A stretch of DNA of 64,000 bases from Geothrix sp. (GTDB taxonomy: Bacteria > Acidobacteriota > Holophagae > Holophagales > Holophagaceae): NCBI RefSeq assembly GCF_030219325.1, contig NZ_CP126625.1, forward strand, positions 2,220,857 through 2,284,856, in the 5' to 3' direction. Numbering within the stretch: position 1 is the stretch's first letter; the number at the start of each line of letters is the position of its first letter. Below are positions 1 to 64,000 of this stretch, piece by piece. The translations under genes were made by a program, and so were the position numbers. The notes beneath the pieces were generated by a model. The model did not search any database. It was not told where the DNA came from and saw only the letters and a program-made list of their open reading frames with translations.

Positions 1-144
1 TGCTTCATCGACATCCCGACCCTGCACACGCACGAGATCACCAACGTGGGCAGCCGGGATCTGCTGACCCTGTTCTGGAGCCACGAGATTTTCGATCCCT
101 CCAATCCGGACACCTACTCCGAGCCTGTCATCCTGGAATCATGA
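1..144 (+). CDS. C-terminus of CapF/FnlB/WbjC-type reductase (partial)
   Basis: Only the last 47 codons are present, ending in TGA at 142-144. The translated end contains HEITNVGSRDLLTLFWSHEI followed by FDPSNPDTYSEPV. This matches the C-terminal cupin end of the CapF/FnlB/WbjC family, bifunctional enzymes that act on the 4-keto sugar intermediate of UDP-N-acetyl-L-fucosamine synthesis. The stop overlaps the next start as ATGA, so the two genes are translationally coupled. The N-terminal SDR domain lies outside the window, so the family call rests on the tail and on the neighbours. Confidence 0.75.
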   Translation, partial: CFIDIPTLHTHEITNVGSRDLLTLFWSHEIFDPSNPDTYSEPVILES

Positions 145-1268
145 ATAAACTACGAGTCCTCACAGTGGTTGGAACACGGCCGGAGATCATACGGCTCTCG
201 CGGGTGATCGCGCGGCTGGAGCAGGATTTCGAGCACCGGCTCGCCCACACGGGCCAGAACTATGACTTCGAGTTGAACCAGGTCTTCTTCGAGGACCTGG
301 AGCTGCGCAAGCCTGACTACTTCCTGGACGCCGTGGCCGGCTCCCTGGCGGAGACCATCGGGAACATCATCACCCGCATCGATCAGGTGCTCGCCGAATT
401 CAAGCCCGACGCGCTGCTGGTACTCGGAGACACCAACAGCTGCCTGGCAGTCATCGCCGCCAAGCGACGCAAGATCCCCATCTTCCACATGGAGGCCGGC
501 AACCGGTGCTTCGACCAGCGGGTGCCCGAGGAGACCAACCGGAAGATCGTGGACCACACCAGCGACATCAACCTCCCCTACAGCCGGCTGGCCCGCGAGA
601 ACCTGCTGAGGGAAGGCCTCCCCACGGACCGGATCATCCAGACCGGCAGCCCCATGTACGAGGTGCTCCACCACGCCATGCCCCGCATCGAGGCCTCCAC
701 CGTGCTGTCCCGCCTGGGCCTCGTGCCCGGGGAGTACTACGTGGTGAGCTGCCACCGGGAGGAGAACGTGGACGCCGAGTCCAACCTCCGCCTCCTGGTG
801 GGCACCCTGAACCAGCTCGCCGCCAGCCGAGGCCGGCGGATCATCGTCTCCACCCATCCCCGCACCCGGGCGCGGCTGGACGCACTCGGGCTCACCCTCG
901 ACCCGCTTGTGGAGCTCCTGAAGCCCCTCGGCTTCCTGGACTACATCAAGCTCCAGACCTCCGCCGCCGCCGTGCTGTCGGACAGCGGCACCATCACCGA
1001 GGAGTCCTCCATCCTCGACTTCCCGGCCCTGAACATCCGCGAGGCCCACGAGCGCCCCGAGGGCATGGAGGAGGGGGCGGTGATGATGACCGGGCTGGGC
1101 TGGGAGCGGGTCGAGCAGGGGCTGGCCATGCTGGAAGGCGGGACCCCTGAGGGGCGCCGGACCTGCATCGTCCGGGACTACGTGGCCCCGAACGTGAGCC
1201 AGACCGTCTCCAGGTTGATCCTGAGCTACACCGACTTCGTCAACCGCGTCGTATGGCGCCGCCCCTGA
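141..1268 (+). CDS. fnlC: UDP-sugar 2-epimerase, FnlC/WbjD type
   Basis: 375 aa, the usual length for non-hydrolysing UDP-GlcNAc 2-epimerase family enzymes. It starts MNKLRVLTVVGTRPEIIRLS (nucleotide-binding GTRPE motif) and carries GNRCFDQRVPEETNRKIVDH near residue 120, a signature I associate with the WbjD/FnlC branch rather than WecB. It also has the SDSGTITEE motif near residue 280. The expected role is the last C2 epimerisation to UDP-L-FucNAc in the cytoplasm, for O-antigen or capsule. The start overlaps the upstream CapF-like stop by ATGA. A WecB-like activity cannot be excluded from sequence alone, but the FnlB and FnlA neighbours favour FnlC. Confidence 0.85.
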   Translation: MNKLRVLTVVGTRPEIIRLSRVIARLEQDFEHRLAHTGQNYDFELNQVFFEDLELRKPDYFLDAVAGSLAETIGNIITRIDQVLAEFKPDALLVLGDTNSCLAVIAAKRRKIPIFHMEAGNRCFDQRVPEETNRKIVDHTSDINLPYSRLARENLLREGLPTDRIIQTGSPMYEVLHHAMPRIEASTVLSRLGLVPGEYYVVSCHREENVDAESNLRLLVGTLNQLAASRGRRIIVSTHPRTRARLDALGLTLDPLVELLKPLGFLDYIKLQTSAAAVLSDSGTITEESSILDFPALNIREAHERPEGMEEGAVMMTGLGWERVEQGLAMLEGGTPEGRRTCIVRDYVAPNVSQTVSRLILSYTDFVNRVVWRRP

Positions 1269-1380
1269 GCCGGTACCGCCCATTGAAAGGCCCCATCCAC
1301 CACCGTCCCGCGAACCACCAGCGCCACCGGCCCAGGCGGGCCCGGCCCACGAAGGCGAACCAAGATCGATGAGGTCAACC

Positions 1381-2430
1381 ATGGCGCTCCTTGCCGACCT
1401 TTCCAAGAAGAAGCTCCTGATATCCGGTGGCACCGGCTCCTTCGGCAATGCAGTCCTCCGCAGGTACCTGTGCTCCGACATCGGGGAGATCCGCATCTTC
1501 AGCCGCGACGAGAAGAAGCAGGACGACATGCGGCACGAGTACCGCGATGGCCGAATCAAGTACTACATCGGGGACGTGCGGAATCCACGCAGCATCGCCT
1601 CCGCCCTGCGGGGCGTGGACTACGTGTTCCATGCCGCCGCCCTGAAACAGGTCCCCTCCTGCGAGTTCTATCCGGTGGAGTCCGTGCTCACCAACGTGCT
1701 GGGCACCCACAACATGCTGACCGCCTGCATCCAGGAGGGCGTGCGGAAGGTGGTCTGCCTCAGCACCGACAAGGCGGTCTACCCCATCAACGCCATGGGC
1801 ATCTCCAAGGCACTCATGGAGAAGGTGGTCGTTTCCGAATCCCGCAACCTGGACGAGGCCAGGACCACGATCGTCGTCACGCGCTACGGCAACGTCATGG
1901 CCTCCCGCGGGTCGGTGATTCCCCTCTTCCTGGACCAGATCCGGACCGGCAAGCCCATCACGGTCACGGACCCGGCCATGACCCGCTTCCTGATGCACCT
2001 GGACGTGGCGGTCGAGCTGGTGGAGTTCGCCTTCGAGAACGGACACAACGGCGACACCTTCATCCGGAAGTCCCCGGCCGCCACCATCGGCGACCTGGCC
2101 AAGGCCATCTGCAACCTGCTGGGCGTCGATGCCCCCATCCAGGTCATCGGCAGCCGGCACGGCGAGAAGCGGTACGAATCCCTGATGTCGAAGGAGGAGT
2201 CGGCCCGGGCCGAGGATCTCGGGAACTACTTCCGGGTCCCCGCCGACTCCCGCGATCTCAACTACGACAAGTACTTCACCGACGGGAACCCGGCCACGTT
2301 CCGCTTCGACGAGTACAACTCCGACAACACTGAGCGGCTCGACCTGCCCAGGATCAAGGAGCTGCTGCTGACCCTGGATTGCGTCCGGGAAGCCGTGCAG
2401 CAGATCCCAGACAGGGAAAAGGGCGGGTGA
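1381..2430 (+). CDS. fnlA: UDP-GlcNAc 4,6-dehydratase/5-epimerase, FnlA/WbjB/CapE type
   Basis: Extended SDR enzyme of about 349 aa. The Rossmann motif GGTGSFG lies near residue 18. The CLSTDKA strand is followed by MGISK where classical SDRs have YxxxK; replacement of the Tyr by Met is a feature of the CapE/FnlA-type inverting dehydratases. The role would be the first step of UDP-L-FucNAc synthesis. I chose ATG 1381 because GAGG lies 6 nt upstream; an in-frame ATG at 1369 lacks a good ribosome site. The gene order here is fnlB, fnlC, fnlA rather than the common A-B-C, and a 112-nt gap precedes this start, so it may have its own promoter. Confidence 0.85.
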   Translation: MALLADLSKKKLLISGGTGSFGNAVLRRYLCSDIGEIRIFSRDEKKQDDMRHEYRDGRIKYYIGDVRNPRSIASALRGVDYVFHAAALKQVPSCEFYPVESVLTNVLGTHNMLTACIQEGVRKVVCLSTDKAVYPINAMGISKALMEKVVVSESRNLDEARTTIVVTRYGNVMASRGSVIPLFLDQIRTGKPITVTDPAMTRFLMHLDVAVELVEFAFENGHNGDTFIRKSPAATIGDLAKAICNLLGVDAPIQVIGSRHGEKRYESLMSKEESARAEDLGNYFRVPADSRDLNYDKYFTDGNPATFRFDEYNSDNTERLDLPRIKELLLTLDCVREAVQQIPDREKGG

Positions 2431-2438
2431 CCCCGCCC
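2421..2438. terminator. GC hairpin between convergent genes
   Basis: A 7-bp stem (GGGCGGG/CCCGCCC) with a 4-nt loop spans the fnlA stop codon, in the short gap before the convergent lipoprotein gene end at 2480. There is no T-run on either side, so this is only a candidate terminator. Confidence 0.3.
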
Positions 2439-2479
2439 CTCCCCCATTCAGGCCCCACTCCCCCCCGGAAGCCGGCCTG

Positions 2480-4759
2480 TCACTGCGTCACGAAGTAGAA
2501 CTGGAGATCACAGTCCGTACGATTGGCCACGGCAAACAGATCCCAGCCCAGCCATCCGGTTCCGCTGTTGAACTGGGCGTAGCCATCGGCAAAGTAGGTG
2601 GTGGCCGGGAAGCCGTAGACGTTTCCCTTCTCGAGGGCATGGGTCGTGTGGACCGTATCCGCGGGAGAGCTGAGCACGAGGTGATAGCCCACACCTGCCT
2701 GAAGGGTCAGGGGCGTTCCGAATTTGACCGAGACCCACGCTTCGTTGGCGGAAGTGCTGCCGGCGCCACCCAGCGGGACCAGCACGGTGCCCTGGCCGAC
2801 CAGGGTCCCATCCGACTTCTCGATCGTGACGGTGAGGGGGCTGGATCCGCTGATCCGGTTGGCCCGCACGTTGATGGCTGTCACGGTGCGATCGACGCCG
2901 GAGACGGTGAAGGTCTCACGCACGGACTGCGTCCCTGAGATCGGCTTGGGGTTCACCCATCCGCTGGTGCTGGTCTGGCCAAAACCCTGGATGTAGCCCT
3001 GTCCCTGAGAGGCACCATCTCCGTAGGTCAACTGGATGGTGGGAGAGTAGCTGTGCGTCGATCCTCGGACGAAGGCGACCCATGCGCCAGCCGTGTTGGT
3101 CTCAAGCAGGCCCAGGTCTGTGTTCGACACCAGGGGCTGGGTGGATGTGCAGGCATTCCACATGAAGAGATGATCAAGGGAGATGTAGTTGACCGTGGGA
3201 TCCGCGTCCACGTTGGTGAAGACGACGTGGTAGAGCTGACCGGCAGTGAGGTTCGCCGGATTGGAGAAGGTCAGCAGGGGGAAGTAGTTGCCAATGGTGA
3301 TCGGCTGATTGTACTGAAGGGAGGCGAGCACGGTGCCAGAGGGGAGGTGGTTGCTGGAACCATCGTCCGTCTGGATCTGGATCACGATGTTGCCGCCGGT
3401 GCCCGCGCCGTAGCCGCCCTTGACGGTGCTCCAGATGAACTTGGGGCGAATCGATGTCAGGGTCCCGCTGTGCGTTGCGCGCACGCGGATGCTGGCCTTC
3501 CGGTTGACGGTATCCACGGAGCTGTTCCAGCCGATGACCTGATTTCCCAGGTCATCCGCATTCAAGCCGGATCCGTAGAACCCGGCGGTCTGGGCCGGGA
3601 CCGTGAGGACAGCAATGCTTTTCTGGGCGGAGGCGCTGATGGAGGAGCTGTTGGTGACGGTGCAGCCCAGCAGCAGGGTGCCCGCACCGCCCGCCGTGAA
3701 GGCAAGGTTGGTGGTTCCCTGGCCAGCACTGATGGTGCCGCCCGTGATCGTCCAGGCATAGGTGCAGTTGGACTGCGCCGGGATGCTGGCGAGGTTGCTG
3801 GTGGACTGGGCATTGACCTGGGAAGGGGCCGTGATGACGGGAGTCGCCGGAGCCGAGGCGACCACCTGGACCTGAGCTTGACTGCTGCTGTTGCCGACGC
3901 TGTTGGTTGCCATGCAAGTCAGGGTCAGGGTTCCAGCAGATCCCGCAGTGAAGGTCACCGAAGTGGAACTCGCTCCCGCGGTGATCGTGCCATCGACGAT
4001 GGTCCAGCTGTAGCTGGTGCTGCCCTCGGGCTGGGTCACGCTGGCCACCAGATTGGTCGCGCCCACGGTGGCACTGGTGGGGGCGGTGATCAGGGGAACC
4101 GCTGGAAGGGTGCCCTGGACCTGGACATGAGCGGTACTGCTCAAAGTCTGGGTGCCCGAGGTGGCCCGGCAGGTGAGGGCCAGCGTTCCGGCCTGGCCGG
4201 CCGAGAACGACACCGAGGTTCCGGTGGTCGGGCCCTGGATGGTGCCTCCGCTGATGCTCCAGGCATAGGTCGCGAAGGATTGGGGGTTCGTGGCACAGGC
4301 TGAAAGCCCCGTGGCGCCGGCGAGGGCCGTGGCCGGGGCATTGATGGTGGGTGTCTGAAGCGTCTGGTGATGGATGCGGATGGGTGCGGTGGCGGTCTTG
4401 GTGGTATCCGTGACGCTGGTGGCGGCCAGCAGATGGGTGCCCTCGGTCCCAGGGGCCGTGTAGGTCACGGTGTTTCCGCTCCCGCTGATGGTGCCGACAT
4501 CGGGATTGCCGTTCTGGATGCCGTCCACCAGCCAGGTGACGGCGGGGTTGGTGGTGCCGCTGACCTGGGCCGTCACGGAGAGAGGGTCCCCACAGATGGC
4601 GTCGGCGGGAGCCCCGGTCAGGCTCACGTTCACGGTCGCGGCCGGCGGCGTGGAGGTGCTGCCCGACCCCTTGGTGCCGCCCCCCCCACAAGCTCCTTGA
4701 ATGAGCAGTCCGGCAATGGCCAATCCCTGAAGTGTGTTGATGAAGTTTCCGATTCGCAT
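2480..4759 (-). CDS. Large secreted Ig-repeat lipoprotein (paralog 1)
   Basis: 759 aa from ATG 4759, preceded by GGAGGA at 5-nt spacing; an ORF extending further upstream lacks a site. The N-terminus MRIGNFINTLQGLAIAGLLI is a signal peptide ending in QGAC-GGGG, a slightly non-canonical lipobox (Q at -3), followed by a Gly/Ser linker. One bacterial Ig-like domain comes next, then three repeats of about 85 aa, each built on I-x-A-P...Y-x-W-x-I...G-T-I...F-x-A-G-x-A-G-T-L. The C-terminal region of about 370 aa (from FYGSGLNADDLGNQVIGWNS) is shared with the paralog at 7620-9608; I recognise no family. No catalytic motif is visible. Likely a cell-surface or outer-membrane-anchored adhesin or binding protein. 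It lies downstream of an NtrC-type regulator and has a sigma-54-like promoter (4783-4797), so it is the probable target of that regulator. Confidence 0.8.
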   Translation of the reverse strand: MRIGNFINTLQGLAIAGLLIQGACGGGGTKGSGSTSTPPAATVNVSLTGAPADAICGDPLSVTAQVSGTTNPAVTWLVDGIQNGNPDVGTISGSGNTVTYTAPGTEGTHLLAATSVTDTTKTATAPIRIHHQTLQTPTINAPATALAGATGLSACATNPQSFATYAWSISGGTIQGPTTGTSVSFSAGQAGTLALTCRATSGTQTLSSTAHVQVQGTLPAVPLITAPTSATVGATNLVASVTQPEGSTSYSWTIVDGTITAGASSTSVTFTAGSAGTLTLTCMATNSVGNSSSQAQVQVVASAPATPVITAPSQVNAQSTSNLASIPAQSNCTYAWTITGGTISAGQGTTNLAFTAGGAGTLLLGCTVTNSSSISASAQKSIAVLTVPAQTAGFYGSGLNADDLGNQVIGWNSSVDTVNRKASIRVRATHSGTLTSIRPKFIWSTVKGGYGAGTGGNIVIQIQTDDGSSNHLPSGTVLASLQYNQPITIGNYFPLLTFSNPANLTAGQLYHVVFTNVDADPTVNYISLDHLFMWNACTSTQPLVSNTDLGLLETNTAGAWVAFVRGSTHSYSPTIQLTYGDGASQGQGYIQGFGQTSTSGWVNPKPISGTQSVRETFTVSGVDRTVTAINVRANRISGSSPLTVTIEKSDGTLVGQGTVLVPLGGAGSTSANEAWVSVKFGTPLTLQAGVGYHLVLSSPADTVHTTHALEKGNVYGFPATTYFADGYAQFNSGTGWLGWDLFAVANRTDCDLQFYFVTQ

Positions 4760-4782
4760 TGGGTCCTCCGCAGCTGACTGAG

Positions 4783-4797
4783 GCAACGGGGGTACCA
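4783..4797 (-). promoter_or_regulatory. Sigma-54 (-24/-12) promoter for lipoprotein 1
   Basis: On the minus strand the sequence TGGTACCCCCGTTGC matches the RpoN consensus (TGGCAC-N5-TTGC) with GG and GC separated by exactly 10 nt. The predicted start point near 4771 lies just before the GGAGGA ribosome site (4769-4764) of the gene starting at 4759. The adjacent upstream gene encodes a sigma-54 activator with GAFTGA, which makes the assignment coherent. Confidence 0.65.
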
Positions 4798-4905
4798 CTG
4801 GAAAGCGATCAGATCACAACAGGTTAAACAACATGTTACGAGCATTAACAAATGCCGATCCGGCCTCCGGAGGGGCCTGGGGGTCGACCGTTTCTGAACC
4901 CTGGA

Positions 4906-4925
4906 TCCAGATTCTAGAATCTGGA
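4906..4925. promoter_or_regulatory. Perfect 20-bp palindrome, candidate activator site
   Basis: TCCAGATTCTAGAATCTGGA is a perfect uninterrupted palindrome that contains the stop codon of the NtrC-type regulator. Its centre is about 120 bp upstream of the -24 element of the lipoprotein 1 promoter, within the normal range for sigma-54 enhancer sites. It lacks a loop and a T-run, so a binding site is more likely than a terminator. Role inferred. Confidence 0.4.
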
Positions 4926-6269
4926 CGGCGCGGTCCCATAAGTCTTGAGCTTCTGGTAGAGGGTGCTCCGGGGGATGTCGAGCCGCTTGGCGGTCCGGTC
5001 CACATGGCCGCCCTCTTCGTTCAGGACCTGGAGGATGTAGTCCCTTTCCAGCTCTTTCAGGGTCAGGTTGGCCGCCCCCCCCGGCTTCGGACCGCCCGGA
5101 CTAGAGGCGAAATCCAGGTCCTGCGCCTCCACAATGGAGGACTTGGCACCCATCAGGGCCCTTTCCAGCACATTGCGCAGCTCACGGATGTTCCCCGGCC
5201 AGTGATGCTGCCTGAGTTTCATCAGGGCGCCCTGGGAGAGGTGCATCGATTCGCGGCCGCAGTCGCTGGTCAGGCGGTTGAGGAGGACCTGGCTGAAGGT
5301 GAGGAGGTCCTCGGCCCGCTCGCGCAGCGAGGGGACGAAGATCTGGATGGCGCTGATGCGGTAGAAGAGGTCGGATCGGAACCGCTGCTCCTGGACAAGT
5401 TGATCCAGTTTCTGGTGGGTGGCGGCAATCAGGCGGAAGTCCACCTTGCGGTCATGGACTCCCCCCAGGCGGCGGAACCGTTTCTCTTCCAGCGCCTTGA
5501 GGACTTTCGGCTGGATCTGCAGGTCCATATCCCCGATCTCATCCAGGAAGACCGTGCCGCGGTGGGCCGCCTCAAGCAGGCCGACCTTGTCGCTCGAGGC
5601 GCCGGTAAACGCGCCCTTCTCGTGCCCGAACAGCTCGGTCTCCAGGAACTCCTTGCTGAAGCCCCCGCAATTGAGCTCGAGCATCGGCTCGGAGGCCCGG
5701 GAGCCGTTCCGGTGCAGCCAACGGGCCAGCTCGCTCTTCCCCGTGCCCGTTTCGCCCTGGATGAGGATGGGGCTCTCGGTCGCGGCGGCGAGGCGGCACT
5801 GCTCCTCCAGGCGGTGGATGGCGAGGCTCTGGCCGATGAACGGATCCACCGCCCGCTGGGGCTGGTTCACGGACTCGCGGGCCAGCTGCTTCCTGCGATT
5901 CTGCTGGTTCTCGAGTGCCCGCTCGATGACCAGCAGGAGGGCCGGAAGGTCCAGCGGCTTCACCAGGAACTGCTCGGCCCCCAGCTGGATGGCCCGTACC
6001 GCGAGTTCGATGCTGGCATGGCCCGTCAGCAGGATGATGGGCACCCGCGAATCAATGGCCTTCAGCCTCGGGAGCAGCTCGAGGGCATTCCCGTCGGGAA
6101 GGGAGTAGTCCAGGGTCACGGCATCGTACACGTCGGCGCGGTACCGGATCTCGGCCTCGGCGCAGGTCTCCGCCTCGTCGACGGTGAACCCCAGGAGCTC
6201 CAGGTAATCGCGGATCGCAAAAACGATGATCTCATCATCGTCGACGACCAGGATTTTCGCTTTCGCCAT
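4914..6269 (-). CDS. NtrC-family sigma-54 response regulator
   Basis: 451 aa with three domains. The receiver (1-120) has acidic residues D10-D12 and phospho-acceptor D54 in VTLDYSLPDG. The AAA+ domain (about 145-370) has Walker A GETGTGKS at 172-179 and the sigma-54 contact loop GAFTGA at 219-224. The C-terminal Fis-type helix-turn-helix ends in TAKRLDIPRSTLYQKLKTYG. It should activate RpoN-dependent promoters when phosphorylated. The gene follows the sensor gene at 6310 with a 40-nt gap and precedes lipoprotein 1, whose upstream region has a sigma-54 promoter and a palindrome. Start ATG 6269 is preceded by GAGGG. Confidence 0.92.
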   Translation of the reverse strand: MAKAKILVVDDDEIIVFAIRDYLELLGFTVDEAETCAEAEIRYRADVYDAVTLDYSLPDGNALELLPRLKAIDSRVPIILLTGHASIELAVRAIQLGAEQFLVKPLDLPALLLVIERALENQQNRRKQLARESVNQPQRAVDPFIGQSLAIHRLEEQCRLAAATESPILIQGETGTGKSELARWLHRNGSRASEPMLELNCGGFSKEFLETELFGHEKGAFTGASSDKVGLLEAAHRGTVFLDEIGDMDLQIQPKVLKALEEKRFRRLGGVHDRKVDFRLIAATHQKLDQLVQEQRFRSDLFYRISAIQIFVPSLRERAEDLLTFSQVLLNRLTSDCGRESMHLSQGALMKLRQHHWPGNIRELRNVLERALMGAKSSIVEAQDLDFASSPGGPKPGGAANLTLKELERDYILQVLNEEGGHVDRTAKRLDIPRSTLYQKLKTYGTAPSRF

Positions 6270-6309
6270 GGGGCCCTCAAAACCATCTGGTTGCTTGCAA
6301 AGAATAGGA

Positions 6310-7440
6310 CTATTCCGATGGCAACATGAAGCTGATCCTCATGCCCCCCTCCGGGCCGGGGCCGGCCGTGAGCGAGCCGCCATGGGATTCGAAGATTCGC
6401 CTCGCCCCGGGCAGCGTGAGCCTGCCCAAGCCGGACATGCGGTAGTAGAAGGGCTCGAAGATGCGGGCCGGGTCGACCTGTTTCATCTTCGTGCCCGGGA
6501 AGTCCAGGTTGCCCGCAATCAGGCCCCGGTTCCCCTGGTGAGCCGCTGCCAGGTTGAGCACCACGCGTCCACCGGGCTGCTCCTGCTGGAGGATCAGGTC
6601 GATCAGGCGGATGAGCGCGGCCTGGAGGCCCTCGCCATCCGCCTGGATCCTGGGCAGGGCCCCTTCCGAATGGAACTGGAGATCAATGCCCTGCTTCGCC
6701 GCCAGCGGAGCGTTCCGCTCGACGGCCTCCCGCAGGAGCGGCTCCAGATCCAGGACCGTCCAGGAGAGCCGTTGGGGGTACCCGTACTCCTTCAGCTCCA
6801 CGATGAAGGTACCCATCCGATCCAGGCCCTTCCTGATGTTGGCTGCGTATCGGCCCACGTCCTCCAGCCCCGTGTACCTCGCCTCGAGGGCATCCAGGCT
6901 GGCCGAGATGCCAAAGATGAAGCTGCCGAGCTCATGCACGAGCCCGGGCACGAAGGAGGCCGCTGCGGGAGCGCGGAGCGTGGCCCGCGACTCGGACCTC
7001 TGGCGGTCCATGGTCACGATGGTCTGAACGTGCTCGGCCACAAGCCTCAACGCCTCCCGCTGGTCCTCGGACAAGCTGGGCGGCCCCTGGGACAGCACGC
7101 ACAGGGTGCCGAGGGCGCGGCGGCAGTCGTCCACCAGGGGCAGGGCCGCGGCGAGCTGCAGTCCTTGCGCTCCATGCCCACGGGCCTCTGGATCGAAGCC
7201 GGAGCCCCGGGACAGGGCCGGCTCCAGGGAGGCCGCCTGCTCGGTGGTGAGCCCGCAGCTGTCCCGATACCAGGTGCCCGACTCATCCTGCATGATCAGG
7301 GCCGCCGGCCCGCCCGCAAGAGCCGCGGCGATGAGGAGGGAGTCCCGCAGCATGTTCTCGGTATGGGATTCCGTGAACCCATGCCGGGGTGAGATGTCGG
7401 GCCGCGCCTGGCCCGGAAGTGGACCACCGTTGGCACTCAT
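6310..7440 (-). CDS. Cytoplasmic GAF histidine kinase with degenerate ATPase motifs
   Basis: 376 aa without membrane segments. Residues about 30-145 look like a GAF sensor domain. A dimerisation helix follows with the phospho-acceptor box FVPGLVHELGSFIFGI (H169). The C-terminal ATPase-like domain keeps ARIFEPFYY and FESHGGSL landmarks. The N-box, normally with two Asn residues, reads LIRLIDLILQQE, and the G1 DxGxG box reads DFPGT. The protein may therefore bind ATP poorly or act as a phosphatase or adaptor. It is the presumed partner of the NtrC-type regulator immediately downstream and sits between two paralogous lipoprotein genes. Confidence 0.75.
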   Translation of the reverse strand: MSANGGPLPGQARPDISPRHGFTESHTENMLRDSLLIAAALAGGPAALIMQDESGTWYRDSCGLTTEQAASLEPALSRGSGFDPEARGHGAQGLQLAAALPLVDDCRRALGTLCVLSQGPPSLSEDQREALRLVAEHVQTIVTMDRQRSESRATLRAPAAASFVPGLVHELGSFIFGISASLDALEARYTGLEDVGRYAANIRKGLDRMGTFIVELKEYGYPQRLSWTVLDLEPLLREAVERNAPLAAKQGIDLQFHSEGALPRIQADGEGLQAALIRLIDLILQQEQPGGRVVLNLAAAHQGNRGLIAGNLDFPGTKMKQVDPARIFEPFYYRMSGLGRLTLPGARRIFESHGGSLTAGPGPEGGMRISFMLPSE

Positions 7441-7619
7441 GGGTAACCCCCCTGGGAATCGGCTTCATGGCCCGGATCACCCGCCACTCGCGGCCGACCG
7501 GGGTCGGATCCGGCCCTCGACGGGCCGGCAGGTGGCGCCTGCTGTGGGTGCGAACGGCTTCGGTGGATCCCCTCACTCACTCATGGAACTCCCGTGTCAG
7601 CGCGGTTCAGGCCAGGACG

Positions 7620-9608
7620 TCACTGCGTCTCGAAATAGAACTGGAGGTCGTTGTCGGTGCGGTTGGCGAGGCCCCACTCGTCCCATCCCACCCATCCGCT
7701 TCCGCTGTTGAATTCCGCATATCCATCCGCGAAATACGTCGTCGGCTTGTATCCGCAGCTGCTCCCCTTCTCCAGGGCATGCGCCGTGTGCACCGTGTCC
7801 GACGGCGAGCTCAACACCAGGTGGTACCGCTGTCCCGCCTGCAGCGTCAGCGCCGTCACGAACGCCACCTTCGCCCAGGACGATCCGTTGTGCGAGGAGC
7901 TCACCGCCCCCTGCGCCACCACCACCGTCCCCTGCCCCACCAGCGTCCCATCCGCCTTCTCCACCCGCACCGTCAGCGGGCTGCTTCCGCTGAGCCGATT
8001 CACCCGCACCGATACCGTCGTCACCGTCCGGCTGGTCCCCGACACGGTGAACGTCTCGCGCACGCCCTTCGCCCCGGATATCAGCTTCGGGTTCACCCAG
8101 CCGGAGGCCGTCGTCTGACCGTAGCCCTGGATGTAGCCCTGTCCCTGGGAGAATCCATCCTCGTAATCCAGCTCGATGGTCGGCGTCCAGCTGCCCGTTC
8201 CCCGGTTGAACAGCACCCAGGCCCCGCTGCAGTTCCGCTCCAGCATCGCCATGTCGGTGTTCGACACCGTCGGCTGCACGGGACTGTTCCCGTCCCACAT
8301 GTAGAGGTGGTCCAGGGAGACCCAGTTCACCGTCGGGTCCGCCGCCACGTTCGTGTAGACGATGTGGTAGAGCTGCCCCGCCACCAGGCTCGCCGGGGTC
8401 GAGAAGGTCAGCAGCGGGAAATGGTTCCCCGCCGTGATCGGCTGGTCATACACCAGCGAGGCCAGGGTCACTCCTGATGGGAAGTGGTTGCTGGTCCCGT
8501 CGTCCGTCTGGATCTGGATTCGGATCGTCCCTCCGTTCCCCGCCGCATAGCCGGATTTCACATCGCTCCAGATGAACTTGGGCCGGATCGCCGTCAGCTT
8601 TCCCGTGTGCTCCGCCCTCAGCCGGCAGCTTGCCGCCTTGTTGCAGCTGTCCACCGCCGTGTTCCAGCCCACGATCTGGTTCGCGAGGTCGTCCGCATTG
8701 ATCCGGGAACCGTAGTAGCCCGCCGCCTGCCCCGCCGGCAGCACCGTGATGCTCTGCTGGGCCGTGGCGCTCACCGAGGCGCTGTTGGTCACCGCGCACA
8801 GCAGCACCATCGTACCGGTGCCTCCCGCCGTGAACACCACGCTGGTCGTCCCCTGCCCCGAACTGATCGTTCCCCCCGAGAGCGTCCAGGCGTAGGAGCA
8901 TCCCGCCTGCGCCGGAATGCTCGCCACGTTCTGGCCCGACTGCGCCGTCACCTGGCTCGGCGCCGTGATCACCGGCGTGGCCGGCGCCACCGGAACCACC
9001 TGCACCTGGGCCTGGCCCACGCTGCTCCCCACGCTGTTGGCCGCCGTGCAGGACAGCGTCAGGGTGCCCACCGCCCCGGCACTGAAGGTCATGGAGGCAG
9101 CATTGGCCCCGGAGATGATCGCCCCGCCGGTGATGGTCCACTGGTAGCTCGTGTCGCCCTCAGGTTGGGCCACGCTGGCCCCCAGATTGGCCGCCCCCGT
9201 GCTGGCGCTGACGGGCGCGGTGATCTGCGGGGTCCTCGGCAGGGCGCTCTGCACCTGCACCTGGGCCGTCGCGCTCGCGCTCTGGCTGTCCAGGGTCGCC
9301 TTGCACGTGAGCGTCAGCGCCCCCGCCTGCGCCGCCGTGAACGATACCGGAACCCCTGTGGAAGGCCCCTGGATGGTTCCGCCGCTGATCGTCCAGGTAT
9401 AGGTCGCGTTCGGCTGCTGGTTGGTGACCGTGGCCGTGAGGTTGCTGCTCCCGATGGCCACTGCCGCCGGCGCCACGATGACCGGAGGGGGAACGGCTCC
9501 TTGTGGGGTCGGGCTTCCGCCCGATCCACCGCTGCAGGCGATCAGGGAGCAGATGGTCCCGACCGCGATCAGGCCCAGCACTCGGAATTGGATGCTGCCT
9601 ACATGCAT
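7620..9608 (-). CDS. Large secreted Ig-repeat lipoprotein (paralog 2)
   Basis: 662 aa. The signal peptide ends in a clean lipobox SLIAC followed by SGGSGGSPTP. Three Ig-like repeats of about 85 aa follow (ATYTWTISGGTIQGPSTG and equivalents). The C-terminal region of about 370 aa starts FYGS-like as YYGSRINADDLANQIVGWNT and is clearly homologous to the one in 2480-4759. It has one Ig-like unit fewer than paralog 1. The start ATG 9608 is preceded by AGGAAGG. I saw no sigma-54 motif in the 117 bp upstream, unlike paralog 1, so the pair may be regulated differently. Function unknown; surface binding or adhesion is the best guess. Confidence 0.8.
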   Translation of the reverse strand: MHVGSIQFRVLGLIAVGTICSLIACSGGSGGSPTPQGAVPPPVIVAPAAVAIGSSNLTATVTNQQPNATYTWTISGGTIQGPSTGVPVSFTAAQAGALTLTCKATLDSQSASATAQVQVQSALPRTPQITAPVSASTGAANLGASVAQPEGDTSYQWTITGGAIISGANAASMTFSAGAVGTLTLSCTAANSVGSSVGQAQVQVVPVAPATPVITAPSQVTAQSGQNVASIPAQAGCSYAWTLSGGTISSGQGTTSVVFTAGGTGTMVLLCAVTNSASVSATAQQSITVLPAGQAAGYYGSRINADDLANQIVGWNTAVDSCNKAASCRLRAEHTGKLTAIRPKFIWSDVKSGYAAGNGGTIRIQIQTDDGTSNHFPSGVTLASLVYDQPITAGNHFPLLTFSTPASLVAGQLYHIVYTNVAADPTVNWVSLDHLYMWDGNSPVQPTVSNTDMAMLERNCSGAWVLFNRGTGSWTPTIELDYEDGFSQGQGYIQGYGQTTASGWVNPKLISGAKGVRETFTVSGTSRTVTTVSVRVNRLSGSSPLTVRVEKADGTLVGQGTVVVAQGAVSSSHNGSSWAKVAFVTALTLQAGQRYHLVLSSPSDTVHTAHALEKGSSCGYKPTTYFADGYAEFNSGSGWVGWDEWGLANRTDNDLQFYFETQ

Positions 9609-9725
9609 GGCACCTTCCTGGACATTCCCATTCCAGCGACCCGGGATTCAAACCTTCACGGGTGGTACGACGAACTCCCCCACAGGCCAGGCCACCGGCT
9701 CTGGCTGGTGATCAAGGCCAGGGCC

Positions 9726-10355
9726 TCACTGGGGTGCTCGTTTCCTGAGCATCCTGATCACCAGCAGGTCACCGAAGGGTTGGATGATGGCGAACCAGAT
9801 CGCGGCGTAGCCGAAGGAGAGGATGATCTTCAGCCAGTCCGGGAGGAAGGAGATGTCGTTCTTGATCAACCAGACGGGAACGATGGACAGGGGGATGCAG
9901 ACCGAGAAGGAGGCCAGGAAGACCGTGCGGAACACCCTGGAGCTCACGCCCAGCAGGGTCTCACTGCCTTCGAAATTCCTGTTCTGGCTGACCTTGAAAT
10001 AGTCGAGATAGGACCTTGCGAACGAGCCCCCGGGCATCGCGTCCACCTGCCTGGCGAGGGCCTCGAGGGTGCGTCCCTCCAACTCGCGGGCGAACCGGAC
10101 CGCCGTTCCATGGGCATCACTCCGGATGACCGTCCCTTCGACGAGGATCCTCTCCCCCATGGCTTCCCCCTCGGGAGGTATCGCCAGTTTGCATTGGCTT
10201 CCCACCGAAAGCGCCGGAGAGGCCTGCAGGAGAAGCCCTCCGAGACCGATGTTGAGGACCAGGACAGATGAGGTCGCCAGGCCCTTGGAAAGAACTTGGG
10301 CCTTCTTCACGATTCGGATCCGCCCCCAGGCGCGCGAGTCATCGGATTTGCCCAT
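9726..10355 (-). CDS. PilZ-like domain protein with C-terminal membrane anchor
   Basis: 209 aa from ATG 10355, preceded by GGAG. Upstream in-frame ATGs at 10367 and 10388 lack a site. Residues about 5-100 resemble a PilZ domain: an early basic stretch RIRIVKK, then LVLNIGLGGLLLQ and GTAVRFA late. Two hydrophobic segments (VFLASFSVCIPLSIVPVWLI and IILSFGYAAIWFAIIQPF) anchor the C-terminus in the inner membrane. The classical RxxxR and DxSxxG c-di-GMP motifs are only partly present (N-I-G-L-G-G replaces DxSxxG), so binding is uncertain. The roughly 290 bp upstream hold the divergent gap to the dehydrogenase gene at 10647; I see no other gene there. Confidence 0.6.
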   Translation of the reverse strand: MGKSDDSRAWGRIRIVKKAQVLSKGLATSSVLVLNIGLGGLLLQASPALSVGSQCKLAIPPEGEAMGERILVEGTVIRSDAHGTAVRFARELEGRTLEALARQVDAMPGGSFARSYLDYFKVSQNRNFEGSETLLGVSSRVFRTVFLASFSVCIPLSIVPVWLIKNDISFLPDWLKIILSFGYAAIWFAIIQPFGDLLVIRMLRKRAPQ

Positions 10356-10646
10356 CGGGATCTCCATGGTTCGTTGGTGCAAGTTCACTCCCCCACCCCT
10401 TCTTCTGGATCAATCAGCGAAACGGCTCCCATGATTGACTTTTTTTTCCATGTTACATCCTGTTCTGGTACACCTATCGAGCGTTCCTTGTGACAAGATG
10501 GGCCAGTACGTCCCGCAAGCCACCCTGGAGATCCTCAAAACTCGGAAAAATCGATTCCGAGCCCGGGTGCCCTTCCGACCACCCCAGGGCCCCGGACCTC
10601 ACCGGACGGCTCACGAATGCAGATTCAAAGGTATCTTGGGAGATAG

Positions 10647-12056
10647 ATGCCCGGAGGTCATGTGCGCATCGCATTCCTGGGTCTGGGGCGCATGGGCCTT
10701 CCCATGGCCCGCAACCTCCTGGGGCGGGAGCACACCGTCACGGTCTACAACCGGACGCCCGGCCGGGCCGAAACCCTGGCGGCCCTGGGGGCGGAAGTCG
10801 CCACCACCGTGGCCGAGGCCGTGAGGAACGCGGAAGTGGCCATCACCATGCTGTCCGATGATGCGGCCATGAACGAGGTCGCCCAGGGCCAGACCGGCCT
10901 CCTTCGCCACCTGCCCGCCAGAGCGATCCACATTTGCATGGGCAGCATGGGAATCGAGGTCTCCGCTGCCCTCGCCACCGCCCATGCCCAGGCGGACCAG
11001 GGCTACCTGGCGGCTCCGGTCTTCGGCCGGCCGGACACGGCTGCCACCCGCCACCTCTGGATCCTGGCCGGGGGACCCGAGCCTCAGGTGAACCGCTGCC
11101 GGCCCATTTTCGAGGCGCTGGGGCAGGGCTATACCCGGGTCGGGCCCAATCCCGCCCTCGCCCATGCCCTGAAGCTGGGGGGGAACCTGCTCACGATGGC
11201 CATGGAACTCGCCGCGTCGGAAATCCTCCCCTATGCCACTAAGGCCGGGTTGCCTCCCGCGGACTACCTGCGCCTGCTGAACACGGCCATCTTCAGGTCC
11301 CACGTGATGGATGGCTACGGGAGCATTCCGGCCCGGCCGTCCTTCGATCCGGAGGACCAGACCCTCGACCTGGCCGCCAGCGAGCTGCTGGCACAAGCCT
11401 GCAAGGACCTGGGAGCCGACATCCCGCCGGTCGATCTCCTCCACGCGCGTCTGCAGGCCGCCAGCGCCCGGGGCTGGGGTGAGCAGGACCTTGCCGAACT
11501 GACCCGGACCTTCCACCTGGAGACCGGAGGCGAAGAGCCTCCGGCCCTGACCCGGGCGACGCCGCCTTCCCCGCCCCGTCCAAAACCGCTGCATCCTCCC
11601 CCGCCCCGCACAGTGATCCAGTCAGAGGAGCCGCTTCCCTCCCCGGAGCCGAAGTCCGCCCCGTCGTCCGCCAAGACCGCCCGGAAGGCCGAGCCCGCCA
11701 AGCTGAAACCGCCCCAGGTCCTCTCCGCCAACCGGTTCGACGCCCTGGAAGACGGGGCTCCCGTGACCCTCGACCTGAACCGGAGCAGTCACTTCGAGTT
11801 GATCCACGGCCAGGTCTGGGCCTGGTCGGAGGGAAGGCGCTACAGGACCTTCTGGACCAGCCTCGACGAGGTCGAGTCGACCTTCCACCACGTGATGTTC
11901 CTGCGGAGCAAGCGGCATGTCCTGCTGCGGCCCGAGGCCGTCCTGGAACTGCGGCCCACGTTTGGGGGGGGTGCCAAGGCGCGTGTGGGGGGGGATGTCG
12001 AGCTGGACGTGGGGCGCACCGCCTTGGCCCGACTTAAGGACCTGCTGGGCCTGTGA
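10647..12056 (+). CDS. 3-hydroxyisobutyrate-dehydrogenase-like enzyme fused to a LytTR-like DNA-binding domain
   Basis: 469 aa. Residues 7-290 are a beta-hydroxyacid dehydrogenase: NAD(P) motif GLGRMG at 12-17, then the conserved catalytic Lys and Asn in LKLGGNLL (K176, N180). A Pro/Lys-rich linker runs from about 295 to 360. Residues about 372-469 resemble a LytTR domain: SLDEVES, FLRSKRHVLLRPEAVLELRP, then a final strand and basic helix, as in the F-x-R-x-H-R...V/I...I-x-x-I pattern of LytTR. I know of no standard family with this pairing, so the enzyme may report on a metabolite or NAD(P)H and act on DNA. ATG 10647 and GTG 10662 (GGAGG directly upstream) are both possible starts. An OmpR-type regulator gene follows after 76 nt. 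Confidence 0.75.
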   Translation: MPGGHVRIAFLGLGRMGLPMARNLLGREHTVTVYNRTPGRAETLAALGAEVATTVAEAVRNAEVAITMLSDDAAMNEVAQGQTGLLRHLPARAIHICMGSMGIEVSAALATAHAQADQGYLAAPVFGRPDTAATRHLWILAGGPEPQVNRCRPIFEALGQGYTRVGPNPALAHALKLGGNLLTMAMELAASEILPYATKAGLPPADYLRLLNTAIFRSHVMDGYGSIPARPSFDPEDQTLDLAASELLAQACKDLGADIPPVDLLHARLQAASARGWGEQDLAELTRTFHLETGGEEPPALTRATPPSPPRPKPLHPPPPRTVIQSEEPLPSPEPKSAPSSAKTARKAEPAKLKPPQVLSANRFDALEDGAPVTLDLNRSSHFELIHGQVWAWSEGRRYRTFWTSLDEVESTFHHVMFLRSKRHVLLRPEAVLELRPTFGGGAKARVGGDVELDVGRTALARLKDLLGL

Positions 12057-12132
12057 GTCGGGCCAAATCGCGGGCAAATTATGAAGACAGGGGGCCCGAC
12101 CGTATTGGGACAACGGGTACACTGTAGGACAA

Positions 12133-12900
12133 ATGTGCCCCCCTGAACCCCGTTCGCTCCCCCCGAAGAAGGTGCCGGCCGCGTCCCAGTCCGAACCAGG
12201 GACACCCCCGGAAGCCGAGGCCACCCTGGTCCTCGTGGTCGAAGACGAGCCGCTGGCGCGGGTCTCCATCCGGGCGACCCTGCTGAAAGCGGGCTTCCTG
12301 GTCGTCGAGGCCGAAAGCGGTGAACAGGCGCTGGGCCTCTTCGACCAGGGTCCCGCTCCCGATGTGGTGATCCTGGACATCGGCCTGCCCGGCCTCGATG
12401 GTTTTCAGGTCTGTCAGGCCATGCGGAAGAAGCGGGCCGACACGGCCATCCTCATGCTCACGGCCCGGGCCGATCCCTCAGACAAGATCACCGGCCTCAC
12501 GCTGGGGGCCGATGACTACCTGGTGAAGCCCTTCAATCCCGGCGAGCTGGTGGCACGCATCCGGGCCGTCCTGCGGCGATCGGCGCTTCAGGCGCCCTCG
12601 ACGGAACCCATCGTGGCGGGTGACCTGCGCCTCGACCCTCGATCCCAGAAGGCTTACAAGCGCGGCGTGGACGCCAACCTGTCACCGCGTGAATTCGCCC
12701 TGCTTGCGGCCCTCCTCCGCCATCCCGGCCAGGTCATGTCCCGGGAGAAGCTGGCCCAGGAGGTCTGGGGGCCGGCGCACCAGGCCAACGCGCGGGCGCT
12801 GGATGTGTTTGTCTGCAAGCTCCGCGACAAGATCGAAGACGATCCTGACCATCCCTTCTATGTCAAGACCGCCTGGGGCGCGGGCTACATCTCCGGCTGA
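12133..12900 (+). CDS. OmpR/PhoB-family response regulator
   Basis: 255 aa with a Pro-rich N-terminal extension of about 30 residues. The receiver domain has VVEDEP for the acidic pocket, phospho-Asp in VVILDIGLPGLDG, the Thr/Lys switch in MLTARAD and LVKPFNP. The C-terminal winged helix has LSPREFALLAALLRHPGQ, the recognition helix in NARALDVFVCKLRDKIE, and GAGYISG at the end. No cognate kinase lies beside it. It follows the LytTR-like fusion gene in the same direction, which could place it in the same transcript. AGGA precedes the ATG. Confidence 0.9.
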   Translation: MCPPEPRSLPPKKVPAASQSEPGTPPEAEATLVLVVEDEPLARVSIRATLLKAGFLVVEAESGEQALGLFDQGPAPDVVILDIGLPGLDGFQVCQAMRKKRADTAILMLTARADPSDKITGLTLGADDYLVKPFNPGELVARIRAVLRRSALQAPSTEPIVAGDLRLDPRSQKAYKRGVDANLSPREFALLAALLRHPGQVMSREKLAQEVWGPAHQANARALDVFVCKLRDKIEDDPDHPFYVKTAWGAGYISG

Positions 12901-12972
12901 AATACCGGCGCAAGGATTCCTGCGTCCCGGGTCATCCGGCTTGATGGATCATTGTCGCAAAATTAGAGTCTA

Positions 12973-14571
12973 ATGATCCCCGAGGCCGCCATGCTCCCTG
13001 CCCCATCCCCGACCCGGCGCGCCATCGACCGCCTGCCCGCCCACCTGCGCCGCTTCGTGGTGGACCAGGACCATGGGGCCTACACGCCGAGGGACCACGC
13101 GGTGTGGCGGCACATCCTGCACCGGCTGGCGGACCGCCTGAGGGATACGGCCCATGCCAGCTACCTGTCGGGCCTGGCGGCCACGGGCATCGGCCTGGAG
13201 CGCATCCCCAGCCTGGACGAGATGAACGGGAAGCTGGAGGCCATGGGCTGGTCCGCCGTGGGCGTGCGGGGCTTCATCCCCCCCGCCGTGTTCACGGAGC
13301 TGCAGTCCCTGGGGGTGCTGGCCATCGCCGCGGACATCCGCAGCCACGAGCACATCGAGTACACGCCCGCCCCCGACATCGTCCACGAGAGCGCGGGCCA
13401 CGCGCCGATCCTGGCTGACCAGCGCTACGCGTCGTACCTGAAGCGCTGCGGCGAGGTGGGCTTCCGGGCCATCGCCTCGGTGGAGGACCAGGCGGTGTAC
13501 GAGGCCATCCGCAACCTCAGCGTGGTGAAGGAGGACCCCGCCGCCAGTGAGGAGGAAGTGCGCCTGGCCCAGGAGCGCCTCCACGCCGCCGGGGCCAGCC
13601 GCCGCTACGTGAGCGAGAGCACCAAGGCTAGCCGCCTCTACTGGTGGACCGCCGAGTACGGCCTGGTGGGCAGCCTGGACGATCCCAAGCTCTACGGCGC
13701 GGGCCTGCTCAGCAGCCTGGGCGAGGCGGCCCACTGCCTCACCCCGGCGGTGAAGAAGGTGCCCCTCTGCCTGGTCTGCGCCGACACGGAATACGACATC
13801 ACGCGCATGCAGCCCCAGCTCTTCGTGGCGCGGGACTTCGACCACCTCTTCGAGGTGCTGGAGGCCTTCGAGGCGACGCTCGGCTGGCGGCGGGGCGGCG
13901 ACCACGGCCTGGAGGAGGCCCTGCGCGCCCGCACCGTGAACCACCTGGTGCTGGATGACGGCCTGGAGCTCACCGGCAAGGTGGTGGCGCGGATCCCCGC
14001 CCGGGGCGAGCTGGCGCCTGGCCTCGCCACGGCCCTGGCCCGCATCGAGGGCCCGGTCCAGCTCTCCCGCCACGGCCAGGCTGGCCAGCGGCCCTGGCCC
14101 GGCGAGGCCCTGGTGGCCTTCGGCAGCGGGCTGCTGCCCCGCCGCGGGGCCTTCAGTCTGGACCTGCCCTCGGGGCTCTTCCTCACGGGCTTCCGGGTGG
14201 GCGAGCACGAGGTGATCAACCTGCGGGGGCACCAGGACGGCCGCCCCCTGGACCTGCCCAGCTGGGCCCTGCTCTTCCTGAGCGGGAGCCTGCCCTCGGT
14301 GGCGGGCGGACCGGCCGATCCCGGGGCCTGGGATGCCTGGTTCGGCGATCCCTCCGCCCTGGCCGAGGGGGAGGCCGAAGCCCAGGCCCGGGACCGCAAG
14401 GCCCAGGCCCTGCCCGCGGATCTGGCGGCACTCTACCTCGAGGCGCGATCCCTGCGCGAGGGTGGCCGGATCGAAGACGAGCGGCTCCGCCGCCTGGCCG
14501 GCCGCGCTGCGGAACACCCCGACGAGTGGCTGCTGCAGGCGGAGCTGGCCGAACTGGAGGCGAGGCGATGA
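12973..14571 (+). CDS. phhA: Phenylalanine 4-hydroxylase (long bacterial form)
   Basis: 532 aa aromatic amino acid hydroxylase converting L-Phe to L-Tyr with tetrahydropterin, O2 and non-haem Fe(II). The iron ligands are visible: two His in PDIVHESAGHAPIL (near residue 140) and the Glu in YWWTAEYGLVG (near 225). About 250 residues follow the catalytic core, as in the long bacterial forms, ending in Ala/Glu-rich helices. Its stop overlaps the start of the pterin dehydratase gene (ATGA), so the enzyme and its cofactor-recycling partner are coupled. The start could also be ATG 12991, which has GAGG at 5 nt. Confidence 0.9.
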   Translation: MIPEAAMLPAPSPTRRAIDRLPAHLRRFVVDQDHGAYTPRDHAVWRHILHRLADRLRDTAHASYLSGLAATGIGLERIPSLDEMNGKLEAMGWSAVGVRGFIPPAVFTELQSLGVLAIAADIRSHEHIEYTPAPDIVHESAGHAPILADQRYASYLKRCGEVGFRAIASVEDQAVYEAIRNLSVVKEDPAASEEEVRLAQERLHAAGASRRYVSESTKASRLYWWTAEYGLVGSLDDPKLYGAGLLSSLGEAAHCLTPAVKKVPLCLVCADTEYDITRMQPQLFVARDFDHLFEVLEAFEATLGWRRGGDHGLEEALRARTVNHLVLDDGLELTGKVVARIPARGELAPGLATALARIEGPVQLSRHGQAGQRPWPGEALVAFGSGLLPRRGAFSLDLPSGLFLTGFRVGEHEVINLRGHQDGRPLDLPSWALLFLSGSLPSVAGGPADPGAWDAWFGDPSALAEGEAEAQARDRKAQALPADLAALYLEARSLREGGRIEDERLRRLAGRAAEHPDEWLLQAELAELEARR

Positions 14572-14813
14572 GCTGGCGCGAGGAGAACGGCACCCTGGTG
14601 CGGACCTTCAAGACCCCGGATTTCCTGACGGCCTACAACCTGGTGAGCGCCATCGTGGGCCCGGCCGAGGCGCTGAACCACCACCCGGATCTCGCCTTCG
14701 GCTGGGGCTATGTGCGGATCACCCTCACCACCCATGACGCGGGCGGCATCACAGAGCTGGATCACCGGCTGGCCGACGCCATTGATCATGCAGTTAAACC
14801 ATTTGATCTATAA
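14568..14813 (+). CDS. phhB: Pterin-4a-carbinolamine dehydratase
   Basis: 81 aa, typical for the family. It dehydrates the 4a-hydroxy-tetrahydropterin released by phenylalanine hydroxylase so the cofactor can be recycled. The active-site signature is LNHHPDLAFGWGYVRITLTT, followed by the second conserved segment ITELDHRLADAID. The start ATG 14568 overlaps the hydroxylase stop; longer in-frame starts would run inside phhA and are unlikely. Confidence 0.92.
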   Translation: MSWREENGTLVRTFKTPDFLTAYNLVSAIVGPAEALNHHPDLAFGWGYVRITLTTHDAGGITELDHRLADAIDHAVKPFDL

Positions 14814-14883
14814 CATTTGCAGAATTCCGACCTGTTCATTCACTGCCGGGTCCGGTATTCTGGAGTGTCCATCGAGGAGTCCC

Positions 14884-15534
14884 TTGCCGAACCCGCCCAA
14901 CTCCCTTCATCGTCCCAGCCTCACGCCCACCACATCGGCCGCTCTGCTGGGCGCCGGGCTTTTCTTCCTGGGCCTCGGCTGCAGCTCCGAGCGGGTGTCC
15001 CACTACCGCGTGCCGAAGGAGAGCGCCTCGGCCCCGGCCCCCGCGCCCGCGATGCCCCCGAAGCCCATGGGCGAGCGGACGGGCGAGCCCTCGGACGTGC
15101 CGCCTCCCCCCAAGCCCAAGGGCTCCCTCAAGTGGTCCCTGCCCAAGGGCTGGAGCGAGCTGCCGGGCGGCGGCATGCGCTTCGCCACCTTCAAGACGCC
15201 CTATGCCGGCAAGCTGGAGGCCACGGTGGTGGTGCTGCCGGGTCCCGCTGGCGGCGAGCTGGCCAACGTGAACCGCTGGCGCGGGCAGATCGCCCTCCCC
15301 GCCCTTGACGAGGCCGGGCTGGCCAAGGCCCGCACCACGCTCAAGAGCAAGGTCGGCACGGTCAACGTGTATGACTTCACCAGCGACGGCCAGACCAAGA
15401 GCCGCATGGTGGCCGGCTATGTCGCCACCCCCGACGGGAACACCTGGTTCCTGAAGCTGACGGGCGACGCCGATCCCGTGGCCAAGGCCAAGGCCGATTT
15501 CATGACCATCCTGGGGAGCCTGCACCTTGATTAA
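14884..15534 (+). CDS. Lipoprotein of unknown function upstream of cytochrome c maturation genes
   Basis: 216 aa from TTG 14884, chosen because GAGGAG lies 4 nt upstream and the reading then gives a signal peptide ending in FFLGLGC-SSER (lipobox LGLGC). A Pro/Ala-rich linker follows, then a compact domain from about residue 75: WSLPKGWSELPGGGMRFATF, then VVVLPGPAGG and GNTWFLKLTGDADPV. I do not recognise a specific family. The stop overlaps the ResB-like start by 8 nt, so it is probably a periplasmic accessory of the same operon. Confidence 0.65.
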   Translation: MPNPPNSLHRPSLTPTTSAALLGAGLFFLGLGCSSERVSHYRVPKESASAPAPAPAMPPKPMGERTGEPSDVPPPPKPKGSLKWSLPKGWSELPGGGMRFATFKTPYAGKLEATVVVLPGPAGGELANVNRWRGQIALPALDEAGLAKARTTLKSKVGTVNVYDFTSDGQTKSRMVAGYVATPDGNTWFLKLTGDADPVAKAKADFMTILGSLHLD

Positions 15535-16678
15535 CGCCTACGCCTCCCGAGTCTGGGGCTTCCTGAAGTCCTTCCAGCTCACCATCGTCCTGCTCGCGCT
15601 GCTGATGTGCCTCGTGCTGTTCTGCACCCTGGCCCAGGTGGAGATGGGCACCCAGGGCGCCGTGAACGCCTACATGCGCAGCTTCATCGTCTGGAACCAG
15701 CCGCTCCTGCTGAGGCTGCCCTTCCCCGGCGGGGCCCTGGTGGGTCTGCTCCTCACCCTCAACCTCATGGCCAAGACCATCGACATCAAGCTCAGCTGGC
15801 AGAAGTCCGGCATGTGGCTGGTCCACGTGGGCCTGGTGGTGCTCTTCGCCGGCGAGTTCGTGGCCGGCATGATGCAGGTGGACACCAACCTGACCGTCGA
15901 GGTGGGCCAGACGGTCAACTTCGTGCAGAGCTACAAGCAGATGGAGCTTGCCGTCATCGATGTCACCGACCCCACCTGGGACGAGGTCTACTCGGTGCCG
16001 GACACGCTGCTGGCCAAGGGTGGCGCCGTCACCATCCCGGGCACGCCGATCACCCTGAACGTGAAGAAGTTCTATGCCAACGCGGAACTGGCCAACCTGG
16101 CGCCCGGTGCGCTGCCCTCCCTGGCCACCGCCGGCGTGGGCGCGGGCGTATCCATCGTCGAGCGGCCCGTCGTCTCCGCCGACAACGAGATGAACCAGAC
16201 CTCCGCCTTCGTGGAACCCGTGGCCGGTGGCCGCAGCTACGGCACCTGGCTGGTCTCCGTGGCCCTGGGCGCCCCCCAGTCCTTCACCCACGAGGGGCAT
16301 ACCTACACGCTGGCCATGCGCCTGCGCCGCCAGTACCTGCCCTACGCCTTCACGCTGAAGCAATTCCGGCACGACGTGTACCCCGGCACCGACATCCCCA
16401 AGAACTTCTCCAGCCTGGTCCAGGTGGTGAATCCTTCCCGGAACGAATCCCGCGAAGTGCTCATCTACATGAACCAGCCGCTGCGGTACGAGGGCAAGAC
16501 CTTCTACCAGGCGAGTTTCGGCAAGAACGACACCCTTTCCGTCCTTTCCGTGGTCGAAAATCCCGGCTGGCTTCTTCCCTACGTGTCCTGCGTGCTCGTG
16601 TCTCTGGGCCTGCTTGTGCACTTCGCCATCGTCCTGCGCCGCTCCCTGAAGCGCCGCCAGGACAAGAAGGAGGGCTGA
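15527..16678 (+). CDS. ResB-like cytochrome c biogenesis protein
   Basis: 383 aa membrane protein. An N-terminal helix (FQLTIVLLALLMCLVLFCTL) and further helices near residues 60-75 and 95-115 precede a large periplasmic domain with GKTFYQASFGKNDTLSVL near the end and a final helix (YVSCVLVSLGLLVHFAIVL). This is the ResB/Ccs1 arrangement for delivering haem and apocytochrome to the CcsA synthase. The start is TTG 15527, overlapping the lipoprotein stop, with GGGGAG 8 nt upstream. The partner CcsA gene begins 2 nt after its stop. Confidence 0.8.
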   Translation: MINAYASRVWGFLKSFQLTIVLLALLMCLVLFCTLAQVEMGTQGAVNAYMRSFIVWNQPLLLRLPFPGGALVGLLLTLNLMAKTIDIKLSWQKSGMWLVHVGLVVLFAGEFVAGMMQVDTNLTVEVGQTVNFVQSYKQMELAVIDVTDPTWDEVYSVPDTLLAKGGAVTIPGTPITLNVKKFYANAELANLAPGALPSLATAGVGAGVSIVERPVVSADNEMNQTSAFVEPVAGGRSYGTWLVSVALGAPQSFTHEGHTYTLAMRLRRQYLPYAFTLKQFRHDVYPGTDIPKNFSSLVQVVNPSRNESREVLIYMNQPLRYEGKTFYQASFGKNDTLSVLSVVENPGWLLPYVSCVLVSLGLLVHFAIVLRRSLKRRQDKKEG

Positions 16679-16680
16679 TC

Positions 16681-18453
16681 ATGGCTTTCGTGCAGAAATA
16701 CCTCGCCTGGGGGGCCGGCGTCCTGGCCCTCCTCATCGCGCTCGTCGTCGCCCTGCCCACCGGCAAGGCCCGCGGCTTTGACGTGGGCGGTTTCGGCAAC
16801 CTCCCCATCCTGGAAGGGGGGCGAGTCAAGCCCCTGGACTCCCTGGCCCGCAACTCCCTGCTCGTGATCCACAGCCGCCAGGGCTTCCGCCACGACGGCC
16901 GCATGGTGGGCCCGGACGAGTGGATCCTCGACGTGCTGTTCCGCCCCCAGGTGGCCGACCAGCAGGCGATCTTCGTCATCGATGATCCGGAAGTGATCAG
17001 CCTCATCGGCGCCAAGCAGACCAAGAACCGCAACTACTTCAGCTTCGCCGACCTCTCCTCGCACCTCGACGAAGTCCAGAAGCAGGCGGCCTCGGCGCAG
17101 CCCATCTCCGCCCAGAAGCGCACTCGGTTCCAGAGCGCCATCGTGAACCTCTTCGACCGCGTCTATCTCTACTACAAGCTGCGGAACACCCTGCAGCTGG
17201 CTGGCTCCCCCGGCCTGGGCTGGGAACTCCAGTCCCTCGGCACTCCCGAAGCGGCCCTGCGCCACCAGGACCTGACCCAGCTGGCCCACTTCCGCATGCT
17301 GCCACCCGCCACGGCGGCCAACCCGGACGCCTGGCAGAGCGTCGGCCAGGCCCTGAGCGCCGTGAATGCCGGCGCTGGCGTGCATCCCGCCCTGGTGCCC
17401 CTCGCCAAGATGAACGCCGCCTACGTGGCCGATGATGCGGCCAGCTTCAACGCCGCCCTCGCGGAGATGAACGGCGTGGTCACCACCCTGAAGCCGGACG
17501 CCCTTGGCCACGCCTCCAACGAGCTCCTCTTCAACCGGGCCCAGCCCTTCTTCGTGGGCTTGTCCATCTACTTCGCGGCGTTCATCGTGCTCTGCATCTC
17601 CTGGATCTACAAACCAGAGCTGCTGCGCCCCACGGCCTACGCCCTGCTCGTTTCCGCCGCCATCGTCCACACCATCGGACTGTTCGCCCGCATCATCCTG
17701 CAGGGCCGCCCCCCGGTCACGAACCTCTATTCCTCGGCCGTGTTCGTGGGCTGGGCCGCCGTGATCCTCGGCATCATCGTCGAGCGGATGTACCGCAAGG
17801 GCTTCGGCACCGCCGTGGCCGCCGTGGCCGGGTTCGCCACCCTGATCGTGGCCCAGAACCTGGGCGAGGGCGGGGACACCATGGAGATGATGCGCGCCGT
17901 GCTGGACTCCAACTTCTGGCTGGCCACCCACGTGACGACCATCACCATCGGCTATTCCGGCACTTTCCTGGCCGGGGCCATCGCCATCGCCTACGCCCTG
18001 AAGAAGCACATCGCCCCCAAGGTGGACGTGGAGACGGACAAGGCCCTGGCCGACATGGCCTACGGCATCATCTGCTTCGCCCTCTTCTTCAGCTTCGTGG
18101 GTACCGTGCTGGGCGGCATCTGGGCCGACCAGTCCTGGGGCCGCTTCTGGGGCTGGGATCCCAAGGAGAACGGTGCGCTGCTGATCGTGCTGTGGAACGC
18201 CATCATCCTCCACGCCCGCATGGCCGGCTACGTGCGCGAGCGCGGCATCATGGTGATGGCCATCTTCGGCAATGTCATCACGGCTGCCTCCTGGTTCGGC
18301 GTGAACCTCCTCGGTGTGGGTCTCCATGCCTACGGATTCACGGACAGCGGATTCATTTGGCTGGTGGGGTTCTGGGTCACTCAGTTGATCTTCATGGGCC
18401 TCTGCTACGCTCCGGCGCGGTTCTGGGCACAGAAACCACCCGCCAACGCCTGA
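16681..18453 (+). CDS. ccsA: CcsA/ResC-like haem lyase for cytochrome c maturation
   Basis: 590 aa. A single N-terminal helix is followed by an extracytoplasmic region of about 260 residues, then a multi-helix CcsA domain. That domain contains the haem-handling tryptophan motif WGRFWGWDPKENGALLIVLW and His-bearing loops (WLATHVTTITIGYSG). It should ligate haem to apocytochromes on the periplasmic face together with the ResB-like protein. It is longer than minimal CcsA (about 320 aa), resembling the epsilon/deltaproteobacterial and Bacteroidetes variants with extra soluble segments. A clear terminator follows at 18500. Confidence 0.88.
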   Translation: MAFVQKYLAWGAGVLALLIALVVALPTGKARGFDVGGFGNLPILEGGRVKPLDSLARNSLLVIHSRQGFRHDGRMVGPDEWILDVLFRPQVADQQAIFVIDDPEVISLIGAKQTKNRNYFSFADLSSHLDEVQKQAASAQPISAQKRTRFQSAIVNLFDRVYLYYKLRNTLQLAGSPGLGWELQSLGTPEAALRHQDLTQLAHFRMLPPATAANPDAWQSVGQALSAVNAGAGVHPALVPLAKMNAAYVADDAASFNAALAEMNGVVTTLKPDALGHASNELLFNRAQPFFVGLSIYFAAFIVLCISWIYKPELLRPTAYALLVSAAIVHTIGLFARIILQGRPPVTNLYSSAVFVGWAAVILGIIVERMYRKGFGTAVAAVAGFATLIVAQNLGEGGDTMEMMRAVLDSNFWLATHVTTITIGYSGTFLAGAIAIAYALKKHIAPKVDVETDKALADMAYGIICFALFFSFVGTVLGGIWADQSWGRFWGWDPKENGALLIVLWNAIILHARMAGYVRERGIMVMAIFGNVITAASWFGVNLLGVGLHAYGFTDSGFIWLVGFWVTQLIFMGLCYAPARFWAQKPPANA

Positions 18454-18499
18454 TTGTTCCCCGGGGCCCGTGCGGCGCAGGCACTCCCGGAACTCCGCA

Positions 18500-18530
18500 A
18501 AGAAGCCCGGCACAGCCGGGCTTCTTCTTT
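18500..18530 (+). terminator. Rho-independent terminator after ccsA
   Basis: A perfect 12-bp stem (AAGAAGCCCGGC and its complement) with a 3-nt loop, followed by CTTT. It ends the plus-strand operon and lies just past the convergent gene end at 18554. Confidence 0.85.
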
Positions 18531-18553
18531 GTGGCCTGGACCGGCAATCCAGG

Positions 18554-19060
18554 TCACTTCACCTTGCGGGTGGTGGCTTCAATGTAGGTGGCGAAGGCTT
18601 CGGGCTTCCCGGGAGGGGCGATCTCGAAGCGCAGGGTGACGAGACTGTCGGACGTCTTCAGGTAGGTCAGCCGGAACCGTGGTCCCGGGGTGGGCTCGCT
18701 GGTGAAGGCGACGCCCTCGGGCCGGGGCGTGACCAGGTAGTGGATGACGTGTCCCTCGTTGTCCAGGTAGAAGGCCTTGAGCTGGCCACCCTCCTCGAAC
18801 ACGGTCATCAGGTCCTCGTGGCGGGAGGCCGGGCGCCCATTGGCCGCGGCCACGTCGGCCACGTTGCGGCGCACGAGCACCTTGCCATCCAGCTCGAAGC
18901 GGTACGAGGCTCCGCCGCTGGAGGCGCCAGGCTTGCCCCCGCCCTCCCCGATCCACTCGCCCACCAGGAAACGGACGGGGGCGAAGGGATCGGCGGCGGG
19001 CGCCGGGGTCTGCGCTCCCAGGGAGGCGATGATCGCCAGGGGCAGGAAGACAGATCGCAT
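18554..19060 (-). CDS. Secreted DUF1579-like protein
   Basis: 168 aa with a short signal peptide (MRSVFLPLAIIASLGAQTPA) and a motif FLVGEWIGEG near residue 33 typical of DUF1579-type beta-barrel proteins. YRFELDGKVLVRR and LVTLRFEIAPPG complete a lipocalin-like strand pattern. The role is unknown; small-molecule binding in the periplasm is plausible. GGAGG precedes the ATG, and the gene starts 14 nt after the flavin oxidase stop, so it is probably cotranscribed with murD and the oxidase. Confidence 0.6.
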   Translation of the reverse strand: MRSVFLPLAIIASLGAQTPAPAADPFAPVRFLVGEWIGEGGGKPGASSGGASYRFELDGKVLVRRNVADVAAANGRPASRHEDLMTVFEEGGQLKAFYLDNEGHVIHYLVTPRPEGVAFTSEPTPGPRFRLTYLKTSDSLVTLRFEIAPPGKPEAFATYIEATTRKVK

Positions 19061-19074
19061 GGTGGTGCCTCCGC

Positions 19075-20487
19075 TCAGTCGAGCCTGGTGGTTCCCAGGA
19101 TGCCGTCGGCATCCAGGTGGCCCTTCAGCATCCCGCTGAGGGTCCGGATGACGGCGGGGGTGTAGGCCGCGTAGAACCGCTGGTTGTGGGGGCCCACGCC
19201 ATGCTCGGCGCTGTAGCTCCCCTCGAAGCCCTTCACGGCCAGATCGTAGATCCGGGCCTGCAGTTCGGGCACCAGATCAGCGGCAGGCCGGGGCGCAGCA
19301 GCCTCGTCCCACACCAGGTTCAGGTGGGTCCCCCCGTCGCCCCAGTGCCCGAAATCGCAGCAGCGAATGAAGGGATACGCTTCCGCCAGCACGGCACGGG
19401 CGGTCTGGGTAAAGGCGGCCATGCAGCTGCGCGGCACGCTGATGTCGAAGGCCAGGACCTTGCCTTCCTGGCGCAGGCTCTCGCTCACGTGGTGCCGGAT
19501 GGCCCAGAGATCCTCGGCGCGGCCCATGAAGACGTCCGTGATCCCATCTCCCGCTTCGGTCTCGAGGAAGGCACCCAGCCGCTCCTCCAGCAGGCCCGGC
19601 AGGTCCAGGGCGGCGGGCGGCAGGGTGGAGGCCAGCTCCACCAGGGCCGTGTAGGCCGGGGGCTGGGCGGCCCCGTAGGGATTCCTCACGCCGGCGTGGT
19701 GGACGAAGACCGGCGCCAGGGCCTCGGCGCTGATGACCTCGAAGGCCGTGAAGACATCGGCCAGGTCCTGCTCCAGCGCCCTCAGCAGGAGCAGCGCCGC
19801 CTCGCCGGAGGCGCAGCCCACCAGGGCCGTGGCCTGCTGGCCCGGCACTGGCACCACCTGCAGCACCGCTCCCGTGATGACGCCGAACACGCCGCTGGTG
19901 CCCACGAACAGCTGCTTCGCGTCCAGGCCCGTGTTGTTCTTCCGCAGCTGGTTCATGGCCTCGACCACGGTGCCGTCGGCCAGCACCACTTCGACCCCCA
20001 GCAGGTTGTGGCGCACGTCGCCATAGCGCAGCAGCCGCGTGCCGCCGGTGTTGGTGGCGATCATCCCGCCGATGGAGGGATCGGCGCCGAGGTCGATGGG
20101 GAACATCAGGCCATGGGCCAGGAGCGCTTCGTTCAGCGTGCTCAGCAGCACGCCGCCATCCACCCGGGCGGTGCGGTTGACGGGATCGATCTCCAGGCGC
20201 CGGTTCAGGCGCTCCAGGCTCAGGACGGCCATGCGGCCGCTGGCGTCCGGCGTGGAGGCGCCCACCAGGCCGGTGTTGGCACCCTGGGGGATGACCCGGA
20301 TCCCGGCCGCGTGGCAGGCCTTCAGGACCTCCGCCACCTGGGCGGTGGTGCCCGGCCGCACTGCGAGCAGGGCCTTCCCCTTGCCGTAGCGCCAGCCCTC
20401 CTCATAGCGGACCAGGTCCTCCGGCTCCGTCAGCACCGCGTCCGCGCCCAGCAGGTTCCGCAGGTCATGGATCAGGGCCTCGCTCAT
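19075..20487 (-). CDS. FAD-linked oxidase, GlcD/D-2-hydroxyacid dehydrogenase type
   Basis: 470 aa. The N-terminal FAD-binding 4 domain has VIPQGANTGLVGAS and DPSIGGMIATNTGGTRLLRYG. The C-terminal domain has CCDFGHWGDGGTHLNLVWD and SAEHGVG, the metal/substrate residues of the D-lactate, glycolate and D-2-hydroxyglutarate dehydrogenase family. It oxidises a D-2-hydroxyacid to the 2-oxoacid and passes electrons to an acceptor; the exact substrate cannot be read from sequence. The start overlaps the murD stop by ATGA. Confidence 0.85.
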   Translation of the reverse strand: MSEALIHDLRNLLGADAVLTEPEDLVRYEEGWRYGKGKALLAVRPGTTAQVAEVLKACHAAGIRVIPQGANTGLVGASTPDASGRMAVLSLERLNRRLEIDPVNRTARVDGGVLLSTLNEALLAHGLMFPIDLGADPSIGGMIATNTGGTRLLRYGDVRHNLLGVEVVLADGTVVEAMNQLRKNNTGLDAKQLFVGTSGVFGVITGAVLQVVPVPGQQATALVGCASGEAALLLLRALEQDLADVFTAFEVISAEALAPVFVHHAGVRNPYGAAQPPAYTALVELASTLPPAALDLPGLLEERLGAFLETEAGDGITDVFMGRAEDLWAIRHHVSESLRQEGKVLAFDISVPRSCMAAFTQTARAVLAEAYPFIRCCDFGHWGDGGTHLNLVWDEAAAPRPAADLVPELQARIYDLAVKGFEGSYSAEHGVGPHNQRFYAAYTPAVIRTLSGMLKGHLDADGILGTTRLD

Positions 20488-21812
20488 GACCGGCTCCAGG
20501 TCTGCACCAAGGCCTCGAAACGGTCCCCCCGCTGCTCGAAGTTGTCGAACTGGTCGAAGCTCGCACAGGCGGGACTGAGTAGTACCTGGTCGCCCGCCTG
20601 GGCCAGGGACAGCGCGGCGGCCACGGCCGCATCGAAGCCGGGGATCAGTTCGTGCGGCAGGTCGCCGAGGTCCCGCACGAGCTGGGGAATGGCCTCGCCC
20701 AGAAAGACCAGCCGCCGCAGCTTGCCCGCCAGGGCCTCGCGCAGCGGCTCGTAGCTGGCCCCCTTGTCGGTGCCCCCGAGCAGCAGGACCAGGGGCCCGG
20801 GGAGGGCGCGGATCGCCGTCAGCGTGGCATCCACGTTGGTGCCCTTGGAGTCGTTGTAGGCCTTCACGCCGCCCCGCTCGCCACAGAAGGCGATGCGGTG
20901 CGCGAGACCGGGATAGGTGCGCAGGCCCTCGCGGAGGGCGGCGATGGCGGCCCCGCCATGGGCGGCCAGGAGGCAGGCGGCCAGGGCGTTCTCCACGTTG
21001 TGCTCACCGGGGATCCGCAGCTCGGAGCGGTGCAGCAGGGGCTCGCCCAGCAGCGTCATGGCGCCGGAGGCGTCGCACCAGGCCTCGCACCCGGACCAGC
21101 CGAACCGCGCTGCTCGTCCGCTCCCCGGGGCATCCTGCCACCACTCCGGGTGGGCCGCGGGCACCACGCGCAGGTCCTCGGCCGTCTGGCCTTCGAAGAT
21201 CCGCAGCTTGGTGCGCCGGTAGGTCTCCATGTCGCCGTGCCGCGCCAGGTGGTCGGGCGTGAGGTTCAGGAAGGCCGCGCCTTCGGCGTGAAAGGCCAGC
21301 GTCGACTCGAGCTGGTAGCTGCTCAGCTCGATCACGAACACCGAACCCGGTTCCGCCGACTCGACGGCCTCGATCACGGGCGTGCCCAGGTTGCCGCAGG
21401 CGATGGCGGGAAGGCCCGAGGCCCGCAGCAGGTGGGCGGTGAGGTCGGTGGTGGTGCTCTTGCCGTTGGTGCCCGTCACCGCCAGCACCTTGCTGCCGTC
21501 CCCGCGTTCGCGGATCAGGCGGTGGGCCAGCTCCACCTCGCCGATCACCGCGATGCCGCGCCCCAGGGCCTCGGCCACGAAGGGCGCGGTGCGGGGGATG
21601 CCGGGGCTGATGACGAGCTCGCCGCAACCCTCCAGCAGGGCCAACGGATGGTCGCCCCAGACGCCGGGAATGCCCGCGTGCGCAAGGTCCAGTTCCAGCG
21701 CCGGGTCAGGCTCGGGGCGGCTGTCCGTCAGGACCACGGGGCGGCCCTGCACCGCGAGGAAGCGCGCCGCCGCCAGCCCTGACCGTCCTGCTCCCATGAC
21801 CACGGTGCGCAT
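20484..21812 (-). CDS. murD: UDP-N-acetylmuramoylalanine--D-glutamate ligase
   Basis: 442 aa Mur ligase adding D-Glu to UDP-MurNAc-L-Ala in the cytoplasm. An N-terminal Rossmann-like domain (GAGRSGLAAARFL) is followed by the ATP loop AVTGTNGKSTTTDLTAHLL near residue 115, the Mur central motif with HLARHGDMETY, and ligase-domain motifs NDSKGTNVDATLTAIRAL and LSPACASFDQFDNFEQRG. GGAGGGGGAGG lies upstream of the ATG. The gene is separated from mraY by an opposing EAL gene and an inverted-repeat element, so it needs its own promoter, and none of the usual downstream genes (ftsW, murG) follow. Confidence 0.95.
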   Translation of the reverse strand: MRTVVMGAGRSGLAAARFLAVQGRPVVLTDSRPEPDPALELDLAHAGIPGVWGDHPLALLEGCGELVISPGIPRTAPFVAEALGRGIAVIGEVELAHRLIRERGDGSKVLAVTGTNGKSTTTDLTAHLLRASGLPAIACGNLGTPVIEAVESAEPGSVFVIELSSYQLESTLAFHAEGAAFLNLTPDHLARHGDMETYRRTKLRIFEGQTAEDLRVVPAAHPEWWQDAPGSGRAARFGWSGCEAWCDASGAMTLLGEPLLHRSELRIPGEHNVENALAACLLAAHGGAAIAALREGLRTYPGLAHRIAFCGERGGVKAYNDSKGTNVDATLTAIRALPGPLVLLLGGTDKGASYEPLREALAGKLRRLVFLGEAIPQLVRDLGDLPHELIPGFDAAVAAALSLAQAGDQVLLSPACASFDQFDNFEQRGDRFEALVQTWSRS

Positions 21813-21830
21813 GCCGCCTCCCCCTCCAGA

Positions 21831-22137
21831 CTAGGAGCCTGTCCCAGTATTCGAAAGCCCCGCGATGGTCCCAGGCGGGATGCACCGCAAGGAAGGGCCC
21901 GCAGGGCGATGTGGTGGCATCGTTCAAGGGACCTGACGCCGCGGGGCGCCCGCCTGGGGCCATCCCGAAGGGCGTGCGGCGGCGCGCGTCGCGATGCGGC
22001 GTCAGGCTCGGATCGCGTAGTGCCCGCTACGCGATCCTCGCCTTCCTGGCCTCGCTCGCGCGGCGCCGCACGCGCGGGGCACTCCAATTACTGGGACAGG
22101 CTCCTAGGAGCCTGTCCCAGTATTCGAAAGCCCCGCG
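21831..22137. repeat. MITE-like inverted-repeat element with a second partial copy
   Basis: A unit of about 277 bp (21831-22107) is bounded by inverted ends beginning AGGAGCCTGTCCCAGTA. The right end carries the same 17 bp inverted, then GCCCCGCG after a short variable spacer at both ends. Immediately after it, 22104-22137 repeats the first 34 bp of the element in direct orientation, creating a perfect 34-bp palindrome at 22089-22122. Inside, 22010-22037 is an 11-bp stem with a 6-nt loop (arm GGATCGCGTAG). There is no transposase. The element fills the gap between murD and the EAL gene, so it must contain or adjoin the murD promoter. Confidence 0.7.
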
Positions 22138-22238
22138 TCGGACCCTGTCCGCACAATTGGAATGCCCGACCGGCCACGACAGCCCCGGCCGCCCGCGCTA
22201 CACTGAGGCCAGGACGCTGGGTCGGAGGCGAAGTGAAC

Positions 22239-23006
22239 ATGCCGAAGGGCATCCTGGAAAGCATGCTGAAGGGCGAAGGCGTCATCGAGCCCCACGTACA
22301 GCCCATGTACCGCCTCAACGACAACCGCCTCATGGCGCATGAATACCTCGCCCGGCATCTGGATGAGGCGGGCGTCGCCCATCCGGTGGGGCCCCTCCTG
22401 CAGGATCCCTCGCTGCGCCTGGAGGATCGCCTCGTCCTCGACCTGCGCTTCCTCGAGTCCACCTTCCAGACCCTGGCCCGCACCGGCGACGACAGCCACC
22501 TGCACTTCGTGAACCTGGAGCCCGTCAGCCTCGAAGCGCCGGGCTTCTGGGACTGCCTGCCGCGCTGGATGGAGGCCCTGCCCTTCGACCCCGGCTGCGT
22601 GGTGATGGAGTTCACTGAATCCCAGGGCGTGCACGACCTCCAGGTCCTGCAGGGCTACGCCAACCGGCTGCGCGACCTCGGCCTGCGGGTGGCGGTGGAC
22701 GACCTGGGTGCGGGCGTTGCCAGCCTCACGCACATGGCGCGGCTGGCCCCGGACTTCATCAAGGCGGATCGCAGCCTGGTGGAGCAGGTCCATCGCCGCC
22801 CCTACCAGGCAGCCCTGCTGAATGCGCTCTCCCACTTCGCCCAGCGCATGCGCATCGGGTTCATCGCCGAGGGCATCGAGACGCTGGAGGAGTTGCAGGC
22901 CGTCATGGATGCGGACGTGCCCTGGGGGCAGGGCTACATCCTGGGCCAGCCCTGGCCCACGCGGCCCCGGCCGATCATCGCCCCTAGCGCAGCTTCAGGG
23001 AGCTGA
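22239..23006 (+). CDS. Stand-alone EAL-domain protein (c-di-GMP phosphodiesterase)
   Basis: 255 aa consisting of one EAL domain. Residues for Mg2+ and c-di-GMP are mostly kept: EYL in place of EAL (MAHEYLARH), FVNLEP, VMEFTES, VAVDDLGAG, FIKADRSLV, FIAEGIETLEEL and GQGYILGQPWP. It should hydrolyse c-di-GMP to pGpG in the cytoplasm, although the loop variants mean activity is unproven. GTG 22233, 4 nt after GGAGG, is an equally possible start. The gene faces the mur cluster, and its 3' end overlaps the mraY stop by 23 bp convergently. Confidence 0.82.
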   Translation: MPKGILESMLKGEGVIEPHVQPMYRLNDNRLMAHEYLARHLDEAGVAHPVGPLLQDPSLRLEDRLVLDLRFLESTFQTLARTGDDSHLHFVNLEPVSLEAPGFWDCLPRWMEALPFDPGCVVMEFTESQGVHDLQVLQGYANRLRDLGLRVAVDDLGAGVASLTHMARLAPDFIKADRSLVEQVHRRPYQAALLNALSHFAQRMRIGFIAEGIETLEELQAVMDADVPWGQGYILGQPWPTRPRPIIAPSAASGS

Positions 23007-24072
23007 GCGCCAGGATCGAGCAGACGATGGCGGTGATCCACATGCGGATGACGACCTTTGTCTCCTGCAGCCCGCCCAGCTCGAGGTGGTGGTGGAAGGG
23101 CGCCATGCGGAAGATGCGCTTCCCCCCGCGCAGCTTGAAGCTGCCCACCTGCAGGATCACGCTGACCGCCTCCAGCACGAAGAGCCCGCCTGCGATGACC
23201 AGCAGCACCTCCTGCTTGATGACCACGGCCACCGTGCCCAGCGCGCCGCCCAACCCCAGGGAGCCTGTGTCGCCCATGAAGACCTCGGCCGGATGGGCGT
23301 TGAACCACAGGAAGCCCAGGCAGGCCCCCGCCATGGCCCCCATGAACACCGAGAGCTCCGCGCCGCCGGGGACGTAGGGCACCACCAGGTAGCCCGCAAT
23401 CTTCGCGTGGCCCACCACGTAGGCCAGGATGGCGTAGGTGAGCGACACGATCAGCGTGCCGCCGATGGCGAGCCCGTCCAGACCGTCCGTGAGGTTCACC
23501 GCGTTGCTGGTGCCCACCATCACCAACCAGATCCAGGGGATGAGGAACATCCCGACGTCGGGCCGGAAGTTCTTGAAGAAGGGCACCGAGAGCTTGCTGG
23601 TGGCCGCGCCCCGCAGGCCGAAGTGCAGGATGAGCCAGGCCACCAGCAGGGAGATGGCCGTCAGCAGCGCCATCTTCTGCCAGCTGCTGAGACCCAGGTT
23701 CTGCTTCTTGAGGAGCTTCTGCGCGTCGTCGAAGGCGCCCACGACGCCAAAGCCCAGCAGGGCGATCAGCACCACCCAGATGGCGCCGCTCTTGAGGTCG
23801 CACCAGAGCAGGGTCGAGACCGTGATCACCAGCAGGATCAGGATGCCGCCCATGGTGGGCGTCCCGGCCTTCTTCTGGTGGTTCTCGGGGCCCACGTCAC
23901 GGATGTGCTGGCCCATCTTCAGGGCCGTCAGCGTGCGGATCACCCAGGGGCCCAGCAGCAGGCTCAGCACCATGGCCGTGGCCGCGGCCATGGCCGTGCG
24001 GAAGGTGACGTAGCGGAAGACCGAGAAGCCCGGCACCACGTCGCGGAAGGGATAGAGGAGCCAAGGCAGCAT
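22984..24072 (-). CDS. mraY: Phospho-N-acetylmuramoyl-pentapeptide transferase
   Basis: 362 aa with about ten membrane helices. It transfers phospho-MurNAc-pentapeptide to undecaprenyl phosphate, forming lipid I. Conserved motifs are visible: KKAGTPTMGG, GAFDDAQK, NAVNLTDGLDGLA with the catalytic acidic residues, FMGDTGSLGLGG, and the family's MAPFHHHLE. It starts 21 nt after the murF stop and is the last cluster gene before the interruption by the EAL gene. Confidence 0.96.
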   Translation of the reverse strand: MLPWLLYPFRDVVPGFSVFRYVTFRTAMAAATAMVLSLLLGPWVIRTLTALKMGQHIRDVGPENHQKKAGTPTMGGILILLVITVSTLLWCDLKSGAIWVVLIALLGFGVVGAFDDAQKLLKKQNLGLSSWQKMALLTAISLLVAWLILHFGLRGAATSKLSVPFFKNFRPDVGMFLIPWIWLVMVGTSNAVNLTDGLDGLAIGGTLIVSLTYAILAYVVGHAKIAGYLVVPYVPGGAELSVFMGAMAGACLGFLWFNAHPAEVFMGDTGSLGLGGALGTVAVVIKQEVLLVIAGGLFVLEAVSVILQVGSFKLRGGKRIFRMAPFHHHLELGGLQETKVVIRMWITAIVCSILALSSLKLR

Positions 24073-24093
24073 GAACGGTCCGGAGTCAGCGGG

Positions 24094-25443
24094 TCAGTGG
24101 GCGAGGAGCCAGTCCACGGCGCGTTCCGCGCGCCAGAACCGGCTGCCCTTCACCAGGATACGGGCTCCGGAGGGAATTGCGGAGAGTCCCGCTGCGGCAT
24201 CGCGCAGGGACTCGAAATCCGGGAAGGCCCGGGCTCCGGCACCGAACCCCCCGGCGTAGTCGCCGGCGTGGTCCCCGTAGGCCCACAGGCCCGTGATGCC
24301 CAGGTCCCGGAGCGCCCTACCGGTCTCCTGGTGGATCTTCGGGGCGTCGGGCCCCAGCTCCCGCATGGAACCCAGCACCGCCACGGCCTCTCCGCCCGGC
24401 AGCTGCAGCAAGGCACGGGCGCAGGCCAGGATGGAATCGGAGCTGGCGTTGTAGGTCTCATCCAGCAGGCAGCCGCCTCCGGCCAGAGCGTGGAGACGCC
24501 CCCGGCCGGGCTCCGGAGTGACCCTGCCAAGGCCCTCAGCCACCTTCTCCGCGTCGTGTCCGAGCCGGATGGCCAAGGTGGTGGCCAGGGCCGCGTTCCG
24601 GATCTGGTGCTCGCCGGGCAGCTGCAGGCGGATGGGGATGCTGCCGTCCGGGGTGCGAAGCCGGAAGGCCCCGCCCGCGGCACCGAGGGATTCCACGCCT
24701 TCCCAGCCGAAGGCTTCGCCCTCGCCCACGGCCAGGGCCTCGGCATGCTGGGCCCAGGGCTGGGCGGCGATCCAGCGGCACCAGGGGTCCGAGGCCAGGT
24801 GCACCCAGAGCCCGCCGCGGTTCAGGCCCGCCACCAGCTCGCCCTTGGCCTCGGCGATGCCCTGCTGGCCCTTGGGGAAATTCTCGATGTGGGCGGTGCC
24901 CACCAGGGTGATGAGGCCCGCGTCCAGCGGCGCGATCCCGGTGAGCTGCCGGATTTCGCCGGGCGTGCTCATGCCCAGCTCGAGCACCGCCGAAGCCAGC
25001 CCCTCCGGGAGCGTGGCCAGGGCCTCGGGCAGGCCCAGGGTGTTGTTGCGGTTGCCCGGGGTCTTCCAGGCCCCCAGGGCCGCGGCGAGCAGCTCCTTCG
25101 TGCTGGTCTTGCCGACGCTGCCCGTGATACCACAGACCTGCTTCGGACGCACCGCCGCCAACCGTGCCTGGCCCCATGTCTGGAGGGCCACCAAGGTATC
25201 GGGGACCACCAGCTGGGGGCAGTCGGCGGGCAGGGGATGATCGACCAGGAGGGCGGCTGCGCCCTTCTCCACGGCCTGGGCGGCGAAGTCGTGGCCATCC
25301 CGCTCGGCGCGGAGGGCCACGAAGCAGGTGCCGGGCTGGAGGGTCCGCGTATCGAGGGAGAGGGATGACGGCACCACGGAGCCATCGCCGAGAATCTCCC
25401 CGCCCACCTGGGAGGCCGCCTGGAAGAGGGACCAGAGGCTCAC
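24094..25443 (-). CDS. murF: UDP-MurNAc-tripeptide--D-alanyl-D-alanine ligase
   Basis: 449 aa Mur ligase joining D-Ala-D-Ala to the UDP-MurNAc-tripeptide. The ATP loop is GITGSVGKTSTKELLAAAL near residue 110. NRNNTLGLPEAL follows, then the central E-L-G-M-S-T-P-G-E motif, and the ligase-domain DETYNASSDSILACARAL. The start is GTG 25443 with GGAGGT 5 nt upstream. That start region is duplicated about 206 bp further upstream (see the repeat at 25437-25698). Confidence 0.95.
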   Translation of the reverse strand: MSLWSLFQAASQVGGEILGDGSVVPSSLSLDTRTLQPGTCFVALRAERDGHDFAAQAVEKGAAALLVDHPLPADCPQLVVPDTLVALQTWGQARLAAVRPKQVCGITGSVGKTSTKELLAAALGAWKTPGNRNNTLGLPEALATLPEGLASAVLELGMSTPGEIRQLTGIAPLDAGLITLVGTAHIENFPKGQQGIAEAKGELVAGLNRGGLWVHLASDPWCRWIAAQPWAQHAEALAVGEGEAFGWEGVESLGAAGGAFRLRTPDGSIPIRLQLPGEHQIRNAALATTLAIRLGHDAEKVAEGLGRVTPEPGRGRLHALAGGGCLLDETYNASSDSILACARALLQLPGGEAVAVLGSMRELGPDAPKIHQETGRALRDLGITGLWAYGDHAGDYAGGFGAGARAFPDFESLRDAAAGLSAIPSGARILVKGSRFWRAERAVDWLLAH

Positions 25444-25698
25444 GCGGCACCTCCGCCTAACGCACGCAGTGCGTGCTCCGGCGCGCTACGCTTGCCGAGG
25501 CGGAGCCTCCCTGTGCCGCGCCCTTCATTCGGCCCATCCTGGGCCTCACCCCTCCGGGGCCGAACAAATGTCCGGTGGCGCTCGGCTCCTGCCTCGCGCT
25601 CGGGCTTCGGCTGCGCCAAAGTGGCCCTTCGCTCCTGCTTCGGGCTCACGCGGCACCTCCGTCCAACCTGCGTTGTGCGCGCTCCTGCTTCGTGCTCA
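25437..25698. repeat. Repetitive spacer between sua5 and murF with a copied murF start
   Basis: About 250 bp with no convincing gene. The 19 bp GGCTCACGCGGCACCTCCG occurs at 25437-25455, covering the murF ribosome site and GTG, and again at 25643-25661. A second unit (GCTCCTGCTTCGGGCTCAC and a one-base variant) occurs near 25631-25649 and 25680-25698. On the minus strand the second copy of the start opens an Arg/Gly-rich frame of about 70 codons that runs to a TGA overlapping the murF start. Its composition is unlike a folded protein. Looks like a dispersed or degenerate repeat. Confidence 0.6.
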
Positions 25699-26682
25699 CA
25701 CCGACTCCTTCGCCGAGGCGCGGCGCAGACGGTCCCGGACGGCCATCCAGGCCTCATCCTCGGGGGGCCGCTCCATGACCACGCACTCGAAGCCCGCATC
25801 GTCCAGCTCGTGGAGCAGCGCGAACAGCCGCGTGCCCACGGCCTCCGCATCGAGCGGAAGGAGAATGCCCCGGATGGAATCCGGCAGGGGCGGAAGCTGA
25901 CCGAAGGCCACGTAGGCGGTCCGTGCGGAATTCGCAGGCAGGCCGCTGCCAGGCACCACCAGCTCGAGCCGCGCCCTGGGGGCGTAGTGGCGCTCGGCCA
26001 TGCCGGGCGCGGCCTGGGTCTCCCCCAGCTTCACGGCGCCCTTCCACAGGTCCACGGCACCCAGGAGCGCAGCCAGCTCCGCGGGGGCGACGGGGCCCGG
26101 ACGGAGGATGCGCGGCCGTGCCCCGCTCAGGTCGAGGATGGTGGACTCCAGGCCGGCCTCCGTGGGCCCGCCATCGAGGATCAGGTCCACCGCCTCGCCC
26201 AGGCTGGAGGCCACATGTTCGGCGAGGGTGGGCGACAGGTGCTGGCTGCGGTTGGCGCTGGGGGCCGCCAGGGGCCGGCCCACGGCCTTGATCAGCGCCT
26301 GGGCGACGGGATGGGCCGGACAGCGCAGGGCCACGGTGGGTCCCCCGGCGCGCACGATGGCGGGTACCTGCTCCGAGGCCGGCAGGACCAGGGTCAGGGG
26401 ACCGGGCCAGAACCGCTCGGCCAGGGCCGTGGCTTCGACCGGCCAGCGCGAGGTGAGGGCCCTCGCAGACGCAAGGCCGTCCACGTGCAGGATCACGGGA
26501 TTCGTCGCCGGCCGCCCCTTGGCGGCGTAGATGCGGGCCACGGCCTCGGGATCCAGACCGTCGGCGCCCAGCCCGTAGACCGTCTCCGTGGGGAAGGCCA
26601 CGAGGCCGCCCGCACACAGCAAGGAGGCCGCTTCGCGGATGGCCGGATCGTCCGGCCCAGCGACCTGGAGGATGCGCGTCAC
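25696..26682 (-). CDS. sua5: L-threonylcarbamoyladenylate synthase (YrdC/Sua5 type)
   Basis: 328 aa. The N-terminal YrdC domain (about 1-200) makes threonylcarbamoyl-AMP from Thr, bicarbonate and ATP for the t6A37 modification of ANN-decoding tRNAs. Motifs are FPTETVYGLGADG, KGRPATNPVILHV, PLAAPSANRSQHLSPT and GLESTILDLSG. A linker with GMAERHYAPRA leads into a shorter Sua5 C-terminal domain. The start overlaps the murE stop by ATGA. A tRNA-modification gene between murE and murF is an unusual dcw-cluster insertion. Confidence 0.93.
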   Translation of the reverse strand: MTRILQVAGPDDPAIREAASLLCAGGLVAFPTETVYGLGADGLDPEAVARIYAAKGRPATNPVILHVDGLASARALTSRWPVEATALAERFWPGPLTLVLPASEQVPAIVRAGGPTVALRCPAHPVAQALIKAVGRPLAAPSANRSQHLSPTLAEHVASSLGEAVDLILDGGPTEAGLESTILDLSGARPRILRPGPVAPAELAALLGAVDLWKGAVKLGETQAAPGMAERHYAPRARLELVVPGSGLPANSARTAYVAFGQLPPLPDSIRGILLPLDAEAVGTRLFALLHELDDAGFECVVMERPPEDEAWMAVRDRLRRASAKESV

Positions 26683-28136
26683 GGGAGACCCCCAAGCACA
26701 GCTTCCACGGCAGCGCGATCGCTGTAGGGATGCTTGACGCCATGGATCTCCTGGTAGGGCTCGTGGCCCTTGCCGGCCAGCAGCAGCAGGTCGCCGGGAC
26801 GGCAGTCCGCCAGGGCCTGGCGCACGGACTCGCGGCGATCAGCGTTGCGGTGGTAGCGGGTGGCATCGCCGCGGATGGCTTCGGGAATGCCCGGCGCGGC
26901 GTCGTCGAGGATGCGCTCGGGGTCCTCGGTGCGGGGGTTGTCGCTGGTGTGCCACAGCACGTCGGCGCCCGCGGCCACGGCCGCGGCCATGAGGGGACGC
27001 TTGGCGCGGTCGCGGTCGCCGCCGCAGCCGAAGAGCACGTGCAGGCGGGCGCCGGGCGGAAGCAGGCGCCGGCCCTCGGCCAGCAGCTTCTCCAGCGCAT
27101 CCGGCGTGTGGGCGTAGTCCACCATCACGCCGAAGGGCTGGCCGCAGTCCACGCGCTCGATGCGCCCCGGGGCGCCGGTGACCTTGGGCACGGCGGGCAC
27201 CAGGCGGTTGAGGTCGAAGCCCGCCTCCGCGCAGGCGGCCAGGGCCGCCAGCAGGTTGTAGGCGTTGAAGCGGCCCAGCAGGGGGCTCTCCACCACGAAG
27301 TCACCCTGGAGGCCCCGCAGGCGGAACCGCGTGCCCGTGGGGCCCAGCACCAGCTCCGTGGCCCGGTAGTCCGCCTCGTGGTCGATGGCGTAGCTCCAGC
27401 ACCGGCCCCCTTCGAGCAGGCGGCGGCCATAGGAATCATCCGCGTTCACCAGGAACCGGCCGCTCTGGTCCCGCAGCCGCAGCTTGGCCTCGAAGTAGGC
27501 CTCCAGGGTGCCGTGGTAGTCGAGGTGGTCCTGGGTGAGGTTCGTGAAGAGCCCCACCTTGAACAGCGCGCCGTGGACCCGCCCCAGGCAGAGGGCGTGG
27601 CTGCTGACCTCCACGGCGGAGGCGGCGTCGCCTGCATCCACGCTGCGCCGCAGCCAGCGGTAGAAGGCGGGGCTTTCCGGCGTGGTGCGGACGGCCTCCT
27701 CCTCGAGGTCGCCGGCCGCGTTCAGCACGGTGCCGACCAGCCCGCAGCCGATGCCCGCGCCCCGCAGCAGCTGGCGGATGAGCGTGGTGGTGGTGGTCTT
27801 GCCGTTGGTGCCGGTGACGCCGATGAGGGCCAGGTGCTCGTCCGGCGTGCCATGCAGGCGCCGGGCCATCTCGGCCATGCGCAGCCTTGGATCCGCCAGG
27901 AAGGTGCAGGCCGCTACCTGCTCTGGCATATCCACGCCCGAGTTGGAAATGACTGCGACAGCACCTTGGGCCAGGGCCTGGGGCACAAAAGCGGCGCCAT
28001 CGGCCTTCTCGCCCTGCAGGGCGAGGAAGGCCCAGCCGGGCTGGACTTCGCGGCTGTCGCTGGTGAGGTCCAGCACCTCGACGTCGGGCCCGGAGCGCCG
28101 GACGGCGATCCCATCGATGAGTGCGTCGAGCTTCAT
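26679..28136 (-). CDS. murE: UDP-MurNAc-dipeptide--meso-diaminopimelate ligase
   Basis: 485 aa. The ATP loop is GVTGTNGKTTTTTLIRQLL near residue 110. TTPESPAFYRWL and VEVSSHALCLGR follow, then DYAHTPDALEKLL. The substrate-selecting motif TSDNPRTEDP contains DNPR, which marks meso-DAP rather than L-Lys specificity and so predicts a Gram-negative-type stem peptide. The gene overlaps ftsI upstream and sua5 downstream by ATGA-type junctions. Confidence 0.96.
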   Translation of the reverse strand: MKLDALIDGIAVRRSGPDVEVLDLTSDSREVQPGWAFLALQGEKADGAAFVPQALAQGAVAVISNSGVDMPEQVAACTFLADPRLRMAEMARRLHGTPDEHLALIGVTGTNGKTTTTTLIRQLLRGAGIGCGLVGTVLNAAGDLEEEAVRTTPESPAFYRWLRRSVDAGDAASAVEVSSHALCLGRVHGALFKVGLFTNLTQDHLDYHGTLEAYFEAKLRLRDQSGRFLVNADDSYGRRLLEGGRCWSYAIDHEADYRATELVLGPTGTRFRLRGLQGDFVVESPLLGRFNAYNLLAALAACAEAGFDLNRLVPAVPKVTGAPGRIERVDCGQPFGVMVDYAHTPDALEKLLAEGRRLLPPGARLHVLFGCGGDRDRAKRPLMAAAVAAGADVLWHTSDNPRTEDPERILDDAAPGIPEAIRGDATRYHRNADRRESVRQALADCRPGDLLLLAGKGHEPYQEIHGVKHPYSDRAAVEAVLGGLP

Positions 28137-30274
28137 GGCATCCCCGCCTTGATCTTCACCACGGCGCCGGGCTCGAGGACGGCCCCCGGTTCGGGGCTCT
28201 GGCCCAGCACGCGGGTGGCCGTGGAACCGGGCGTGGTCTCCACCCGGGGGTTGCCGCCCACCAGCACCACGCGGTGGATGGCCGCCTTCAGGCTGAGCCC
28301 CTTCAGGTCGGGCACGCGACCCCGCTCGACATGCACGGCGGCCTCGTCCGTCTCGCTCACGGGCCAGTCGCGGAGCGACAGCTTCAGGTCGGCCTCGCGA
28401 TCGGGATCGGGCGAAGTCTCGCGGAAGCGCAGGATGCCGTCGCCGATGCGCTTGAAGAGGGGCGCTGCCACGTCGCCGCCGGTGGTGTCGCCGGCCGGAT
28501 CATCCAGCATCACCAGCACGCCGAACTGCGGCTTGTCCGCCGGGAAGAAGCCCATGAAGGAGGCGAAGTGGCGCTTGGGGTCGTACTTGCCGTCGATGAG
28601 CTTGCGGCTGGTGCCGGTCTTGCCGAAGGCCTCCACGCCGTTGTCGAGCTTGGCCCGCTTGCCCGTGCCCTGGGTCAGCACGCCCTTGAGCGTCTCCTTC
28701 ATGAGGTTCGCGGTCTCCTCGCTGAGCACCTGGGCCCGCACCGTGGGCTTGACCTCCTTCATCAGCATGCCCTTGTCGTTGTAGATGCGCTGCACGAGGA
28801 TGGGCTGCATGAGCTTGCCGCCATTGGCCAAGGCGCAGCCCGCCATGAGGATCTGCAGGGGCGTGGTGCTGAGCCCGTAGCCGTAGGAGAAGGTGTACTG
28901 GGTGGGCACGCTCCACCGGTCCGGCGCGATCATGCGGCCCTGGCTCTCGCCCGGGAAGTTGAGGCCCGTGGCATCGCCGAAGCCGAACTTCCGCAGGTAC
29001 TGGTAGTGGACCGCGGGATCCAGGCGGATGCCCATCTTGGCGGCGCCGATGTTGGAGCTCTGCCAGAGGATCTCCTCGAAGGTGAGCACGCCATGGTGGT
29101 GAGTATCCGTGATCGGGGGCACCTTGGGGCTGTAGAGCCACCGCCCGCCCAGGCAGTCGATGCGCTCGCCCAGCCGGACCTTGCGCTCCTCCAGCGCGAT
29201 GGCGGCGGTGAAGATCTTCATGGTGGAGCCAGGCTCGTAGACATCCTCGACGGGATGCACCTTGCGGGCCGCCTTCTGCCGCTCCAGTTCGCGCCGCAGC
29301 TCCTCACGCTCGCCAGCCGAGAGCTCCGACTCGCCGCGGTTCCGGAACTTCTTGGGCAGGATGTGGTTGGGGTCGAAAGTGGGCGTGCCGGCCATGGCCA
29401 GGATCTCGCCCGTCTGGGGGTCCACGACCACCGCGTAGGCCGTGCGCGGCCGCGAGATCCGCATGCCCTCCTCCAGCGCATCCTCGACGATGTGCTGGAT
29501 GGAGGCATCGATGCTGAGCTGGAGGGAGGCCCCGTTCACGGGGATCTGGCTGTAGTTCTCCTGGAGGATGAGCAGCTTGCCGTGGGCATCCCGGGGGGCG
29601 ATGAGCTCCCCCTTCAGGCCCGCCAACTCCTTGTCCTTGTTCTGCTCGATGCCCAGCTGCCCGACCCCGTCGATGTTCGTGAAGCCGATGATCTGGGCCG
29701 CGAGGCTGCCCCGCGGATAGAAGCGCCGGCTCTCGGGCTGGAACTCGATGCCGTCCAGCTCCAGGGCGCGGATCGCGGCCACCTTCAGGGGGGGGAGGTG
29801 CCGCTCCAGGTAGACGAAGGTCTTCTTCCGCAGGAGCTTGTCCAGCACCTGCCCCATGGTCTGCTCGAGGATGGGGGCGAGTTTCGCGGCCACCTCGGCT
29901 GCCGCCTTGCGGTCGGGATTGCCCCACTGGCGCTCGTCGCCCTTGCCCGGCTTGTACTCCGGATAGAACACGCGGGGATCGGCGAAGAGGCTCTCCACCT
30001 TGATCGAGATGGCCAGCGGCTCGCCGCGGCGGTCCCGCAGCTCGCCGCGGATGGGGGGCACGGGCACCACGGTCGTGTGCTGCTGCTCGGCCTTGGCCCG
30101 GTAGCGCTTGTGCTCCACCCCCTGCAGCCAGAGCAGGCGGAGGAGGATCAGCAGGCCCCAGAAGGCCATGCCGCCCATGATCCAGGGCATGCGGCGGCTC
30201 AGCAGGTCCTGGGGATCCTGCCGGCCCAGCAGGCGCCGGGAGGCATGGGGTTCAGTGGCGAAGCGGAGGGACAC
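28133..30274 (-). CDS. ftsI: Septal penicillin-binding protein 3 with PASTA domain
   Basis: 713 aa class B transpeptidase for septal peptidoglycan. One membrane helix (MGGMAFWGLLILLRLLWLQG) lies near residue 35, then the pedestal domain with PPIRGELRDRRGEPLAI. The transpeptidase has S350-T-M-K, S406-S-N and K552-T-G. The last 60 residues are a single PASTA domain (VPDLKGLSLKAAIHRVV...LEPGAVVKIKAG). PASTA on FtsI is common in Firmicutes and Actinobacteria and less so in classical Gram-negatives. The start is GTG 30274 with AGGT upstream; ftsL precedes by 48 nt. Confidence 0.94.
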   Translation of the reverse strand: MSLRFATEPHASRRLLGRQDPQDLLSRRMPWIMGGMAFWGLLILLRLLWLQGVEHKRYRAKAEQQHTTVVPVPPIRGELRDRRGEPLAISIKVESLFADPRVFYPEYKPGKGDERQWGNPDRKAAAEVAAKLAPILEQTMGQVLDKLLRKKTFVYLERHLPPLKVAAIRALELDGIEFQPESRRFYPRGSLAAQIIGFTNIDGVGQLGIEQNKDKELAGLKGELIAPRDAHGKLLILQENYSQIPVNGASLQLSIDASIQHIVEDALEEGMRISRPRTAYAVVVDPQTGEILAMAGTPTFDPNHILPKKFRNRGESELSAGEREELRRELERQKAARKVHPVEDVYEPGSTMKIFTAAIALEERKVRLGERIDCLGGRWLYSPKVPPITDTHHHGVLTFEEILWQSSNIGAAKMGIRLDPAVHYQYLRKFGFGDATGLNFPGESQGRMIAPDRWSVPTQYTFSYGYGLSTTPLQILMAGCALANGGKLMQPILVQRIYNDKGMLMKEVKPTVRAQVLSEETANLMKETLKGVLTQGTGKRAKLDNGVEAFGKTGTSRKLIDGKYDPKRHFASFMGFFPADKPQFGVLVMLDDPAGDTTGGDVAAPLFKRIGDGILRFRETSPDPDREADLKLSLRDWPVSETDEAAVHVERGRVPDLKGLSLKAAIHRVVLVGGNPRVETTPGSTATRVLGQSPEPGAVLEPGAVVKIKAGMP

Positions 30275-30322
30275 GGGGGATGACCTGGGAGGCGCTGGGC
30301 CCGGACGGGCCCAGCCTCTAGC

Positions 30323-30691
30323 CTACAGCCCCTCGGACGACACGGGTCGCAGCTTGGCGATGCGCTGATCCTCGGGCGTGAAGCCCCGCCGGATCAGATG
30401 GCCCTGCTTGCGGGGCTGGAGACCCGCCTTCTGGGCGTAGACCTGCACCTCCTCGTCCCGCTGGAAGCGGCTGCGCTCGAGCATCAGCTTGCGCTGCAGC
30501 TCCTCTTCCTTGTGGATGCGCTCCTTGAGGTCGCCCATGGCGTAGCTCAGGCGGGTGCTCTGGATCTTCAGGTAGGCGAGGGTGCCCAGGGGCATGGCCA
30601 GGGCCAGCACCAGCAGCAGCATGCGCAGGATGCCCTCGCTCTCCACCATGCGGGTGGGGGCGTTGGAGCTCGGAAGCGTTCCGGCAACCAT
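30323..30691 (-). CDS. ftsL: FtsL-like division protein
   Basis: 122 aa with the FtsL layout: a short cytoplasmic N-terminus, one membrane helix (ILRMLLLVLALAMPLGTLAY), then a charged coiled coil (MGDLKERIHKEEELQRKLML) in the periplasm. Sequence identity in this family is low, so the call relies on topology, size and position between rsmH and ftsI. GAGGT lies upstream of the ATG. Confidence 0.8.
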   Translation of the reverse strand: MVAGTLPSSNAPTRMVESEGILRMLLLVLALAMPLGTLAYLKIQSTRLSYAMGDLKERIHKEEELQRKLMLERSRFQRDEEVQVYAQKAGLQPRKQGHLIRRGFTPEDQRIAKLRPVSSEGL

Positions 30692-30702
30692 GGGGACCTC
30701 GT

Positions 30703-31668
30703 TCAGGAAAGGCGTTCAGCCACCCGCAGGCGGGCGGAGCGGGAGGGGGGATTCTCGGCGGCTTCGGCCTCGCTGGGCGCGATGCCACCGGCATGGATGA
30801 GCTTGAGGAGCTTGGGGAGCTCGACCGGGGCGGTGCGGCCTGGGCCGTCGTAGATGCCGGCGAGGCGCCGCAGGGTCTGCTTGACGATGCGATCCTCCAG
30901 GCTGTGGAAGCTGATGACCGCCAGGCGGCCACCGGGCCGCAGATGCGAGATGGCGGCCTCGAGCGACGCGGCCAGGCGGTCCAGCTCGCCGTTCACGGCG
31001 ATGCGGATGGCCTGGAAGGTGCGGGTGGCCGGGTCGCTGTGGCCCTTGCGCTTGGCCGGTTCGCGGGGGATCACGGTGTAGACGGCCCTGGCCAGGTCGT
31101 GGGTGGTGTCCAGGCGGCCTTCGTGGAGGGCCCGCAGGATGGCCCGGGCGATGGGGCGGCTGGCCCGCTCCTCGCCGTACTGGTAGATGGCGTCGGCCAG
31201 ACTCTCGTCGGTCTGCTCGGCGATCCAGGCTCGGGCCGAGAGACCGTGCTCCTGGTCCATGCGCATGTCGAGGGGCCCCTCGTCCCGGAAGCTGAAGCCC
31301 CGGTCCGGGGTGCGCAGCTGCAGGGTGGAGACGCCGAGATCCGCCAGGATGGCGTCGAAGCCTTCGGGAGCCTGCGCGGCGCGCCAGGCCAGGAAGTGGG
31401 ATTCCTCCCAGAGGTCCTCGTAGGCGCAGGCCAGGATGCTCAGGCGCCCGTCCGAACCCAGCCGCCGGGCGGCCAGAGCGCGGGCCTCGGCATCGCGATC
31501 CACGCCGAGGTAGCGCGTGTCGGCATCGGCCCGGGCCAGCAGGGCCTCGGCGTGGCCGCCCAGTCCCAGCGTGAGGTCGAGGATGCGGGCCGCGGGGGGC
31601 AGGATGAGGTTGTCCAGCACTTCCTGGAGGAGGACGGGGACATGGACGGGGGGCTGGATCGTCATCAT
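30703..31668 (-). CDS. rsmH: 16S rRNA (cytosine1402-N4)-methyltransferase
   Basis: 321 aa from ATG 31668, which shares its A with the mraZ TGA (TGATG), indicating coupling; longer frames run into mraZ and are rejected. Family landmarks are HVPVLLQEVLDNL, the SAM motif ILDLTLGLGGHAEALL, ILADLGVSTLQLRTPDRGFS with the characteristic FR-x-EGPLDMRM, and ISFHSLEDRIVKQTLRRL. It methylates C1402 in the ribosomal P site using SAM. Confidence 0.95.
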   Translation of the reverse strand: MMTIQPPVHVPVLLQEVLDNLILPPAARILDLTLGLGGHAEALLARADADTRYLGVDRDAEARALAARRLGSDGRLSILACAYEDLWEESHFLAWRAAQAPEGFDAILADLGVSTLQLRTPDRGFSFRDEGPLDMRMDQEHGLSARAWIAEQTDESLADAIYQYGEERASRPIARAILRALHEGRLDTTHDLARAVYTVIPREPAKRKGHSDPATRTFQAIRIAVNGELDRLAASLEAAISHLRPGGRLAVISFHSLEDRIVKQTLRRLAGIYDGPGRTAPVELPKLLKLIHAGGIAPSEAEAAENPPSRSARLRVAERLS

Positions 31669-32153
31669 CAGATCCCCAAGTCCGCGAGCTGGGCCAGGTC
31701 GTCGGCGCCCAGGGGCTCCGCCGCCAGACGGCGCTGGAAGCCGGCCTTGTTCCACAGGGCCAGGTGGTCCATCTGGCCCAGCACGGCGACTTCCCCGGTC
31801 AGCTGGGCGGCTTCGCGCAGGATGGGCGGGATGACGAAGCGGCCCTGGGCATCGGGCTCCACCTCGCTGCCGAAGTAGGCGGTGGTCTCCAGGAACTTGC
31901 GCTTGGCGGGGCTGGTGGAAGGCAGGGCGGCCAGACGGGCCTCGATGGCCTCCCAGACCGGCATGGGGTAGAGACGGGCCGACCGGCCGTCCAGGGAGGT
32001 CAGGTAGTGCCGCAGGGTGCCAGCCCCTTCAGGCAGGGCCTGGCCCCCCTCGCCCTGGGCGAAGGATTCCAGCTCGGCCTTGAAGGAGGAGGGGAGCTTC
32101 AGTCGGCCCTTCTCATCCACCGTGGCCGGTGAGTTTCCGCGCAATCGCAGCAC
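31668..32153 (-). CDS. mraZ: Transcriptional regulator MraZ
   Basis: 161 aa with two SpoVT/AbrB-type swapped-hairpin repeats: RGNSPATVDEKGRLKLPSSF at the start and EVEPDAQGRFVIPPILREAA in the second half. It should repress its own dcw operon. The start is GTG 32153 (CAC on the plus strand), giving MLRLRGNSP as expected for the family, with AAGG 8 nt upstream. Five phased GTGG boxes lie upstream at 32207-32250, which supports autoregulation. Confidence 0.95.
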   Translation of the reverse strand: MLRLRGNSPATVDEKGRLKLPSSFKAELESFAQGEGGQALPEGAGTLRHYLTSLDGRSARLYPMPVWEAIEARLAALPSTSPAKRKFLETTAYFGSEVEPDAQGRFVIPPILREAAQLTGEVAVLGQMDHLALWNKAGFQRRLAAEPLGADDLAQLADLGI

Positions 32154-32206
32154 CGGTATCGCCTTTCAACCAGTTGCCCAGGAGGGAGGTGTAAACTGGA
32201 GTGAGA

Positions 32207-32283
32207 CCACTTTCATCCACTACAGCCCACTTTTCTCCACTGAGAACCACTTCGAAGTGTATAAACCCCAAAGAAGTCAACAA
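32207..32283 (-). promoter_or_regulatory. dcw promoter with five 10-bp-phased MraZ boxes
   Basis: On the minus strand five GTGG tetramers are each separated by exactly 6 nt (plus-strand CCAC at 32207, 32217, 32227, 32237 and 32247). This is the known MraZ recognition pattern, which usually has three or four boxes. Just upstream a promoter candidate reads TTGTTG (32283-32278), 16 nt, TACACT (32261-32256), with an overlapping TATACA. The boxes lie between the -10 and the gene, where bound MraZ would block transcription. Confidence 0.85.
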
Positions 32284-32830
32284 GAGGAAATAAAAGCGAA
32301 AATTGCAGATTCTCATTGAGATATGGCGGGATTCTCGACCTCGTGGCCTGGTTCTCACCCGCATGGCCAGCGTTATTGCAGAAGGGTTTCAGGCCGCTTT
32401 TCGCTTTTTTTGGTCCAGTCGCGAACTTTCCCCTCCAGGGTTTGGGAACGCCCTCGCCCTTCCGACACGGACCCAGCCCATGGCCGCCATGCATTCCGAA
32501 CGATCCACGCCTCGGACGGACTGGTCCCGCGACGACCGAAGAAGTCGCCCGGGTGATCTTTGGGGATGCGTTCTTGGTGGGCCTATCCGCACCCAGTGTG
32601 GAAAACCTTCAGGGTTTCAGCACGAAGCCCTTGGAGGGATAAGCCCCCGGGCAGTGCCCTCCTTGCGAGGCGGCAAAAACACCTTGGTCAATAAAAATGC
32701 GCCGCTCTCAGCAGAAACCCTGGAGGTCGAACCGGGCAGACTGGGTCCACGCCATGGGAGAACAAATCTTCTGCCGTTCGACGAAATGCATGACCCGGTC
32801 TGCTGGATTCAAACTCCCCATCGATTTCAG
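32284..32830. other. Intergenic region without a recognised gene
   Basis: About 550 bp between the dcw promoter and the end of the DUF3187 gene. Short frames on both strands have no recognisable domain or convincing ribosome site. Local A/T-rich tracts (near 32290 and 32397) contrast with the GC-rich surroundings. I see no hairpin with a T-run. Confidence 0.5.
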
Positions 32831-33976
32831 TTAGAAGCTGGCCGTCAGGCTTGCCCCGAACCCCATGTCAGCGGTGTTCTCGTTGTGGGTGATGTTGTTG
32901 AGATAGCGGAAGGTGAAAACCACGTCCTTCCTGAGTTGCCAGTGGAAACCCAGGTCGTGCTGGAGACTGGGCCGGTCCAGCTTCTGATAGGGCTGTTTCG
33001 GGAGAAAGCCGCTCTGAAGGTAAAGCTGCAGGAAGGGTCGAATGTGCTGCCACCGACGGTACTCCCAGGTGCCGTGAGCCCCCCAGGCATCGCGGAGGCT
33101 CCCGAAGGCCATGGAGTTGTAGGCGGCTGAACCGCCGGGGCGACGGATGAAGCCGAAACCCCCGTAGAAGACATGTGAAGTCCGCGGCTGCCACCTTCCC
33201 GTGAGCCCAGCGGAGTGATCCCAGCCGGATCGGAAATCATCATAGTTCGTGGTCAGGGGCGGCTTGAGGGACACGTAGGCGGATAGCCCCCACGTTGGAC
33301 CGCTTGAAATTTCGTGCTGCAGGCCGATGGTCGGATCCTGCGATTTCCGGCGGATGCGCTGGTCGCTGTAGAAGACCAAATGGCCATGGCTCATCACCAT
33401 CAGCGCGATCTGGTCCCTCTTCACCAGATCCCGTCCGAACTGCTCGAACCCCAGGTTATGGAATCCTTCAATGACCCCATCCAGGAATCCGCCGTCATGG
33501 CTCTGGACGGGAAATTCGGCCCACACATCGGTCTTGTCGGTGAGTCCGAGCCGCACCCGAAGGGATGTGCGGGCAATTTCCTCGTCGAAAAAGAACAGGA
33601 CTGGAATCGAGGCGTACTCATTGGCGTGCGCAAGCACGAATTCCCGAGTGATCGCAATCCTACCCTGAGCATCGCGAGGCGCCTGATCCTTCAAGATGTC
33701 CGAGAATTCGAAGGTGTTCGCCTGCATGTGATCCAGGGAGACCCGCCAACGCCCCCGTCCCAGGGGACTGGGGTCCACTGGCTGGTAGACCATCGGCAGC
33801 AGATAGAGAGGAAACATCTCTCTCGTCGGGAATGGGCCCATCTCCATCGGCTCCTGACCAAATAGGGGGAGCATGCCTCCCAGCATCAGGGCCAGCGTGA
33901 AGCCAATGGATTTCCTCCATCTGCCGGATGGCTTCTTACGCGGCCGCAGAGGCTCAGAGGGCGCTGAAGGCATCAT
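32831..33976 (-). CDS. Outer-membrane beta-barrel protein, DUF3187-like
   Basis: About 381 aa. A signal peptide (GFTLALMLGGMLPLFGQEP) is followed by a strand-rich protein ending in ...FGASLTASF, with the C-terminal Phe expected for BAM-inserted barrels. The overall pattern (PLYLLPMVYQPVDPSPLGRGRWRVSLD, then VWAEFPVQSHDGGFLDGVIEGFH) resembles DUF3187. Function unknown. ATG 33976 overlaps the GGDEF gene stop (ATGA), making it the last gene of the c-di-GMP operon. Confidence 0.65.
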   Translation of the reverse strand: MMPSAPSEPLRPRKKPSGRWRKSIGFTLALMLGGMLPLFGQEPMEMGPFPTREMFPLYLLPMVYQPVDPSPLGRGRWRVSLDHMQANTFEFSDILKDQAPRDAQGRIAITREFVLAHANEYASIPVLFFFDEEIARTSLRVRLGLTDKTDVWAEFPVQSHDGGFLDGVIEGFHNLGFEQFGRDLVKRDQIALMVMSHGHLVFYSDQRIRRKSQDPTIGLQHEISSGPTWGLSAYVSLKPPLTTNYDDFRSGWDHSAGLTGRWQPRTSHVFYGGFGFIRRPGGSAAYNSMAFGSLRDAWGAHGTWEYRRWQHIRPFLQLYLQSGFLPKQPYQKLDRPSLQHDLGFHWQLRKDVVFTFRYLNNITHNENTADMGFGASLTASF

Positions 33977-35166
33977 GCGACACATGTGACGCGATTCCTT
34001 CCGCCATGTTTCGCCTCGTAAAGGGCCTGGTCAGCCCTTTCAATCAGCTCATCCAGGGACTCCGAGCCTGCCCTGGTGGCGGCGATTCCCATGCTGGCGG
34101 TCACGCGCAACACGGCGCCCTCCCCCTGAGCGGCGGCCAGACGGGAGCCCGCCAGGTTCAACCGGATCCGTTCTGCGGCCACCCCTGCGGCCTCCAGTTC
34201 CGTCTCGGGGAGACAGGCAATGAATTCTTCTCCCCCGAACCGGGCCAGGATATCGGAGGCACGAAGCTCATGGCGAAGCACGTCAGCCGCCAGACGGATC
34301 ACCTGATCCCCAGTCCCATGCCCAAAGGTGTCGTTGATCCGTTTGAAATGATCGAGGTCCACCATCAGGATGCAGAGGGGATGCCCATTGCGGTCGGCGA
34401 GGCGCAGGTGCTCGGAAGCCGACATCATGAAATAGCGGCGATTGTTGAGTCCCGTCAAGGGATCCTGGATGGCCAGATCCTCGAGTTTCTTCCGCTGCAC
34501 ATGGTTTTCGTGCAGGTTCCGGGTCAGATTCCATTCCAGGAGAAACATCATCAGTGCCATGGGAATCATGGGGAAGAGAAACCGGGCAGGTGCCATGCCG
34601 GGCATGAGCCCGAGGACTTTCAATCCGATGGGCATCGCCATGAGCAGCCCGATGCTGGAGATGGTCACCGTCATGCCGAATGGCAGAGCCAGGATTCGCG
34701 CATAGGCGACCAGGTAAAGGAGCAGGACGATGGCTCCGGTGATGTCCCCGGACTGGCTGGCCCGCAGTTGCAAATCCATGGATGCCACGACTGAGGGGGT
34801 CAAAATCGCGACGATCCGGACCCATCTCCGTGGCAGTCCGACTCGAAGGGCCAGGGGAAACAGTCCCAGGATTCCCACCGAACAGAGCCCGATGAGAAAG
34901 GACGTCCTGACCATCTGCGGGCGGAGAAGGAGATCCTGGATGAAGATGAGGATGGGCCCGAGACAGGCGATGGCCAACGACAGGCGCAGACTGAGTTTCT
35001 CGTACTCCCTGAACCGGAAATCCGCGTAGGTGGCATGGAAAGGCGGCAGGGAATGAAGCGGGTGATGTTCCATCGTCCACCAGCCTGCTAGGAATGGTGT
35101 TGTATGGCTCAATTGATTGAGGGCTGAGACCAGTATCCGCCGTAGGAAGCGAAACACAATCACCAT
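33973..35166 (-). CDS. Membrane-bound diguanylate cyclase (GGDEF)
   Basis: 397 aa. Six or so membrane helices (residues about 60-215) precede a GGDEF domain starting DPLTGLNNRRYF. The catalytic motif is FGGEEF and the product-inhibition I-site RASD lies five residues before it, so an active, feedback-controlled c-di-GMP synthase is expected. ATG 35166 has GAGGGG 5 nt upstream and overlaps the HD-GYP stop; ATG 35073 is an alternative. It is cotranscribed with an HD-GYP gene, so one operon encodes both synthesis and breakdown. Confidence 0.9.
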   Translation of the reverse strand: MVIVFRFLRRILVSALNQLSHTTPFLAGWWTMEHHPLHSLPPFHATYADFRFREYEKLSLRLSLAIACLGPILIFIQDLLLRPQMVRTSFLIGLCSVGILGLFPLALRVGLPRRWVRIVAILTPSVVASMDLQLRASQSGDITGAIVLLLYLVAYARILALPFGMTVTISSIGLLMAMPIGLKVLGLMPGMAPARFLFPMIPMALMMFLLEWNLTRNLHENHVQRKKLEDLAIQDPLTGLNNRRYFMMSASEHLRLADRNGHPLCILMVDLDHFKRINDTFGHGTGDQVIRLAADVLRHELRASDILARFGGEEFIACLPETELEAAGVAAERIRLNLAGSRLAAAQGEGAVLRVTASMGIAATRAGSESLDELIERADQALYEAKHGGRNRVTCVA

Positions 35167-36497
35167 GGGAGCCCCTCGAGGGTTTTCGGCCCAGAAACGA
35201 GGGGACCAGCCAAGGATTTCCAGGTCACGGATTGATCCGTGTGCAGGAAGGAGCGGTGCTGGTCGACCCAGGCCTTCAATCGAGCCTGGAGTTCGACCTC
35301 CGCAGCCCCGCCGATGTCCCTGAATGCCTTCGCCGCAATCCTGCCAAAGCGGGCCACCAGATCCGGATCGAAATGGCGCCCCGCCTCCTGGTCCAGGATC
35401 GTCAGCACCTCCGGCAAGGGGATCGGAGGTTTGTAGGGGCGCGCAGAGGTAAGGGCGTCGAAGGCGTCCACGATGGCGAAAACCCTCGCTTCCAGTGGGA
35501 TATTCCTACCCGAAAGCCCCCTCGGATAGCCCGCCCCGTCGAACCGCTCGTGATGGCACTCGATGACGTTCCGTGCCAGGTGAAGCCAGTTGGAGGATTC
35601 GATGATGGCCACGCCGCGTTCCACATGGCTGCACATCACCATCCGCTCCTCGGCGGTCAAGGGGCCGGGCTTGAGGAGGATCGCGTCATGAATTCCGATC
35701 TTGCCGACATCGTGGAGGAAGGCGCCCAGGATCAAGGCCCGCATGTCCAGCGCCGGATCTTCCACCTCCAGACCGAGCTGGATGGCGTAAAGGGTGACCC
35801 GGAAATTGTGGCTCCCGGTGCCCGAATCCCGCTGGGCGATGGCCGAGCCCAGAACCGACGCAAGTTCAAGGTTGGCACTGGCGAGATCCTCGGAGAACTT
35901 CCTGGCCCGCCGGTGGAGAGAAAGAAGCAGAGGGTATAGAACCGCACCGGTGGCAAGGGTGGACAGCAGGGCCGCGAGGCTGAGCCGCTGGATGTAGCCT
36001 TTCAGAAGCGCCACCGCATTCGGGTCGAGCAGATACACGGCGTCGAGGATGCCGGTCGGCCTTCCATGGGAATCGGCCAAGGGCTGCCGAACCTGGACCA
36101 TGGGGCGCCCGTCCAGGACGAACCGGTGCATTCCAGCCCCACGATTTCGTTCGATCGGCATCAACTTGGCTCTCAGTTGCCTGGCGAAGGGAAGCATGGC
36201 TGGGGCGCAGGATTCCATGGCGAGGTCACCTTGGGGGCCATAGACACGAAGCAGCAGGCCGTTCTCCTTGAGGCTCCGGCTGGCGATCTCCTGCCACTGA
36301 CCCAACGCTTCGGGAGGCGGGGGTTCGGATCCCTCGTGGAGAGCCGTCAGGCGGGCGACCTCGGCCCGAGCCAGCGATTCCGCCATCCGGTCCATCTTCA
36401 CCATCTCAAGCAGGAGACCCGCAAGCCCGGTGAGCGCTGAGATCAGGATGCAGGCGAGTGCGATCCTGCGGATGAAGCTTCGATGGAAAGTATCCAT
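35160..36497 (-). CDS. Membrane HD-GYP domain phosphodiesterase
   Basis: 445 aa from ATG 36497 (AAGGG upstream); the longer frame overlaps the kinase gene. An N-terminal helix (RRIALACILISALTGLAGLL), a periplasmic sensor-like segment of about 150 residues and a second helix (LAALLSTLATGAVLYPLLL) precede the HD-GYP domain. Motifs are HNFRVTLYAIQLG, HDVGKIGIHDAILLKPGPLT, CHHERFDGAGYPRGLSG and DAFDALTSARPYK. It should hydrolyse c-di-GMP in response to an envelope signal. It lies between the kinase and the GGDEF gene. Confidence 0.92.
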   Translation of the reverse strand: MDTFHRSFIRRIALACILISALTGLAGLLLEMVKMDRMAESLARAEVARLTALHEGSEPPPPEALGQWQEIASRSLKENGLLLRVYGPQGDLAMESCAPAMLPFARQLRAKLMPIERNRGAGMHRFVLDGRPMVQVRQPLADSHGRPTGILDAVYLLDPNAVALLKGYIQRLSLAALLSTLATGAVLYPLLLSLHRRARKFSEDLASANLELASVLGSAIAQRDSGTGSHNFRVTLYAIQLGLEVEDPALDMRALILGAFLHDVGKIGIHDAILLKPGPLTAEERMVMCSHVERGVAIIESSNWLHLARNVIECHHERFDGAGYPRGLSGRNIPLEARVFAIVDAFDALTSARPYKPPIPLPEVLTILDQEAGRHFDPDLVARFGRIAAKAFRDIGGAAEVELQARLKAWVDQHRSFLHTDQSVTWKSLAGPLVSGPKTLEGLPW

Positions 36498-36519
36498 ATT
36501 CCCTTCGTTGGAGGGATGC

Positions 36520-37383
36520 TCAGGAGGTTTTTGGATCCCTGAGGTGTTGCGTTGCGGATAGGGCACCCCGCCCCGTCGAGGTTGTTTTCGGCACGCCAAA
36601 GTCACCGGGGTTCCCCTCATGGGACGCATGCAGAGGCAGATCAATGCAGAATGTGGCACCAAGGCCGTACGCACTCTCGATCCAGACCTTCCCTCCGTGG
36701 CGTTCCACCATCTGTCTGACGATCGAAAGCCCCAGTCCCGCACGGGACTCATCCGAGGTGGGCCTGGCGGACAGGACCTGAAACGGGGTGAAGGCCTTGG
36801 CCTTGTCCTCCGGTGTGAGGCCAGGCCCCTGGTCCTTCACCCGGATCGAGGCATAGAGCACCCCTGCCCGTTCGTGTGAGAGGAGCGTCAGCTGGACTTC
36901 CGAACCCGGGGGGGAAAACTTGATGGCGTTGTTCACCAGGTTGTCCACGGCCAGGCGCAGACATTCCTCGTCCACCTGGCCCCAGCATTCCCCTGCCCCC
37001 AGGTCTGGGAAACGAAGGCGGATGTTTTTGCTCAGGGCATATTCCCAGTTGGACTTGACCACGTGTCGCAGGAGGCTGGAGAGGCTGCACCTGGTCGGCT
37101 GGAACGGAAAACCCCGAATCTCCCCGGCGGCAGTTTCCATGAGGCTGTTGATGCTCTGCTGCATCCGCTTGCCGCCCTGCAGGATCCGATGCGCCAGTGC
37201 CGCGATTTCGGATTGAAGGGGTCTGCATTCAATGGCGATCCGTTCTGCCAAAAGGAGGATCCCCGTCAGCAGGTTCTTCAGGTCGTGGGCGGACATGGCC
37301 ATGGCCCGGATCGTCACGCGTGGTCCGCAGTCCACCGTGTCCGGGCATTCATTCTGAGTGTCCATCGGGAATGTCGTGTTCAT
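36520..37383 (-). CDS. Soluble histidine kinase
   Basis: About 287 aa from ATG 37383 (or 37410). There is no membrane segment and little room for a sensor domain. The H-box is MSAHDLKNLLTGILLLAERI, the N-box VDNLVNNAIKFSPPG, G1 VKDQGPGLTPED and G2 AGLGLSIVRQMVERHGG, all intact. It has no response regulator beside it but heads an operon with HD-GYP and GGDEF genes, so it may phosphorylate a regulator elsewhere or receive input from a partner protein. Confidence 0.85.
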   Translation of the reverse strand: MNTTFPMDTQNECPDTVDCGPRVTIRAMAMSAHDLKNLLTGILLLAERIAIECRPLQSEIAALAHRILQGGKRMQQSINSLMETAAGEIRGFPFQPTRCSLSSLLRHVVKSNWEYALSKNIRLRFPDLGAGECWGQVDEECLRLAVDNLVNNAIKFSPPGSEVQLTLLSHERAGVLYASIRVKDQGPGLTPEDKAKAFTPFQVLSARPTSDESRAGLGLSIVRQMVERHGGKVWIESAYGLGATFCIDLPLHASHEGNPGDFGVPKTTSTGRGALSATQHLRDPKTS

Positions 37384-37488
37384 GATTCTCTGGGCCTGGG
37401 GTGAGCGCATGGCAACGAACGGCTACCTGCCTGGATGGAGGCCAAGGGCCGATGCTGGGCTTCTGTATCTGTTCCATCCGGGGCGGCC

Positions 37489-37522
37489 GGGAGGGTGACG
37501 GTCTTGCGACCGTCTCCCCTCC
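37489..37522 (-). terminator. Long hairpin after the small barrel gene
   Basis: A 14-bp stem with one bulge (core GACGGTC/GACCGTC, loop TTGC) lies 64 nt downstream of the gene ending at 37586. No T-run follows on the minus strand, so this is a candidate terminator or processing hairpin. The rest of 37384-37585 holds nothing I recognise. Confidence 0.45.
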
Positions 37523-37585
37523 TGGCGTGATCCGGATTCCGGAACGAGGCCATGGGTCAGCCCGCGTTCCTCAGAGCAGTCCAGT

Positions 37586-38173
37586 TCAGAACCGGAAGAT
37601 GAAGCTCGCACTGATGGCCGGCGCGTCCACGGTGGGCTTGCCGGTGTAGCCCCGGGGGGCGAAATCGGCCACCTCGGGCTTGTAGCGGCTCCAGGTGTAG
37701 CGCAGTTCGGTGCCGAAGTTCTTGGTGAACATCCAGCCGCCCTCCACCGAGCTGAAGACGGAGTTGGGGGTGTCGCTCGAGGAGTACCCGTGGCCGGTGA
37801 GCTCGAACTTGGCGGAGCCGAAGCCGAGCCCGGCGCCGAGGTAGGGGCCTTCGTTCACCTTCCCATGGAGGAAGTAGTTGTAGTCGGCTCCGATCTGGTA
37901 CATCTGGACCTTGCGGTCCACCCCGGACTCCGACTTCTTGAAATAGGTGTAGTCGATCCGGGGCACGACGGCATGGCCGCCCTGGAAGCCGATGACCATG
38001 TGGGCGCCGATGCCCGCGCCGGGCTTGCCGTCCAGCCAGTCCTTGCTGGACAGGGGACCCGCCGGGAGGGCCGCGGAGACCTGGCCGCCGAAGCTGTACT
38101 CCTGAGCAGAGAGGGAGACGCCGCTGAACACCAGCGCCGACAGGCCGAGGGCCAGGTGGGAGACTTTACGCAT
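37586..38173 (-). CDS. Small outer-membrane beta-barrel protein
   Basis: 195 aa with a clear signal peptide (MRKVSHLALGLSALVFSGVS, cleavage near LSAQ-EY). Amphipathic strands include GADYNYFLHG and EGPYLGAGLGFGSAKFEL, and it ends ASFIFRF with the terminal Phe of a BAM substrate. It resembles the 8-stranded OmpA/OmpX-like or OprF-N barrel fold; no specific function can be assigned. The 170 bp after its neighbour TetR hold inverted repeats but no gene. Confidence 0.7.
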   Translation of the reverse strand: MRKVSHLALGLSALVFSGVSLSAQEYSFGGQVSAALPAGPLSSKDWLDGKPGAGIGAHMVIGFQGGHAVVPRIDYTYFKKSESGVDRKVQMYQIGADYNYFLHGKVNEGPYLGAGLGFGSAKFELTGHGYSSSDTPNSVFSSVEGGWMFTKNFGTELRYTWSRYKPEVADFAPRGYTGKPTVDAPAISASFIFRF

Positions 38174-38341
38174 GATTCACTCCTTGGTGAGAATCCATCC
38201 CCGATTGGGATGAGGGGTCAATTCCGATCGCTGGACCGGAAAGGGAAACGAAGCATTCCTGTCAGGCCGTGATGGTGATCGGCGGCCTAAGGCGCCGACC
38301 GGCCAGTGACCAGGCCTTTTCTGAGTTCCGGAAGCTCGAGG

Positions 38342-39076
38342 TCATGGCGATTCGAGCTCGAGGTATTCATCCGGGATGCCCAGGCCATTCAGGTTGAACT
38401 TGAGGAAATGGGTCACCAGGCGGGGCAAATCGTCCTCGTGGCAGGGCGGCTCATTCAACACCCGGGCGAGGATGTCCTGGTGGCAGAGGAAGAACAGCAG
38501 CTGTGCATGAATGCTCATCCCCATCCGCACCATCCCGTCATGGTCCAGGTCGGACCTGAGGACGCGAAGGCAGCGGTGCAGGTAATCGATGTGTGGCTGG
38601 ACCGCTTCCAACAGGCTGCCCATGGATTCTTCCGGGGGGTAGATCATGGTCTTCGCGATCAGCACCAGGACAGCTCGTTCCAGCTCGGGATCCTTCTCGG
38701 GTGGGAGGCTGGAATGGAGGCGGAGACTCATCCGGATGAATTCATGAATGTAGGCACGAAGGGCGTTGACCGCTTGTCGAAGCACCGTGGATCTGCCGGC
38801 AAACGGCCCCACGGGCAGTGGCGGCATGGGCAGGGTCTTGGCAGTGTGCTTCGCCATGCGAGCGGCGAGATGGAGCGCGGCGGCATGCAGGCCGGCTTTC
38901 CCTCCGAAGTGGAACGAGATGAGGCTGCTGTTCACACCTGCGGCATCGGCGATTTCCCTGATCGAGGCCCCCTCGAATCCCTTCTCGGCAAAGGTCCGTA
39001 TGGCTGCCTTGAGCAGCAGCATGCGGGAATTGGTGGTTGGCGAGGTCATTTCCTGCTCATCTCTGGGCATGGTCAT
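38342..39076 (-). CDS. TetR-family repressor of the RND pump
   Basis: 244 aa. The N-terminal helix-turn-helix reads LLKAAIRTFAEKGFEGASIR, then EIADAAGVNSSLISFHFGGK, typical of TetR/AcrR. The long ligand-binding half resembles the CerR/CecR group. The start overlaps the stop of the RND/TolC fusion gene (ATGA) with GGAGGT upstream, so it is the terminal gene of the efflux operon and probably its local repressor. Confidence 0.88.
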   Translation of the reverse strand: MTMPRDEQEMTSPTTNSRMLLLKAAIRTFAEKGFEGASIREIADAAGVNSSLISFHFGGKAGLHAAALHLAARMAKHTAKTLPMPPLPVGPFAGRSTVLRQAVNALRAYIHEFIRMSLRLHSSLPPEKDPELERAVLVLIAKTMIYPPEESMGSLLEAVQPHIDYLHRCLRVLRSDLDHDGMVRMGMSIHAQLLFFLCHQDILARVLNEPPCHEDDLPRLVTHFLKFNLNGLGIPDEYLELESP

Positions 39077-42000
39077 GGGTTCACACCTCCACCGAGTAGC
39101 CGATCCAGCTCGGCACGAGTGAGATCGAGCCCCAGGCGTGCGGCCAGGAGATCGGCTTCAGCAGCCCTGGCCTCCGCATCCGCTTCCACTTTCCTGGAGG
39201 CTGGAACCAGTCCCGACTGATGCTGATTCCCGGTCAGTCGCGCCTTTTCGACGTTCATGGCACATGCCTCTTCGGCGGCCTCTGTCAGGAGGCGAGCTGT
39301 CTCCAATTTCCGGAGCAGCTTATCGAGGTCGATCTCAGTGCGGTTGCGGACCCGGTCATAGTTGCTTGAAGCCTGGCTCACGAGGGCGGCACGCTGATTG
39401 ACCACACCGGATCGCCTGCCCCAATCGAGGATGTTCCAGGTCAGGGAAAGGCCATAGGAGGTGGAGTTGGCCTGGACGAAGGGGAGCCCATCCTGATGGG
39501 TCTGCCGGACGAACGCACCAACTTCAGGGATGTATTCGGATTTTCCGGCCTTGAGGGCGCTGCGGCTCTTGTCGACCGACGCCTGGGCAACGGCCAGATC
39601 TGGATTGGATTTCCGGACCTGCTCCAACATCGCTTCGCGCTCAGGAAGTGGCCGTGAATCGGGGGAAACCGGAGCCAGGTCCAGGGGCGTCTGAAGGGGG
39701 TCGCCCATCAGGTCGTTGAGTTCCGATGTGAGATCCGCGGCGGTGGCCTGGGCGGCCAGCAGCTTGTGGCGATTCTGGAGGAGCTTGGCCCGGCTCCCGG
39801 TCTGGAGCACCTTCAGGGCATTGCCTGCCTTGACCGCTTCCTTGGCATCCAGGTCCTGCTGTTCGGCTGCGGCCACGCCGGTCTGGGCAGCCTTGATCTG
39901 GGCCTGGGCAATGAGAAGACCGAAGTAAGCCTGGCGCGTCAGGTAGGCGATGTCGGTTTCCATCTTCCGCAACTCGGCCTTGGCTCCCCGCTCCTCCGCA
40001 GAGGCCACTTCGTTCCCGTGGCTGATCTTGAAGAGCTGGGTAAGAGGCTGGCTCAAGGTGATGTTCTGCACGAAGAGATGGGTCTTCCCCTGGCCCAGCT
40101 TGGCGTCCTGGCTCGGGAAGGGACCCATGCCGGGTACGTCACCCAATGATCCGGCCGGAATGGTCATGAACGGCTGGTCGTTGCGCTTCAACCAGGTGGC
40201 GTCCGTTGAAAGCTGAGGGAAATAGTCGGCTCGCGCCGTGCGTTTCTTCCCCAAGGCCTCTTCGACCTTGGCACGGGCGATGCGGACTCCCGCGCTATGG
40301 TCCAGGGCGCTGGCCACGGCGCTCTCGAGGGTCAGTCGCTTGGATTCCGGCGCCCCTGCACTAAGCGGGGAGGCCAGAGCCAGGGCCAGGAGGGCCATCG
40401 GGATGACTGAGGCCACGCCGCTTCCAGTGGGTGAATTCTCCTTGGGCCGGAACACGAGCACGTAGATGACGGGGACCACCAGGAGCGTGAAGAACATCGA
40501 GAAGATCAAGCCGATTGCCAGCACGCTGGCCAGGGGACTCCACATTTTCGAGCCCGAGAGGATCATGGGGGTGACGCCCACGGCGGCGGCCATGGTAGTG
40601 AGGAAGATGGGGCGAAGCCTTCGCTCGCCTGCCATGGTGGCGGCCTCTACAAGGGGAATCCCCTCGTGCAGCTTCTCCTTGATGTAGTCGATGAGGATGA
40701 TGGCATTCCGGACCACGATGCCGCAGAGGCTGATCATGCCCATGAAGGCCGTGAAGCCGAAGGAATTGCGGGTGATGAGGAGGCCAAAGGCCACTCCAAA
40801 CAGCGAAAGAGGAATGGAAGTCATGACGACCAGGGGTTCGGCCAGGTTACGGAACTGGATCATGAGGATGAGGAAGATGGCCACGAGGCTGATGCCGAGC
40901 GCACCCACCATCTCGGGCTGCGTCTCTTCCTGGTTGGCGAACTCGCCACCCAGTTCGAGGTGGTAGCCGGGAGGAAGGGCGATGGCCTTCACTTTCGGCA
41001 GGGCGTCCTTGAGGATGGCCGAGGCGTAGGTCTTCGGAGCCTGGAGGCAGCGGACGGTCAGGGTGCGCACACCGTTCCTGCGCACGAGGCGGCTGGTCTG
41101 CCACGCGGGAGTGAGATCGGCGATGGCCCGCAGGGGCACCTTCTCGTTGGAGATGGAAGAACCCACGTACGTGTTCCGCACATCATCGAAGCTGGCGCGG
41201 TGGGCGGGGTCGACCCTCAGGACGATGTTCACGGCCCGGTCCCCCTCCCAGAACGTGCTAACGGGCGCGCCGTCGAAGGCGCCGTTGAGGAGGTTCGACA
41301 CGCCCATGTGGGTGATGCCCAGGCGGTTGGCCAGCTCCGTATTGAGGTCCACGTTGACCATGGGGGAGTCGTTCCGGTAGTCGGTGTGGAGGAACTGGGC
41401 CCGGGGGTCCTTCTGGAGGATGCCGCCGATCTGCTCGCCGATGGCTTTCAGCTTTGCCTCGTCATCCCCGGAGATCCGGAATTCGATGGGGGCTTCCATC
41501 ACGGAGCCCTGCTGGAGTTCCTGCACCAGCACCATGGCCTCGGGCGTCAGACGCGCCAGGCGCGTTCGGAGTTCTGCCACGAGTGCCGTGGTGGCCTTCA
41601 CGTCCACGGTGTTCACGATGAACTGGCCGTAGGCAGGATCGGGCTGCTGGGGGTTCACGTTGTAGTAGAAGCGGGGGGAGCCCTGTCCCACAAAGCCGGC
41701 GAGGTGGGTCACCCGCTTGTCGTGGAGGAGCTCGCTCTCGATGCGCTTCATGGTGGCGTCCGTGGCCTCGATGCGGGTCCCCTGGGGCATCCAGAGGTCG
41801 ACGACGAACTGGTTGCGCTCGGCGTTGGGGAAGAACTCCTCGGGGACGAACCGGAACAGGAAGGCGCCCAGGACGATCCCCGCCACACCCAGCCCGACTG
41901 CCAGCATGGGTTTGGCCATGAAGTAGGTGATGGCCTTGCCGTAGGCGACCTGGAGGAGGTCCAGGGCGTTGAACTTCTTCGCGTGCTCCGTGGGTTCCGC

Positions 42001-43503
42001 ATCGTGGTCGTGCAGGCCCTGGTGGATGAAGGTCCGGCAGAGCAGCGGGGTTACGAAGATCGCCACAAGGAAGGAGACGGTGAGGGACACTGCCACGGTG
42101 ATGGGCAGGGCCAGGATGAACTCGCCGGAACTGCCGGTGAGAATGACCAGCGGCAGGAAGGAGGCGATGATCGTGAGGGTCGCGGTCAGCACCGGCACGA
42201 GCACCTCCGTGGCGGACCGCCAAGCGGCTTCGGCCCGCGGAACCTTGTGGTCCAGCAGCTCCACGTAGTTGTCGGCGATGACGATGGCGTCGTCCACGAC
42301 GATGCCGAGCACCACGATCAGGGCCGCGATGGAGACCTGGTGGAGCTGGATCCCGACGGCATTCATGACCGCGATGGTCGTCAGCATGGTCGTCGGGATG
42401 GCCAGGGCGGCGATGAGCGAGACCCGGAAGGGCAGCAGGAGGACCGTCACGACGATGACGCAGCCGATGGCGATGAGGAACTCACGGCCCATGTGGGACA
42501 TCCGCTCTTGCACAACCTCCGGCTGATTGCAGATGTAATCCAGGTGGAGATCAGGCGGGAGGAGGGGCTTGACGCGCTGGTTGAGCACCTCGGTGACCTT
42601 CTCACCCATCTCGACCATGTTGCGCCCCTTTTGCATCTCCACGGAGATCATGAGGGCGGGCTTGCCGTCGTAGCGCACCATGAATTCCGGATCCTGGTAA
42701 CGCCGCTCCACATTGGCGAAGTCGCCGATGTAGCTGGGCTGCCCGGTCGGGGACTGGCCGACCATCATCTTCTTGATCTGGTCTTCCGTGTTGAACAATC
42801 CGGTCGTGTGGAGGGGGATCTTGCCGTTGTCCGTGCGGGCGCTGCCGGTGGCCTGGACTTCGTTCCTCTGGTTCAGCGCTCCCGCGATCTGCCGCGGATC
42901 CGTGAAGTACTGACTCATGCGCTCGAGGCTGCTGGTCACCCAGATCTGTTCGTTCTGTCGGCCGTAGACCGCGATCTTCCCGACTTCGGGCACGCTGCGC
43001 AGGGCATCCTGGATGGTGTCCACGTAATCGCGGAGCTCCCGGTAGCCATAACGCTCCCCGCTCACGGAGATGAGCATGGCCACGGTGTCGCCGAAATCCG
43101 AATCCACCACGGGTCCCATCACCTCGCGCGGCAGCTCCTGGGCCCTCACCAGGTTCATCTCGTGGCGCAGCTTGGCCCAGAAGACATCAGGATTCTTGAC
43201 GTTCTTCTCCAGCTCCACGTTGATGATCGCGATGCCGGGGCGGCTGGTCGAGTAGGTCTTCTCCTTGCGCACCTCCTGAAACTTGAAGATGTGGGATTCG
43301 AGGGTCTTGGTGACCTGCTTCTCCACCTGTTCCGAGGTGGCCCCGGGATACATGGCGGCGACGATGCCGGTCCGGATGGTGATGGTGGGATCCTCAGTGC
43401 GAGGCATACCCATCAGGGCGTGGATGCCCAGCGCCACGGCCATGATGACGAGAATGGACGTGATGGTCGGGTAACGCAGGAAAGCTTTGATGGCTGTCTT
43501 CAT
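39073..43503 (-). CDS. RND efflux permease fused to a TolC-like outer-membrane factor
   Basis: 1476 aa in one frame. Residues 1 to about 1022 are a full RND permease with 12 membrane helices, two large periplasmic loops, TM4 acidic residues in IVVDDAIVIADNYVELL, and TM10 motif GIVVRNAIILIDY; it resembles the multidrug (HAE) type. After a short linker (RPKENSPTGSG) comes a signal-peptide-like segment (about 1030-1048, MALLALALASPLSAGAPE). The remaining 430 residues are an outer-membrane efflux protein with two coiled-coil repeats (LTLESAVASALDHSAGVRIA; SNPDLAVAQASVDKSRSAL). Cleavage after the internal signal would release a normal TolC-like protein. An internal GTG at 40416 with GGAAG before it could also start it separately. 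The adaptor lies just upstream, TetR just downstream. Confidence 0.92.
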   Translation of the reverse strand: MKTAIKAFLRYPTITSILVIMAVALGIHALMGMPRTEDPTITIRTGIVAAMYPGATSEQVEKQVTKTLESHIFKFQEVRKEKTYSTSRPGIAIINVELEKNVKNPDVFWAKLRHEMNLVRAQELPREVMGPVVDSDFGDTVAMLISVSGERYGYRELRDYVDTIQDALRSVPEVGKIAVYGRQNEQIWVTSSLERMSQYFTDPRQIAGALNQRNEVQATGSARTDNGKIPLHTTGLFNTEDQIKKMMVGQSPTGQPSYIGDFANVERRYQDPEFMVRYDGKPALMISVEMQKGRNMVEMGEKVTEVLNQRVKPLLPPDLHLDYICNQPEVVQERMSHMGREFLIAIGCVIVVTVLLLPFRVSLIAALAIPTTMLTTIAVMNAVGIQLHQVSIAALIVVLGIVVDDAIVIADNYVELLDHKVPRAEAAWRSATEVLVPVLTATLTIIASFLPLVILTGSSGEFILALPITVAVSLTVSFLVAIFVTPLLCRTFIHQGLHDHDAEPTEHAKKFNALDLLQVAYGKAITYFMAKPMLAVGLGVAGIVLGAFLFRFVPEEFFPNAERNQFVVDLWMPQGTRIEATDATMKRIESELLHDKRVTHLAGFVGQGSPRFYYNVNPQQPDPAYGQFIVNTVDVKATTALVAELRTRLARLTPEAMVLVQELQQGSVMEAPIEFRISGDDEAKLKAIGEQIGGILQKDPRAQFLHTDYRNDSPMVNVDLNTELANRLGITHMGVSNLLNGAFDGAPVSTFWEGDRAVNIVLRVDPAHRASFDDVRNTYVGSSISNEKVPLRAIADLTPAWQTSRLVRRNGVRTLTVRCLQAPKTYASAILKDALPKVKAIALPPGYHLELGGEFANQEETQPEMVGALGISLVAIFLILMIQFRNLAEPLVVMTSIPLSLFGVAFGLLITRNSFGFTAFMGMISLCGIVVRNAIILIDYIKEKLHEGIPLVEAATMAGERRLRPIFLTTMAAAVGVTPMILSGSKMWSPLASVLAIGLIFSMFFTLLVVPVIYVLVFRPKENSPTGSGVASVIPMALLALALASPLSAGAPESKRLTLESAVASALDHSAGVRIARAKVEEALGKKRTARADYFPQLSTDATWLKRNDQPFMTIPAGSLGDVPGMGPFPSQDAKLGQGKTHLFVQNITLSQPLTQLFKISHGNEVASAEERGAKAELRKMETDIAYLTRQAYFGLLIAQAQIKAAQTGVAAAEQQDLDAKEAVKAGNALKVLQTGSRAKLLQNRHKLLAAQATAADLTSELNDLMGDPLQTPLDLAPVSPDSRPLPEREAMLEQVRKSNPDLAVAQASVDKSRSALKAGKSEYIPEVGAFVRQTHQDGLPFVQANSTSYGLSLTWNILDWGRRSGVVNQRAALVSQASSNYDRVRNRTEIDLDKLLRKLETARLLTEAAEEACAMNVEKARLTGNQHQSGLVPASRKVEADAEARAAEADLLAARLGLDLTRAELDRLLGGGVNP

Positions 43504-43505
43504 GG

Positions 43506-44585
43506 CTACTTGCTCCCCTGGACGGCTTCTGCGCCCATGCCGTTACGCAGCGAGTTCTGTCCGGCCACCACGATGGACTCGTTCCCGGCGAGGCCGGAGC
43601 GCACCTGGATGCTGCGCCCGTACACGGCGCCCACTTCCACGCGCTTGGAGTAGACCCGTTGCTGGTCGGGGAAGTAATGGAACACCTGGGTGGCGCCCTG
43701 CGGGTCGCGCACGATGGCTTCGGATGGAAGGGTGAGCATGTCCAGGTGCTGCGCCCCGGTGATGGAGACCTCGGCGACCATGCCGATCTTGAGCTCGCGT
43801 TGAGGATTGGGGACGCTGACCCGGGCCATGTAGGTGCGCGTCGCCGGGTCGGCCGAGACGTTCACCACCCGCACGGTGCCCTGGAAGGAACGGCCAGGCA
43901 GCGCGGGGATCGTGATCGAGGCGGACTGCCCCACCTTCACAAGCCTCACATCGGTCTCAGGAATTCCGACGTTCACCTCGATGGGGTCCAGCTGCGCGAT
44001 TTCGAAGACGGGCTGACCCGCGCCCACCATGACGCCAGGCTCCAGCATCCGCCGCGCGATGAAGCCATTGATGGGCGCGACAAGACGGGCCTCGGCCAGG
44101 TTCTTGCGAGCCACGCCTTCCCCGGCGATCGCCTGCTGAAGCTGCTGGCGGGAGGCATCCCGGGCGGCGGTGAATTTCGCGAAATCGTTGGGCGCCAGGC
44201 TCTGGCTGTCGAACAGCTGCCTCATGCGGCGGAATTCCTGTTCGGCCTGGTCTGCGCCTGCTTTAGCGGCCGCCACCTGGGCACGGGCGGCTTCCAGGGC
44301 ATGGGTGAGGTTTTCGGAATCCAGGGTGGCGAGGGTCTGTCCCTTCCTCACCGGCTCGCCTTCCCGCAGAAGGACCTGGATCGCCCGACCCGGTACCTGG
44401 AAAGCCACCATGGAAGATCCACCCTGGGGCATCAGGGTGCCGCTCACGCCGATGCGTTCGAGTTCCTGGACCCGGGTGGGCTGGGCCACCACGATGTTGG
44501 CCTTGGCGGATTCGGCGGCTTCCCGATGGGTTCCGCAGGCCAGGATCAGGCAGAGGGGAGAAAGGATGAGAAGGTTGCGTTGCAT
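43506..44585 (-). CDS. RND periplasmic adaptor (membrane fusion) lipoprotein
   Basis: 359 aa from ATG 44585 (AGGAG 5 nt upstream). The lipobox LILAC follows a short signal peptide. The biotinyl-lipoyl halves are GRAIQVLLREGEPVRKGQTLATLDSE and RLVAPINGFIARRMLEPGVMVGAGQP, flanking a coiled-coil hairpin (AARAQVAAAKAGADQAEQEF). Beta-barrel and membrane-proximal domains follow. It would bridge the pump and the TolC-like part of the protein encoded 2 nt downstream. It is the second gene of a sigma-54-type operon starting with a STAS gene. Confidence 0.93.
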   Translation of the reverse strand: MQRNLLILSPLCLILACGTHREAAESAKANIVVAQPTRVQELERIGVSGTLMPQGGSSMVAFQVPGRAIQVLLREGEPVRKGQTLATLDSENLTHALEAARAQVAAAKAGADQAEQEFRRMRQLFDSQSLAPNDFAKFTAARDASRQQLQQAIAGEGVARKNLAEARLVAPINGFIARRMLEPGVMVGAGQPVFEIAQLDPIEVNVGIPETDVRLVKVGQSASITIPALPGRSFQGTVRVVNVSADPATRTYMARVSVPNPQRELKIGMVAEVSITGAQHLDMLTLPSEAIVRDPQGATQVFHYFPDQQRVYSKRVEVGAVYGRSIQVRSGLAGNESIVVAGQNSLRNGMGAEAVQGSK

Positions 44586-44610
44586 GGATACTCCTGAATT
44601 TGGAAAAGGG

Positions 44611-44895
44611 TCAATCTTTGGAAAGGGATTCGACTTCTTCAATGACGGCTTCGATGAATGGGGTCGGGCCCTGCAGCGAGCACCCGGTTCGGCGCATGGC
44701 CGCGAGCATGGCCTTGCCGTGGGCGTCCACGAAGGAGACCTCGGACAAGTCCACGAGCACTCCCCAGTGGCCGGGGATTCGGGGGGAAACGTCCATCCAA
44801 ACCCTGAAGAGTTCGTCCACCCACGGATGAATGAGCTTTCCCTCCAGGCGCAGCCGCACCGCCTCCGGTTCGTTTTCAACATGGATTCTCAGCAC
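44611..44895 (-). CDS. Small STAS-domain protein
   Basis: 94 aa from GTG 44895 (GGAGG 6 nt upstream). The fold pattern is that of STAS/anti-anti-sigma proteins: LRLEGKL, then WGVLVDLSEVSFVDAHGKAML and a last helix. The usual phosphorylatable Ser/Thr in D-S-x-G is replaced (DAHGK), so SpoIIAA-type switching is unlikely. It is the first gene of the efflux operon, 26 nt before the adaptor. A truncated copy of its 5' end occurs before the lipoprotein gene at 47077-47154. Confidence 0.78.
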   Translation of the reverse strand: MLRIHVENEPEAVRLRLEGKLIHPWVDELFRVWMDVSPRIPGHWGVLVDLSEVSFVDAHGKAMLAAMRRTGCSLQGPTPFIEAVIEEVESLSKD

Positions 44896-44924
44896 ACGGG
44901 ACCTCCATTCCTGGAGTCCTTAGG

Positions 44925-44940
44925 GCACACCCGATGCCAA
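44925..44940 (-). promoter_or_regulatory. Sigma-54 promoter P1 (STAS-efflux operon)
   Basis: Minus strand TTGGCATCGGGTGTGC: GG (44938-44937) and GC (44926-44925) are separated by 10 nt. The predicted start near 44913 is 7 nt before the STAS ribosome site. It matches P2 at 14 of 15 positions from TGGCATC onward, and begins with the same TGGCATC as P3. The A/T-rich tract upstream (44941-44975) could bend DNA between the operator and the promoter. Confidence 0.75.
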
Positions 44941-45025
44941 TTTGACGAATCCTTTTAAGTTCTATTATTTGTGCGCTTTCAACATTGTCCTCTCTCTCGA
45001 CAGGACGACGACCTCGTCACATCGA

Positions 45026-45057
45026 GACGACATGGAGTCTCGCGACTTTATTTCGTC
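45026..45057. promoter_or_regulatory. Operator-like inverted repeat upstream of P1
   Basis: Imperfect 14-bp arms (GACGACATGGAGTC and GACTTTATTTCGTC) with a 4-nt spacer TCGC. Its centre is about 104 bp upstream of the P1 -24 GG. It is the degenerate counterpart of the perfect element at 47286-47317 and overlaps the stop codon of a regulator remnant exactly as that element overlaps the intact regulator's stop. Confidence 0.65.
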
Positions 45058-45200
45058 ACATGGCTCGGCCGAGGTTCAGCCGCTTCGTCTTGGCGTGAAA
45101 AGTCGTGCGATGCAGGCCCTGTGAGCAGCAGCGCCATCGGCTCCACCCACCTCGCCGACACTCGCATTCAGGGCCGCCTGGATGCGCTGGCTTTTCACAT
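45056..45200 (-). pseudogene. Frameshifted remnant of a sigma-54 activator DNA-binding tail
   Basis: On the minus strand one frame gives RIQAALNASVGEVGGADGAA and, after a 1-nt deletion, the next gives GLHRTTFHAKTKRLNLGRAM then TGA. The intact activator at 47316-48989 ends [20 protein letters not shown], then [18 protein letters not shown] and DREK. The match covers the Fis-type helix-turn-helix and then stops; 45201-45244 holds nothing else I can assign. This is the tail of a second regulator gene left upstream of the efflux operon. Confidence 0.75.
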
Positions 45201-45244
45201 TCCCGAGCAACCTGCAGATGCCCTCTTTGGCGGCGGCCCTTCCG

Positions 45245-46540
45245 TCAGAACTGGAAGGGATGCCCCACCATCATCTGCACTGCGGTCTGCTCCGGGGAAT
45301 GGACGAAATCGACCCGCGCGATCAGGCCCTTGACCTGGAACCGCACACCCAGCCCGACATCCCATTTGAGGGCGCTGGACCACTGCACAAACTGCCAGGA
45401 AGGGGCGACCCGGCCCGCCTCGACGAAGGCCACAAACTGGACCCATTGAACGCCGATCCGGCGCTGGATCCAAGGCAGGTGCTCGAAGGGATTCCAGGCT
45501 GGAATGACGCGGTACTCTGCTGCCGCGCAGGCGGCGGCCTTGTCGCTGAAGCGCTCGGCGGGATAACCGCGCAGGCGCCACAAACCACCCAGGGTGGCAC
45601 CTGCGTAGCCCGGGGGGCCATGGCGAACGGTGCCGTCCGGATTGGTTTCCCAGGTGGGCGAATAGGCCGTCCAGACATCCAGGGCCAGCACCTGTTGGCG
45701 GATCACTGCAGACTGGGCGAGGGGGTGGTACCAGTCAGCCTCCCCTTCCACCACGGTCCAGGAGCCAGAACTGCCGACCGCGCCCCAATCACGTGAGACC
45801 CGGACGCGCATCGATCCGCCCCGGGTCGGGTTGTCCGGGTAGTCCCGGTTGTCCCAGAAGATCGATCCATCCAGGCCGCTGGTCCGGCGCGTGGAGTGGA
45901 TGTCGGCCTCAGAGCTGGCCACCCGCAGGGAACGGTAGAACGGCTGCAGTTCCAGGAAGGTCTTCCCGCTCTCCAGGGGATTCCATGAATCCCCGCCGCT
46001 GGCTCCGGAGACCGGCAGGCCGTCCACGAACTGGTACCGACTGACGGTCTGGTCCCGGCCGTGCCCGAGGGGAAGCAGGTACTTGAACCGCAGCCGCGTG
46101 AAGGTGTCCTGGCCGCTGCCGGTGAGGTAGTTGTCCGAATGGGAATCGTTGCTGCCGGGGCGTTCGTTCGGGTAGGCCGGGTTTCCCCCCACGTAGGCGC
46201 GGTTGTCGGCGAAAGAGCCCAGTGAGACCCAGGGATCCAGGAACAGGCGCTCCGTGCCAGGCATCCGGATGTCACGGCCCATGAAAAAGCCCATCACCGA
46301 CCCCTTGCTGCCGGCCATGACCGTGGCCAGCACCCGCGCCTGCGGCTGGGGATAGCCAAACCGGAAGGTGCTGTAGCCTGCGGCCGCGCCAAAGAATTCG
46401 CTGTAGAAGGCGAAGGGCACGCTCACCGCCTGGTCAGTTTCGGCCGTCGCTGGGACCATCTGTGGTTCCTCGGCAGGCCCCGCGAAGGCGCAGGTGCAGA
46501 GCGCGCCTAGGAGCAGGGAGTGCAATGGCCGAATGAGCAT
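45245..46540 (-). CDS. Omp85/BamA-like outer-membrane barrel without POTRA domains
   Basis: About 431 aa from ATG 46540, which yields the signal peptide MLIRPLHSLLLGALCTCAFA-GP; TTG 46582, overlapping the lipoprotein stop, is the alternative. The body resembles the C-terminal bacterial surface antigen (D15) barrel: GFFMGRDIRMPGTERLFLDP, IFWDNRDYPDNPTRGGSMRV, and the loop L6-like LGGLWRLRGYPAERFSDKAA (RGY). It ends MMVGHPFQF with terminal Phe. No POTRA repeats precede it. It is likely an outer-membrane channel or lipoprotein partner and is coupled to the lipoprotein gene upstream. Confidence 0.75.
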   Translation of the reverse strand: MLIRPLHSLLLGALCTCAFAGPAEEPQMVPATAETDQAVSVPFAFYSEFFGAAAGYSTFRFGYPQPQARVLATVMAGSKGSVMGFFMGRDIRMPGTERLFLDPWVSLGSFADNRAYVGGNPAYPNERPGSNDSHSDNYLTGSGQDTFTRLRFKYLLPLGHGRDQTVSRYQFVDGLPVSGASGGDSWNPLESGKTFLELQPFYRSLRVASSEADIHSTRRTSGLDGSIFWDNRDYPDNPTRGGSMRVRVSRDWGAVGSSGSWTVVEGEADWYHPLAQSAVIRQQVLALDVWTAYSPTWETNPDGTVRHGPPGYAGATLGGLWRLRGYPAERFSDKAAACAAAEYRVIPAWNPFEHLPWIQRRIGVQWVQFVAFVEAGRVAPSWQFVQWSSALKWDVGLGVRFQVKGLIARVDFVHSPEQTAVQMMVGHPFQF

Positions 46541-46578
46541 ATGAAGGCGTCCGTGTCCAGGCGGGGGATGGCTCGGTA

Positions 46579-47076
46579 TCAATGCTTCGACATGGAGTCG
46601 GATGAGGTGTGGTCGACCCCGATATGAGGTGGCACGAGATCGAGGAGCCCCGCCAACGTGGGTTCATTCGCCACTCCCTGGATCGGATCGATCTGGTATG
46701 GAATTTCGGCACGCCCGGACCAAAGCTTCCGCGAGGTGGGTCGATCAAACATCTCCATGATCGTGATCCGAGAGCGGGGGGTTGGCTCCTCGGTGAAGGT
46801 GGTGAGGACGATTCGCACATCCGCTTCCTGATGCGGGGCCTGCTGGTAGCCCTTCTCCATGAGCCGGTCGGACACCAGTGACTTCAACTCGTCGAAGGGG
46901 ATGGGACGCATGTTCCAGATGTAGAGCGCGGGATCTGGCTGACCGTCGATGCTGAAAGTCCTCGAAGAGGTGAGGCGGTCCTTCTCGAGAGCGGTTCCCG
47001 TGAAATCAGGTCCCCGGCAGGACAGCAGGGCCTCGAGCAGGAGCAGCGCCAATAGAAATGCCACAAACCGGAGCAT
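46579..47076 (-). CDS. Lipoprotein paired with the Omp85-like barrel
   Basis: 165 aa from ATG 47076. The signal peptide MLRFVAFLLALLLLEALLSC ends in the lipobox ALLSC. The mature part has a segment LKSLVSDRLMEKGYQQAPHQ followed by EADVRIVLTTFTEE, resembling DUF4136-type lipoproteins (a conserved late D-x-x-V/I strand). Function unknown. It lies under promoter P2, and its stop meets the barrel gene, suggesting a periplasmic or outer-membrane complex of the two. Confidence 0.65.
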   Translation of the reverse strand: MLRFVAFLLALLLLEALLSCRGPDFTGTALEKDRLTSSRTFSIDGQPDPALYIWNMRPIPFDELKSLVSDRLMEKGYQQAPHQEADVRIVLTTFTEEPTPRSRITIMEMFDRPTSRKLWSGRAEIPYQIDPIQGVANEPTLAGLLDLVPPHIGVDHTSSDSMSKH

Positions 47077-47154
47077 GATCCGCCCAACTGGGTGTCGAGG
47101 CACATTCGCCAGCTGTACGGCATCTTGGTGATTCTCAATGTGGATTCGCAGCAC
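47077..47154 (-). pseudogene. Truncated 5' end of a STAS gene
   Basis: From GTG 47154 (GGAG 7 nt upstream) the frame reads MLRIHIENHQDAVQL, against MLRIHVENEPEAVRL in the STAS protein at 44611-44895, then diverges and runs into the lipoprotein start. If translated it would put a hydrophilic extension before the lipoprotein signal peptide, so it is better read as a leftover after recombination, possibly acting as a leader that loads ribosomes. Confidence 0.6.
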
Positions 47155-47182
47155 CCAGGTTCTCCAGTCAGGGAGTCCCTGG

Positions 47183-47197
47183 GCACACCTGATGCCA
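47183..47197 (-). promoter_or_regulatory. Sigma-54 promoter P2 (lipoprotein-barrel operon)
   Basis: Minus strand TGGCATCAGGTGTGC: GG (47196-47195), 10 nt, GC (47184-47183). Predicted start near 47171. Differs from P1 at one position over the same 15 bases. Confidence 0.75.
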
Positions 47198-47285
47198 CAT
47201 TTTCATTCACCACTTAAGCTGTTGTTTTATTTTGCCTTAGCCGTGATGTCCCCTGCCAAAGCCAATGACGACACGGCCTCAGCGA

Positions 47286-47317
47286 GACGAAATGAAGTCT
47301 GGCGACTTCATTTCGTC
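47286..47317. promoter_or_regulatory. Perfect operator-like inverted repeat upstream of P2
   Basis: Two perfectly complementary 14-bp arms, GACGAAATGAAGTC and its inverse, with a 4-nt spacer TGGC. Centre about 105.5 bp upstream of the P2 -24 GG. It overlaps the stop codon of the sigma-54 activator gene, which is the obvious candidate to bind it. A terminator role is less likely because the arms are not GC-rich and no T-run follows. Confidence 0.75.
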
Positions 47318-48989
47318 ACTTCTCCCGGTCTAGCCCGAGTCGCTTCATCTTGGAGTGCAGGGTCGTGCGTTTCAGGCCAAGGCGCGCCGCAGCACCGTCG
47401 GGTCCGCCCACCGCGCCACCACTTGCCTTCAGGGCCTCCAGAATGCCCTGGCGTTCAAGGTCCTCGAAGGTCTGGGCGGTGGTCATCGGAGACGATTCCG
47501 CCGGAAGGACCATCTCACTCATGGGTACGTGTAGATCCGGGCCTGGGCTGAGGATCACGGATCGTTCCACCAGGTTCTGCAACTCCCGGATGTTGCCAGG
47601 CCAAGGCCAGCGGACCAGGAATTCCATGGTCTCCCCCGGGATGCGCTCGATGCGCCTGTCCATGGCCCTGGCGAATTTCTGGGTGAAATAGCGGACCAGG
47701 TTGGGGATGTCCTCCTTGCGGTCACGCAGGGGTGGAACCCGGACGGGGAACACGTTCAGGCGGTAGAACAGGTCCCGCCGGAAGCCCCCGCTCTCGACCA
47801 TCTGGGCCAGATCCTGGTGGGTGGCGGCGATGAGCCGCACATCGACGTGGAGGGTCCGAGTGCTGCCCAGGCGCTCGAACTCGCGCTCCTGAAGGGCGCG
47901 CAGAAGCTTCGGCTGGAGTTCCAGGGGCAGGTCACCGATCTCGTCCAGGAAGAGGGAGCCCAGGTGGGCCAGCTCGAACCGGCCCACCTTGCGGGCGATG
48001 GCCCCGGTGAAGGCTCCCCGCTCGTGGCCGAACAGTTCGCTCTCCACCAGGCCCAAGGGGATGGCCGAGCAATTGAGCTTCACGAAGGTGCGCCCCTTCC
48101 GCCGGCTGCGCTCATGGATGGCTCGGGCCAGCAGTTCCTTGCCTGTGCCCGTCTCCCCGAGCAGGAGTACCGTGGCATCTGAAGGAGCCACCGTCTCGAT
48201 CTGCTGCAGAACTTTCCTGAACGAGGCACTGGCGCCGACCATCTCCTGAGTCGCGAAGTCCTGGGCAACCTCCGCCTCCAGGTACAGCTTCTCTTCGACA
48301 AGCTTGTCCCGGGAATGCCGGATGTCCTGGAAGGTCATGGCATTGTCCAGAGCGAGGGCGATCTGACCCGCAACGAGTTCCAGCAGCCGCAGGGTGGGGC
48401 CCTGGAACGCGTTCTCTCGTTGGCTCCCCAGGCTCATCACTCCGAGCGCCCTGCCTTTGGAATGCAATGGAATGGAGCACATGGATTGGATGCGCTCCTG
48501 CTTGGCCACCCGGACGATTTCGGGTTGAGGGAGGGCGGCAATCTGCTCCGGCCCGAAGATGACGATCTGTTTCCCTTCCTTGTCACTGAGAATCCGTTCA
48601 AGGGATTCAGGAATCTGGTCCCCGATCCTGTACTGCCCTCTGGACCCCGGGAAATCCACGAACCGAAGGCACTCCATGGCGCCACTCGGTTCCGTGGTGC
48701 TGAGGCTCATGAACTGGTGGTGGGTGCGCTCCCAGATGGCCGTGGAGATGGCCATGAAGAGCTGCTCCGGATCCAGGTTGTTCAACAGCAATTGGTTGAT
48801 GTGCAACACCAGGTTCTGCTCGTCGCGTTCCTGCGTCAGCTCGTCCAATCGGCGACGGAGCTCCTGGAGCACCATCAGTCTGCGCGATGTGGCTCGCCCC
48901 CCGCGATTGCCAGCGGGTCTCTCTCCTCCCGCATTCTGGCGCGGGCGTCGCCCCTGGCGGGAGGCGGGTGGCACGTGATCGTCTTGCAT
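47316..48989 (-). CDS. GAF-domain sigma-54-dependent transcriptional activator
   Basis: 557 aa in the FhlA/NorR-like layout. A basic N-terminal extension is followed by a GAF domain (about 60-215, [20 protein letters not shown] to [18 protein letters not shown]). The AAA+ sigma-54 domain has Walker [21 protein letters not shown] near 275, [15 protein letters not shown] near 320-329 and [20 protein letters not shown]. The Fis-type helix-turn-helix (about 507-557) ends [22 protein letters not shown] domain instead of a receiver implies control by a ligand or redox signal rather than phosphorylation. It is surrounded by three sigma-54-type promoters with shared operator elements (P1, P2, P3), its probable regulon. 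Its own promoter was not identified in the divergent 500-bp region. Confidence 0.93.
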
Positions 48990-49182
48990 GGGACATCCTT
49001 CTCCGGGGTTATATCACCGAGGATGGATCGAGATCCAGAAACCCCTTGTGTCGACCCGCCTCGCCACCGAGCCAGAAGGGGGTCGCTGCTGCAAGCCTAC
49101 AGCCACACCGCAGGGAACGGGACCGATGCGCCGGGTCGGGGTGGGCGTCGGAACAGCCCTCCGAGACATGCTGTCGACCCGT

Positions 49183-49215
49183 GACGAAATAGAGTCGTCG
49201 CGACGAAATCCAGCC
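49183..49215. promoter_or_regulatory. Operator-like element upstream of P3
   Basis: Contains GACGAAATAGAGTC at 49183-49196 and a second GACGAAAT at 49202-49209, here in direct rather than inverted orientation, around the palindrome CGTCGCGACG. Its centre is about 105 bp upstream of the P3 -24 GG, the same distance as at P1 and P2. It also lies in the divergent region of the activator gene and could mediate autoregulation. Confidence 0.55.
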
Positions 49216-49302
49216 TCCAAATCGCTTACCAGTCGACGGCACGCAACCCACTTATGCCGGTTAAGCGTTGTTTTATTGATTGTTATAAATTCAATCCTGG
49301 CT

Positions 49303-49317
49303 TGGCATCCGACCTGC
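49303..49317 (+). promoter_or_regulatory. Sigma-54 promoter P3 (channel-patatin operon) and leader
   Basis: TGGCATCCGACCTGC on the plus strand: GG (49304-49305), 10 nt, GC (49316-49317). Predicted start near 49329. About 165 nt of leader follow before ATG 49494. They include an orphan GGAGG at 49340-49344 at the same distance from the promoter as the STAS ribosome site is from P1, and a short unassigned frame. The rest of 48990-49182 shows no gene. Confidence 0.7.
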
Positions 49318-49493
49318 TCTTACGGCACCGACTCGATTTGGAGGTGAGGTGTGGGGCAGAGATGCGAGGGAAGCCTGACGAACCGCGGGGGGAGCCTCTG
49401 GCCGCGAATTCAGGAGTGGGATGCGACTGCTGGGTTGCGGGTTCTGCCGCTGACCTGGGCAAGGACTGGACATGCCCCGGATCGAGAATCCCC

Positions 49494-50288
49494 ATGCGAA
49501 TGATTCCAGCGGCCATGGTCGCGACTTTTCTCTCGGCGGCCAGCCTCCTGGCGGCTGATCTCACCCTCACCCAGACCAGCACAGGCCCCGGCCATGGGGG
49601 GGAGCAGACCCAGCTCTGGTCAGCCCGGTTCATGCGGATCAACCAGCCGGGCAGCCAAGCTGATTTTCTGGTCGATTTCACTCAGGGAGTCTCCTACACC
49701 ATCGACCACCACAAGAAGCTCATCCAGAAGATGAGCTGGGATGACCTCGAAATCGCGGCAGAAGCCTCCATGGAGAAGCTGAGGAAGCTGCCGCCTCTGG
49801 TCCTGACGCTGATGGGTGTCAACGATGTCACCGTGACTGTGGAGGAGCGAGGTTCCGAAATCTTCCTCGGGCGCGAGTGCCGCAGGTGGAGGATCACCAT
49901 GGGTCCCATGGTCATCGAGAGCAGCAACGACCCCTCGGTCGATCCCCCGGTGCCCGCGATCCCCTATCAGCGCTTCCTCAGGCTTCATACCGCCCTCGGC
50001 CAACTGCCATCCAATGCTGCCTTGGCGCGCAAAGCTGGTGAGGAACTGTCCAAGGTACAGGGCATCGCCTTGAATTACCGCATCGCGCTCCCCCTCGCGG
50101 GACAGCTGACGATGACCACCACTCGCCTTGAGGAAGGGCCCATTCCTCCCTCGGCCTTCGACCTGCCCGTGGACTACCAAGTGGAGGACACCGGCAAGAA
50201 GCTGCGGGAGAACCTAGTCGCGATCGGTCCTTCAGGGTCTGGCCGTCCTGTGGCGGAAAGGCAGGTCCGGTCATGTTCAGGGATCTGA
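49494..50288 (+). CDS. Periplasmic protein, DUF4412-like
   Basis: 264 aa from ATG 49494; upstream in-frame codons would bury the signal peptide (AAMVATFLSAASLLAADLTL, cleavage LLA-AD). After it, WSARFMRINQPGSQADFLVD and QGVSYTIDHHKKLIQKMSWD resemble the DUF4412 pattern of a metal/lipid-carrier-like fold (an M-R-I strand, then a Y-x-I-D-x-x-x-K-x strand). FDLPVDYQVE ends the domain. Function unknown. It is the first gene under P3 and overlaps the channel gene by 16 nt. Confidence 0.6.
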   Translation: MRMIPAAMVATFLSAASLLAADLTLTQTSTGPGHGGEQTQLWSARFMRINQPGSQADFLVDFTQGVSYTIDHHKKLIQKMSWDDLEIAAEASMEKLRKLPPLVLTLMGVNDVTVTVEERGSEIFLGRECRRWRITMGPMVIESSNDPSVDPPVPAIPYQRFLRLHTALGQLPSNAALARKAGEELSKVQGIALNYRIALPLAGQLTMTTTRLEEGPIPPSAFDLPVDYQVEDTGKKLRENLVAIGPSGSGRPVAERQVRSCSGI

Positions 50289-51688
50289 GGACCGTCGTCA
50301 GCCCGTGGCGTCGGTGGGTCGCTCTCGGCTTGCTCCTGACGGCAGCGGTTCTGGCCGTCTCGGTGCTGGGCGATGGCCATGGCTTCCCCGTACTGGTGCG
50401 GGCGCGCGAGCTCGTGTTCTGGGCCCTGGGCTGCTACCTGGGCATCCGGGTCTTCACCCACGTGCTGCTGGACCCGCTGTTGAGCCACTGGCGCACCGCC
50501 ACCCCCGGGTTCGCCCGGGATCTGGTGGTGGTGGCCCTGTACATGGCTGCTGCCGTGTTCCTGCTGCACAGGACCGTGGGTGTGAACCTGGGCACCCTGA
50601 TGAGCACCGGGGCCATCGCTGCCGCGGTCTTGGGTCTTTCCATGCAGGAAACGCTGGGCAACCTGTTCGCCGGCGTCTCCATGAGCCTGGCCCCGGCCTT
50701 CCGCGTGGACGACTGGGTCGAGGTCACAGGCAATCTGAGGGGCGGCAGCGGCCAGGAGACCTTCATCGGCCGGGTCGACACCCTTACCTGGCGCACGGTC
50801 CAGATCATCACCGAGAACGGCGACACCAGCATCTTCCCCAACCGGATCCTCGCCCAGGCGGTGGTCACCAATCTGTACGCCCCATCCGGCCTGCACCGGC
50901 GCACCTTGAGGGTGACCGTGGCCCCCCACGACACCATGGCAGCCACCCTGGCGGCCTTGGAGCAGGCCCTGGGCGGCATCCCTCATCACCCCGACCATCA
51001 GCCCGAGGTCAGAACCCACAGCCTCGACCTGGGCGGCGTGGTGCTGGAGGTGCGCTTCTGGGCCCTGGGCTGGCGGCATGGCCGGGCCGCCAACTTCCAG
51101 GCAGTGCGCCTGACCCAGACGGTGCTGACCCGCCTGGAAGTGTCCCTGCTGGGGCCCCACGGGCCTACGCCCACCTGGACCAGCCCTGTGGTGCTCCAGG
51201 ACGGGGTCCTGGAGGATATCCTGGATCGCTTCGGGCTGCCGAGGGAGTGGACCCCGGAGCTCAAGGAGCGCGTGGTCCTGCGCCGGGCCGAGCCAGGCGA
51301 AGGGGTGATCCGCGAAGGGGATCCGGGCGAATCCCTGTTCATGGTCATGGCCGGCACCCTGCAGGCCGTGAAAGTGGTCGAGCGCTTCGAGCCCTACACC
51401 GGGCTGTTCTGGGAGGCGATCGGAGACCTCGGCCCCGGAGACTGGTTCGGCGAAGGCTCCCTGCTCACGGGCGCCCCCCGGCGGGCGACGGTGGTGGCCG
51501 CGACGGCCTGCGAGCTGGTGGAGGTGCCCAAGACCGCCTTCGAGCGCGTCCTGCGCAGCGCCCCCCATCTGGTGGAGGGCCTGGTCGAACTGAAGGAATC
51601 CAGGTCCGGGCACATGTCGGACTTGCCCCGGACGGCCAACCGTCGGGACTTGGCGCGAGAGGAGATCAAGCGATGGTTCGGTCTCTGA
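50273..51688 (+). CDS. Cyclic-nucleotide-gated MscS-type channel
   Basis: 471 aa. Three N-terminal helices (residues about 15-120) end in the MscS pore segment GTLMSTGAIAAAVLGLSMQETLGNLFAG. The MscS beta domain follows (VDDWVEVTGNLRGGSGQETF, GRVDTLTWRTVQIITENGDT, FPNRILAQAVVTN). The C-terminal 140 residues are a cNMP-binding domain: IREGDPGESLFMVMAGTLQA and the phosphate cassette FGEGSLLTGAPRRATVVA. This is the bCNG architecture, in which cAMP or cGMP gates a small-conductance MscS pore in the inner membrane. The next gene start lies inside its 3' end. Confidence 0.9.
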   Translation: MFRDLRTVVSPWRRWVALGLLLTAAVLAVSVLGDGHGFPVLVRARELVFWALGCYLGIRVFTHVLLDPLLSHWRTATPGFARDLVVVALYMAAAVFLLHRTVGVNLGTLMSTGAIAAAVLGLSMQETLGNLFAGVSMSLAPAFRVDDWVEVTGNLRGGSGQETFIGRVDTLTWRTVQIITENGDTSIFPNRILAQAVVTNLYAPSGLHRRTLRVTVAPHDTMAATLAALEQALGGIPHHPDHQPEVRTHSLDLGGVVLEVRFWALGWRHGRAANFQAVRLTQTVLTRLEVSLLGPHGPTPTWTSPVVLQDGVLEDILDRFGLPREWTPELKERVVLRRAEPGEGVIREGDPGESLFMVMAGTLQAVKVVERFEPYTGLFWEAIGDLGPGDWFGEGSLLTGAPRRATVVAATACELVEVPKTAFERVLRSAPHLVEGLVELKESRSGHMSDLPRTANRRDLAREEIKRWFGL

Positions 51689-54354
51689 GCCCCTGGCGTC
51701 GATTCCTGGCCATCCCCATCCTGGGTGGCTGCCTGTGGGCCCAGGCCCAGGAACGCCTGGCCCTGACGGTGAGCCCGCCGGATCAGCGGTTCCGGTTCCT
51801 GCCGGTACTCCACGCGCCTGGCGAGCGCCCCCTCGTGCTGGCCCTGCGGGGCGGAAGCGCCAAGGGCCTGGCCCACGCCGGCGTGCTGCGGCGCCTGGAG
51901 GAGGAAGGCTGGCATCCCGAAGGGCTCGTGGGCACCAGTGCCGGCAGCTTCGCGGCGGCGCTCTATGCCAGCGGCTTCGGCGGAGTCGGGGCCGAGCGGA
52001 TCTTCGAGCGTCGCGATTTCTCCCTGGTGCTCGATGACCGCAGGCGGACGCCGGGCCTGAGCGCCTCGGAGGACGAGGACCTGCATGGCACCTTGATGGG
52101 ACTCTCCTTCGTCGGCGGTCGCCCCATGCTGGTGCCTGGCGAGGACCGCGCACGCCGCCTGCGCATCGCCCTGTTCGAGACCCTGGCCCGGGCCCAGGCG
52201 CTGGGTGGCTCCGACTTCGACCACCTCGGTTCCCGCCTGCGGGTCGTCACCTCCAGCCTCACGCAGGGCGAGGCCCGGATCCTGGCCCAGGGGGACCTGG
52301 TGGATGCGGTGAAGGCCTCCATGTCCATCCCGGGGCTGCTGGCCCCCGTGGCCATCGGTGATGAACGCATGGTGGATGGAGGTTTGGTGGAGAACCTGCC
52401 CTCCATGGCGGCCCGCTCGGCCTTTCCCGGTGCCCGCGTCCTCGCCGTGAACATCGGACGCACCTGGAATGCCACGCCGCCTTCCGACATCCTGACCCTC
52501 CTTGACCGCAGCCTCGCGTTGGCCATGCGGGTCACCGAAGCGCGCAGTGAAGCGAATTCAGATCTGGTGATCCGTCCCGAGACCGACCGGGTGGATGAGT
52601 TCGCCTACCGGGGCCAGGAGTCGGCGCTTTTCGAGGCCGGCGCAACGGCCCTCAGCGGCGCCCTGCCCCGGCTGGAGGCCCTCCTGATGACCGACGCGGG
52701 GGCTCCGGCCGCGGCCACCCTGAGGGTGGATGGCCCCGGCCATCCCGATCTGCCTGGTTTGCTGGCCGACACCCGGCCAGCCGCCGGCCCATGGTGCCGC
52801 GCCGACCTCTGGCGCCTGCTCCGCCGCGCTCACCGGAGGCTGCCCCTGGGCCATGCCTGGGTGACTCTGCCCACCACCCCGGAAGGCGAAGCCACCTTCC
52901 ACTGGGAGCCCGCCGCCCTCATTCAGCGAGTGCAGCTGGACCTGCCCGCGGGATGGGCCGCCCCCTATCAGGCTCGCGTGGCCCAGCTCCTGAGCGAGCG
53001 AGGCCTGGTCCCGGGCCAGCCTTTCCACGCCGCCCGCTTCGGACAGCTGGAACAGGAACTGCTCGCCGAGGCCGTCGGCAAGGGTGCCGCCATGCTGGAC
53101 CTGCGGGGCAGCGGTTTCGCCGACGGGGTGCTCACCCTCGCCGTGCGTGAGCCCAGTCTGGTGCGCGTGGAGGTGGAGCCTGGCCCCCTGGCGACCCCCA
53201 CCCTCGCGATCGCCCAGGAACTCCAAGGCCATGCCCTTCGCGCCTCGGAACTGGAGGAGGTGCTGGGGCGCGCCCGGGACCGCATGGGCTTCCAACGGCT
53301 GGAGGCCCGTCTCCAGGAGCGCGAAGAGGGCCTCGTCCTCAATCTCCGCCCCGTGGGCAGCCAACCCACCCTGCTGAACCTCACCCTGGCCTATGAAAGC
53401 GACTGGGGCCCGCACGGCGGCGTCCTCGTGCGCGGCCGGAACCTCTTCGGTGGCGGCGAGAGCGGTTCCATTGAAGCGGTGGCGGACAGGCTCCAGAAGC
53501 GCCTGGAAGGACATGTGGCCTGGAACCTACCCTCCCTGCCGTCCCTGGCGCTGGGGGCCTTCGGCACCTGGTCGCAGAACGACGTGAGCGGCGGCGTGTT
53601 GTTCGTGGAATCCACGGCCGACCGGGCCTCGCGCTTCACCCGCAAGGAACTGGGGCTCGAGGCCATCCTCCGCTGGGGCAAGGAGGACCGCGGCCGCCTC
53701 GGCCTCGCGGCCTTCGAGCACCAGGGGACCTTCACCTTCGCCGGGACCACCGCCGACACGCCCAACGCCACGGTGGTCCGGGGCTGGCTGGAATGGGACG
53801 ATCTGGACTTCCACACCCTCCCCTCCGAAGGCACCCTGCTGCGCTTCTCGGCGGACCGGAGCCTCTCCGTGGAAGGCGAGGCCCGTCCGTACTGGCGCAG
53901 CTATGCCCGGGCCAAGCGGCACCAGCCCCTGGGTTCCAACTGGGGACTGATGGTGGACACCGAAGTGGCCCTGTCGAAGGATGCGCCGCCGGACCGCCTG
54001 TGGATCGCCGGCGGCAGCGATTCCTTCATCGGCACCCGTAGCGCCGCCTACCTCACGCCGAACCTGGCGGTCCTCAAGATCGGCCTGCCCTACACCAAGG
54101 CTTCGGTTGTGGGCACAGGCTGGCAACTCGGCCCCCGCTTCGACTTGGGCCGCGCCTCGGACCAGCCGTCCACCCTGGGCGATGGCCTACGCATGGAAGG
54201 GCTGGGCCTGGTGGCCAGGACCGGTTTCCGGGAATTCTTCATGGAGCTGTCCGCCGGCTGGGTGTACCTCCACCGAGGCTCCGCCTCCCAGCACGAGAAC
54301 CGGGTGTCGATCCTCCTGGGCGCCCGGCCATTCGACCTCTGGCGGCGGAAGTAG
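51673..54354 (+). CDS. Patatin-like phospholipase with POTRA and Omp85 barrel (type Vd autotransporter)
   Basis: 893 aa from ATG 51673 (GGAG 8 nt upstream), overlapping the channel gene by 16 nt. A signal peptide (FLAIPILGGCLWAQAQ) precedes a patatin domain: oxyanion loop RGGSAKGLAHAGVL, nucleophile GTSAG, catalytic DGG in MVDGGLVENLP. A POTRA-like segment follows (about 420-560), then a 16-stranded-type barrel ending LGARPFDLWRRK. This matches the PlpD type Vd secretion layout, in which the barrel exports its own lipase. The C-terminus lacks the usual Phe. As the third gene under P3 it is expected to act on membrane lipids when the regulon is on. Confidence 0.88.
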   Translation: MVRSLSPWRRFLAIPILGGCLWAQAQERLALTVSPPDQRFRFLPVLHAPGERPLVLALRGGSAKGLAHAGVLRRLEEEGWHPEGLVGTSAGSFAAALYASGFGGVGAERIFERRDFSLVLDDRRRTPGLSASEDEDLHGTLMGLSFVGGRPMLVPGEDRARRLRIALFETLARAQALGGSDFDHLGSRLRVVTSSLTQGEARILAQGDLVDAVKASMSIPGLLAPVAIGDERMVDGGLVENLPSMAARSAFPGARVLAVNIGRTWNATPPSDILTLLDRSLALAMRVTEARSEANSDLVIRPETDRVDEFAYRGQESALFEAGATALSGALPRLEALLMTDAGAPAAATLRVDGPGHPDLPGLLADTRPAAGPWCRADLWRLLRRAHRRLPLGHAWVTLPTTPEGEATFHWEPAALIQRVQLDLPAGWAAPYQARVAQLLSERGLVPGQPFHAARFGQLEQELLAEAVGKGAAMLDLRGSGFADGVLTLAVREPSLVRVEVEPGPLATPTLAIAQELQGHALRASELEEVLGRARDRMGFQRLEARLQEREEGLVLNLRPVGSQPTLLNLTLAYESDWGPHGGVLVRGRNLFGGGESGSIEAVADRLQKRLEGHVAWNLPSLPSLALGAFGTWSQNDVSGGVLFVESTADRASRFTRKELGLEAILRWGKEDRGRLGLAAFEHQGTFTFAGTTADTPNATVVRGWLEWDDLDFHTLPSEGTLLRFSADRSLSVEGEARPYWRSYARAKRHQPLGSNWGLMVDTEVALSKDAPPDRLWIAGGSDSFIGTRSAAYLTPNLAVLKIGLPYTKASVVGTGWQLGPRFDLGRASDQPSTLGDGLRMEGLGLVARTGFREFFMELSAGWVYLHRGSASQHENRVSILLGARPFDLWRRK

Positions 54355-54376
54355 GTGGGTCGTTCGCCGCATCTGG

Positions 54377-55654
54377 TCAGCCATGCGGGCGAGCCAGCGA
54401 TAACTTCCGCTGCATGATCTCGAGAATCTCGGCATCGACGTTGGCCATTCCATTGGTGACCACGAGCCCAAGATAGACCAGCGACGTCTCGCCGTCCTTG
54501 CCGACGATGCCATTGGTGGCCGGGATCCCCTCGCCCGCCATGGCATAGCTGGCGGCGCGGAAGGCTGCCTCGACCCCGGTCGCTGTCTTCATGGCACAGC
54601 CCACCTTGGCGCCGTCGCAGATCATTCCAGCCAGTGTGCCGACCACGTTGCTGACCGCCAGGCCTACCTCCGGAGCGCCACCGCCTTCCAGATGAACCAG
54701 CCCGGCCGCAATGCCTGCGCCTGCAGCAATGGCCGAGCCACAGGCTGCCGAGAGGGTTCCCAGATGGTGCGTTGTGGCAGAGGTGATCAGGCACCCCAGG
54801 GCCAGAGCCTCTTCGACTCGTTCGCCGGAATGACCATGCTCAAGGCCCCACAGCCATATCGGCAAGGTGACCGTGATTCCCTTGTTCCCGGAACCGGCCA
54901 GGGTCATGACCGTCTGGGATACACCAGACATCCGGGCGGTGACACCCGCACTGACCTGCAAGACCACGCGCTCCTGAACACCTGCACCCGGCTTGTTCAC
55001 GACCTTCTCAGGGAGGAGCGAGGTCCCGGCCCTGGCTATTTCCAGATTCAGTCGCGCCCCCCCGCGCAGGACGCTCCTGTCCTCCTCCGTCAGGCTGTGG
55101 GCCATGTCAATGGCATCCTTGATGCTCATTCCGGCGAGCCTGGCCCGAACGCTCACGCCTCGAGGCGCCGTTTCAGAGGGAGTTTGGCTGCTCCATGCAT
55201 GACCCTGAGCATAGAACGCCACTTGGGTGAGGTTCTCGTGTTCGCGTTCGATGACCGCGCGCCCGATGCCCCCGGCAAGCTTCACCCTCACATCAATGAA
55301 CAGTTCGGTGCGCTGCGCATCCACCTCGACATGGACCGCCCGGCGCTCGATGAGTCCTTGGGCACGCGCCAACATTTCCGGGCTTACACCATCGAAACTC
55401 CGCAGGCGGAGTGAACGATCCGTGAGGCTCGCCCCGATGGCCAGGGCCCAAAGAATCCCCGTCTTCCCTTCGGAATTGGGCAGACCCACTGCGTAGCAGT
55501 TTTTGTAGATCCTGGGATCGCAGATCAGCCGAACCTCTTCGATGGGCCCCTCAGAGGCTCCTGCAGCATTGGCAGCGGCCCATGCCACGGCGGCGGGTTC
55601 AGTGCACCCGAGAGCGGGCTTCCATTCAGCAGCGAGGTACTCGGACATCAGCAT
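54377..55654 (-). CDS. L-cysteine desulfidase/serine dehydratase-like protein (CyuA/UPF0597)
   Basis: About 425 aa from ATG 55654, which has GAGAGG 5 nt upstream; ATG 55714 is the longer alternative. The family signature WKPALGCTEPAAVAWAAA opens the protein. Cysteines that would ligate an iron-sulfur cluster appear in GMICDGAKVGCAMK, with GSGNKGI and AACGSAIAAG motifs. Members degrade L-Cys to pyruvate, H2S and NH3. It ends the redox operon and lies 9 bp after the trxA gene, on the same strand. Confidence 0.82.
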   Translation of the reverse strand: MLMSEYLAAEWKPALGCTEPAAVAWAAANAAGASEGPIEEVRLICDPRIYKNCYAVGLPNSEGKTGILWALAIGASLTDRSLRLRSFDGVSPEMLARAQGLIERRAVHVEVDAQRTELFIDVRVKLAGGIGRAVIEREHENLTQVAFYAQGHAWSSQTPSETAPRGVSVRARLAGMSIKDAIDMAHSLTEEDRSVLRGGARLNLEIARAGTSLLPEKVVNKPGAGVQERVVLQVSAGVTARMSGVSQTVMTLAGSGNKGITVTLPIWLWGLEHGHSGERVEEALALGCLITSATTHHLGTLSAACGSAIAAGAGIAAGLVHLEGGGAPEVGLAVSNVVGTLAGMICDGAKVGCAMKTATGVEAAFRAASYAMAGEGIPATNGIVGKDGETSLVYLGLVVTNGMANVDAEILEIMQRKLSLARPHG

Positions 55655-55723
55655 GGCGGCCTCTCGGGTTGGGTTCCAATCGGGACAAGCAACCTGCTCG
55701 GTCCATCGAGACATCGGTTCAGA

Positions 55724-56041
55724 TCAAAGGGATTGCTGCACAAACGCCCGAAGCTGGTCCAGGGACTGGCCGCCGGATCGAGCAGCGACCCTCTTGCCAT
55801 CCTTGAACAGCATGAGGGTGGGCACGGACATCACTCCGAACTGGGCGGAAAGCTCGGGCGTGGCCTCAATGTCCACCTTGGCCGTGGTGAGCTGACCTTC
55901 CAGTTCCCGGCCCAACTGGTAAACCAGGGGTTCCAGGGCTTTGCAGGGGCCGCACCAGGGGGCCCCGAAGTCCACCAGGACCACGCCGGTGGCGATGGTC
56001 TGCGCGAATTCGTTGGCTTCAAGGACTCTCAGTTTCGACAT
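55724..56041 (-). CDS. trxA: Thioredoxin
   Basis: 105 aa, standard size. The active site is FGAPWCGPCKALEPLV near residue 30, and the cis-Pro loop is GVMSVPTLMLFKDGKRV. It reduces cytoplasmic disulfides and, through DsbD, can feed electrons to the periplasm. AAGGA lies 6 nt upstream of the ATG; the trxB stop is 11 nt before the start. Confidence 0.95.
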   Translation of the reverse strand: MSKLRVLEANEFAQTIATGVVLVDFGAPWCGPCKALEPLVYQLGRELEGQLTTAKVDIEATPELSAQFGVMSVPTLMLFKDGKRVAARSGGQSLDQLRAFVQQSL

Positions 56042-56052
56042 GGGTGATCCTT

Positions 56053-57024
56053 TCAATGGGTTTGTTCGGCGAGCCAACGCTCCGCGTCGATCGCGGCCAT
56101 GCAGCCACTTCCGGCGGCCGTGATGGCCTGACGGTAGGTGTGGTCGGCAACGTCGCCGGCGGCAAACACGCCGGCAATCGAGGTACGGGACGAACCCTTC
56201 TCCACGAGTAGATAGCCCGATGCATCCATGGGCACTTGGCCCTCGAACAAGCGCGTGTTGGGCTGGTGGCCGATGGCCACGAAGAGGCCATTCACTGGCA
56301 GGGAGCAAGACGGCCTGCCGTTCTGGGTGTCCTTCAGGATCAGAGAAGCAAGCTTTTCCACCTTCTCACCGAAGGCATCTTCGCTGGAGACGGTCTGCAG
56401 GCATGAGATCTCACGGTTCCAATGGACCTGGATCTTCTTGTGTGTCAGCGCCCGCAGCTGCATCGCCTTCGAGGCCCGGAAGGCGTCCCGGCGGTGGATG
56501 AGGTGCACCTTGCTGGCGAACTTCGTCAGGTAGATCGCCTCTTCCAGGGCCGTGTCACCGCCGCCGACCACGGCGATCTCCTTCCCCCGGAAGAAGAACC
56601 CGTCGCAGGTAGCACAGGCCGACACGCCACCGCCGTTCCGGCTCAACTCCAGGTCCTTGCCCAAGCCAAGCCACTTGGCCGAGGCGCCTGTCGCGATGAT
56701 GAGGGCATCCGAGGTGTAGGAGCCCTGGTCCGTGACCAGCAGGAAGGGGCGGACCGAAAGGTCCACCGTCTCTACAGATTCTGCGCGGACCTTCGTTCCG
56801 AAACGAAGGGCCTGCTCGCGCATCTCGGCCATGAGGACAGGCCCCGGGATGCCATGGCTGAATCCGGGATAGTTCTCAACCTCCGTGGTGATGGTGAGTT
56901 GGCCACCAGGCTGGACCCCTTCCAACACCAATGGCGCCAGGCGGGCCCGGCTGGCATAGATGGCGGCCGTGTAGCCGGCTGGGCCGGTGCCGATGATGAT
57001 GAGCCGGTGGTGCGATCGCGCCAT
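56053..57024 (-). CDS. trxB: Thioredoxin reductase
   Basis: 323 aa, typical low-molecular-weight form. FAD motif IIIGTGPAGYTAAIYASRA at the start, redox CATC in SACATCDGFFFRGKEIAV, NADPH motif VVGGGDTALEEAIYL followed by HRRDAFRASK, and the second FAD motif GVFAAGDVADHTYRQAITAA. It reduces TrxA with NADPH. Two GC hairpins lie between the dsbD stop and its start, which may reduce read-through. Confidence 0.95.
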   Translation of the reverse strand: MARSHHRLIIIGTGPAGYTAAIYASRARLAPLVLEGVQPGGQLTITTEVENYPGFSHGIPGPVLMAEMREQALRFGTKVRAESVETVDLSVRPFLLVTDQGSYTSDALIIATGASAKWLGLGKDLELSRNGGGVSACATCDGFFFRGKEIAVVGGGDTALEEAIYLTKFASKVHLIHRRDAFRASKAMQLRALTHKKIQVHWNREISCLQTVSSEDAFGEKVEKLASLILKDTQNGRPSCSLPVNGLFVAIGHQPNTRLFEGQVPMDASGYLLVEKGSSRTSIAGVFAAGDVADHTYRQAITAAGSGCMAAIDAERWLAEQTH

Positions 57025-57056
57025 ATCTGTCCCATGGGGGGGCAATGCATGAAATT

Positions 57057-57123
57057 CTCCCGCCCGTCCCCCCGAACCGGGCGGGAGAGAGGCAGGTCCC
57101 TGGAGGAGTCGTGGGGGACCTGC
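57057..57123 (-). terminator. Two GC hairpins between dsbD and trxB
   Basis: 57057-57087 forms a 9-bp stem (CTCCCGCCC/GGGCGGGAG) with a 13-nt loop, and 57092-57123 forms a 9-bp stem (GCAGGTCCC/GGGACCTGC) with a 14-nt loop. On the minus strand they follow dsbD and precede trxB. Only three T residues follow, so partial termination or RNA stabilisation is as likely as full termination. Confidence 0.4.
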
Positions 57124-57137
57124 GTCCTGCTGGATGA

Positions 57138-58895
57138 TCAAGCGTCCTTGAGCCAAGTGAGCATGGCCTCTGGATTCTTGAAGCCAAAGGTTCGGCGCAG
57201 TTCCTTGCCCTCCGCATCTCGCAGGATGACGGTGGGGTAGGACTTGATGTCGAGGGTCTTCTGGAGGTCGGGACGCGCCTTCTCGCACTCCACCCGGACG
57301 GCGATGGCGTTCTGCTGGATCCAGGCCACCACCTGCGGATTCGGCCAGGTCTTGTGATCCAGTTCTTTGCACTGGGCGCACCAGGAGGTGTAGGTGTCGA
57401 TCAACAGGAGCCTGTGCTCCGCCTTGGCTTTGGCCTGGGCCGTCTCCAGGTCGTTCTCGATCCAGAGCTGCGGTGTGTTCTCGGCTTTGGCTGCCACCCC
57501 GGTCTTGGGCAGCAGCTGGAGATCGAGGCCGCCTTCCAGCGCCCGGACCCCCAGCAGGATTCCGACCGTGAGCAGCACCAGGCCCAGGGCCTTCTGCAAC
57601 CCTGCACCCAGTTCCTCGGCGCTCTTGAAGGCGCCCAGCACCACGGCTGCGACCAGCAGCACGACCATCCACATGGTCGCGTTCAGCCACTCGGGGGCAA
57701 GCAGGCGGATGTTCCAGGCGGCGAAGCCCAGCACAATGACGCCCATGAGGTATTTCAGCTTGGTGAGCCAATCGCCCGAACGGGGCAGGCCCGCGGAGAA
57801 GGTACCCACCAGGAGAAACAGCACGCCCATGCCCAGGGCGAACACGAACAACTGCAGCCCGCCGAGGAACACCTGCCCCTTCTGGGCGATGCCCACCAGG
57901 ATCGAGGCCACGATGGGGCCCACGCAGGGCGCCGCCAGGGGGCCGAGCACCAAGCCCATGATGAAGGCGCCGCCGAAGCCCTTGCGGGGGCTGTCGCCCT
58001 GGAGCTTTGCCTTGAGGCCTTGGGGCAGGTCGATCTCGAACAGCCCGAACAGGCTCAGAGCGAACAGGGCGAACAGGATGGAGACCGGAATGAGGAAGGC
58101 TGGCTTCTGGGCGAAGGAACCGAACGTCGCGCCGCTCATCGCGGCGAAGACGCCCAGTGCCGTATAGGTCACCGCCATGCCCAGCACCAGGGACAACGAC
58201 AGCAGGAACCCACGGGCTCTACCACTATCCTTGGTGCCGATGATCGCCATGGTGATGGGGATCATCGGATAGACGCAGGGGGTGAGGCTGGCGCCGAGCC
58301 CGGCCAGGAAGACCACCAGCAAGCCCAGGAGGAAACCCCGCTCGGGGCCGGGAGCGGGCGCCGGAACCTTTGCGGCGGAGACCGCCGCCACACCGACAGA
58401 CGGCGCGGGCTGCGCCACCTGGACAGCGGCAGGCTCAGCGACCGGCGCGGAGGGAGCCTGCCCGGGTTTGACCGCCGGCAGCTTCGCGGTCGCGGCGGGA
58501 ATATCCGAGGCCTTCACCTTCAAGGGGACGGTGACCGGGGGATAACAGTTCCCACCCTCCCCTTCCGTGCAGGCCTGGTACTGGACCTCCAGCATCACCT
58601 CGCCCTTCAGGCCCTCCCCGGTCACGGGGATGGCCACCTGGCCGTGGAAGATGTCGTCCCCCAGTTCATCCTTGGCATCGGCCTTGGGCAGGGGGGCGAC
58701 CTTGAGGCTGCCGGGCTTGGACGCCAGGGTCACCTCGGTGAACGCCTTCTTGATGTGGACATGGGGAGGCACGGTGATCAGGACCGCACCCTTCTTCAGG
58801 GTCACTTTGACATCGGGGTTCGAAGCGACGGCCAGGCAGGGCCAGGCCAGGAACAGGAGGGTAACCAAGCCCGACAGGATTCGCGTTGTTCGCAT
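57138..58895 (-). CDS. dsbD: Thiol:disulfide interchange protein DsbD
   Basis: 585 aa with all three DsbD parts. A signal peptide and an N-terminal periplasmic domain have Cys in YQACTEGEGGNCYPPVTVPL. A membrane domain of about eight helices has paired Cys in GASLTPCVYPMIPI and GPLAAPCVGPIVAS. The C-terminal thioredoxin-like domain has SWCAQCKELDHKTW. It carries electrons from cytoplasmic thioredoxin to periplasmic substrates such as DsbC and apocytochrome c. TrxA and TrxB are encoded next to it. The M16 gene ends 13 nt upstream. Confidence 0.94.
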   Translation of the reverse strand: MRTTRILSGLVTLLFLAWPCLAVASNPDVKVTLKKGAVLITVPPHVHIKKAFTEVTLASKPGSLKVAPLPKADAKDELGDDIFHGQVAIPVTGEGLKGEVMLEVQYQACTEGEGGNCYPPVTVPLKVKASDIPAATAKLPAVKPGQAPSAPVAEPAAVQVAQPAPSVGVAAVSAAKVPAPAPGPERGFLLGLLVVFLAGLGASLTPCVYPMIPITMAIIGTKDSGRARGFLLSLSLVLGMAVTYTALGVFAAMSGATFGSFAQKPAFLIPVSILFALFALSLFGLFEIDLPQGLKAKLQGDSPRKGFGGAFIMGLVLGPLAAPCVGPIVASILVGIAQKGQVFLGGLQLFVFALGMGVLFLLVGTFSAGLPRSGDWLTKLKYLMGVIVLGFAAWNIRLLAPEWLNATMWMVVLLVAAVVLGAFKSAEELGAGLQKALGLVLLTVGILLGVRALEGGLDLQLLPKTGVAAKAENTPQLWIENDLETAQAKAKAEHRLLLIDTYTSWCAQCKELDHKTWPNPQVVAWIQQNAIAVRVECEKARPDLQKTLDIKSYPTVILRDAEGKELRRTFGFKNPEAMLTWLKDA

Positions 58896-58908
58896 CGTGG
58901 GAGGTCTT

Positions 58909-60384
58909 TCAGGGAAGGGGTTTCAAGGTCAGTGGATCGCGCAGAGGCAGCCGGGTCAGGGGCAGAGGGGCGACGTCCTTCAGGAGGCCTGGATGGTCCT
59001 TGGCATCCCCCGCCTCCGCGTCGACGGCCTTGCCCACGACGAGGATCGTGAGCCGGGAGGGATCAAGGTACTGGCGGGCCACCCGCTGCACATCCCCGGC
59101 CGTGACGGCCTGGATCCTGTCCCGGAAGTCCACCCACCAGTCCTCGGGCCAACCCTGGACCTGCTCCTTGGCAAGGGTGTCCACGACCACGGGCTTCTTT
59201 CCCCATTCCGAGGGGAAGGCCTCGATGATGGCGGCCTTGATGCTCGCCAGTTCCTCGGCGGGCACGGGCTCAGACTTGATGCGCTCCACCTCGGCCAGAA
59301 GCAGCCGCAGCGCGAACGGGACCGACAGGTTCTTGGTCTGGAAGGACCCCTTCCAGAGCCCGGTCCAGAAGGCGCCATCAGTGAACTGGGTGCCGATGCC
59401 GTAGGTGAGCCCTTCGTCGCTGCGGATCTTCTTCATGAGCCGGCAGGTGAAGCCGCTGCCGCCCAGGACCTGGTTCAGGACGACGGCGGCGTGCCAGTCG
59501 GGATCCGTCCGCCGCAGCCCAGGCAGGGCGAATTGGACGAGGCTCTGGGGGACATCCTTGTCCACCACGTAGATGCCCGGCCTGGGGCGGTGGGCCGGGA
59601 CAGGCACGGCGGGGCTGGCCTGGGCTGCGGGTCCCGCCGGGATCCGTCCCAGGGTCTTCTGGAGGAGCTCCAGCATGTCTTTCCGCTTGAGGCGGCCGGA
59701 AACGGAAACGACGAGATTCTTCGGATGGAGCAGGCGGGCGTGGCAGGCGGCAAGGTCCTCCCGGGACAAGGAGGCAAGGCTGTCAGTGGTGGGCTGGACG
59801 GACAGGAAATGGGACGGGCCGTAGAGCAGGCGCGCCAGCTCAGCTTGCGCGATCGTGCCGACCGCATCGTTGCGGCTGGCCATCATCTGCCGGAAACCGT
59901 CCTTGGCCCGGTCCAGGCGCTCCTGGGCGAAGGCGGGCTGGGTGAGCACCTGCATGAAGAGGTCCAGGCCTTCCTTGAGGTCCTTCTCCAGGATGGTCAT
60001 GGACACCGTGCCGGAGGTGGCGCCGAAGTCGCTGGTGATGTTCCCCGCGAGGAATTCCAGCCGCTCGTCCAGATCGGAGGCGGAGACCTTCTGCGTCCCC
60101 CCGTCCCGCAGCTGGGAGCCCATGAGGGTGGCCAGCCCCTCCTTGCCTGCGGGGTCCAGGTAGGAGCCTCCCTTGACCATGACCTTGATGCGCACGAAGG
60201 AGACCCCCACCGGGTCCTCGGCATAGTAGACCGGAATGCCGTTGGCGAGGCGCGTCTTGAAGGATCCGGCGCGGGGAACGGAGAAGGCCAGCGGCTTGAA
60301 GGCGATGGCTTCGGGCCGCGGGGGAATGGCCTGGGCCAGGAGCGCGGTGCCGAGGAACGCGGTCAGGAATGAGGTGCGGACCAT
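58909..60384 (-). CDS. M16 peptidase family, non-catalytic partner
   Basis: 491 aa with a signal peptide (MVRTSFLTAFLGTALLAQAI). The M16 fold is clear (GGSYLDPAGKEGLATLMGSQ, later KIRSDEGLTYGIGTQF), but the zinc motif HxxEH is absent (the aligned segment reads LATLMGSQL). It therefore probably forms a heterodimer with the catalytic M16 protein encoded directly upstream; the R/Y substrate-binding pair near the C-terminal domain (GLTYGI) is retained. Its start shares one base with the upstream stop (TAATG). Confidence 0.85.
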   Translation of the reverse strand: MVRTSFLTAFLGTALLAQAIPPRPEAIAFKPLAFSVPRAGSFKTRLANGIPVYYAEDPVGVSFVRIKVMVKGGSYLDPAGKEGLATLMGSQLRDGGTQKVSASDLDERLEFLAGNITSDFGATSGTVSMTILEKDLKEGLDLFMQVLTQPAFAQERLDRAKDGFRQMMASRNDAVGTIAQAELARLLYGPSHFLSVQPTTDSLASLSREDLAACHARLLHPKNLVVSVSGRLKRKDMLELLQKTLGRIPAGPAAQASPAVPVPAHRPRPGIYVVDKDVPQSLVQFALPGLRRTDPDWHAAVVLNQVLGGSGFTCRLMKKIRSDEGLTYGIGTQFTDGAFWTGLWKGSFQTKNLSVPFALRLLLAEVERIKSEPVPAEELASIKAAIIEAFPSEWGKKPVVVDTLAKEQVQGWPEDWWVDFRDRIQAVTAGDVQRVARQYLDPSRLTILVVGKAVDAEAGDAKDHPGLLKDVAPLPLTRLPLRDPLTLKPLP

Positions 60385-61898
60385 TACTTGGCCTCCTTGC
60401 GGCGGACGATCACGGTCGCGCGGTTTTCGTGGGTGAAATAGGCGCGTGCGACCCGCATGACGTCCTCCCGGGTCACGGCCTGCAGGCGCGCCGGCTGCGC
60501 CAGGAAATCCAGGTACGTCCCGGCGCCCTCGGCCTCGGCCAGCTGGTCGCGGAGATCGCTGTTCTTCTCGATGATTTCAAGGGCGCTGGCAGCCAGCTGG
60601 TTCTTCACCTTCTGGAGTTCGCGGTCGCTGACCCCTTGCTCCTGAAGGGTCCGGATTTCGGCGAGGAGCGGAGCTTCCAGCTCTTCCGGCGCGTGGCCTG
60701 GAGCCGGGACGGCCTCCAGGAAGAAAAGGCCCCCGTATTTCATGCCAGAGGCAAAGGCTTCCGCGAACACCGCGATGCCCTTTTCGTTGACGAGGGAGCG
60801 CTTCAGGCGACCCGAATCACCCTGGAGGAGGGCCATGAGGACCTTGAGGGCCGGGGCATCCCTGTGCACCGAAGGGACCGTCTTGTGGGCGATCGCGAGC
60901 ATGGGCATGGCATCGGCCTCGGCCAGAAGGCGCTGTTCCCCGCTTTGCGGCGGCTCCAGGGTCGTCACCTTGGGCGGTGGGACGGGATTGGCGGGAAGGG
61001 TCCCGAAGTAGCGCTGTACGGTCGCCATGGCCTCGCCAGTCCGGAAGTCTCCCACCAGCACGAGGGAGATGTTGTTGGGGGCGTAGTAGGTCGAGAAGAA
61101 CAGATCCGCCTGATCCCGGGTGATCGTCGTGATGTCGCTGGGCCACCCGATGACGGGCCAGCGGTAGGGGTGGGCCTGCCAGAGCATGGCGGTGAAGGAC
61201 TCGAGGGTCCTGCCGTAGGGTGTCGCCTCGACGCGGAGCCGGCGTTCCTCGAGAACCACGCTGCGTTCGCTGTAGAATTCACGGAACACGCCGTTCCGGA
61301 TCCGGTCCGCTTCCATCCAGGCCCAGAGCTCCAGCTTGTTGGCGGGGACATCGATGTGGTAGAAGGTGCGGTCGCTCGTGGTGTCTGCATTCATGCCCGT
61401 GGCGCCGCCTTGGCTGTAGACCTTGCTGAATTCGTCCTTGACGATGAGCTCCCGCTGCTCCCGCACCAGCTTGTCCAGGGCGTCCAGGGCGGCCTGGAGG
61501 CGCGGCGTCCTCGCGTTCGGGTCCCCGATGTCCTTGATTTCACCCCGGCGCAGGCGCTCCCGGAGCAGGTCCTGCTCCTCGCGGATGGTGACCACCACCC
61601 GGTCCTGCTCCCGGTTAAGCTCCATGTCGCGCACGGCGTCCCGGGTCCCGATGACGCGGGTGCCCTTGAACATCATGTGCTCGAAGAGATGGGCGATGCC
61701 CGTGATGCCCGGCCGTTCGTCGGCGCTGCCGACCCTGGCGACCCAGCCGCAGGAGATGCTGGGCTCCCCGCTGCGTTCCACCAGGATGACGCGCATGCCG
61801 TTGGGAAGGACGCGTTCCTGGACCGGGATCTCCTGGGCCATCAGGCCTGGGATGCCCAGGAGGGCCGCTAGCAAGGTCGGGGGAATTCGATGCTTCAT
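60384..61898 (-). CDS. M16 zinc metallopeptidase, catalytic subunit
   Basis: 504 aa from ATG 61898; the frame extends 15 codons further but without a site. A signal peptide (LLAALLGIPGLMAQ) places it in the periplasm. The inverted zinc motif is present as GIAHLFEHMMFKGT, with the third ligand Glu in SERSVVLEERRLRVE. The C-terminal half has the second M16 fold. It should degrade peptides or process envelope proteins as a pair with the downstream inactive subunit. Confidence 0.9.
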   Translation of the reverse strand: MKHRIPPTLLAALLGIPGLMAQEIPVQERVLPNGMRVILVERSGEPSISCGWVARVGSADERPGITGIAHLFEHMMFKGTRVIGTRDAVRDMELNREQDRVVVTIREEQDLLRERLRRGEIKDIGDPNARTPRLQAALDALDKLVREQRELIVKDEFSKVYSQGGATGMNADTTSDRTFYHIDVPANKLELWAWMEADRIRNGVFREFYSERSVVLEERRLRVEATPYGRTLESFTAMLWQAHPYRWPVIGWPSDITTITRDQADLFFSTYYAPNNISLVLVGDFRTGEAMATVQRYFGTLPANPVPPPKVTTLEPPQSGEQRLLAEADAMPMLAIAHKTVPSVHRDAPALKVLMALLQGDSGRLKRSLVNEKGIAVFAEAFASGMKYGGLFFLEAVPAPGHAPEELEAPLLAEIRTLQEQGVSDRELQKVKNQLAASALEIIEKNSDLRDQLAEAEGAGTYLDFLAQPARLQAVTREDVMRVARAYFTHENRATVIVRRKEAK

Positions 61899-62200
61899 GG
61901 TCTCGCCTTGGGGAAGGTGCTGGCTTGGACGTGCGGGCGACATGGGAAGCAGCCGTGATCCGCGGAAGCTCCGAGTCTGGTTCGGCCTTTCCGCCGCGAG
62001 GTAGTCCGGTTTCGGGATTCCCCAGGGCTCCGGTTCGAGCGCAACGGCTTAGGATCGTGTCTACGTCCACACCTGGGGGTGGGGGTGCACCGGTGCATGC
62101 CAAAAACTGAAAACCGGAGCATCCCCTTGGGGGGAACCGCCACAAGCTTTCGGCAGATCTCTGAAACCCATCTCCCACCACCCCCATTCATGAGGTGTCC
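61899..62200. other. Divergent region between M16 operon and TonB receptor
   Basis: Contains the perfect palindrome TGCACCGGTGCA at 62086-62097 and, at about 62110-62145, a short CCCC/GGGG hairpin in the receptor leader. No gene is seen. The palindrome could be an operator for the receptor gene. I could not match the leader to a known riboswitch. Confidence 0.4.
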
Positions 62201-64000
62201 ATGCATCACTTCAAAGCACGATCCCTGTCCGGGCGCCTTTGCGCCCTGCTCATCGCCTCCTCCGGCGTCCTCGTCGCGCAGACCAGCGCCGTGGGCCACA
62301 TCTCCGGCAAGGTGACCTACCCCGACGGAAAGCCTGCCGTCGGCCAGCTCGTCCTACTCGAGACCCCTCGTGGCAACCGGGAAATCCGCACGGACGCCAA
62401 TGGCCAGTTCCTGGTCGCCAACCTGGTCCCCGGCAAGGTCCTCGTGAAGGTCAACATCAAGGACATGATGGACTTCAAGACCGAGGTCCTGGTGGCGGCC
62501 TACCAGACTGCCGTCATGGCCATCCACCTCATGCCCCAGGCCGCGCAGACGATCGAGGTGATCGCTTATGCTTCCACGCTGGCGCTGAACACGACCGATC
62601 CGAGCCAGGCGAAGATCGGCCTCACCACATCCATGGACCACGTCGACCTGCTTCCGATTCCTGTCACCACCACCATGGATCGGTTCACCACGATGATGAC
62701 CCTGGTGCCCGGAACGAACTCCGGGTACGCCATCCATGGGGCCTCGACCATGGCCTTCCATGTGGACGGCGTGGACACCACCGATTCCAACTTTGGCAAC
62801 ATGGGAACCGGTTTGAACAATGACCTCATGGACCAGATCCAGGTGCTCACAGGCGGGGTTTCCGCGAAATATGGCCGGTTTGATGGTGGCGTGTTCAGCG
62901 TGACGACCAAAAGCGGATCGAACACCTTCGAAGGGTCGACGCGCATGACCCTTTCGAATCCCAAGTGGGGCGGCGTCGGCAAGACCCCCGAGATCTACAA
63001 GGCCCTTGGCATACCGTTGTCCAGGCCCTTGGACAACACCACGACCATCCAGTCGTACACCTTCATGGGCCCCATCATCAAGGACACGCTGTTCTTCTCC
63101 CTGGGTTACCAGACCTATTCTCCGAGCCAGAAGACGGCCCAGGCGACCAACGGCCTCACCTTCGGCAGCGTACCCTACGTGGCAACCAGCAGCGAAACCC
63201 GACAGGACTTCAAGCTGGACTGGTCCGTGGACACGTCCAACCGGCTCTCCTTCCAGTACAACGCGGTCAAGTCCGACAATACCAATCAGAGCACGAATTA
63301 CGGCAACCCCTCCTCTCTGGCGACCCTGAGCGGGCTCGACCACCAGGAGCGGGGCTACTACTCACTGGGTTGGACCAGTCAGCTCTCATCCAATCTCCTG
63401 CTGGACGTCAAGTACAACGACGCCTTCTACAAGAAGGGAGGCTCCGGAACGGGTTCGACTGGGGGCGACTCCGTCGTCACCTGGCTGGATGTGCCGGACT
63501 TCACCCTGTTCGACAACGGCGCCTTCACCAGTGTGAAGGAGGAAAGGCACCAGAAAGTCTTCAGCGTGGGCGTCACTGAGTATTTCAATGCCATGGGCGA
63601 GCACCAACTGGAAGCGGGCATCGAGAGCTACAAGTTCACGCTGGAATCCGGGGCCTTGGACTTCCCGTCGGGCTACCTCATCAGCTTCAATGGCTTCACC
63701 CCGGGGGCCAGCACCCCGGCCTTGTCCAACCGGATCCTCGAGGTCCAGAACCCCGCGCTGACCAGCCTGACCTGGCAGCAGGCCATGACCGGCAAGGCCA
63801 CGACCAAGAACCATTCGCTCTACGTGAACGACACCTGGACCATCAACAAGAACGTGTCCTTGAACCTGGGCTTGCGCTACGACAAGTTCACCAGCGACAC
63901 CACGCCCGAGAACAACCACTATGCCACGGACGCATATGCGCCCCGCCTGGCTTTCAACTATGACCTGAAGGGTGACCGGCAGGACGTGGTCACGCTCACG
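62201..64000 (+). CDS. TonB-dependent receptor with carboxypeptidase-regulatory-like domain (partial)
   Basis: 600 codons are present and the frame is open to the window end. GAGGT lies just upstream of the ATG. A signal peptide (LCALLIASSGVLVAQTSA) is followed by a carboxypeptidase-regulatory-like beta-sandwich (GHISGKVTYPDGKPAVGQLV, about 30-115). A plug-like region follows (VPGTNSGYAIHGASTMAFHV, DGVDTTDSNFGNM, VLTGGVSAKYGRFDGGVFSV). The barrel then begins (GYQTYSPSQKTAQATNGLTF onward). This Oar-like layout is typical of Acidobacteriota and Bacteroidetes outer-membrane receptors for glycans or peptides. The substrate cannot be inferred from the part seen. Confidence 0.9.
   Translation, partial: MHHFKARSLSGRLCALLIASSGVLVAQTSAVGHISGKVTYPDGKPAVGQLVLLETPRGNREIRTDANGQFLVANLVPGKVLVKVNIKDMMDFKTEVLVAAYQTAVMAIHLMPQAAQTIEVIAYASTLALNTTDPSQAKIGLTTSMDHVDLLPIPVTTTMDRFTTMMTLVPGTNSGYAIHGASTMAFHVDGVDTTDSNFGNMGTGLNNDLMDQIQVLTGGVSAKYGRFDGGVFSVTTKSGSNTFEGSTRMTLSNPKWGGVGKTPEIYKALGIPLSRPLDNTTTIQSYTFMGPIIKDTLFFSLGYQTYSPSQKTAQATNGLTFGSVPYVATSSETRQDFKLDWSVDTSNRLSFQYNAVKSDNTNQSTNYGNPSSLATLSGLDHQERGYYSLGWTSQLSSNLLLDVKYNDAFYKKGGSGTGSTGGDSVVTWLDVPDFTLFDNGAFTSVKEERHQKVFSVGVTEYFNAMGEHQLEAGIESYKFTLESGALDFPSGYLISFNGFTPGASTPALSNRILEVQNPALTSLTWQQAMTGKATTKNHSLYVNDTWTINKNVSLNLGLRYDKFTSDTTPENNHYATDAYAPRLAFNYDLKGDRQDVVTLT

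Follow-up and report, generated by a model that had tools for sequence, protein, structure and literature searches.

An impaired beta-hydroxyacid dehydrogenase joined to a LytTR domain in Geothrix: a candidate one-component regulator

A single open frame on the + strand of the window (the whole 64,000-nucleotide stretch of DNA that we analysed, from Geothrix of the family Holophagaceae) encodes one protein that begins with a beta-hydroxyacid dehydrogenase (beta-HAD) and ends, after a Pro-rich linker, in a LytTR domain. On balance, we lean towards a one-component LytTR regulator in which an impaired beta-HAD takes the place of the receiver and probably senses NAD(P)H or a metabolite, with exopolysaccharide genes as its likeliest targets. 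The active site is partly lost, the enzyme is fused to LytTR and the neighbouring genes build a sugar coat; the protein is therefore probably a cofactor- or metabolite-sensing gene switch. The fusion is intact in eight assemblies of the same genus, two of them single-contig (the window genome and one other), and a ninth same-genus copy ends at a contig edge.

Architecture and predicted fold

The fusion gene occupies 10662-12056 (+) and encodes 464 aa plus the stop from a likely GTG start. The sequence-only reading had the location of the frame right and opened it at ATG 10647, 15 nt upstream; GTG 10662 is probably the true start, because a GGAGG ribosome-binding site lies at 10653-10657 (+) and the orthologues begin at the same M/V-R-I. 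Residues are numbered with this GTG as residue 1. The Rossmann NAD(P)-binding domain (aa 1-160; 10662-11141, +), delimited by PF03446, model pLDDT above 90 and conservation, carries the GLGxMG loop and Asn30-Arg31. Next come the second part of the beta-HAD, which is all-helical (aa 164-287; 11151-11522, +), a Pro-rich, poorly conserved and hypervariable linker (aa 288-354; 11523-11723, +), and the LytTR domain (aa 358-464; 11733-12053, +), assigned by Pfam profile and predicted fold.

Profile searches, which had been proposed as a check, bear out part of this assignment. NAD_binding_2 (PF03446) scores 127 bits in the window fusion protein. LytTR (PF04397) passes its cut-off of 22.6 when the domain is scanned alone (24.6-25 bits), but reaches 20.8 bits in the full-length protein, and NAD_binding_11 (PF14833), the helical part, stops at 29.3 bits, just short of its cut-off of 30. 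All eight fused C-terminal domains match LytTR and no other Pfam family. The Pfam scan of the fusion protein gave no Response_reg match, and thus no receiver domain, and no PWWP match.

Structure prediction had been chosen beforehand as the test on which the LytTR assignment could fail, and no different fold was returned. The C-terminal 107 aa, modelled from the eight fusion sequences only and no other LytTR sequence, reached a mean pLDDT of 95.1. Compared with solved structures, the model gave Z 14.3 (3d6w), about 12 (AgrA) and 11 (ComE), against 4.6 for the next unrelated fold; as modelled, the C-terminal domain is the LytTR beta fold. The full-length model is confident in the Rossmann part, drops to low confidence after aa 210 and is poor for aa 217-287. 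It matches the beta-HAD family at Z 28-31, including N-PAC (2uyy) and AtGLYR1 (3doj), in structural alignments that span mainly the first 210-220 residues, and a long helix predicted at aa 164-194 connects one half of the enzyme fold with the other. One open frame, the Pfam matches and the predicted fold together uphold the original description of a dehydrogenase, a Pro-rich linker and a LytTR-like domain fused at this place.

Active site and DNA contacts

Across the nine fusions the enzyme half keeps its GLGxMG loop and catalytic Lys171 (codon at 11172-11174, +) without exception; seven of them also have Asn30, and eight have Arg31. Three fusions, the window protein among them, still carry the catalytic Asn175 (11184-11186, +); the remaining six have lost it. 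The earlier claim of a retained NAD(P) loop and catalytic Lys/Asn thus holds in every fusion for the loop and the Lys, and for the Asn in the window protein but not in most orthologues. Gln233 (11358-11360, +) stands in place of a substrate-binding Phe, and Ser240-Glu241 (11379-11384, +) in place of a Lys-Asp pair; the Phe and the pair are lost in 9/9 fusions, with Gln, Leu, Lys or Pro at Phe233, Ser, Asn or Pro at Lys240, and Glu or Gly at Asp241. The same positions are highly conserved in 80 outside homologues (Lys240 99%, Asp241 94%, Phe233 93%), and F233, K240, D241 and N175 are intact in all ten standalone homologues of the same genus.

In the enzyme AtGLYR1, K170 and N174 serve catalysis and F231 and D239 bind substrate (PMC5399074). 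Fusion residues K171, N175, F233 and D241 correspond to AtGLYR1 K170, N174, F231 and D239 when mapped by spacing, with no structural superposition. Part of the substrate/cofactor pocket is lost, and the dehydrogenase half is therefore most likely devoid of substrate turnover at a normal rate. By the same token, the initial idea of a normal dehydrogenase that senses its substrate finds no support, because the Phe, Lys and Asp of the substrate/cofactor pocket are gone from all nine fusions.

In one rival reading the protein is a bifunctional trigger enzyme: the dehydrogenase stays active on some substrate, and through LytTR its turnover would feed into transcription. Such an enzyme fits the presence of Lys171 and the NAD(P) loop in every fusion, Asn175 in the window protein and a dehydrogenase dN/dS of about 0.04 in one pair, but we think it unlikely, with Phe233, Lys240 and Asp241 lost in all nine fusions and Asn175 in six, and all four kept by the standalone homologues. 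In a second rival reading, the dehydrogenase half is an oligomerisation platform only, in a DNA-binding factor that takes no small-molecule signal. The predicted helix at aa 164-194 would suit that role, and the scaffold of N-PAC is an inert beta-HAD tetramer (PMC13144531); this too seems unlikely, since so strongly conserved a cofactor loop and Lys171 exceed what a scaffold needs.

In the LytTR half, the window protein carries FLRSKRH at the position of the LytTR motif FhRhHRS and keeps both Arg. The first Arg of FhRhHRS contacts DNA in AgrA (PMC4227749). This contact Arg is kept in 21 of 22 response-regulator paralogues and is Leu or Pro in seven of eight fusions, the window protein being the one that keeps it. 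The motif Arg at aa 418 persists in seven of the eight, and the last-strand Arg in all. With the first contact Arg lost in 7/8 and the last-strand Arg present in every fusion, DNA binding is likely and its specificity may have changed; here lies the main doubt about the regulator reading. Could the LytTR domain have given up its usual DNA reading and become a protein-interaction module? The loss of the AgrA-type contact Arg in 7/8 fusions points that way. We nevertheless hold this to be quite unlikely: the LytTR fold is predicted to be intact, the domain is under purifying selection in the single pair examined, the other two Arg are largely or wholly retained, and the window protein still has the contact Arg.

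Searches for a binding site were also made. The sequence-only reading had looked to 10356-10646 for a bipartite LytTR-type site; direct repeats of the LytTR type (9 bp each, with 10-13 bp spacing) did not rise above shuffled sequence in 10389-10661 or in 13 other intergenic regions. Sigma-70 promoter or terminator patterns were likewise not found at 10300-13000. An AT-rich element of about 50 bp with TGAAAATTTATAAGATGAT precedes the fusion-holding sugar operon and is conserved in three species (G034, G029 and G020), at L039 10800-11010 (-), L043 2600-2785 and L044 2840-3080. Searched in 41 genomes, it matched exactly in G020 and with two mismatches in two genomes of other genera, and a reversed control matched about as often as the two-mismatch matches did. 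The window genome has no match, and with the control matching similarly we rejected the element as a general operator.

Distribution, origin and gene neighbourhood

The fusion was not found outside the genus in the sampled genomes (297 of the phylum, same-genus ones included). No record in the plasmid collection had a match spanning 80% of the fusion protein, and no dehydrogenase-LytTR fusion is reported in the open-access literature searched, which leaves out most subscription papers. Although the architecture is thus confined to one genus in the genomes searched, the chance that it is an assembly chimera or a mis-called frame merging two genes is close to nil, because orthologues in eight independent assemblies, two of them single-contig, carry the same fusion with conserved flanks. 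Absence from orthologues had been named as the mark of an assembly artefact; the orthologues have it, and the fusion is real.

The fusions form one clade in the tree of either domain (support 100/100) and share a single origin. The LytTR half nests among the LytTR domains that response regulators of this genus and family carry (enclosing forks 87/92 and 88/83; midpoint-rooted), and all 22 LytTR paralogues examined from this genus and family are receiver-LytTR proteins. It appears to derive from this local receiver-LytTR response-regulator family. We also observed that receiver-LytTR response regulators at genus/family level (L002, L003, L165-L181) have a motif ending in RH (LRIQRHLLLRPEAV, for instance) and not the usual FhRhHRS. 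Between the G029 and G020 fusions, the one pair compared, dN/dS comes to about 0.04 over the dehydrogenase, 0.13 over LytTR and 0.35 over the linker, which indicates purifying selection on both domains and much less constraint on the linker in this pair. At the 40% level, none of 37 same-genus genomes holds both a standalone homologue and a fusion (p about 0.025, uncorrected for relatedness). Direct positional replacement of a standalone gene by the fusion was considered and rejected, as the standalone copies sit in a different setting.

Most of the fusion genes are embedded in an exopolysaccharide gene cluster or border on one, and an OmpR-type regulator is usually close by. The sequence-only reading had noted neither this setting nor the parallel with N-PAC/GLYR1 that is described below. 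In three genomes (G029, G020 and G034) the fusion is within a cluster of UDP-sugar dehydrogenase, epimerase, glycosyltransferase, DegT aminotransferase and sugar transferase genes. Genes for a polysaccharide export protein and a Wzc-like kinase are found near the fusion in G016 and G004, with a phosphoesterase gene between, and in G009 the fusion directly follows a polysaccharide dehydratase gene. The window holds a UDP-GlcNAc 2-epimerase gene of an exopolysaccharide cluster (3-1268, +; PF02350) and a gene for a polysaccharide biosynthesis nucleotide-sugar dehydratase (1369-2430, +; PF02719). Between these sugar genes at 3-2430 and the fusion are five genes on the opposite strand, two of which form a two-component system, and they count against exopolysaccharide genes as the target in the window genome. 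The two-component genes (4914-7440, -), a histidine kinase at 6310-7440 and a sigma-54 (NtrC-type) response regulator at 4914-6269, flank the sugar cluster. G034 and G009 have comparable kinase/sigma-54 regulator pairs; in G029 and G020 a comparable kinase was seen.

The OmpR-type response regulator gene (12133-12900, +) had been suggested as a partner of the fusion. It often adjoins it, as in G000, G032, G004 and G016, and lies two genes away in G029 and G020, but each also occurs without the other. G034 and G009 have a fusion locus without an OmpR-type regulator, and G002, G005 (contig edge) and G021 have the regulator with no detected fusion. The association therefore stands as that of a frequent neighbour, and the regulator is no obligate partner.

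Other genes around the fusion were noted. A divergent gene of 220 aa (9726-10388, -), just 5' of the fusion and with no Pfam family above cut-off, has homologues close to the fusion in G016 and G014. The genes at 2480-4798 and 7620-9608 (-) encode two large proteins that contain PKD-like repeats and begin like lipoproteins. Downstream, 12973-14810 (+) encodes a biopterin-dependent aromatic amino acid hydroxylase and then a small putative pterin dehydratase partner, a pair kept together across most of the genus.

Proposed mechanism and known systems

The one-component regulator that we favour would have arisen when a beta-HAD replaced the receiver of a LytTR response regulator. Its beta-HAD half, which retains the NAD(P) loop and the predicted fold, would serve as an oligomeric sensor, and binding of NAD(P)H or another small ligand would make the tethered LytTR domains sit differently on DNA. 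The surrounding exopolysaccharide genes would be the likeliest targets, possibly controlled jointly with the adjacent OmpR-type regulator. Against this reading, the catalytic Lys is kept in all fusions, which an inactive enzyme would not require. We infer that the protein binds a cofactor and DNA and has lost activity, and likewise which genes it controls and in which direction.

If the proposal is true, it adds an enzyme-derived input to those of LytTR regulators, and the close standalone relatives offer a comparison for tracing the partial loss of a metabolic enzyme's active site once it has been fused to a DNA-binding domain. Control of exopolysaccharide genes would tie cofactor or metabolite state to production of the surface coat.

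The nearest system in design is N-PAC/GLYR1/NP60 (PDB 2uyy), a chromatin protein of eukaryotes, humans among them, that, like the fusion, combines an impaired beta-HAD, a linker and a DNA- or chromatin-binding module in one chain; the fusion model matches 2uyy at Z 30.6. In N-PAC/GLYR1 the catalytic Lys is replaced by Met, a PWWP domain and an AT-hook precede the beta-HAD, and the beta-HAD is an oligomeric scaffold (PMC13144531). N-PAC thus has a C-terminal beta-HAD without its catalytic Lys, whereas the fusion keeps Lys171, has lost other pocket residues and carries its DNA module as a C-terminal LytTR domain. Because it has no PWWP match and retains Lys171, the fusion falls outside N-PAC/GLYR1, and the likeness is one of design only. 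Since N-PAC put the same enzyme family to similar use, the bacterial fusion offers a simple model of a retired dehydrogenase in gene control. A stronger reading, which we put forward only tentatively, makes the fusion an independently evolved bacterial counterpart of N-PAC/GLYR1, whose silent beta-HAD reads NADP(H) state and gates LytTR at exopolysaccharide promoters; it would then stand for a new regulator class, one-component proteins that sense redox state or a metabolite.

Beta-HAD enzymes (AtGLYR1 3doj, tartronate semialdehyde reductase 1vpd, and 4gbj) have the fold, the NAD(P) loop and the catalytic Lys in common with the fusion, which differs in having lost the substrate-binding Phe, the Asp and the adjacent Lys, and in carrying the extra linker and LytTR domain. 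LytTR response regulators (AgrA, ComE and, in the window genome, L002 and L003) have the DNA-binding fold predicted for the fusion, but possess a receiver, which the fusion lacks. The nearest bacterial designs are RcoM and CoxC, one-component LytTR regulators that sense through a heme domain and a membrane MHYT domain (PMC11347149). As in the fusion, the sensor is joined directly to a C-terminal LytTR domain with no receiver; where RcoM and CoxC use heme and MHYT, the fusion would use an enzyme-derived beta-HAD.

Follow-up and report, generated by a model that had tools for sequence, protein, structure and literature searches.

ERIC, Correia and BOX are intergenic foldback repeats with size variants, and the Geothrix repeat reported here can be likened to them by description, not by sequence; to our knowledge, matched variable ends are not known for any of these families. 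The ERIC and Correia repeats are treated in PMC10969869, and the defining features of type II prokaryotic MITEs that we used for comparison are those set out in parts of the same paper. By these features the Geothrix repeat is like a type II MITE in that it is shorter than 500 bp, has no recognised coding capacity, carries terminal inverted repeats, makes a target duplication and is present in many copies, and in that it shares nothing but its ends with an autonomous IS. It is unlike the type II MITEs described in those parts in that its ends vary between copies yet match within each copy, in that its interior is found inverted at orthologous sites and takes up optional modules at fixed places, and in that it is predicted to fold into a Y and not into a single hairpin. 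Neither the word "compensatory" nor the name IS1182 occurs in the available portion of the main text of PMC10969869.

A second line of comparison is with template switching. Parts of PMC8604942 describe how template switching between the arms of an inverted repeat homogenises the arms and inverts the spacer, and parts of PMC8794818 how it can maintain stems. Arm homogenisation and spacer inversion are seen in the Geothrix repeat as well; the cases reported in these parts of the two papers are short-spaced repeats of yeast genes and RNA genes, whereas here the repeat is mobile and its spacer is about 240 bp long. Our search of the literature on Geothrix repeats, and on covariation or template switching in MITEs, returned no report that we recognised, within a coverage from which subscription papers are mostly absent. 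As a MITE, the repeat is of a known kind, and it is the matched, changing ends and the in-place inversions that are new.

Stem covariation is normally taken for strong evidence of a functional RNA. In the Geothrix family, a large natural one, the terminal stem of a transposon-like element covaries although G·U bias is slight or absent, and it does so at fixed sites where in-place inversions are seen as well. The family also lets one follow how MITE ends evolve in about 34 related genomes. It would offer a good bacterial test bed for how far template switching of DNA can by itself imitate RNA covariation, and it calls for caution in RNA-discovery pipelines. Taking the explanation as a whole, we consider it likely that the repeat is a type II MITE, that it was moved by an IS1182-type transposase, and that its ends are matched by template switching.

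The window element and its family

Between murD and a divergent EAL-domain gene, the window (the whole stretch of 64,000 nucleotides of Geothrix sp. DNA that was analysed) holds an element between two copies of CTAG, followed by a second left end and then by an older degenerate end (Table 1). The earlier note, made from the letters of the window, had described inverted ends around an enclosed segment, a perfect 34-bp palindrome formed with a second left end, and an internal 11-bp stem, and each of these is present. Read directly, the arms at 21831-21849 and 22089-22107 are 19 bp long and 100% complementary; among 200 dinucleotide shuffles of the region 21600-22400 no inverted-repeat arm exceeded 14 (mean of the longest 9.6) and no palindrome half exceeded 9, against 17 observed. 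The 17 bp AGGAGCCTGTCCCAGTA stand at 21833, 22089 (minus strand) and 22106, with no further site in the window at three mismatches or fewer (0.21 expected), and the 11-bp stem, with GGATCGCGTAG at 22010-22020 and CTACGCGATCC at 22027-22037, is part of a longer arm. No Pfam match was obtained for two of the ORFs that cross the element. That note had nothing of what is described below on ends that match while they change, on the Y fold or on inversion in place.

Table 1. Features at the window element and its neighbouring genes, in window positions
Feature	Position	Strand	Evidence or remark
murD; 18 bp between its start codon and the left CTAG	20484..21812	-	TIGR01087, 381.3 bits (cut-off 212)
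CTAG, left target-site copy	21831..21834	.	CTAG flanks the element on either side, as it does the IS1182 element
MITE-type element, 269 bp between the two CTAG copies	21835..22103	+	Two further full copies in the genome at 91 and 94% identity; ends as in an IS1182-family IS
Left terminal inverted repeat GAGCCTGTCCCAGTA	21835..21849	+	Ends common to IS1182-family IS
P2, left arm of the predicted Y-shaped fold, with the conserved AAGGAAGG / CCTGACGCC internal-loop motif	21864..21964	+	
P3, right arm of the predicted Y, with a similar loop motif on the minus strand; includes the 11-bp stem	21972..22073	+	
Right terminal inverted repeat	22089..22103	-	Ends common to IS1182-family IS
CTAG, right target-site copy	22104..22107	.	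CTAG on both sides
Second, truncated left end, 34 bp identical including CTAG	22104..22137	+	Palindrome 22089-22122 with the right end; CCCAG variant as in the window copy
Older degenerate right end of a family member (GGACCCTGTCCGCACAATTGGAATGCC)	22140..22166	-	Common to the nearest relative, G013
EAL-domain gene, divergent from murD	22239..23006	+	PF00563, 134.2 bits (cut-off 31.3)

The reading of this element as a member of a multicopy MITE-type family is borne out in the window genome (3.73 Mb, one contig), where two further full copies (identity 94 and 91%) have the same ends and nine copies with the same core, at 82-83% identity, have other ends, chiefly GAGTGCCTAACAAAA. There are 12 strong matches in all, the query included, and four weaker partial ones (L014, L015, L017, L021). 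The ends, whose uniqueness in the genome the earlier note had named as the observation that would speak against a family, are present in three copies. With the core as query, matches were obtained in 34 of the 37 same-genus genomes (the window genome included), a few of which, such as G022 and G030, had weak matches only, and in none of the 23 others among the 60 genomes searched. The core pattern was found in at least 120 stretches of a collection of named genomes, the titles among the matches listed being Geothrix, Holophagaceae or "Acidobacteria bacterium", and the plasmid records searched held no match to the repeat. The fetched loci yielded 152 distinct full copies, together with 56 that are partial or lie at an edge. 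On sequence grounds, the element beside murD is one copy of a gene-less mobile repeat found across the genus Geothrix, and it is a type II MITE, non-coding and with only its ends in common with an autonomous IS.

Inserts lengthen 19 of the 152 full copies, mostly at fixed places and in several combinations; a module of 42 bp lies at position 56, one of 78 bp near position 91, and one of about 100 bp in P3. Hairpin modules of these three sizes were noted in L012, L121, L153, L160, L170, L186, L188 and others, and several of the hairpins resemble, by eye, C-GNA-G triloops. Three deviant copies (L187:6827, L151:4616 and L086:448-651) combine a recognisable core with very different long ends (GGGCTCGTTAAACAATAA, GCTGGAACGGAATAA) and are possible partners of other IS. 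Simple ORF calling, in which ORFs may run into the element and from which distances were therefore left aside, gave a gene context for 134 of the 152 copies: 69 lie between tandem genes, 38 between divergent and 18 between convergent ones, and 9 are unclear.

Target sites, element-free sites and transposases

The ends fall into a GAGCC group, to which the window subfamily belongs, and a larger remainder. Outside the GAGCC group, identical 3-bp flanks were found in 35 of 126 copies, where 500 shuffles gave 15.0 on average and 23 at most, and identical 4-bp flanks in none of the 126; the 15 of the 152 copies that lack a parsable end were kept out of this count. The column consensus at these ends is C-TWA/GAG...CTC/TWA-G, with slashes at the element boundaries. 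As read from the flanks, the larger subfamily duplicates 3 bp, TWA, of a CTWAG-like target. One IS5 subgroup is characterised by a 3-bp TNA duplication. The GAGCC group has 11 copies, one of which, L195, has ends of another type and lacks CTAG; 6 of the 11 are flanked by CTAG on either side, and here the 4-bp identity (6 copies, against a shuffled mean of 5.1) does not rise above the shuffles because the target is fixed.

The earlier note had proposed looking for empty sites, and such sites were found in the nearest relative, G013, which is 90% identical at murD. Ten of the window genome's own copies, the window copy not among them, were queried there: for seven the flanks are contiguous without the element, one was ambiguous, and two had no usable match. 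Exact CTNAG is seen at only two of the seven element-free sites (L004 and L006), the other junctions having drifted. We infer gain in the window genome, with loss in G013 as a possible alternative, and most of the other-ended members probably moved after the split from this relative. At L006 and L004 the element apparently sits right where the upstream gene ends with its stop codon, and the next start follows just after it; the CTNAG target can contain a stop codon.

We searched for transposases with the profiles PF01609 and PF05598 in 41 genomes and PF13340 in 47, and looked for ends within the fetched loci. Among the transposase loci of the genus is an intact IS of 1545 bp with ends CCTAGGAGCCTGTCCAAGTAA, at L223 in the sister genome G034. 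Its protein, of 438 aa, is of the IS1182 family (NF033551, 382.8 bits against a cut-off of 270) and has the domains PF05598, PF01609 and PF13751. This element answers to the transposase with matching ends that the earlier note had suggested seeking: it is like the window subfamily in its ends, GAGCCTGTCCAAGTA(A) (15-16 bp), and in its CTAG flanks, and unlike the window copy in carrying the 438-aa transposase. Beyond the ends and CTAG, the core of the window MITE has no similarity to this IS above chance. IS-only ends were found in 2 of the 47 genomes, G034 and G066, and the match in G066 extends over 1352 of the 1545 bp at 91%. Since the ends and CTAG of the window subfamily equal those of an IS1182-family element, the window copy was most likely moved in trans by a transposase of this family in the genus. 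The window genome has no PF05598 match, its single PF01609 match is an IS4-family transposase, and no IS1182-type transposase was found in it.

For the other end types, an IS5-type IS in G020 has ends similar to those of copy L132. No IS with the commonest ends, GAGTGCCTAAC, was found in the 47 genus genomes, where four lone matches were left once continuation into the MITE had been excluded, and a scan of viral contigs gave a raw count of 16 matches to the GAGTGCCTAAC end. The transposases found explain the window subfamily and perhaps L132, not the other end types. A REP-type family, which the earlier note had offered beside a MITE, was rejected together with its REP/RAYT mobiliser: the Y1 transposase (PF01797) is present in 5 of the 47 genomes and missing in 42, the window genome among the latter. 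One of the genomes, G068, has five Y1 transposase matches with identical scores (L294, L298, L300, L302 and L304), with no evident link to the repeat.

Pairing of the ends and changes at fixed sites

Computed with RNA energies, the family consensus folds into a predicted Y made of a terminal stem, P1, and two arms, P2 and P3. The window element as single-stranded DNA gives the same predicted Y at -115.9 kcal/mol, against -71.4 for shuffles (z -12). The loop motif AGGAA.../...TGACG occurs in P2 when the plus strand is read and in P3 when the minus strand is read, so that the element is roughly dyad-symmetric. The predicted Y would bring the two ends of each copy together.

Stem statistics were taken over 64 representatives from 129 copies clustered at 92%, the 23 of the 152 copies that lie outside 262-285 bp or have a weak stem being kept out. 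P1 is Watson-Crick in 92.2% of cells, against 66.4% (maximum 69.9%) when the right arms are dealt to other copies; the same control gives 79.8% for both arms, where 88.7% (P2) and 87.8% (P3) are observed. Two or more Watson-Crick types are common in 22 of the 28 P1 pairs, and the sequence of P1 is less conserved than the core loops, its outer GAG being conserved. The numbers of G·T and A·C pairs in P1 are 76 and 91 in 98 copies, and 75 and 75 in 90 copies. In the representatives, G·T/A·C is 68/41 over all 28 pairs of P1 and 44/38 in its mostly Watson-Crick pairs, 211/16 and 32/16 respectively for P2, and 101/58 and 36/54 for P3, the last of which leans to A·C. At the apex of P2, on the plus strand, alignment columns 74-92 and 75-91 form two nearly invariant G·T pairs, found in 84 and 88 of 90 copies; they are unexpected if only duplex DNA matters, and we offer no explanation for them.

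Covariation of this kind could reflect selection on a transcript, the repeat being a structured RNA, regulatory or terminator-like, that has spread in the genus. The very stable predicted fold, the pairing above the dealt-arm control in all three helices, the conserved plus-strand G·T pairs in the P2 apex and the excess of G·T over A·C when all pairs are counted in P1, P2 and P3 fit such an RNA, which we nevertheless hold to be very improbable. Much of the lean over all pairs is due to a few positions where G·T is the usual state, and it shrinks or reverses in the mostly Watson-Crick pairs; in P1 the two kinds of mismatch are equal in 90 copies. We think it unlikely that this stem is maintained as RNA from one strand, for its little or no G·U excess argues against selection at the RNA level, although its all-pair G·T count leans the other way. 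Rfam gave no match at the gathering score in seven loci and, in window positions 21000-23000, only four sub-threshold ones; no terminator-like site was found; and only 18 of 134 gene contexts, by the rough ORF call, are convergent.

Flank comparison gave 22 orthologous pairs in 14 groups, of which 11 were kept under a same-junction criterion of at least 13 of 20 bases on each side with shifts of up to 3; L182/L155, L102/L363, L348/L086 and, in another group, L137 were dropped because the junctions are not the same. At the 11 sites, 177 of 220 stem positions are unchanged, 17 have changed in both arms with pairing kept, 23 have changed in one arm, and 3 are equally unpaired. About 0.2 paired changes would be expected if the arms changed independently. 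For this count the arm registers were set by hand with a 5-base anchor, and L347/L359, which has 4 paired positions in the register used, has 10 with an automatic register. In 3 of the 11 groups (L321/L328, L315/L144 and L200/L153) the interior is inverted relative to the flanks, the end lineage being alike; L182/L155 was ruled out as a fourth inversion, its junctions differing. Often the two cores of an orthologous pair resemble copies at other places more than they resemble one another, so that cores are either exchanged between copies or stay near the consensus while the ends diverge.

Arm homogenisation and spacer inversion are thus both present, which is the signature published for template switching, and we infer template switching as the cause. 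Each copy, when single-stranded, would fold into the large Y and bring its ends together; a polymerase would then switch from one arm to the other during replication. Such a switch would copy a change in one arm onto the other arm, homogenising the two, and would sometimes invert the interior in place. The spacer of about 240 bp exceeds the 70-bp limit of the yeast study, a gap that the predicted fold alone would close. Similar traces would also be expected if the two arms recombined homologously, or if a DNA cruciform were under selection.

Integron attC sites are recognised by their folded shape rather than by their sequence. If the ends of the Geothrix repeat were recognised in this way, with a protein or the replication machinery reading the shape of the folded DNA or cruciform, the stem sequence would be free while selection removed mismatches, and one system could move many end types. 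This would suit a P1 that is less conserved than the core loops, near-equal G·T and A·C in P1 as from selection on DNA of both strands, loop motifs that are conserved and common to the two arms, and the lack of an IS with the commonest ends in the 47 genus genomes. We regard recognition by the folded Y as improbable all the same: the conserved outer GAG, the TWA duplication and the IS1182 match point to ordinary ends read by sequence, no candidate protein appeared among the profiles searched (PF01609, PF05598, PF13340 and PF01797), and in-place inversion is not predicted by it.

The variety of ends might also have arisen by capture, different IS each having lent their ends to the same core, in which case the matching of the two ends would merely reflect fresh insertion. 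The IS1182 partner of the window type and the IS5-type terminal repeat near the ends of L132 are what one would look for in that case, and capture may explain the deepest differences between end types. As an account of the matching itself it seems to us unlikely. One recognisable end lineage, GATCTCATATC, has five paired changes in L126/L373/L386/L163, and paired changes at fixed sites within one lineage are not given by fresh insertion; nor was an IS for the commonest ends found in the 47 genus genomes. Template switching remains our preferred reading of the matched ends, and it probably extends to the extra left end in the window.

The second left end and the site upstream of murD

Over its 34 bp the second left end repeats the first without a difference, and over 42 bp the identity is 93%; it runs into the older degenerate end (Table 1). 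Both arms of the window copy read CCCAG at a place where CCAAG or CCGAG is found in other copies, so that this copy itself bears one of the traces expected of template switching, and in the fetched loci this variant occurs in none of the 12 other left ends and none of the 11 other right ends of the window type; the TTCGAAAGC of the second left end is common to one other copy, L120. Because the extra left end carries the window copy's own CCCAG, a local duplication is likelier than a separate insertion: the element probably had its own end copied beside it, as a local template switch would produce. The earlier note had instead read it as one insertion landing on or beside another. A separate, truncated insertion at the same CTAG would give the layout seen, and several relatives have older ends at the same site; the CCCAG variant, absent from the 12 other left ends of the type in the fetched loci, and a TTCGAAAGC shared with one other copy, L120, make this reading doubtful, and we rate it as rather unlikely.

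The same note had taken the element to provide the upstream region of murD. As to position it does, given the distance of the murD start from the left CTAG (Table 1); as to function, a scan for promoters and terminators at the window element found no promoter-like and no terminator-like site.

In G013, the window site holds a remnant, CTAGGAGCCTGTCCGCATGATTGGAATGGCC, and is not a clean empty site. Several other relatives have recognisable decayed ends there, as judged by eye, and the murD intergenes at this site are short in G002, G033, G065 and G068. The decayed ends suggest that the place upstream of murD is an old site or one that has been hit repeatedly. Decayed family ends upstream of murD were noted in several species at L264, L268, L274, L278, L279 and L283.

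Follow-up and report, generated by a model that had tools for sequence, protein, structure and literature searches.

A candidate pump–channel polyprotein of Geothrix: an RND permease and a TolC-like outer-membrane factor in one frame, with fused relatives in three phyla

The fused gene and its operon

The window, that is, the whole stretch of 64,000 nucleotides of Geothrix sp. DNA that was analysed, belongs to a genome assembled as one contig of 3.73 Mb. The following features of its minus strand are considered here.

43506..44585, minus strand: gene for a periplasmic adaptor (RND_mfp) lipoprotein of 359 aa, ATG at 44585 (TIGR01730, E 2.9e-69)
43503-39073, minus strand: fusion open reading frame of 1476 codons, ATG at 43503, stop at 39075-39073, 0 internal stops
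40450..43503, minus strand: RND permease part, residues 1-1018 (ACR_tran), 12 transmembrane helices, probably HAE1 type, TriC/MexK-like
40357..40449, minus strand: junction, residues 1019-1049, with a basic linker, a hydrophobic core and a small-residue cleavage motif, assessed by alignments and by scores against controls
40414..40416, minus strand: GTG codon 1030, a candidate internal start preceded by GGAAGC
39076..40356, minus strand: outer-membrane factor (OEP/TolC-like) part, residues 1050-1476, two PF02321 repeats
38342..39076, minus strand: gene for a TetR-type regulator (PF00440)

The uninterrupted frame holds a complete RND permease and a full outer-membrane factor, as the initial annotation had proposed. 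In Pfam searches, ACR_tran covers residues 5-1017 and profile positions 2-1020 of 1021 (605.8 bits, E 1.8e-181), and the hydropathy plot of the permease half resolves twelve hydrophobic peaks, in agreement with the twelve helices first described. The OEP family (PF02321) is matched in two stretches from residue 1059 onward (152.8 bits), the better of which spans residues 1059-1267 (E 1.2e-44). When a profile of this half is compared with PDB chains, it matches VceC (1yc9, so named in PMC8277102), MtrE, TolC, OprM and CusC. An AlphaFold2 model of the last 517 residues, built from seven near-identical rows, reached a pLDDT of 49.8 and was set aside. The calculated mass of the whole fusion is 161.3 kDa, which replaces the 155 kDa given earlier, and a cut after A1049 would yield products of about 115.3 and 46.0 kDa in place of the earlier estimates of about 110 and 47 kDa.

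The adaptor was expected to be a separate lipoprotein, and its gene is found directly upstream of the fusion, with a gap of 2 bp between the adaptor stop and the fusion ATG; its product begins MQRNLLILSPLCLILAC. At the other end, the TetR ATG overlaps the fusion stop by 4 bp. An adaptor homologue adjoins the fusion in 24 of the 25 loci examined, the exception being the truncated locus L035. With its adaptor gene in place, the locus is a tripartite RND efflux operon.

Two further features are located nearby. A gene for an Omp85-type outer membrane protein lies just upstream of the operon (45245-46582, minus strand; PF01103, E 1.7e-9), and the strand opposite the permease holds an open frame of 995 aa (40666-43653, plus strand). 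The antisense frame is probably a by-product of G+C-rich codons and bears no sign of being a gene.

Distribution of fused relatives

A search of 77 genomes of the family finds the gene, whole or in part, in 16 genomes including the window's, down to 57% identity. The Holophagaceae contain 12 complete one-frame fusions, the window's included, with 57-91% identity to the window protein. Within the genus, 8 of 47 genomes carry the operon (window included), which is therefore regarded as accessory. A survey of Acidobacteriota, suggested by the initial annotation, uncovered more fusions at the levels of family, class and phylum: searches of 93 genomes of the class and 396 of the phylum, in which at most two candidates were scored per genome, returned at least eight further complete fusions at 27-49% identity (L037, L044, L046, L047, L051, L057, L065 and L066), and the OEP part was checked with Pfam in three of these eight. 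At least four more, from Gemmatirosa kalamazoonensis and Persicobacter, are present among the 5000 best-scoring records of a protein-level search through 72,556 plasmids. In total, at least 24 complete fusions are distributed over three phyla, namely Acidobacteriota (Holophagaceae and others), Gemmatimonadota (Gemmatirosa) and Bacteroidota (Persicobacter). The Persicobacter and Gemmatirosa proteins, such as WP_338399011.1, share the architecture of the window fusion at 39-46% identity and fall in its clade, although they come from other phyla.

The 24 complete fusions together with four incomplete copies provide 28 junctions for comparison. Two of the incomplete copies (L021 and L024) are cut off by contig ends. 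A third, the same-genus copy L025 (G033; 61% identity), is intact through the signal peptide and then carries a frameshift in the OEP part, where the two frames meet near 4.8 kb; as the assembly is one contig, either genuine decay or an error may be the cause. The fourth, the truncated L026/L035 of Geothrix fuzhouensis, has kept just residues 916-1475, in about 1.68 kb, and is the remnant of a lost operon; a search of the locus for an adaptor found none.

Other Geothrix OEPs that sit in long stop-to-stop frames (up to 2093 aa) first looked like further fusions. In four fetched loci (L129-L132), the permease frames recognisable by eye differed from the long frame and overlapped it, and the long frames around these OEPs are taken as G+C-rich open frames.

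Split relatives and the number of fusion events

The nearest unfused permeases (L048-L050, L052 and L053) are 39-41% identical to the permease of the window. In all five, the OEP gene follows directly, with a 4-bp overlap between its ATG and the permease stop, and its product begins with an ordinary signal peptide. These split adaptor-permease-OEP operons of Acidobacteriota place a signal peptide at the same point as in the window fusion, but their channel is a separate, overlapping gene. Because the split OEPs start with a signal peptide at the overlap, the fused gene would hold this old N-terminal signal internally, and from such an overlapping state a minor shift that abolished the stop and brought both genes into one frame would therefore suffice for fusion. 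In the Parabacteroides relative, TolC is likewise encoded separately, 42 bp further on. A Segatella hominis plasmid (L100, positions 2908-6096) encodes a permease relative at 35% identity with an adaptor; no OEP gene is among the annotations of that stretch, and this permease may use a channel from elsewhere.

In a permease tree of 56 rows, the 25 fused rows occur in three places, and the OEP tree recovers the same three groups. Group A is the clade that contains the window protein together with those of other Acidobacteriota, Gemmatirosa and Persicobacter; group B comprises L037, L044, L057, L065 and L066; and group C is L051, which lies beside split relatives. Parsimony on the permease tree requires three changes, of which the starred branches force at least two. 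Topology tests reject a single clade uniting every fused row (p-AU 4.8e-63) and also one joining groups A and C (p-AU 9.2e-5), and both p values are optimistic because the groups were named post hoc from the tree and the trees were quick. Clade A has weak support (32) as one side of a branch. For group C, the tree is equally compatible with a gain in L051 and with a loss in its split relatives, and either may have occurred.

The junction as a signal peptide

The junction consists of RPKENSPTGSG followed by the signal-peptide-like hydrophobic segment that the initial annotation had pointed out. Among the 12 family proteins, mean pairwise identity drops from 90.2% over residues 985-1018 (34 residues) to 34.9% over residues 1019-1055 and returns to 62.8% over residues 1056-1095 (40 residues). 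Despite this divergence, the form of the junction is kept, with a basic stretch, a short hydrophobic core and a small-residue cleavage site. The sites read ARA|G and AFA|Q in Acidobacteriota and WG|Q and SG|Q in Persicobacter, and they look typical of their lineages.

Junctions were scored with a von Heijne-type matrix, using a threshold of 3.5. All 28 junctions exceed the threshold, which alone tells little because 267 of 286 transmembrane windows from the same proteins also pass. The distributions are more informative: the junctions have a median of 9.8, against 6.1 for the transmembrane windows, only seven of which (7/286) reach 9.8, and the 33 N-termini of separate OEPs, among which the window's own is counted, score 8.6. 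Median hydropathy over 19 residues is 1.91 for the junctions (n=28), 1.50 for separate OEP signal peptides (n=32) and 2.32 for transmembrane helices (n=300). The hydropathy of the junctions is thus intermediate. Taken together, the scores and the hydropathy make a cleavable signal at the junction likely, short of a proof from sequence alone. The cut is predicted near A1049|G1050, with an uncertain exact site because the best-scoring site of the window protein would put Pro at +1 and was judged unlikely; for two other proteins, L037 and L044, the highest score lies within the OEP part.

Whole, cut or separately initiated

The geometry of known pumps bears on whether the chain could work uncut. 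In MexAB-OprM, the membranes are 23 nm apart and 10 nm of OprM stands in the periplasm (PMC4754349). The first helix of an outer-membrane factor belongs to the equatorial domain, halfway up (PMC8277102), and profile positions 13-58 of the OEP half align to OprM residues 49-94. A tether from the inner membrane would accordingly have to span about 18 nm. The linkers of the 28 rows comprise about 9-25 residues, which is less than 9 nm when stretched; the motif finder that delimited them misfired in five rows (L025, L047, L065, L093 and L094), which were read by eye. An uncut chain would therefore not fit a normal pump, and either cutting or internal initiation would be needed.

Three other accounts of the gene were weighed against cleavage. 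That the chain stays whole and acts as a covalently tethered pump and channel gains something from the junction core, which over 11 residues matches the hydrophobicity of transmembrane helices (2.77 versus 2.75), so that by hydropathy it may be an uncut anchor. Such a tether would be much too short for the pump geometry set out above, and the preservation of cleavage-site-like ends across separate fusions also speaks against it; the account is very improbable. A sequencing error or decaying locus might be suspected from the broken copies in two relatives (L025 and L026/L035). For the window copy this is already refuted by its relatives, as 24 complete fusions keep a single frame at identities down to 27%, and hardly any credence is left for it. 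Specifically, the missed stop or frameshift that the initial annotation had named as its own refutation is excluded, because the assembly consists of a single contig and 12 family members, the window included, carry the complete fusion at 57-91% identity.

The initial annotation had also offered initiation at GTG 40416 (codon 1030) as a source of equimolar pump and channel; in this account the channel would come from its own start, while some read-through would still give the full-length chain. All seven close Geothrix copies (86-100% identity to the window protein) have GTG or ATG at this point of a variable stretch, and GGAAGC (GGAAGT in one) stands just upstream of the codon in six of the seven. 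The start codon is not kept in the 61%-identical copy L025, however, and L017, L019, L037 and L051 have no ATG, GTG or TTG from helix 12 to the signal core, save inside helix 12. Nor do six Geothrix copies show the raised conservation of junction codons that an RNA signal might leave: only 1 of 13 degenerate codons for invariant amino acids is identical, compared with 38% gene-wide. Initiation at codon 1030 would also yield products in unequal amounts and would leave a full-length chain that still needs cutting. It is an unlikely main route, though a shade less so than the tethered chain, and could possibly operate as an extra in Geothrix, not in general.

Cleavage, the other route proposed for equimolar products, is best supported, through comparison and geometry, while the cut itself is deduced. 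The fact that separate fusions kept the form of the junction, with a single origin rejected, was counted in its favour. The gene thus quite probably encodes a polyprotein that signal peptidase I would cut into a 13-helix permease and a channel subunit, made 1:1. In the proposed sequence of events, the ribosome would make permease and channel as a single chain. The C-terminus of an RND permease is cytoplasmic, and the chain would be back in the cytoplasm after helix 12. The basic stretch and short hydrophobic core would then serve as another signal peptide, this time an internal one, and direct the OEP half to export by the Sec translocon, after which signal peptidase I would cut close to A1049. 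The permease of about 115 kDa would retain the signal peptide as its 13th helix, the mature channel subunit thus released (about 46 kDa) would assemble in the outer membrane, and the adaptor from the gene directly upstream would join the pump trimer to the channel trimer. Pump and channel trimers would be supplied 1:1 because both would be cut from one chain. Slightly more likely than not is the broader proposal that pump and channel were joined on three or more occasions, in different lineages, to give such a signal-peptidase-cut polyprotein with 1:1 supply and a 13th helix.

The architecture is already present in databases, annotated only as 'permease'; WP_338399011.1, for example, is listed as 'efflux RND transporter permease subunit' and nothing more. 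Such annotations in several phyla conceal a channel gene. A literature search of titles and abstract beginnings found no paper on RND permeases fused to an OEP or on bacterial pumps that are cut internally. New here are the fused relatives and their three groups, the 4-bp overlap in the split operons, and the argument from pump geometry. A recurrent polyprotein in which an internal signal peptide is kept makes a bacterial polyprotein route testable. If the broader proposal is true, bacteria would have a general way of building a machine that spans the envelope from a polyprotein. Such polyproteins would also supply assembly studies with efflux pumps whose stoichiometry is locked by nature.

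Comparison with known systems

Among solved structures (PDB chains), residues 9-1023 of the fusion match 6vej (E 1.8e-139), which we take to be TriC, and MexK (E 6e-138) best. These Pseudomonas permeases of the HAE1 RND family share with the window protein the Asp-Asp pair in helix 4 (D404 and D405) and an Arg (R932) at the site of Lys940 in AcrB, but they stop after helix 12 and have no channel part. The multidrug model NF033617 is the best of the list for the window protein, at 509.8, below its curated cut-off of 1250. The TriC/MexK-type neighbours favour the multidrug (HAE1) character first assigned to the permease, and the permease subfamily and the TetR neighbour together suggest drug-type efflux as the probable function.

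The initial annotation places comparable fusions in some heavy-metal RND pumps of Bacteroidetes (CusA/CzcA-TolC). They would resemble the window fusion in joining an RND permease to an OEP and differ in belonging to the heavy-metal family: the window protein (P0001) scores 345.5 with TIGR00914, below the cut-off of 701.45, and by this measure its permease is not a CusA/CzcA heavy-metal (HME) member. The Persicobacter fusions fall in the window's own non-heavy-metal clade.

A precedent for the proposed processing is fbcH of Bradyrhizobium japonicum, which encodes a cytochrome b/c1 precursor cut at an internal signal peptide, a cut that has reportedly been shown experimentally. As in fbcH, the window gene has a signal-peptide-like segment between two complete domains and would deliver two membrane proteins from one gene. 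The fbcH products, unlike those predicted here, are parts of a respiratory complex and both remain in the inner membrane.
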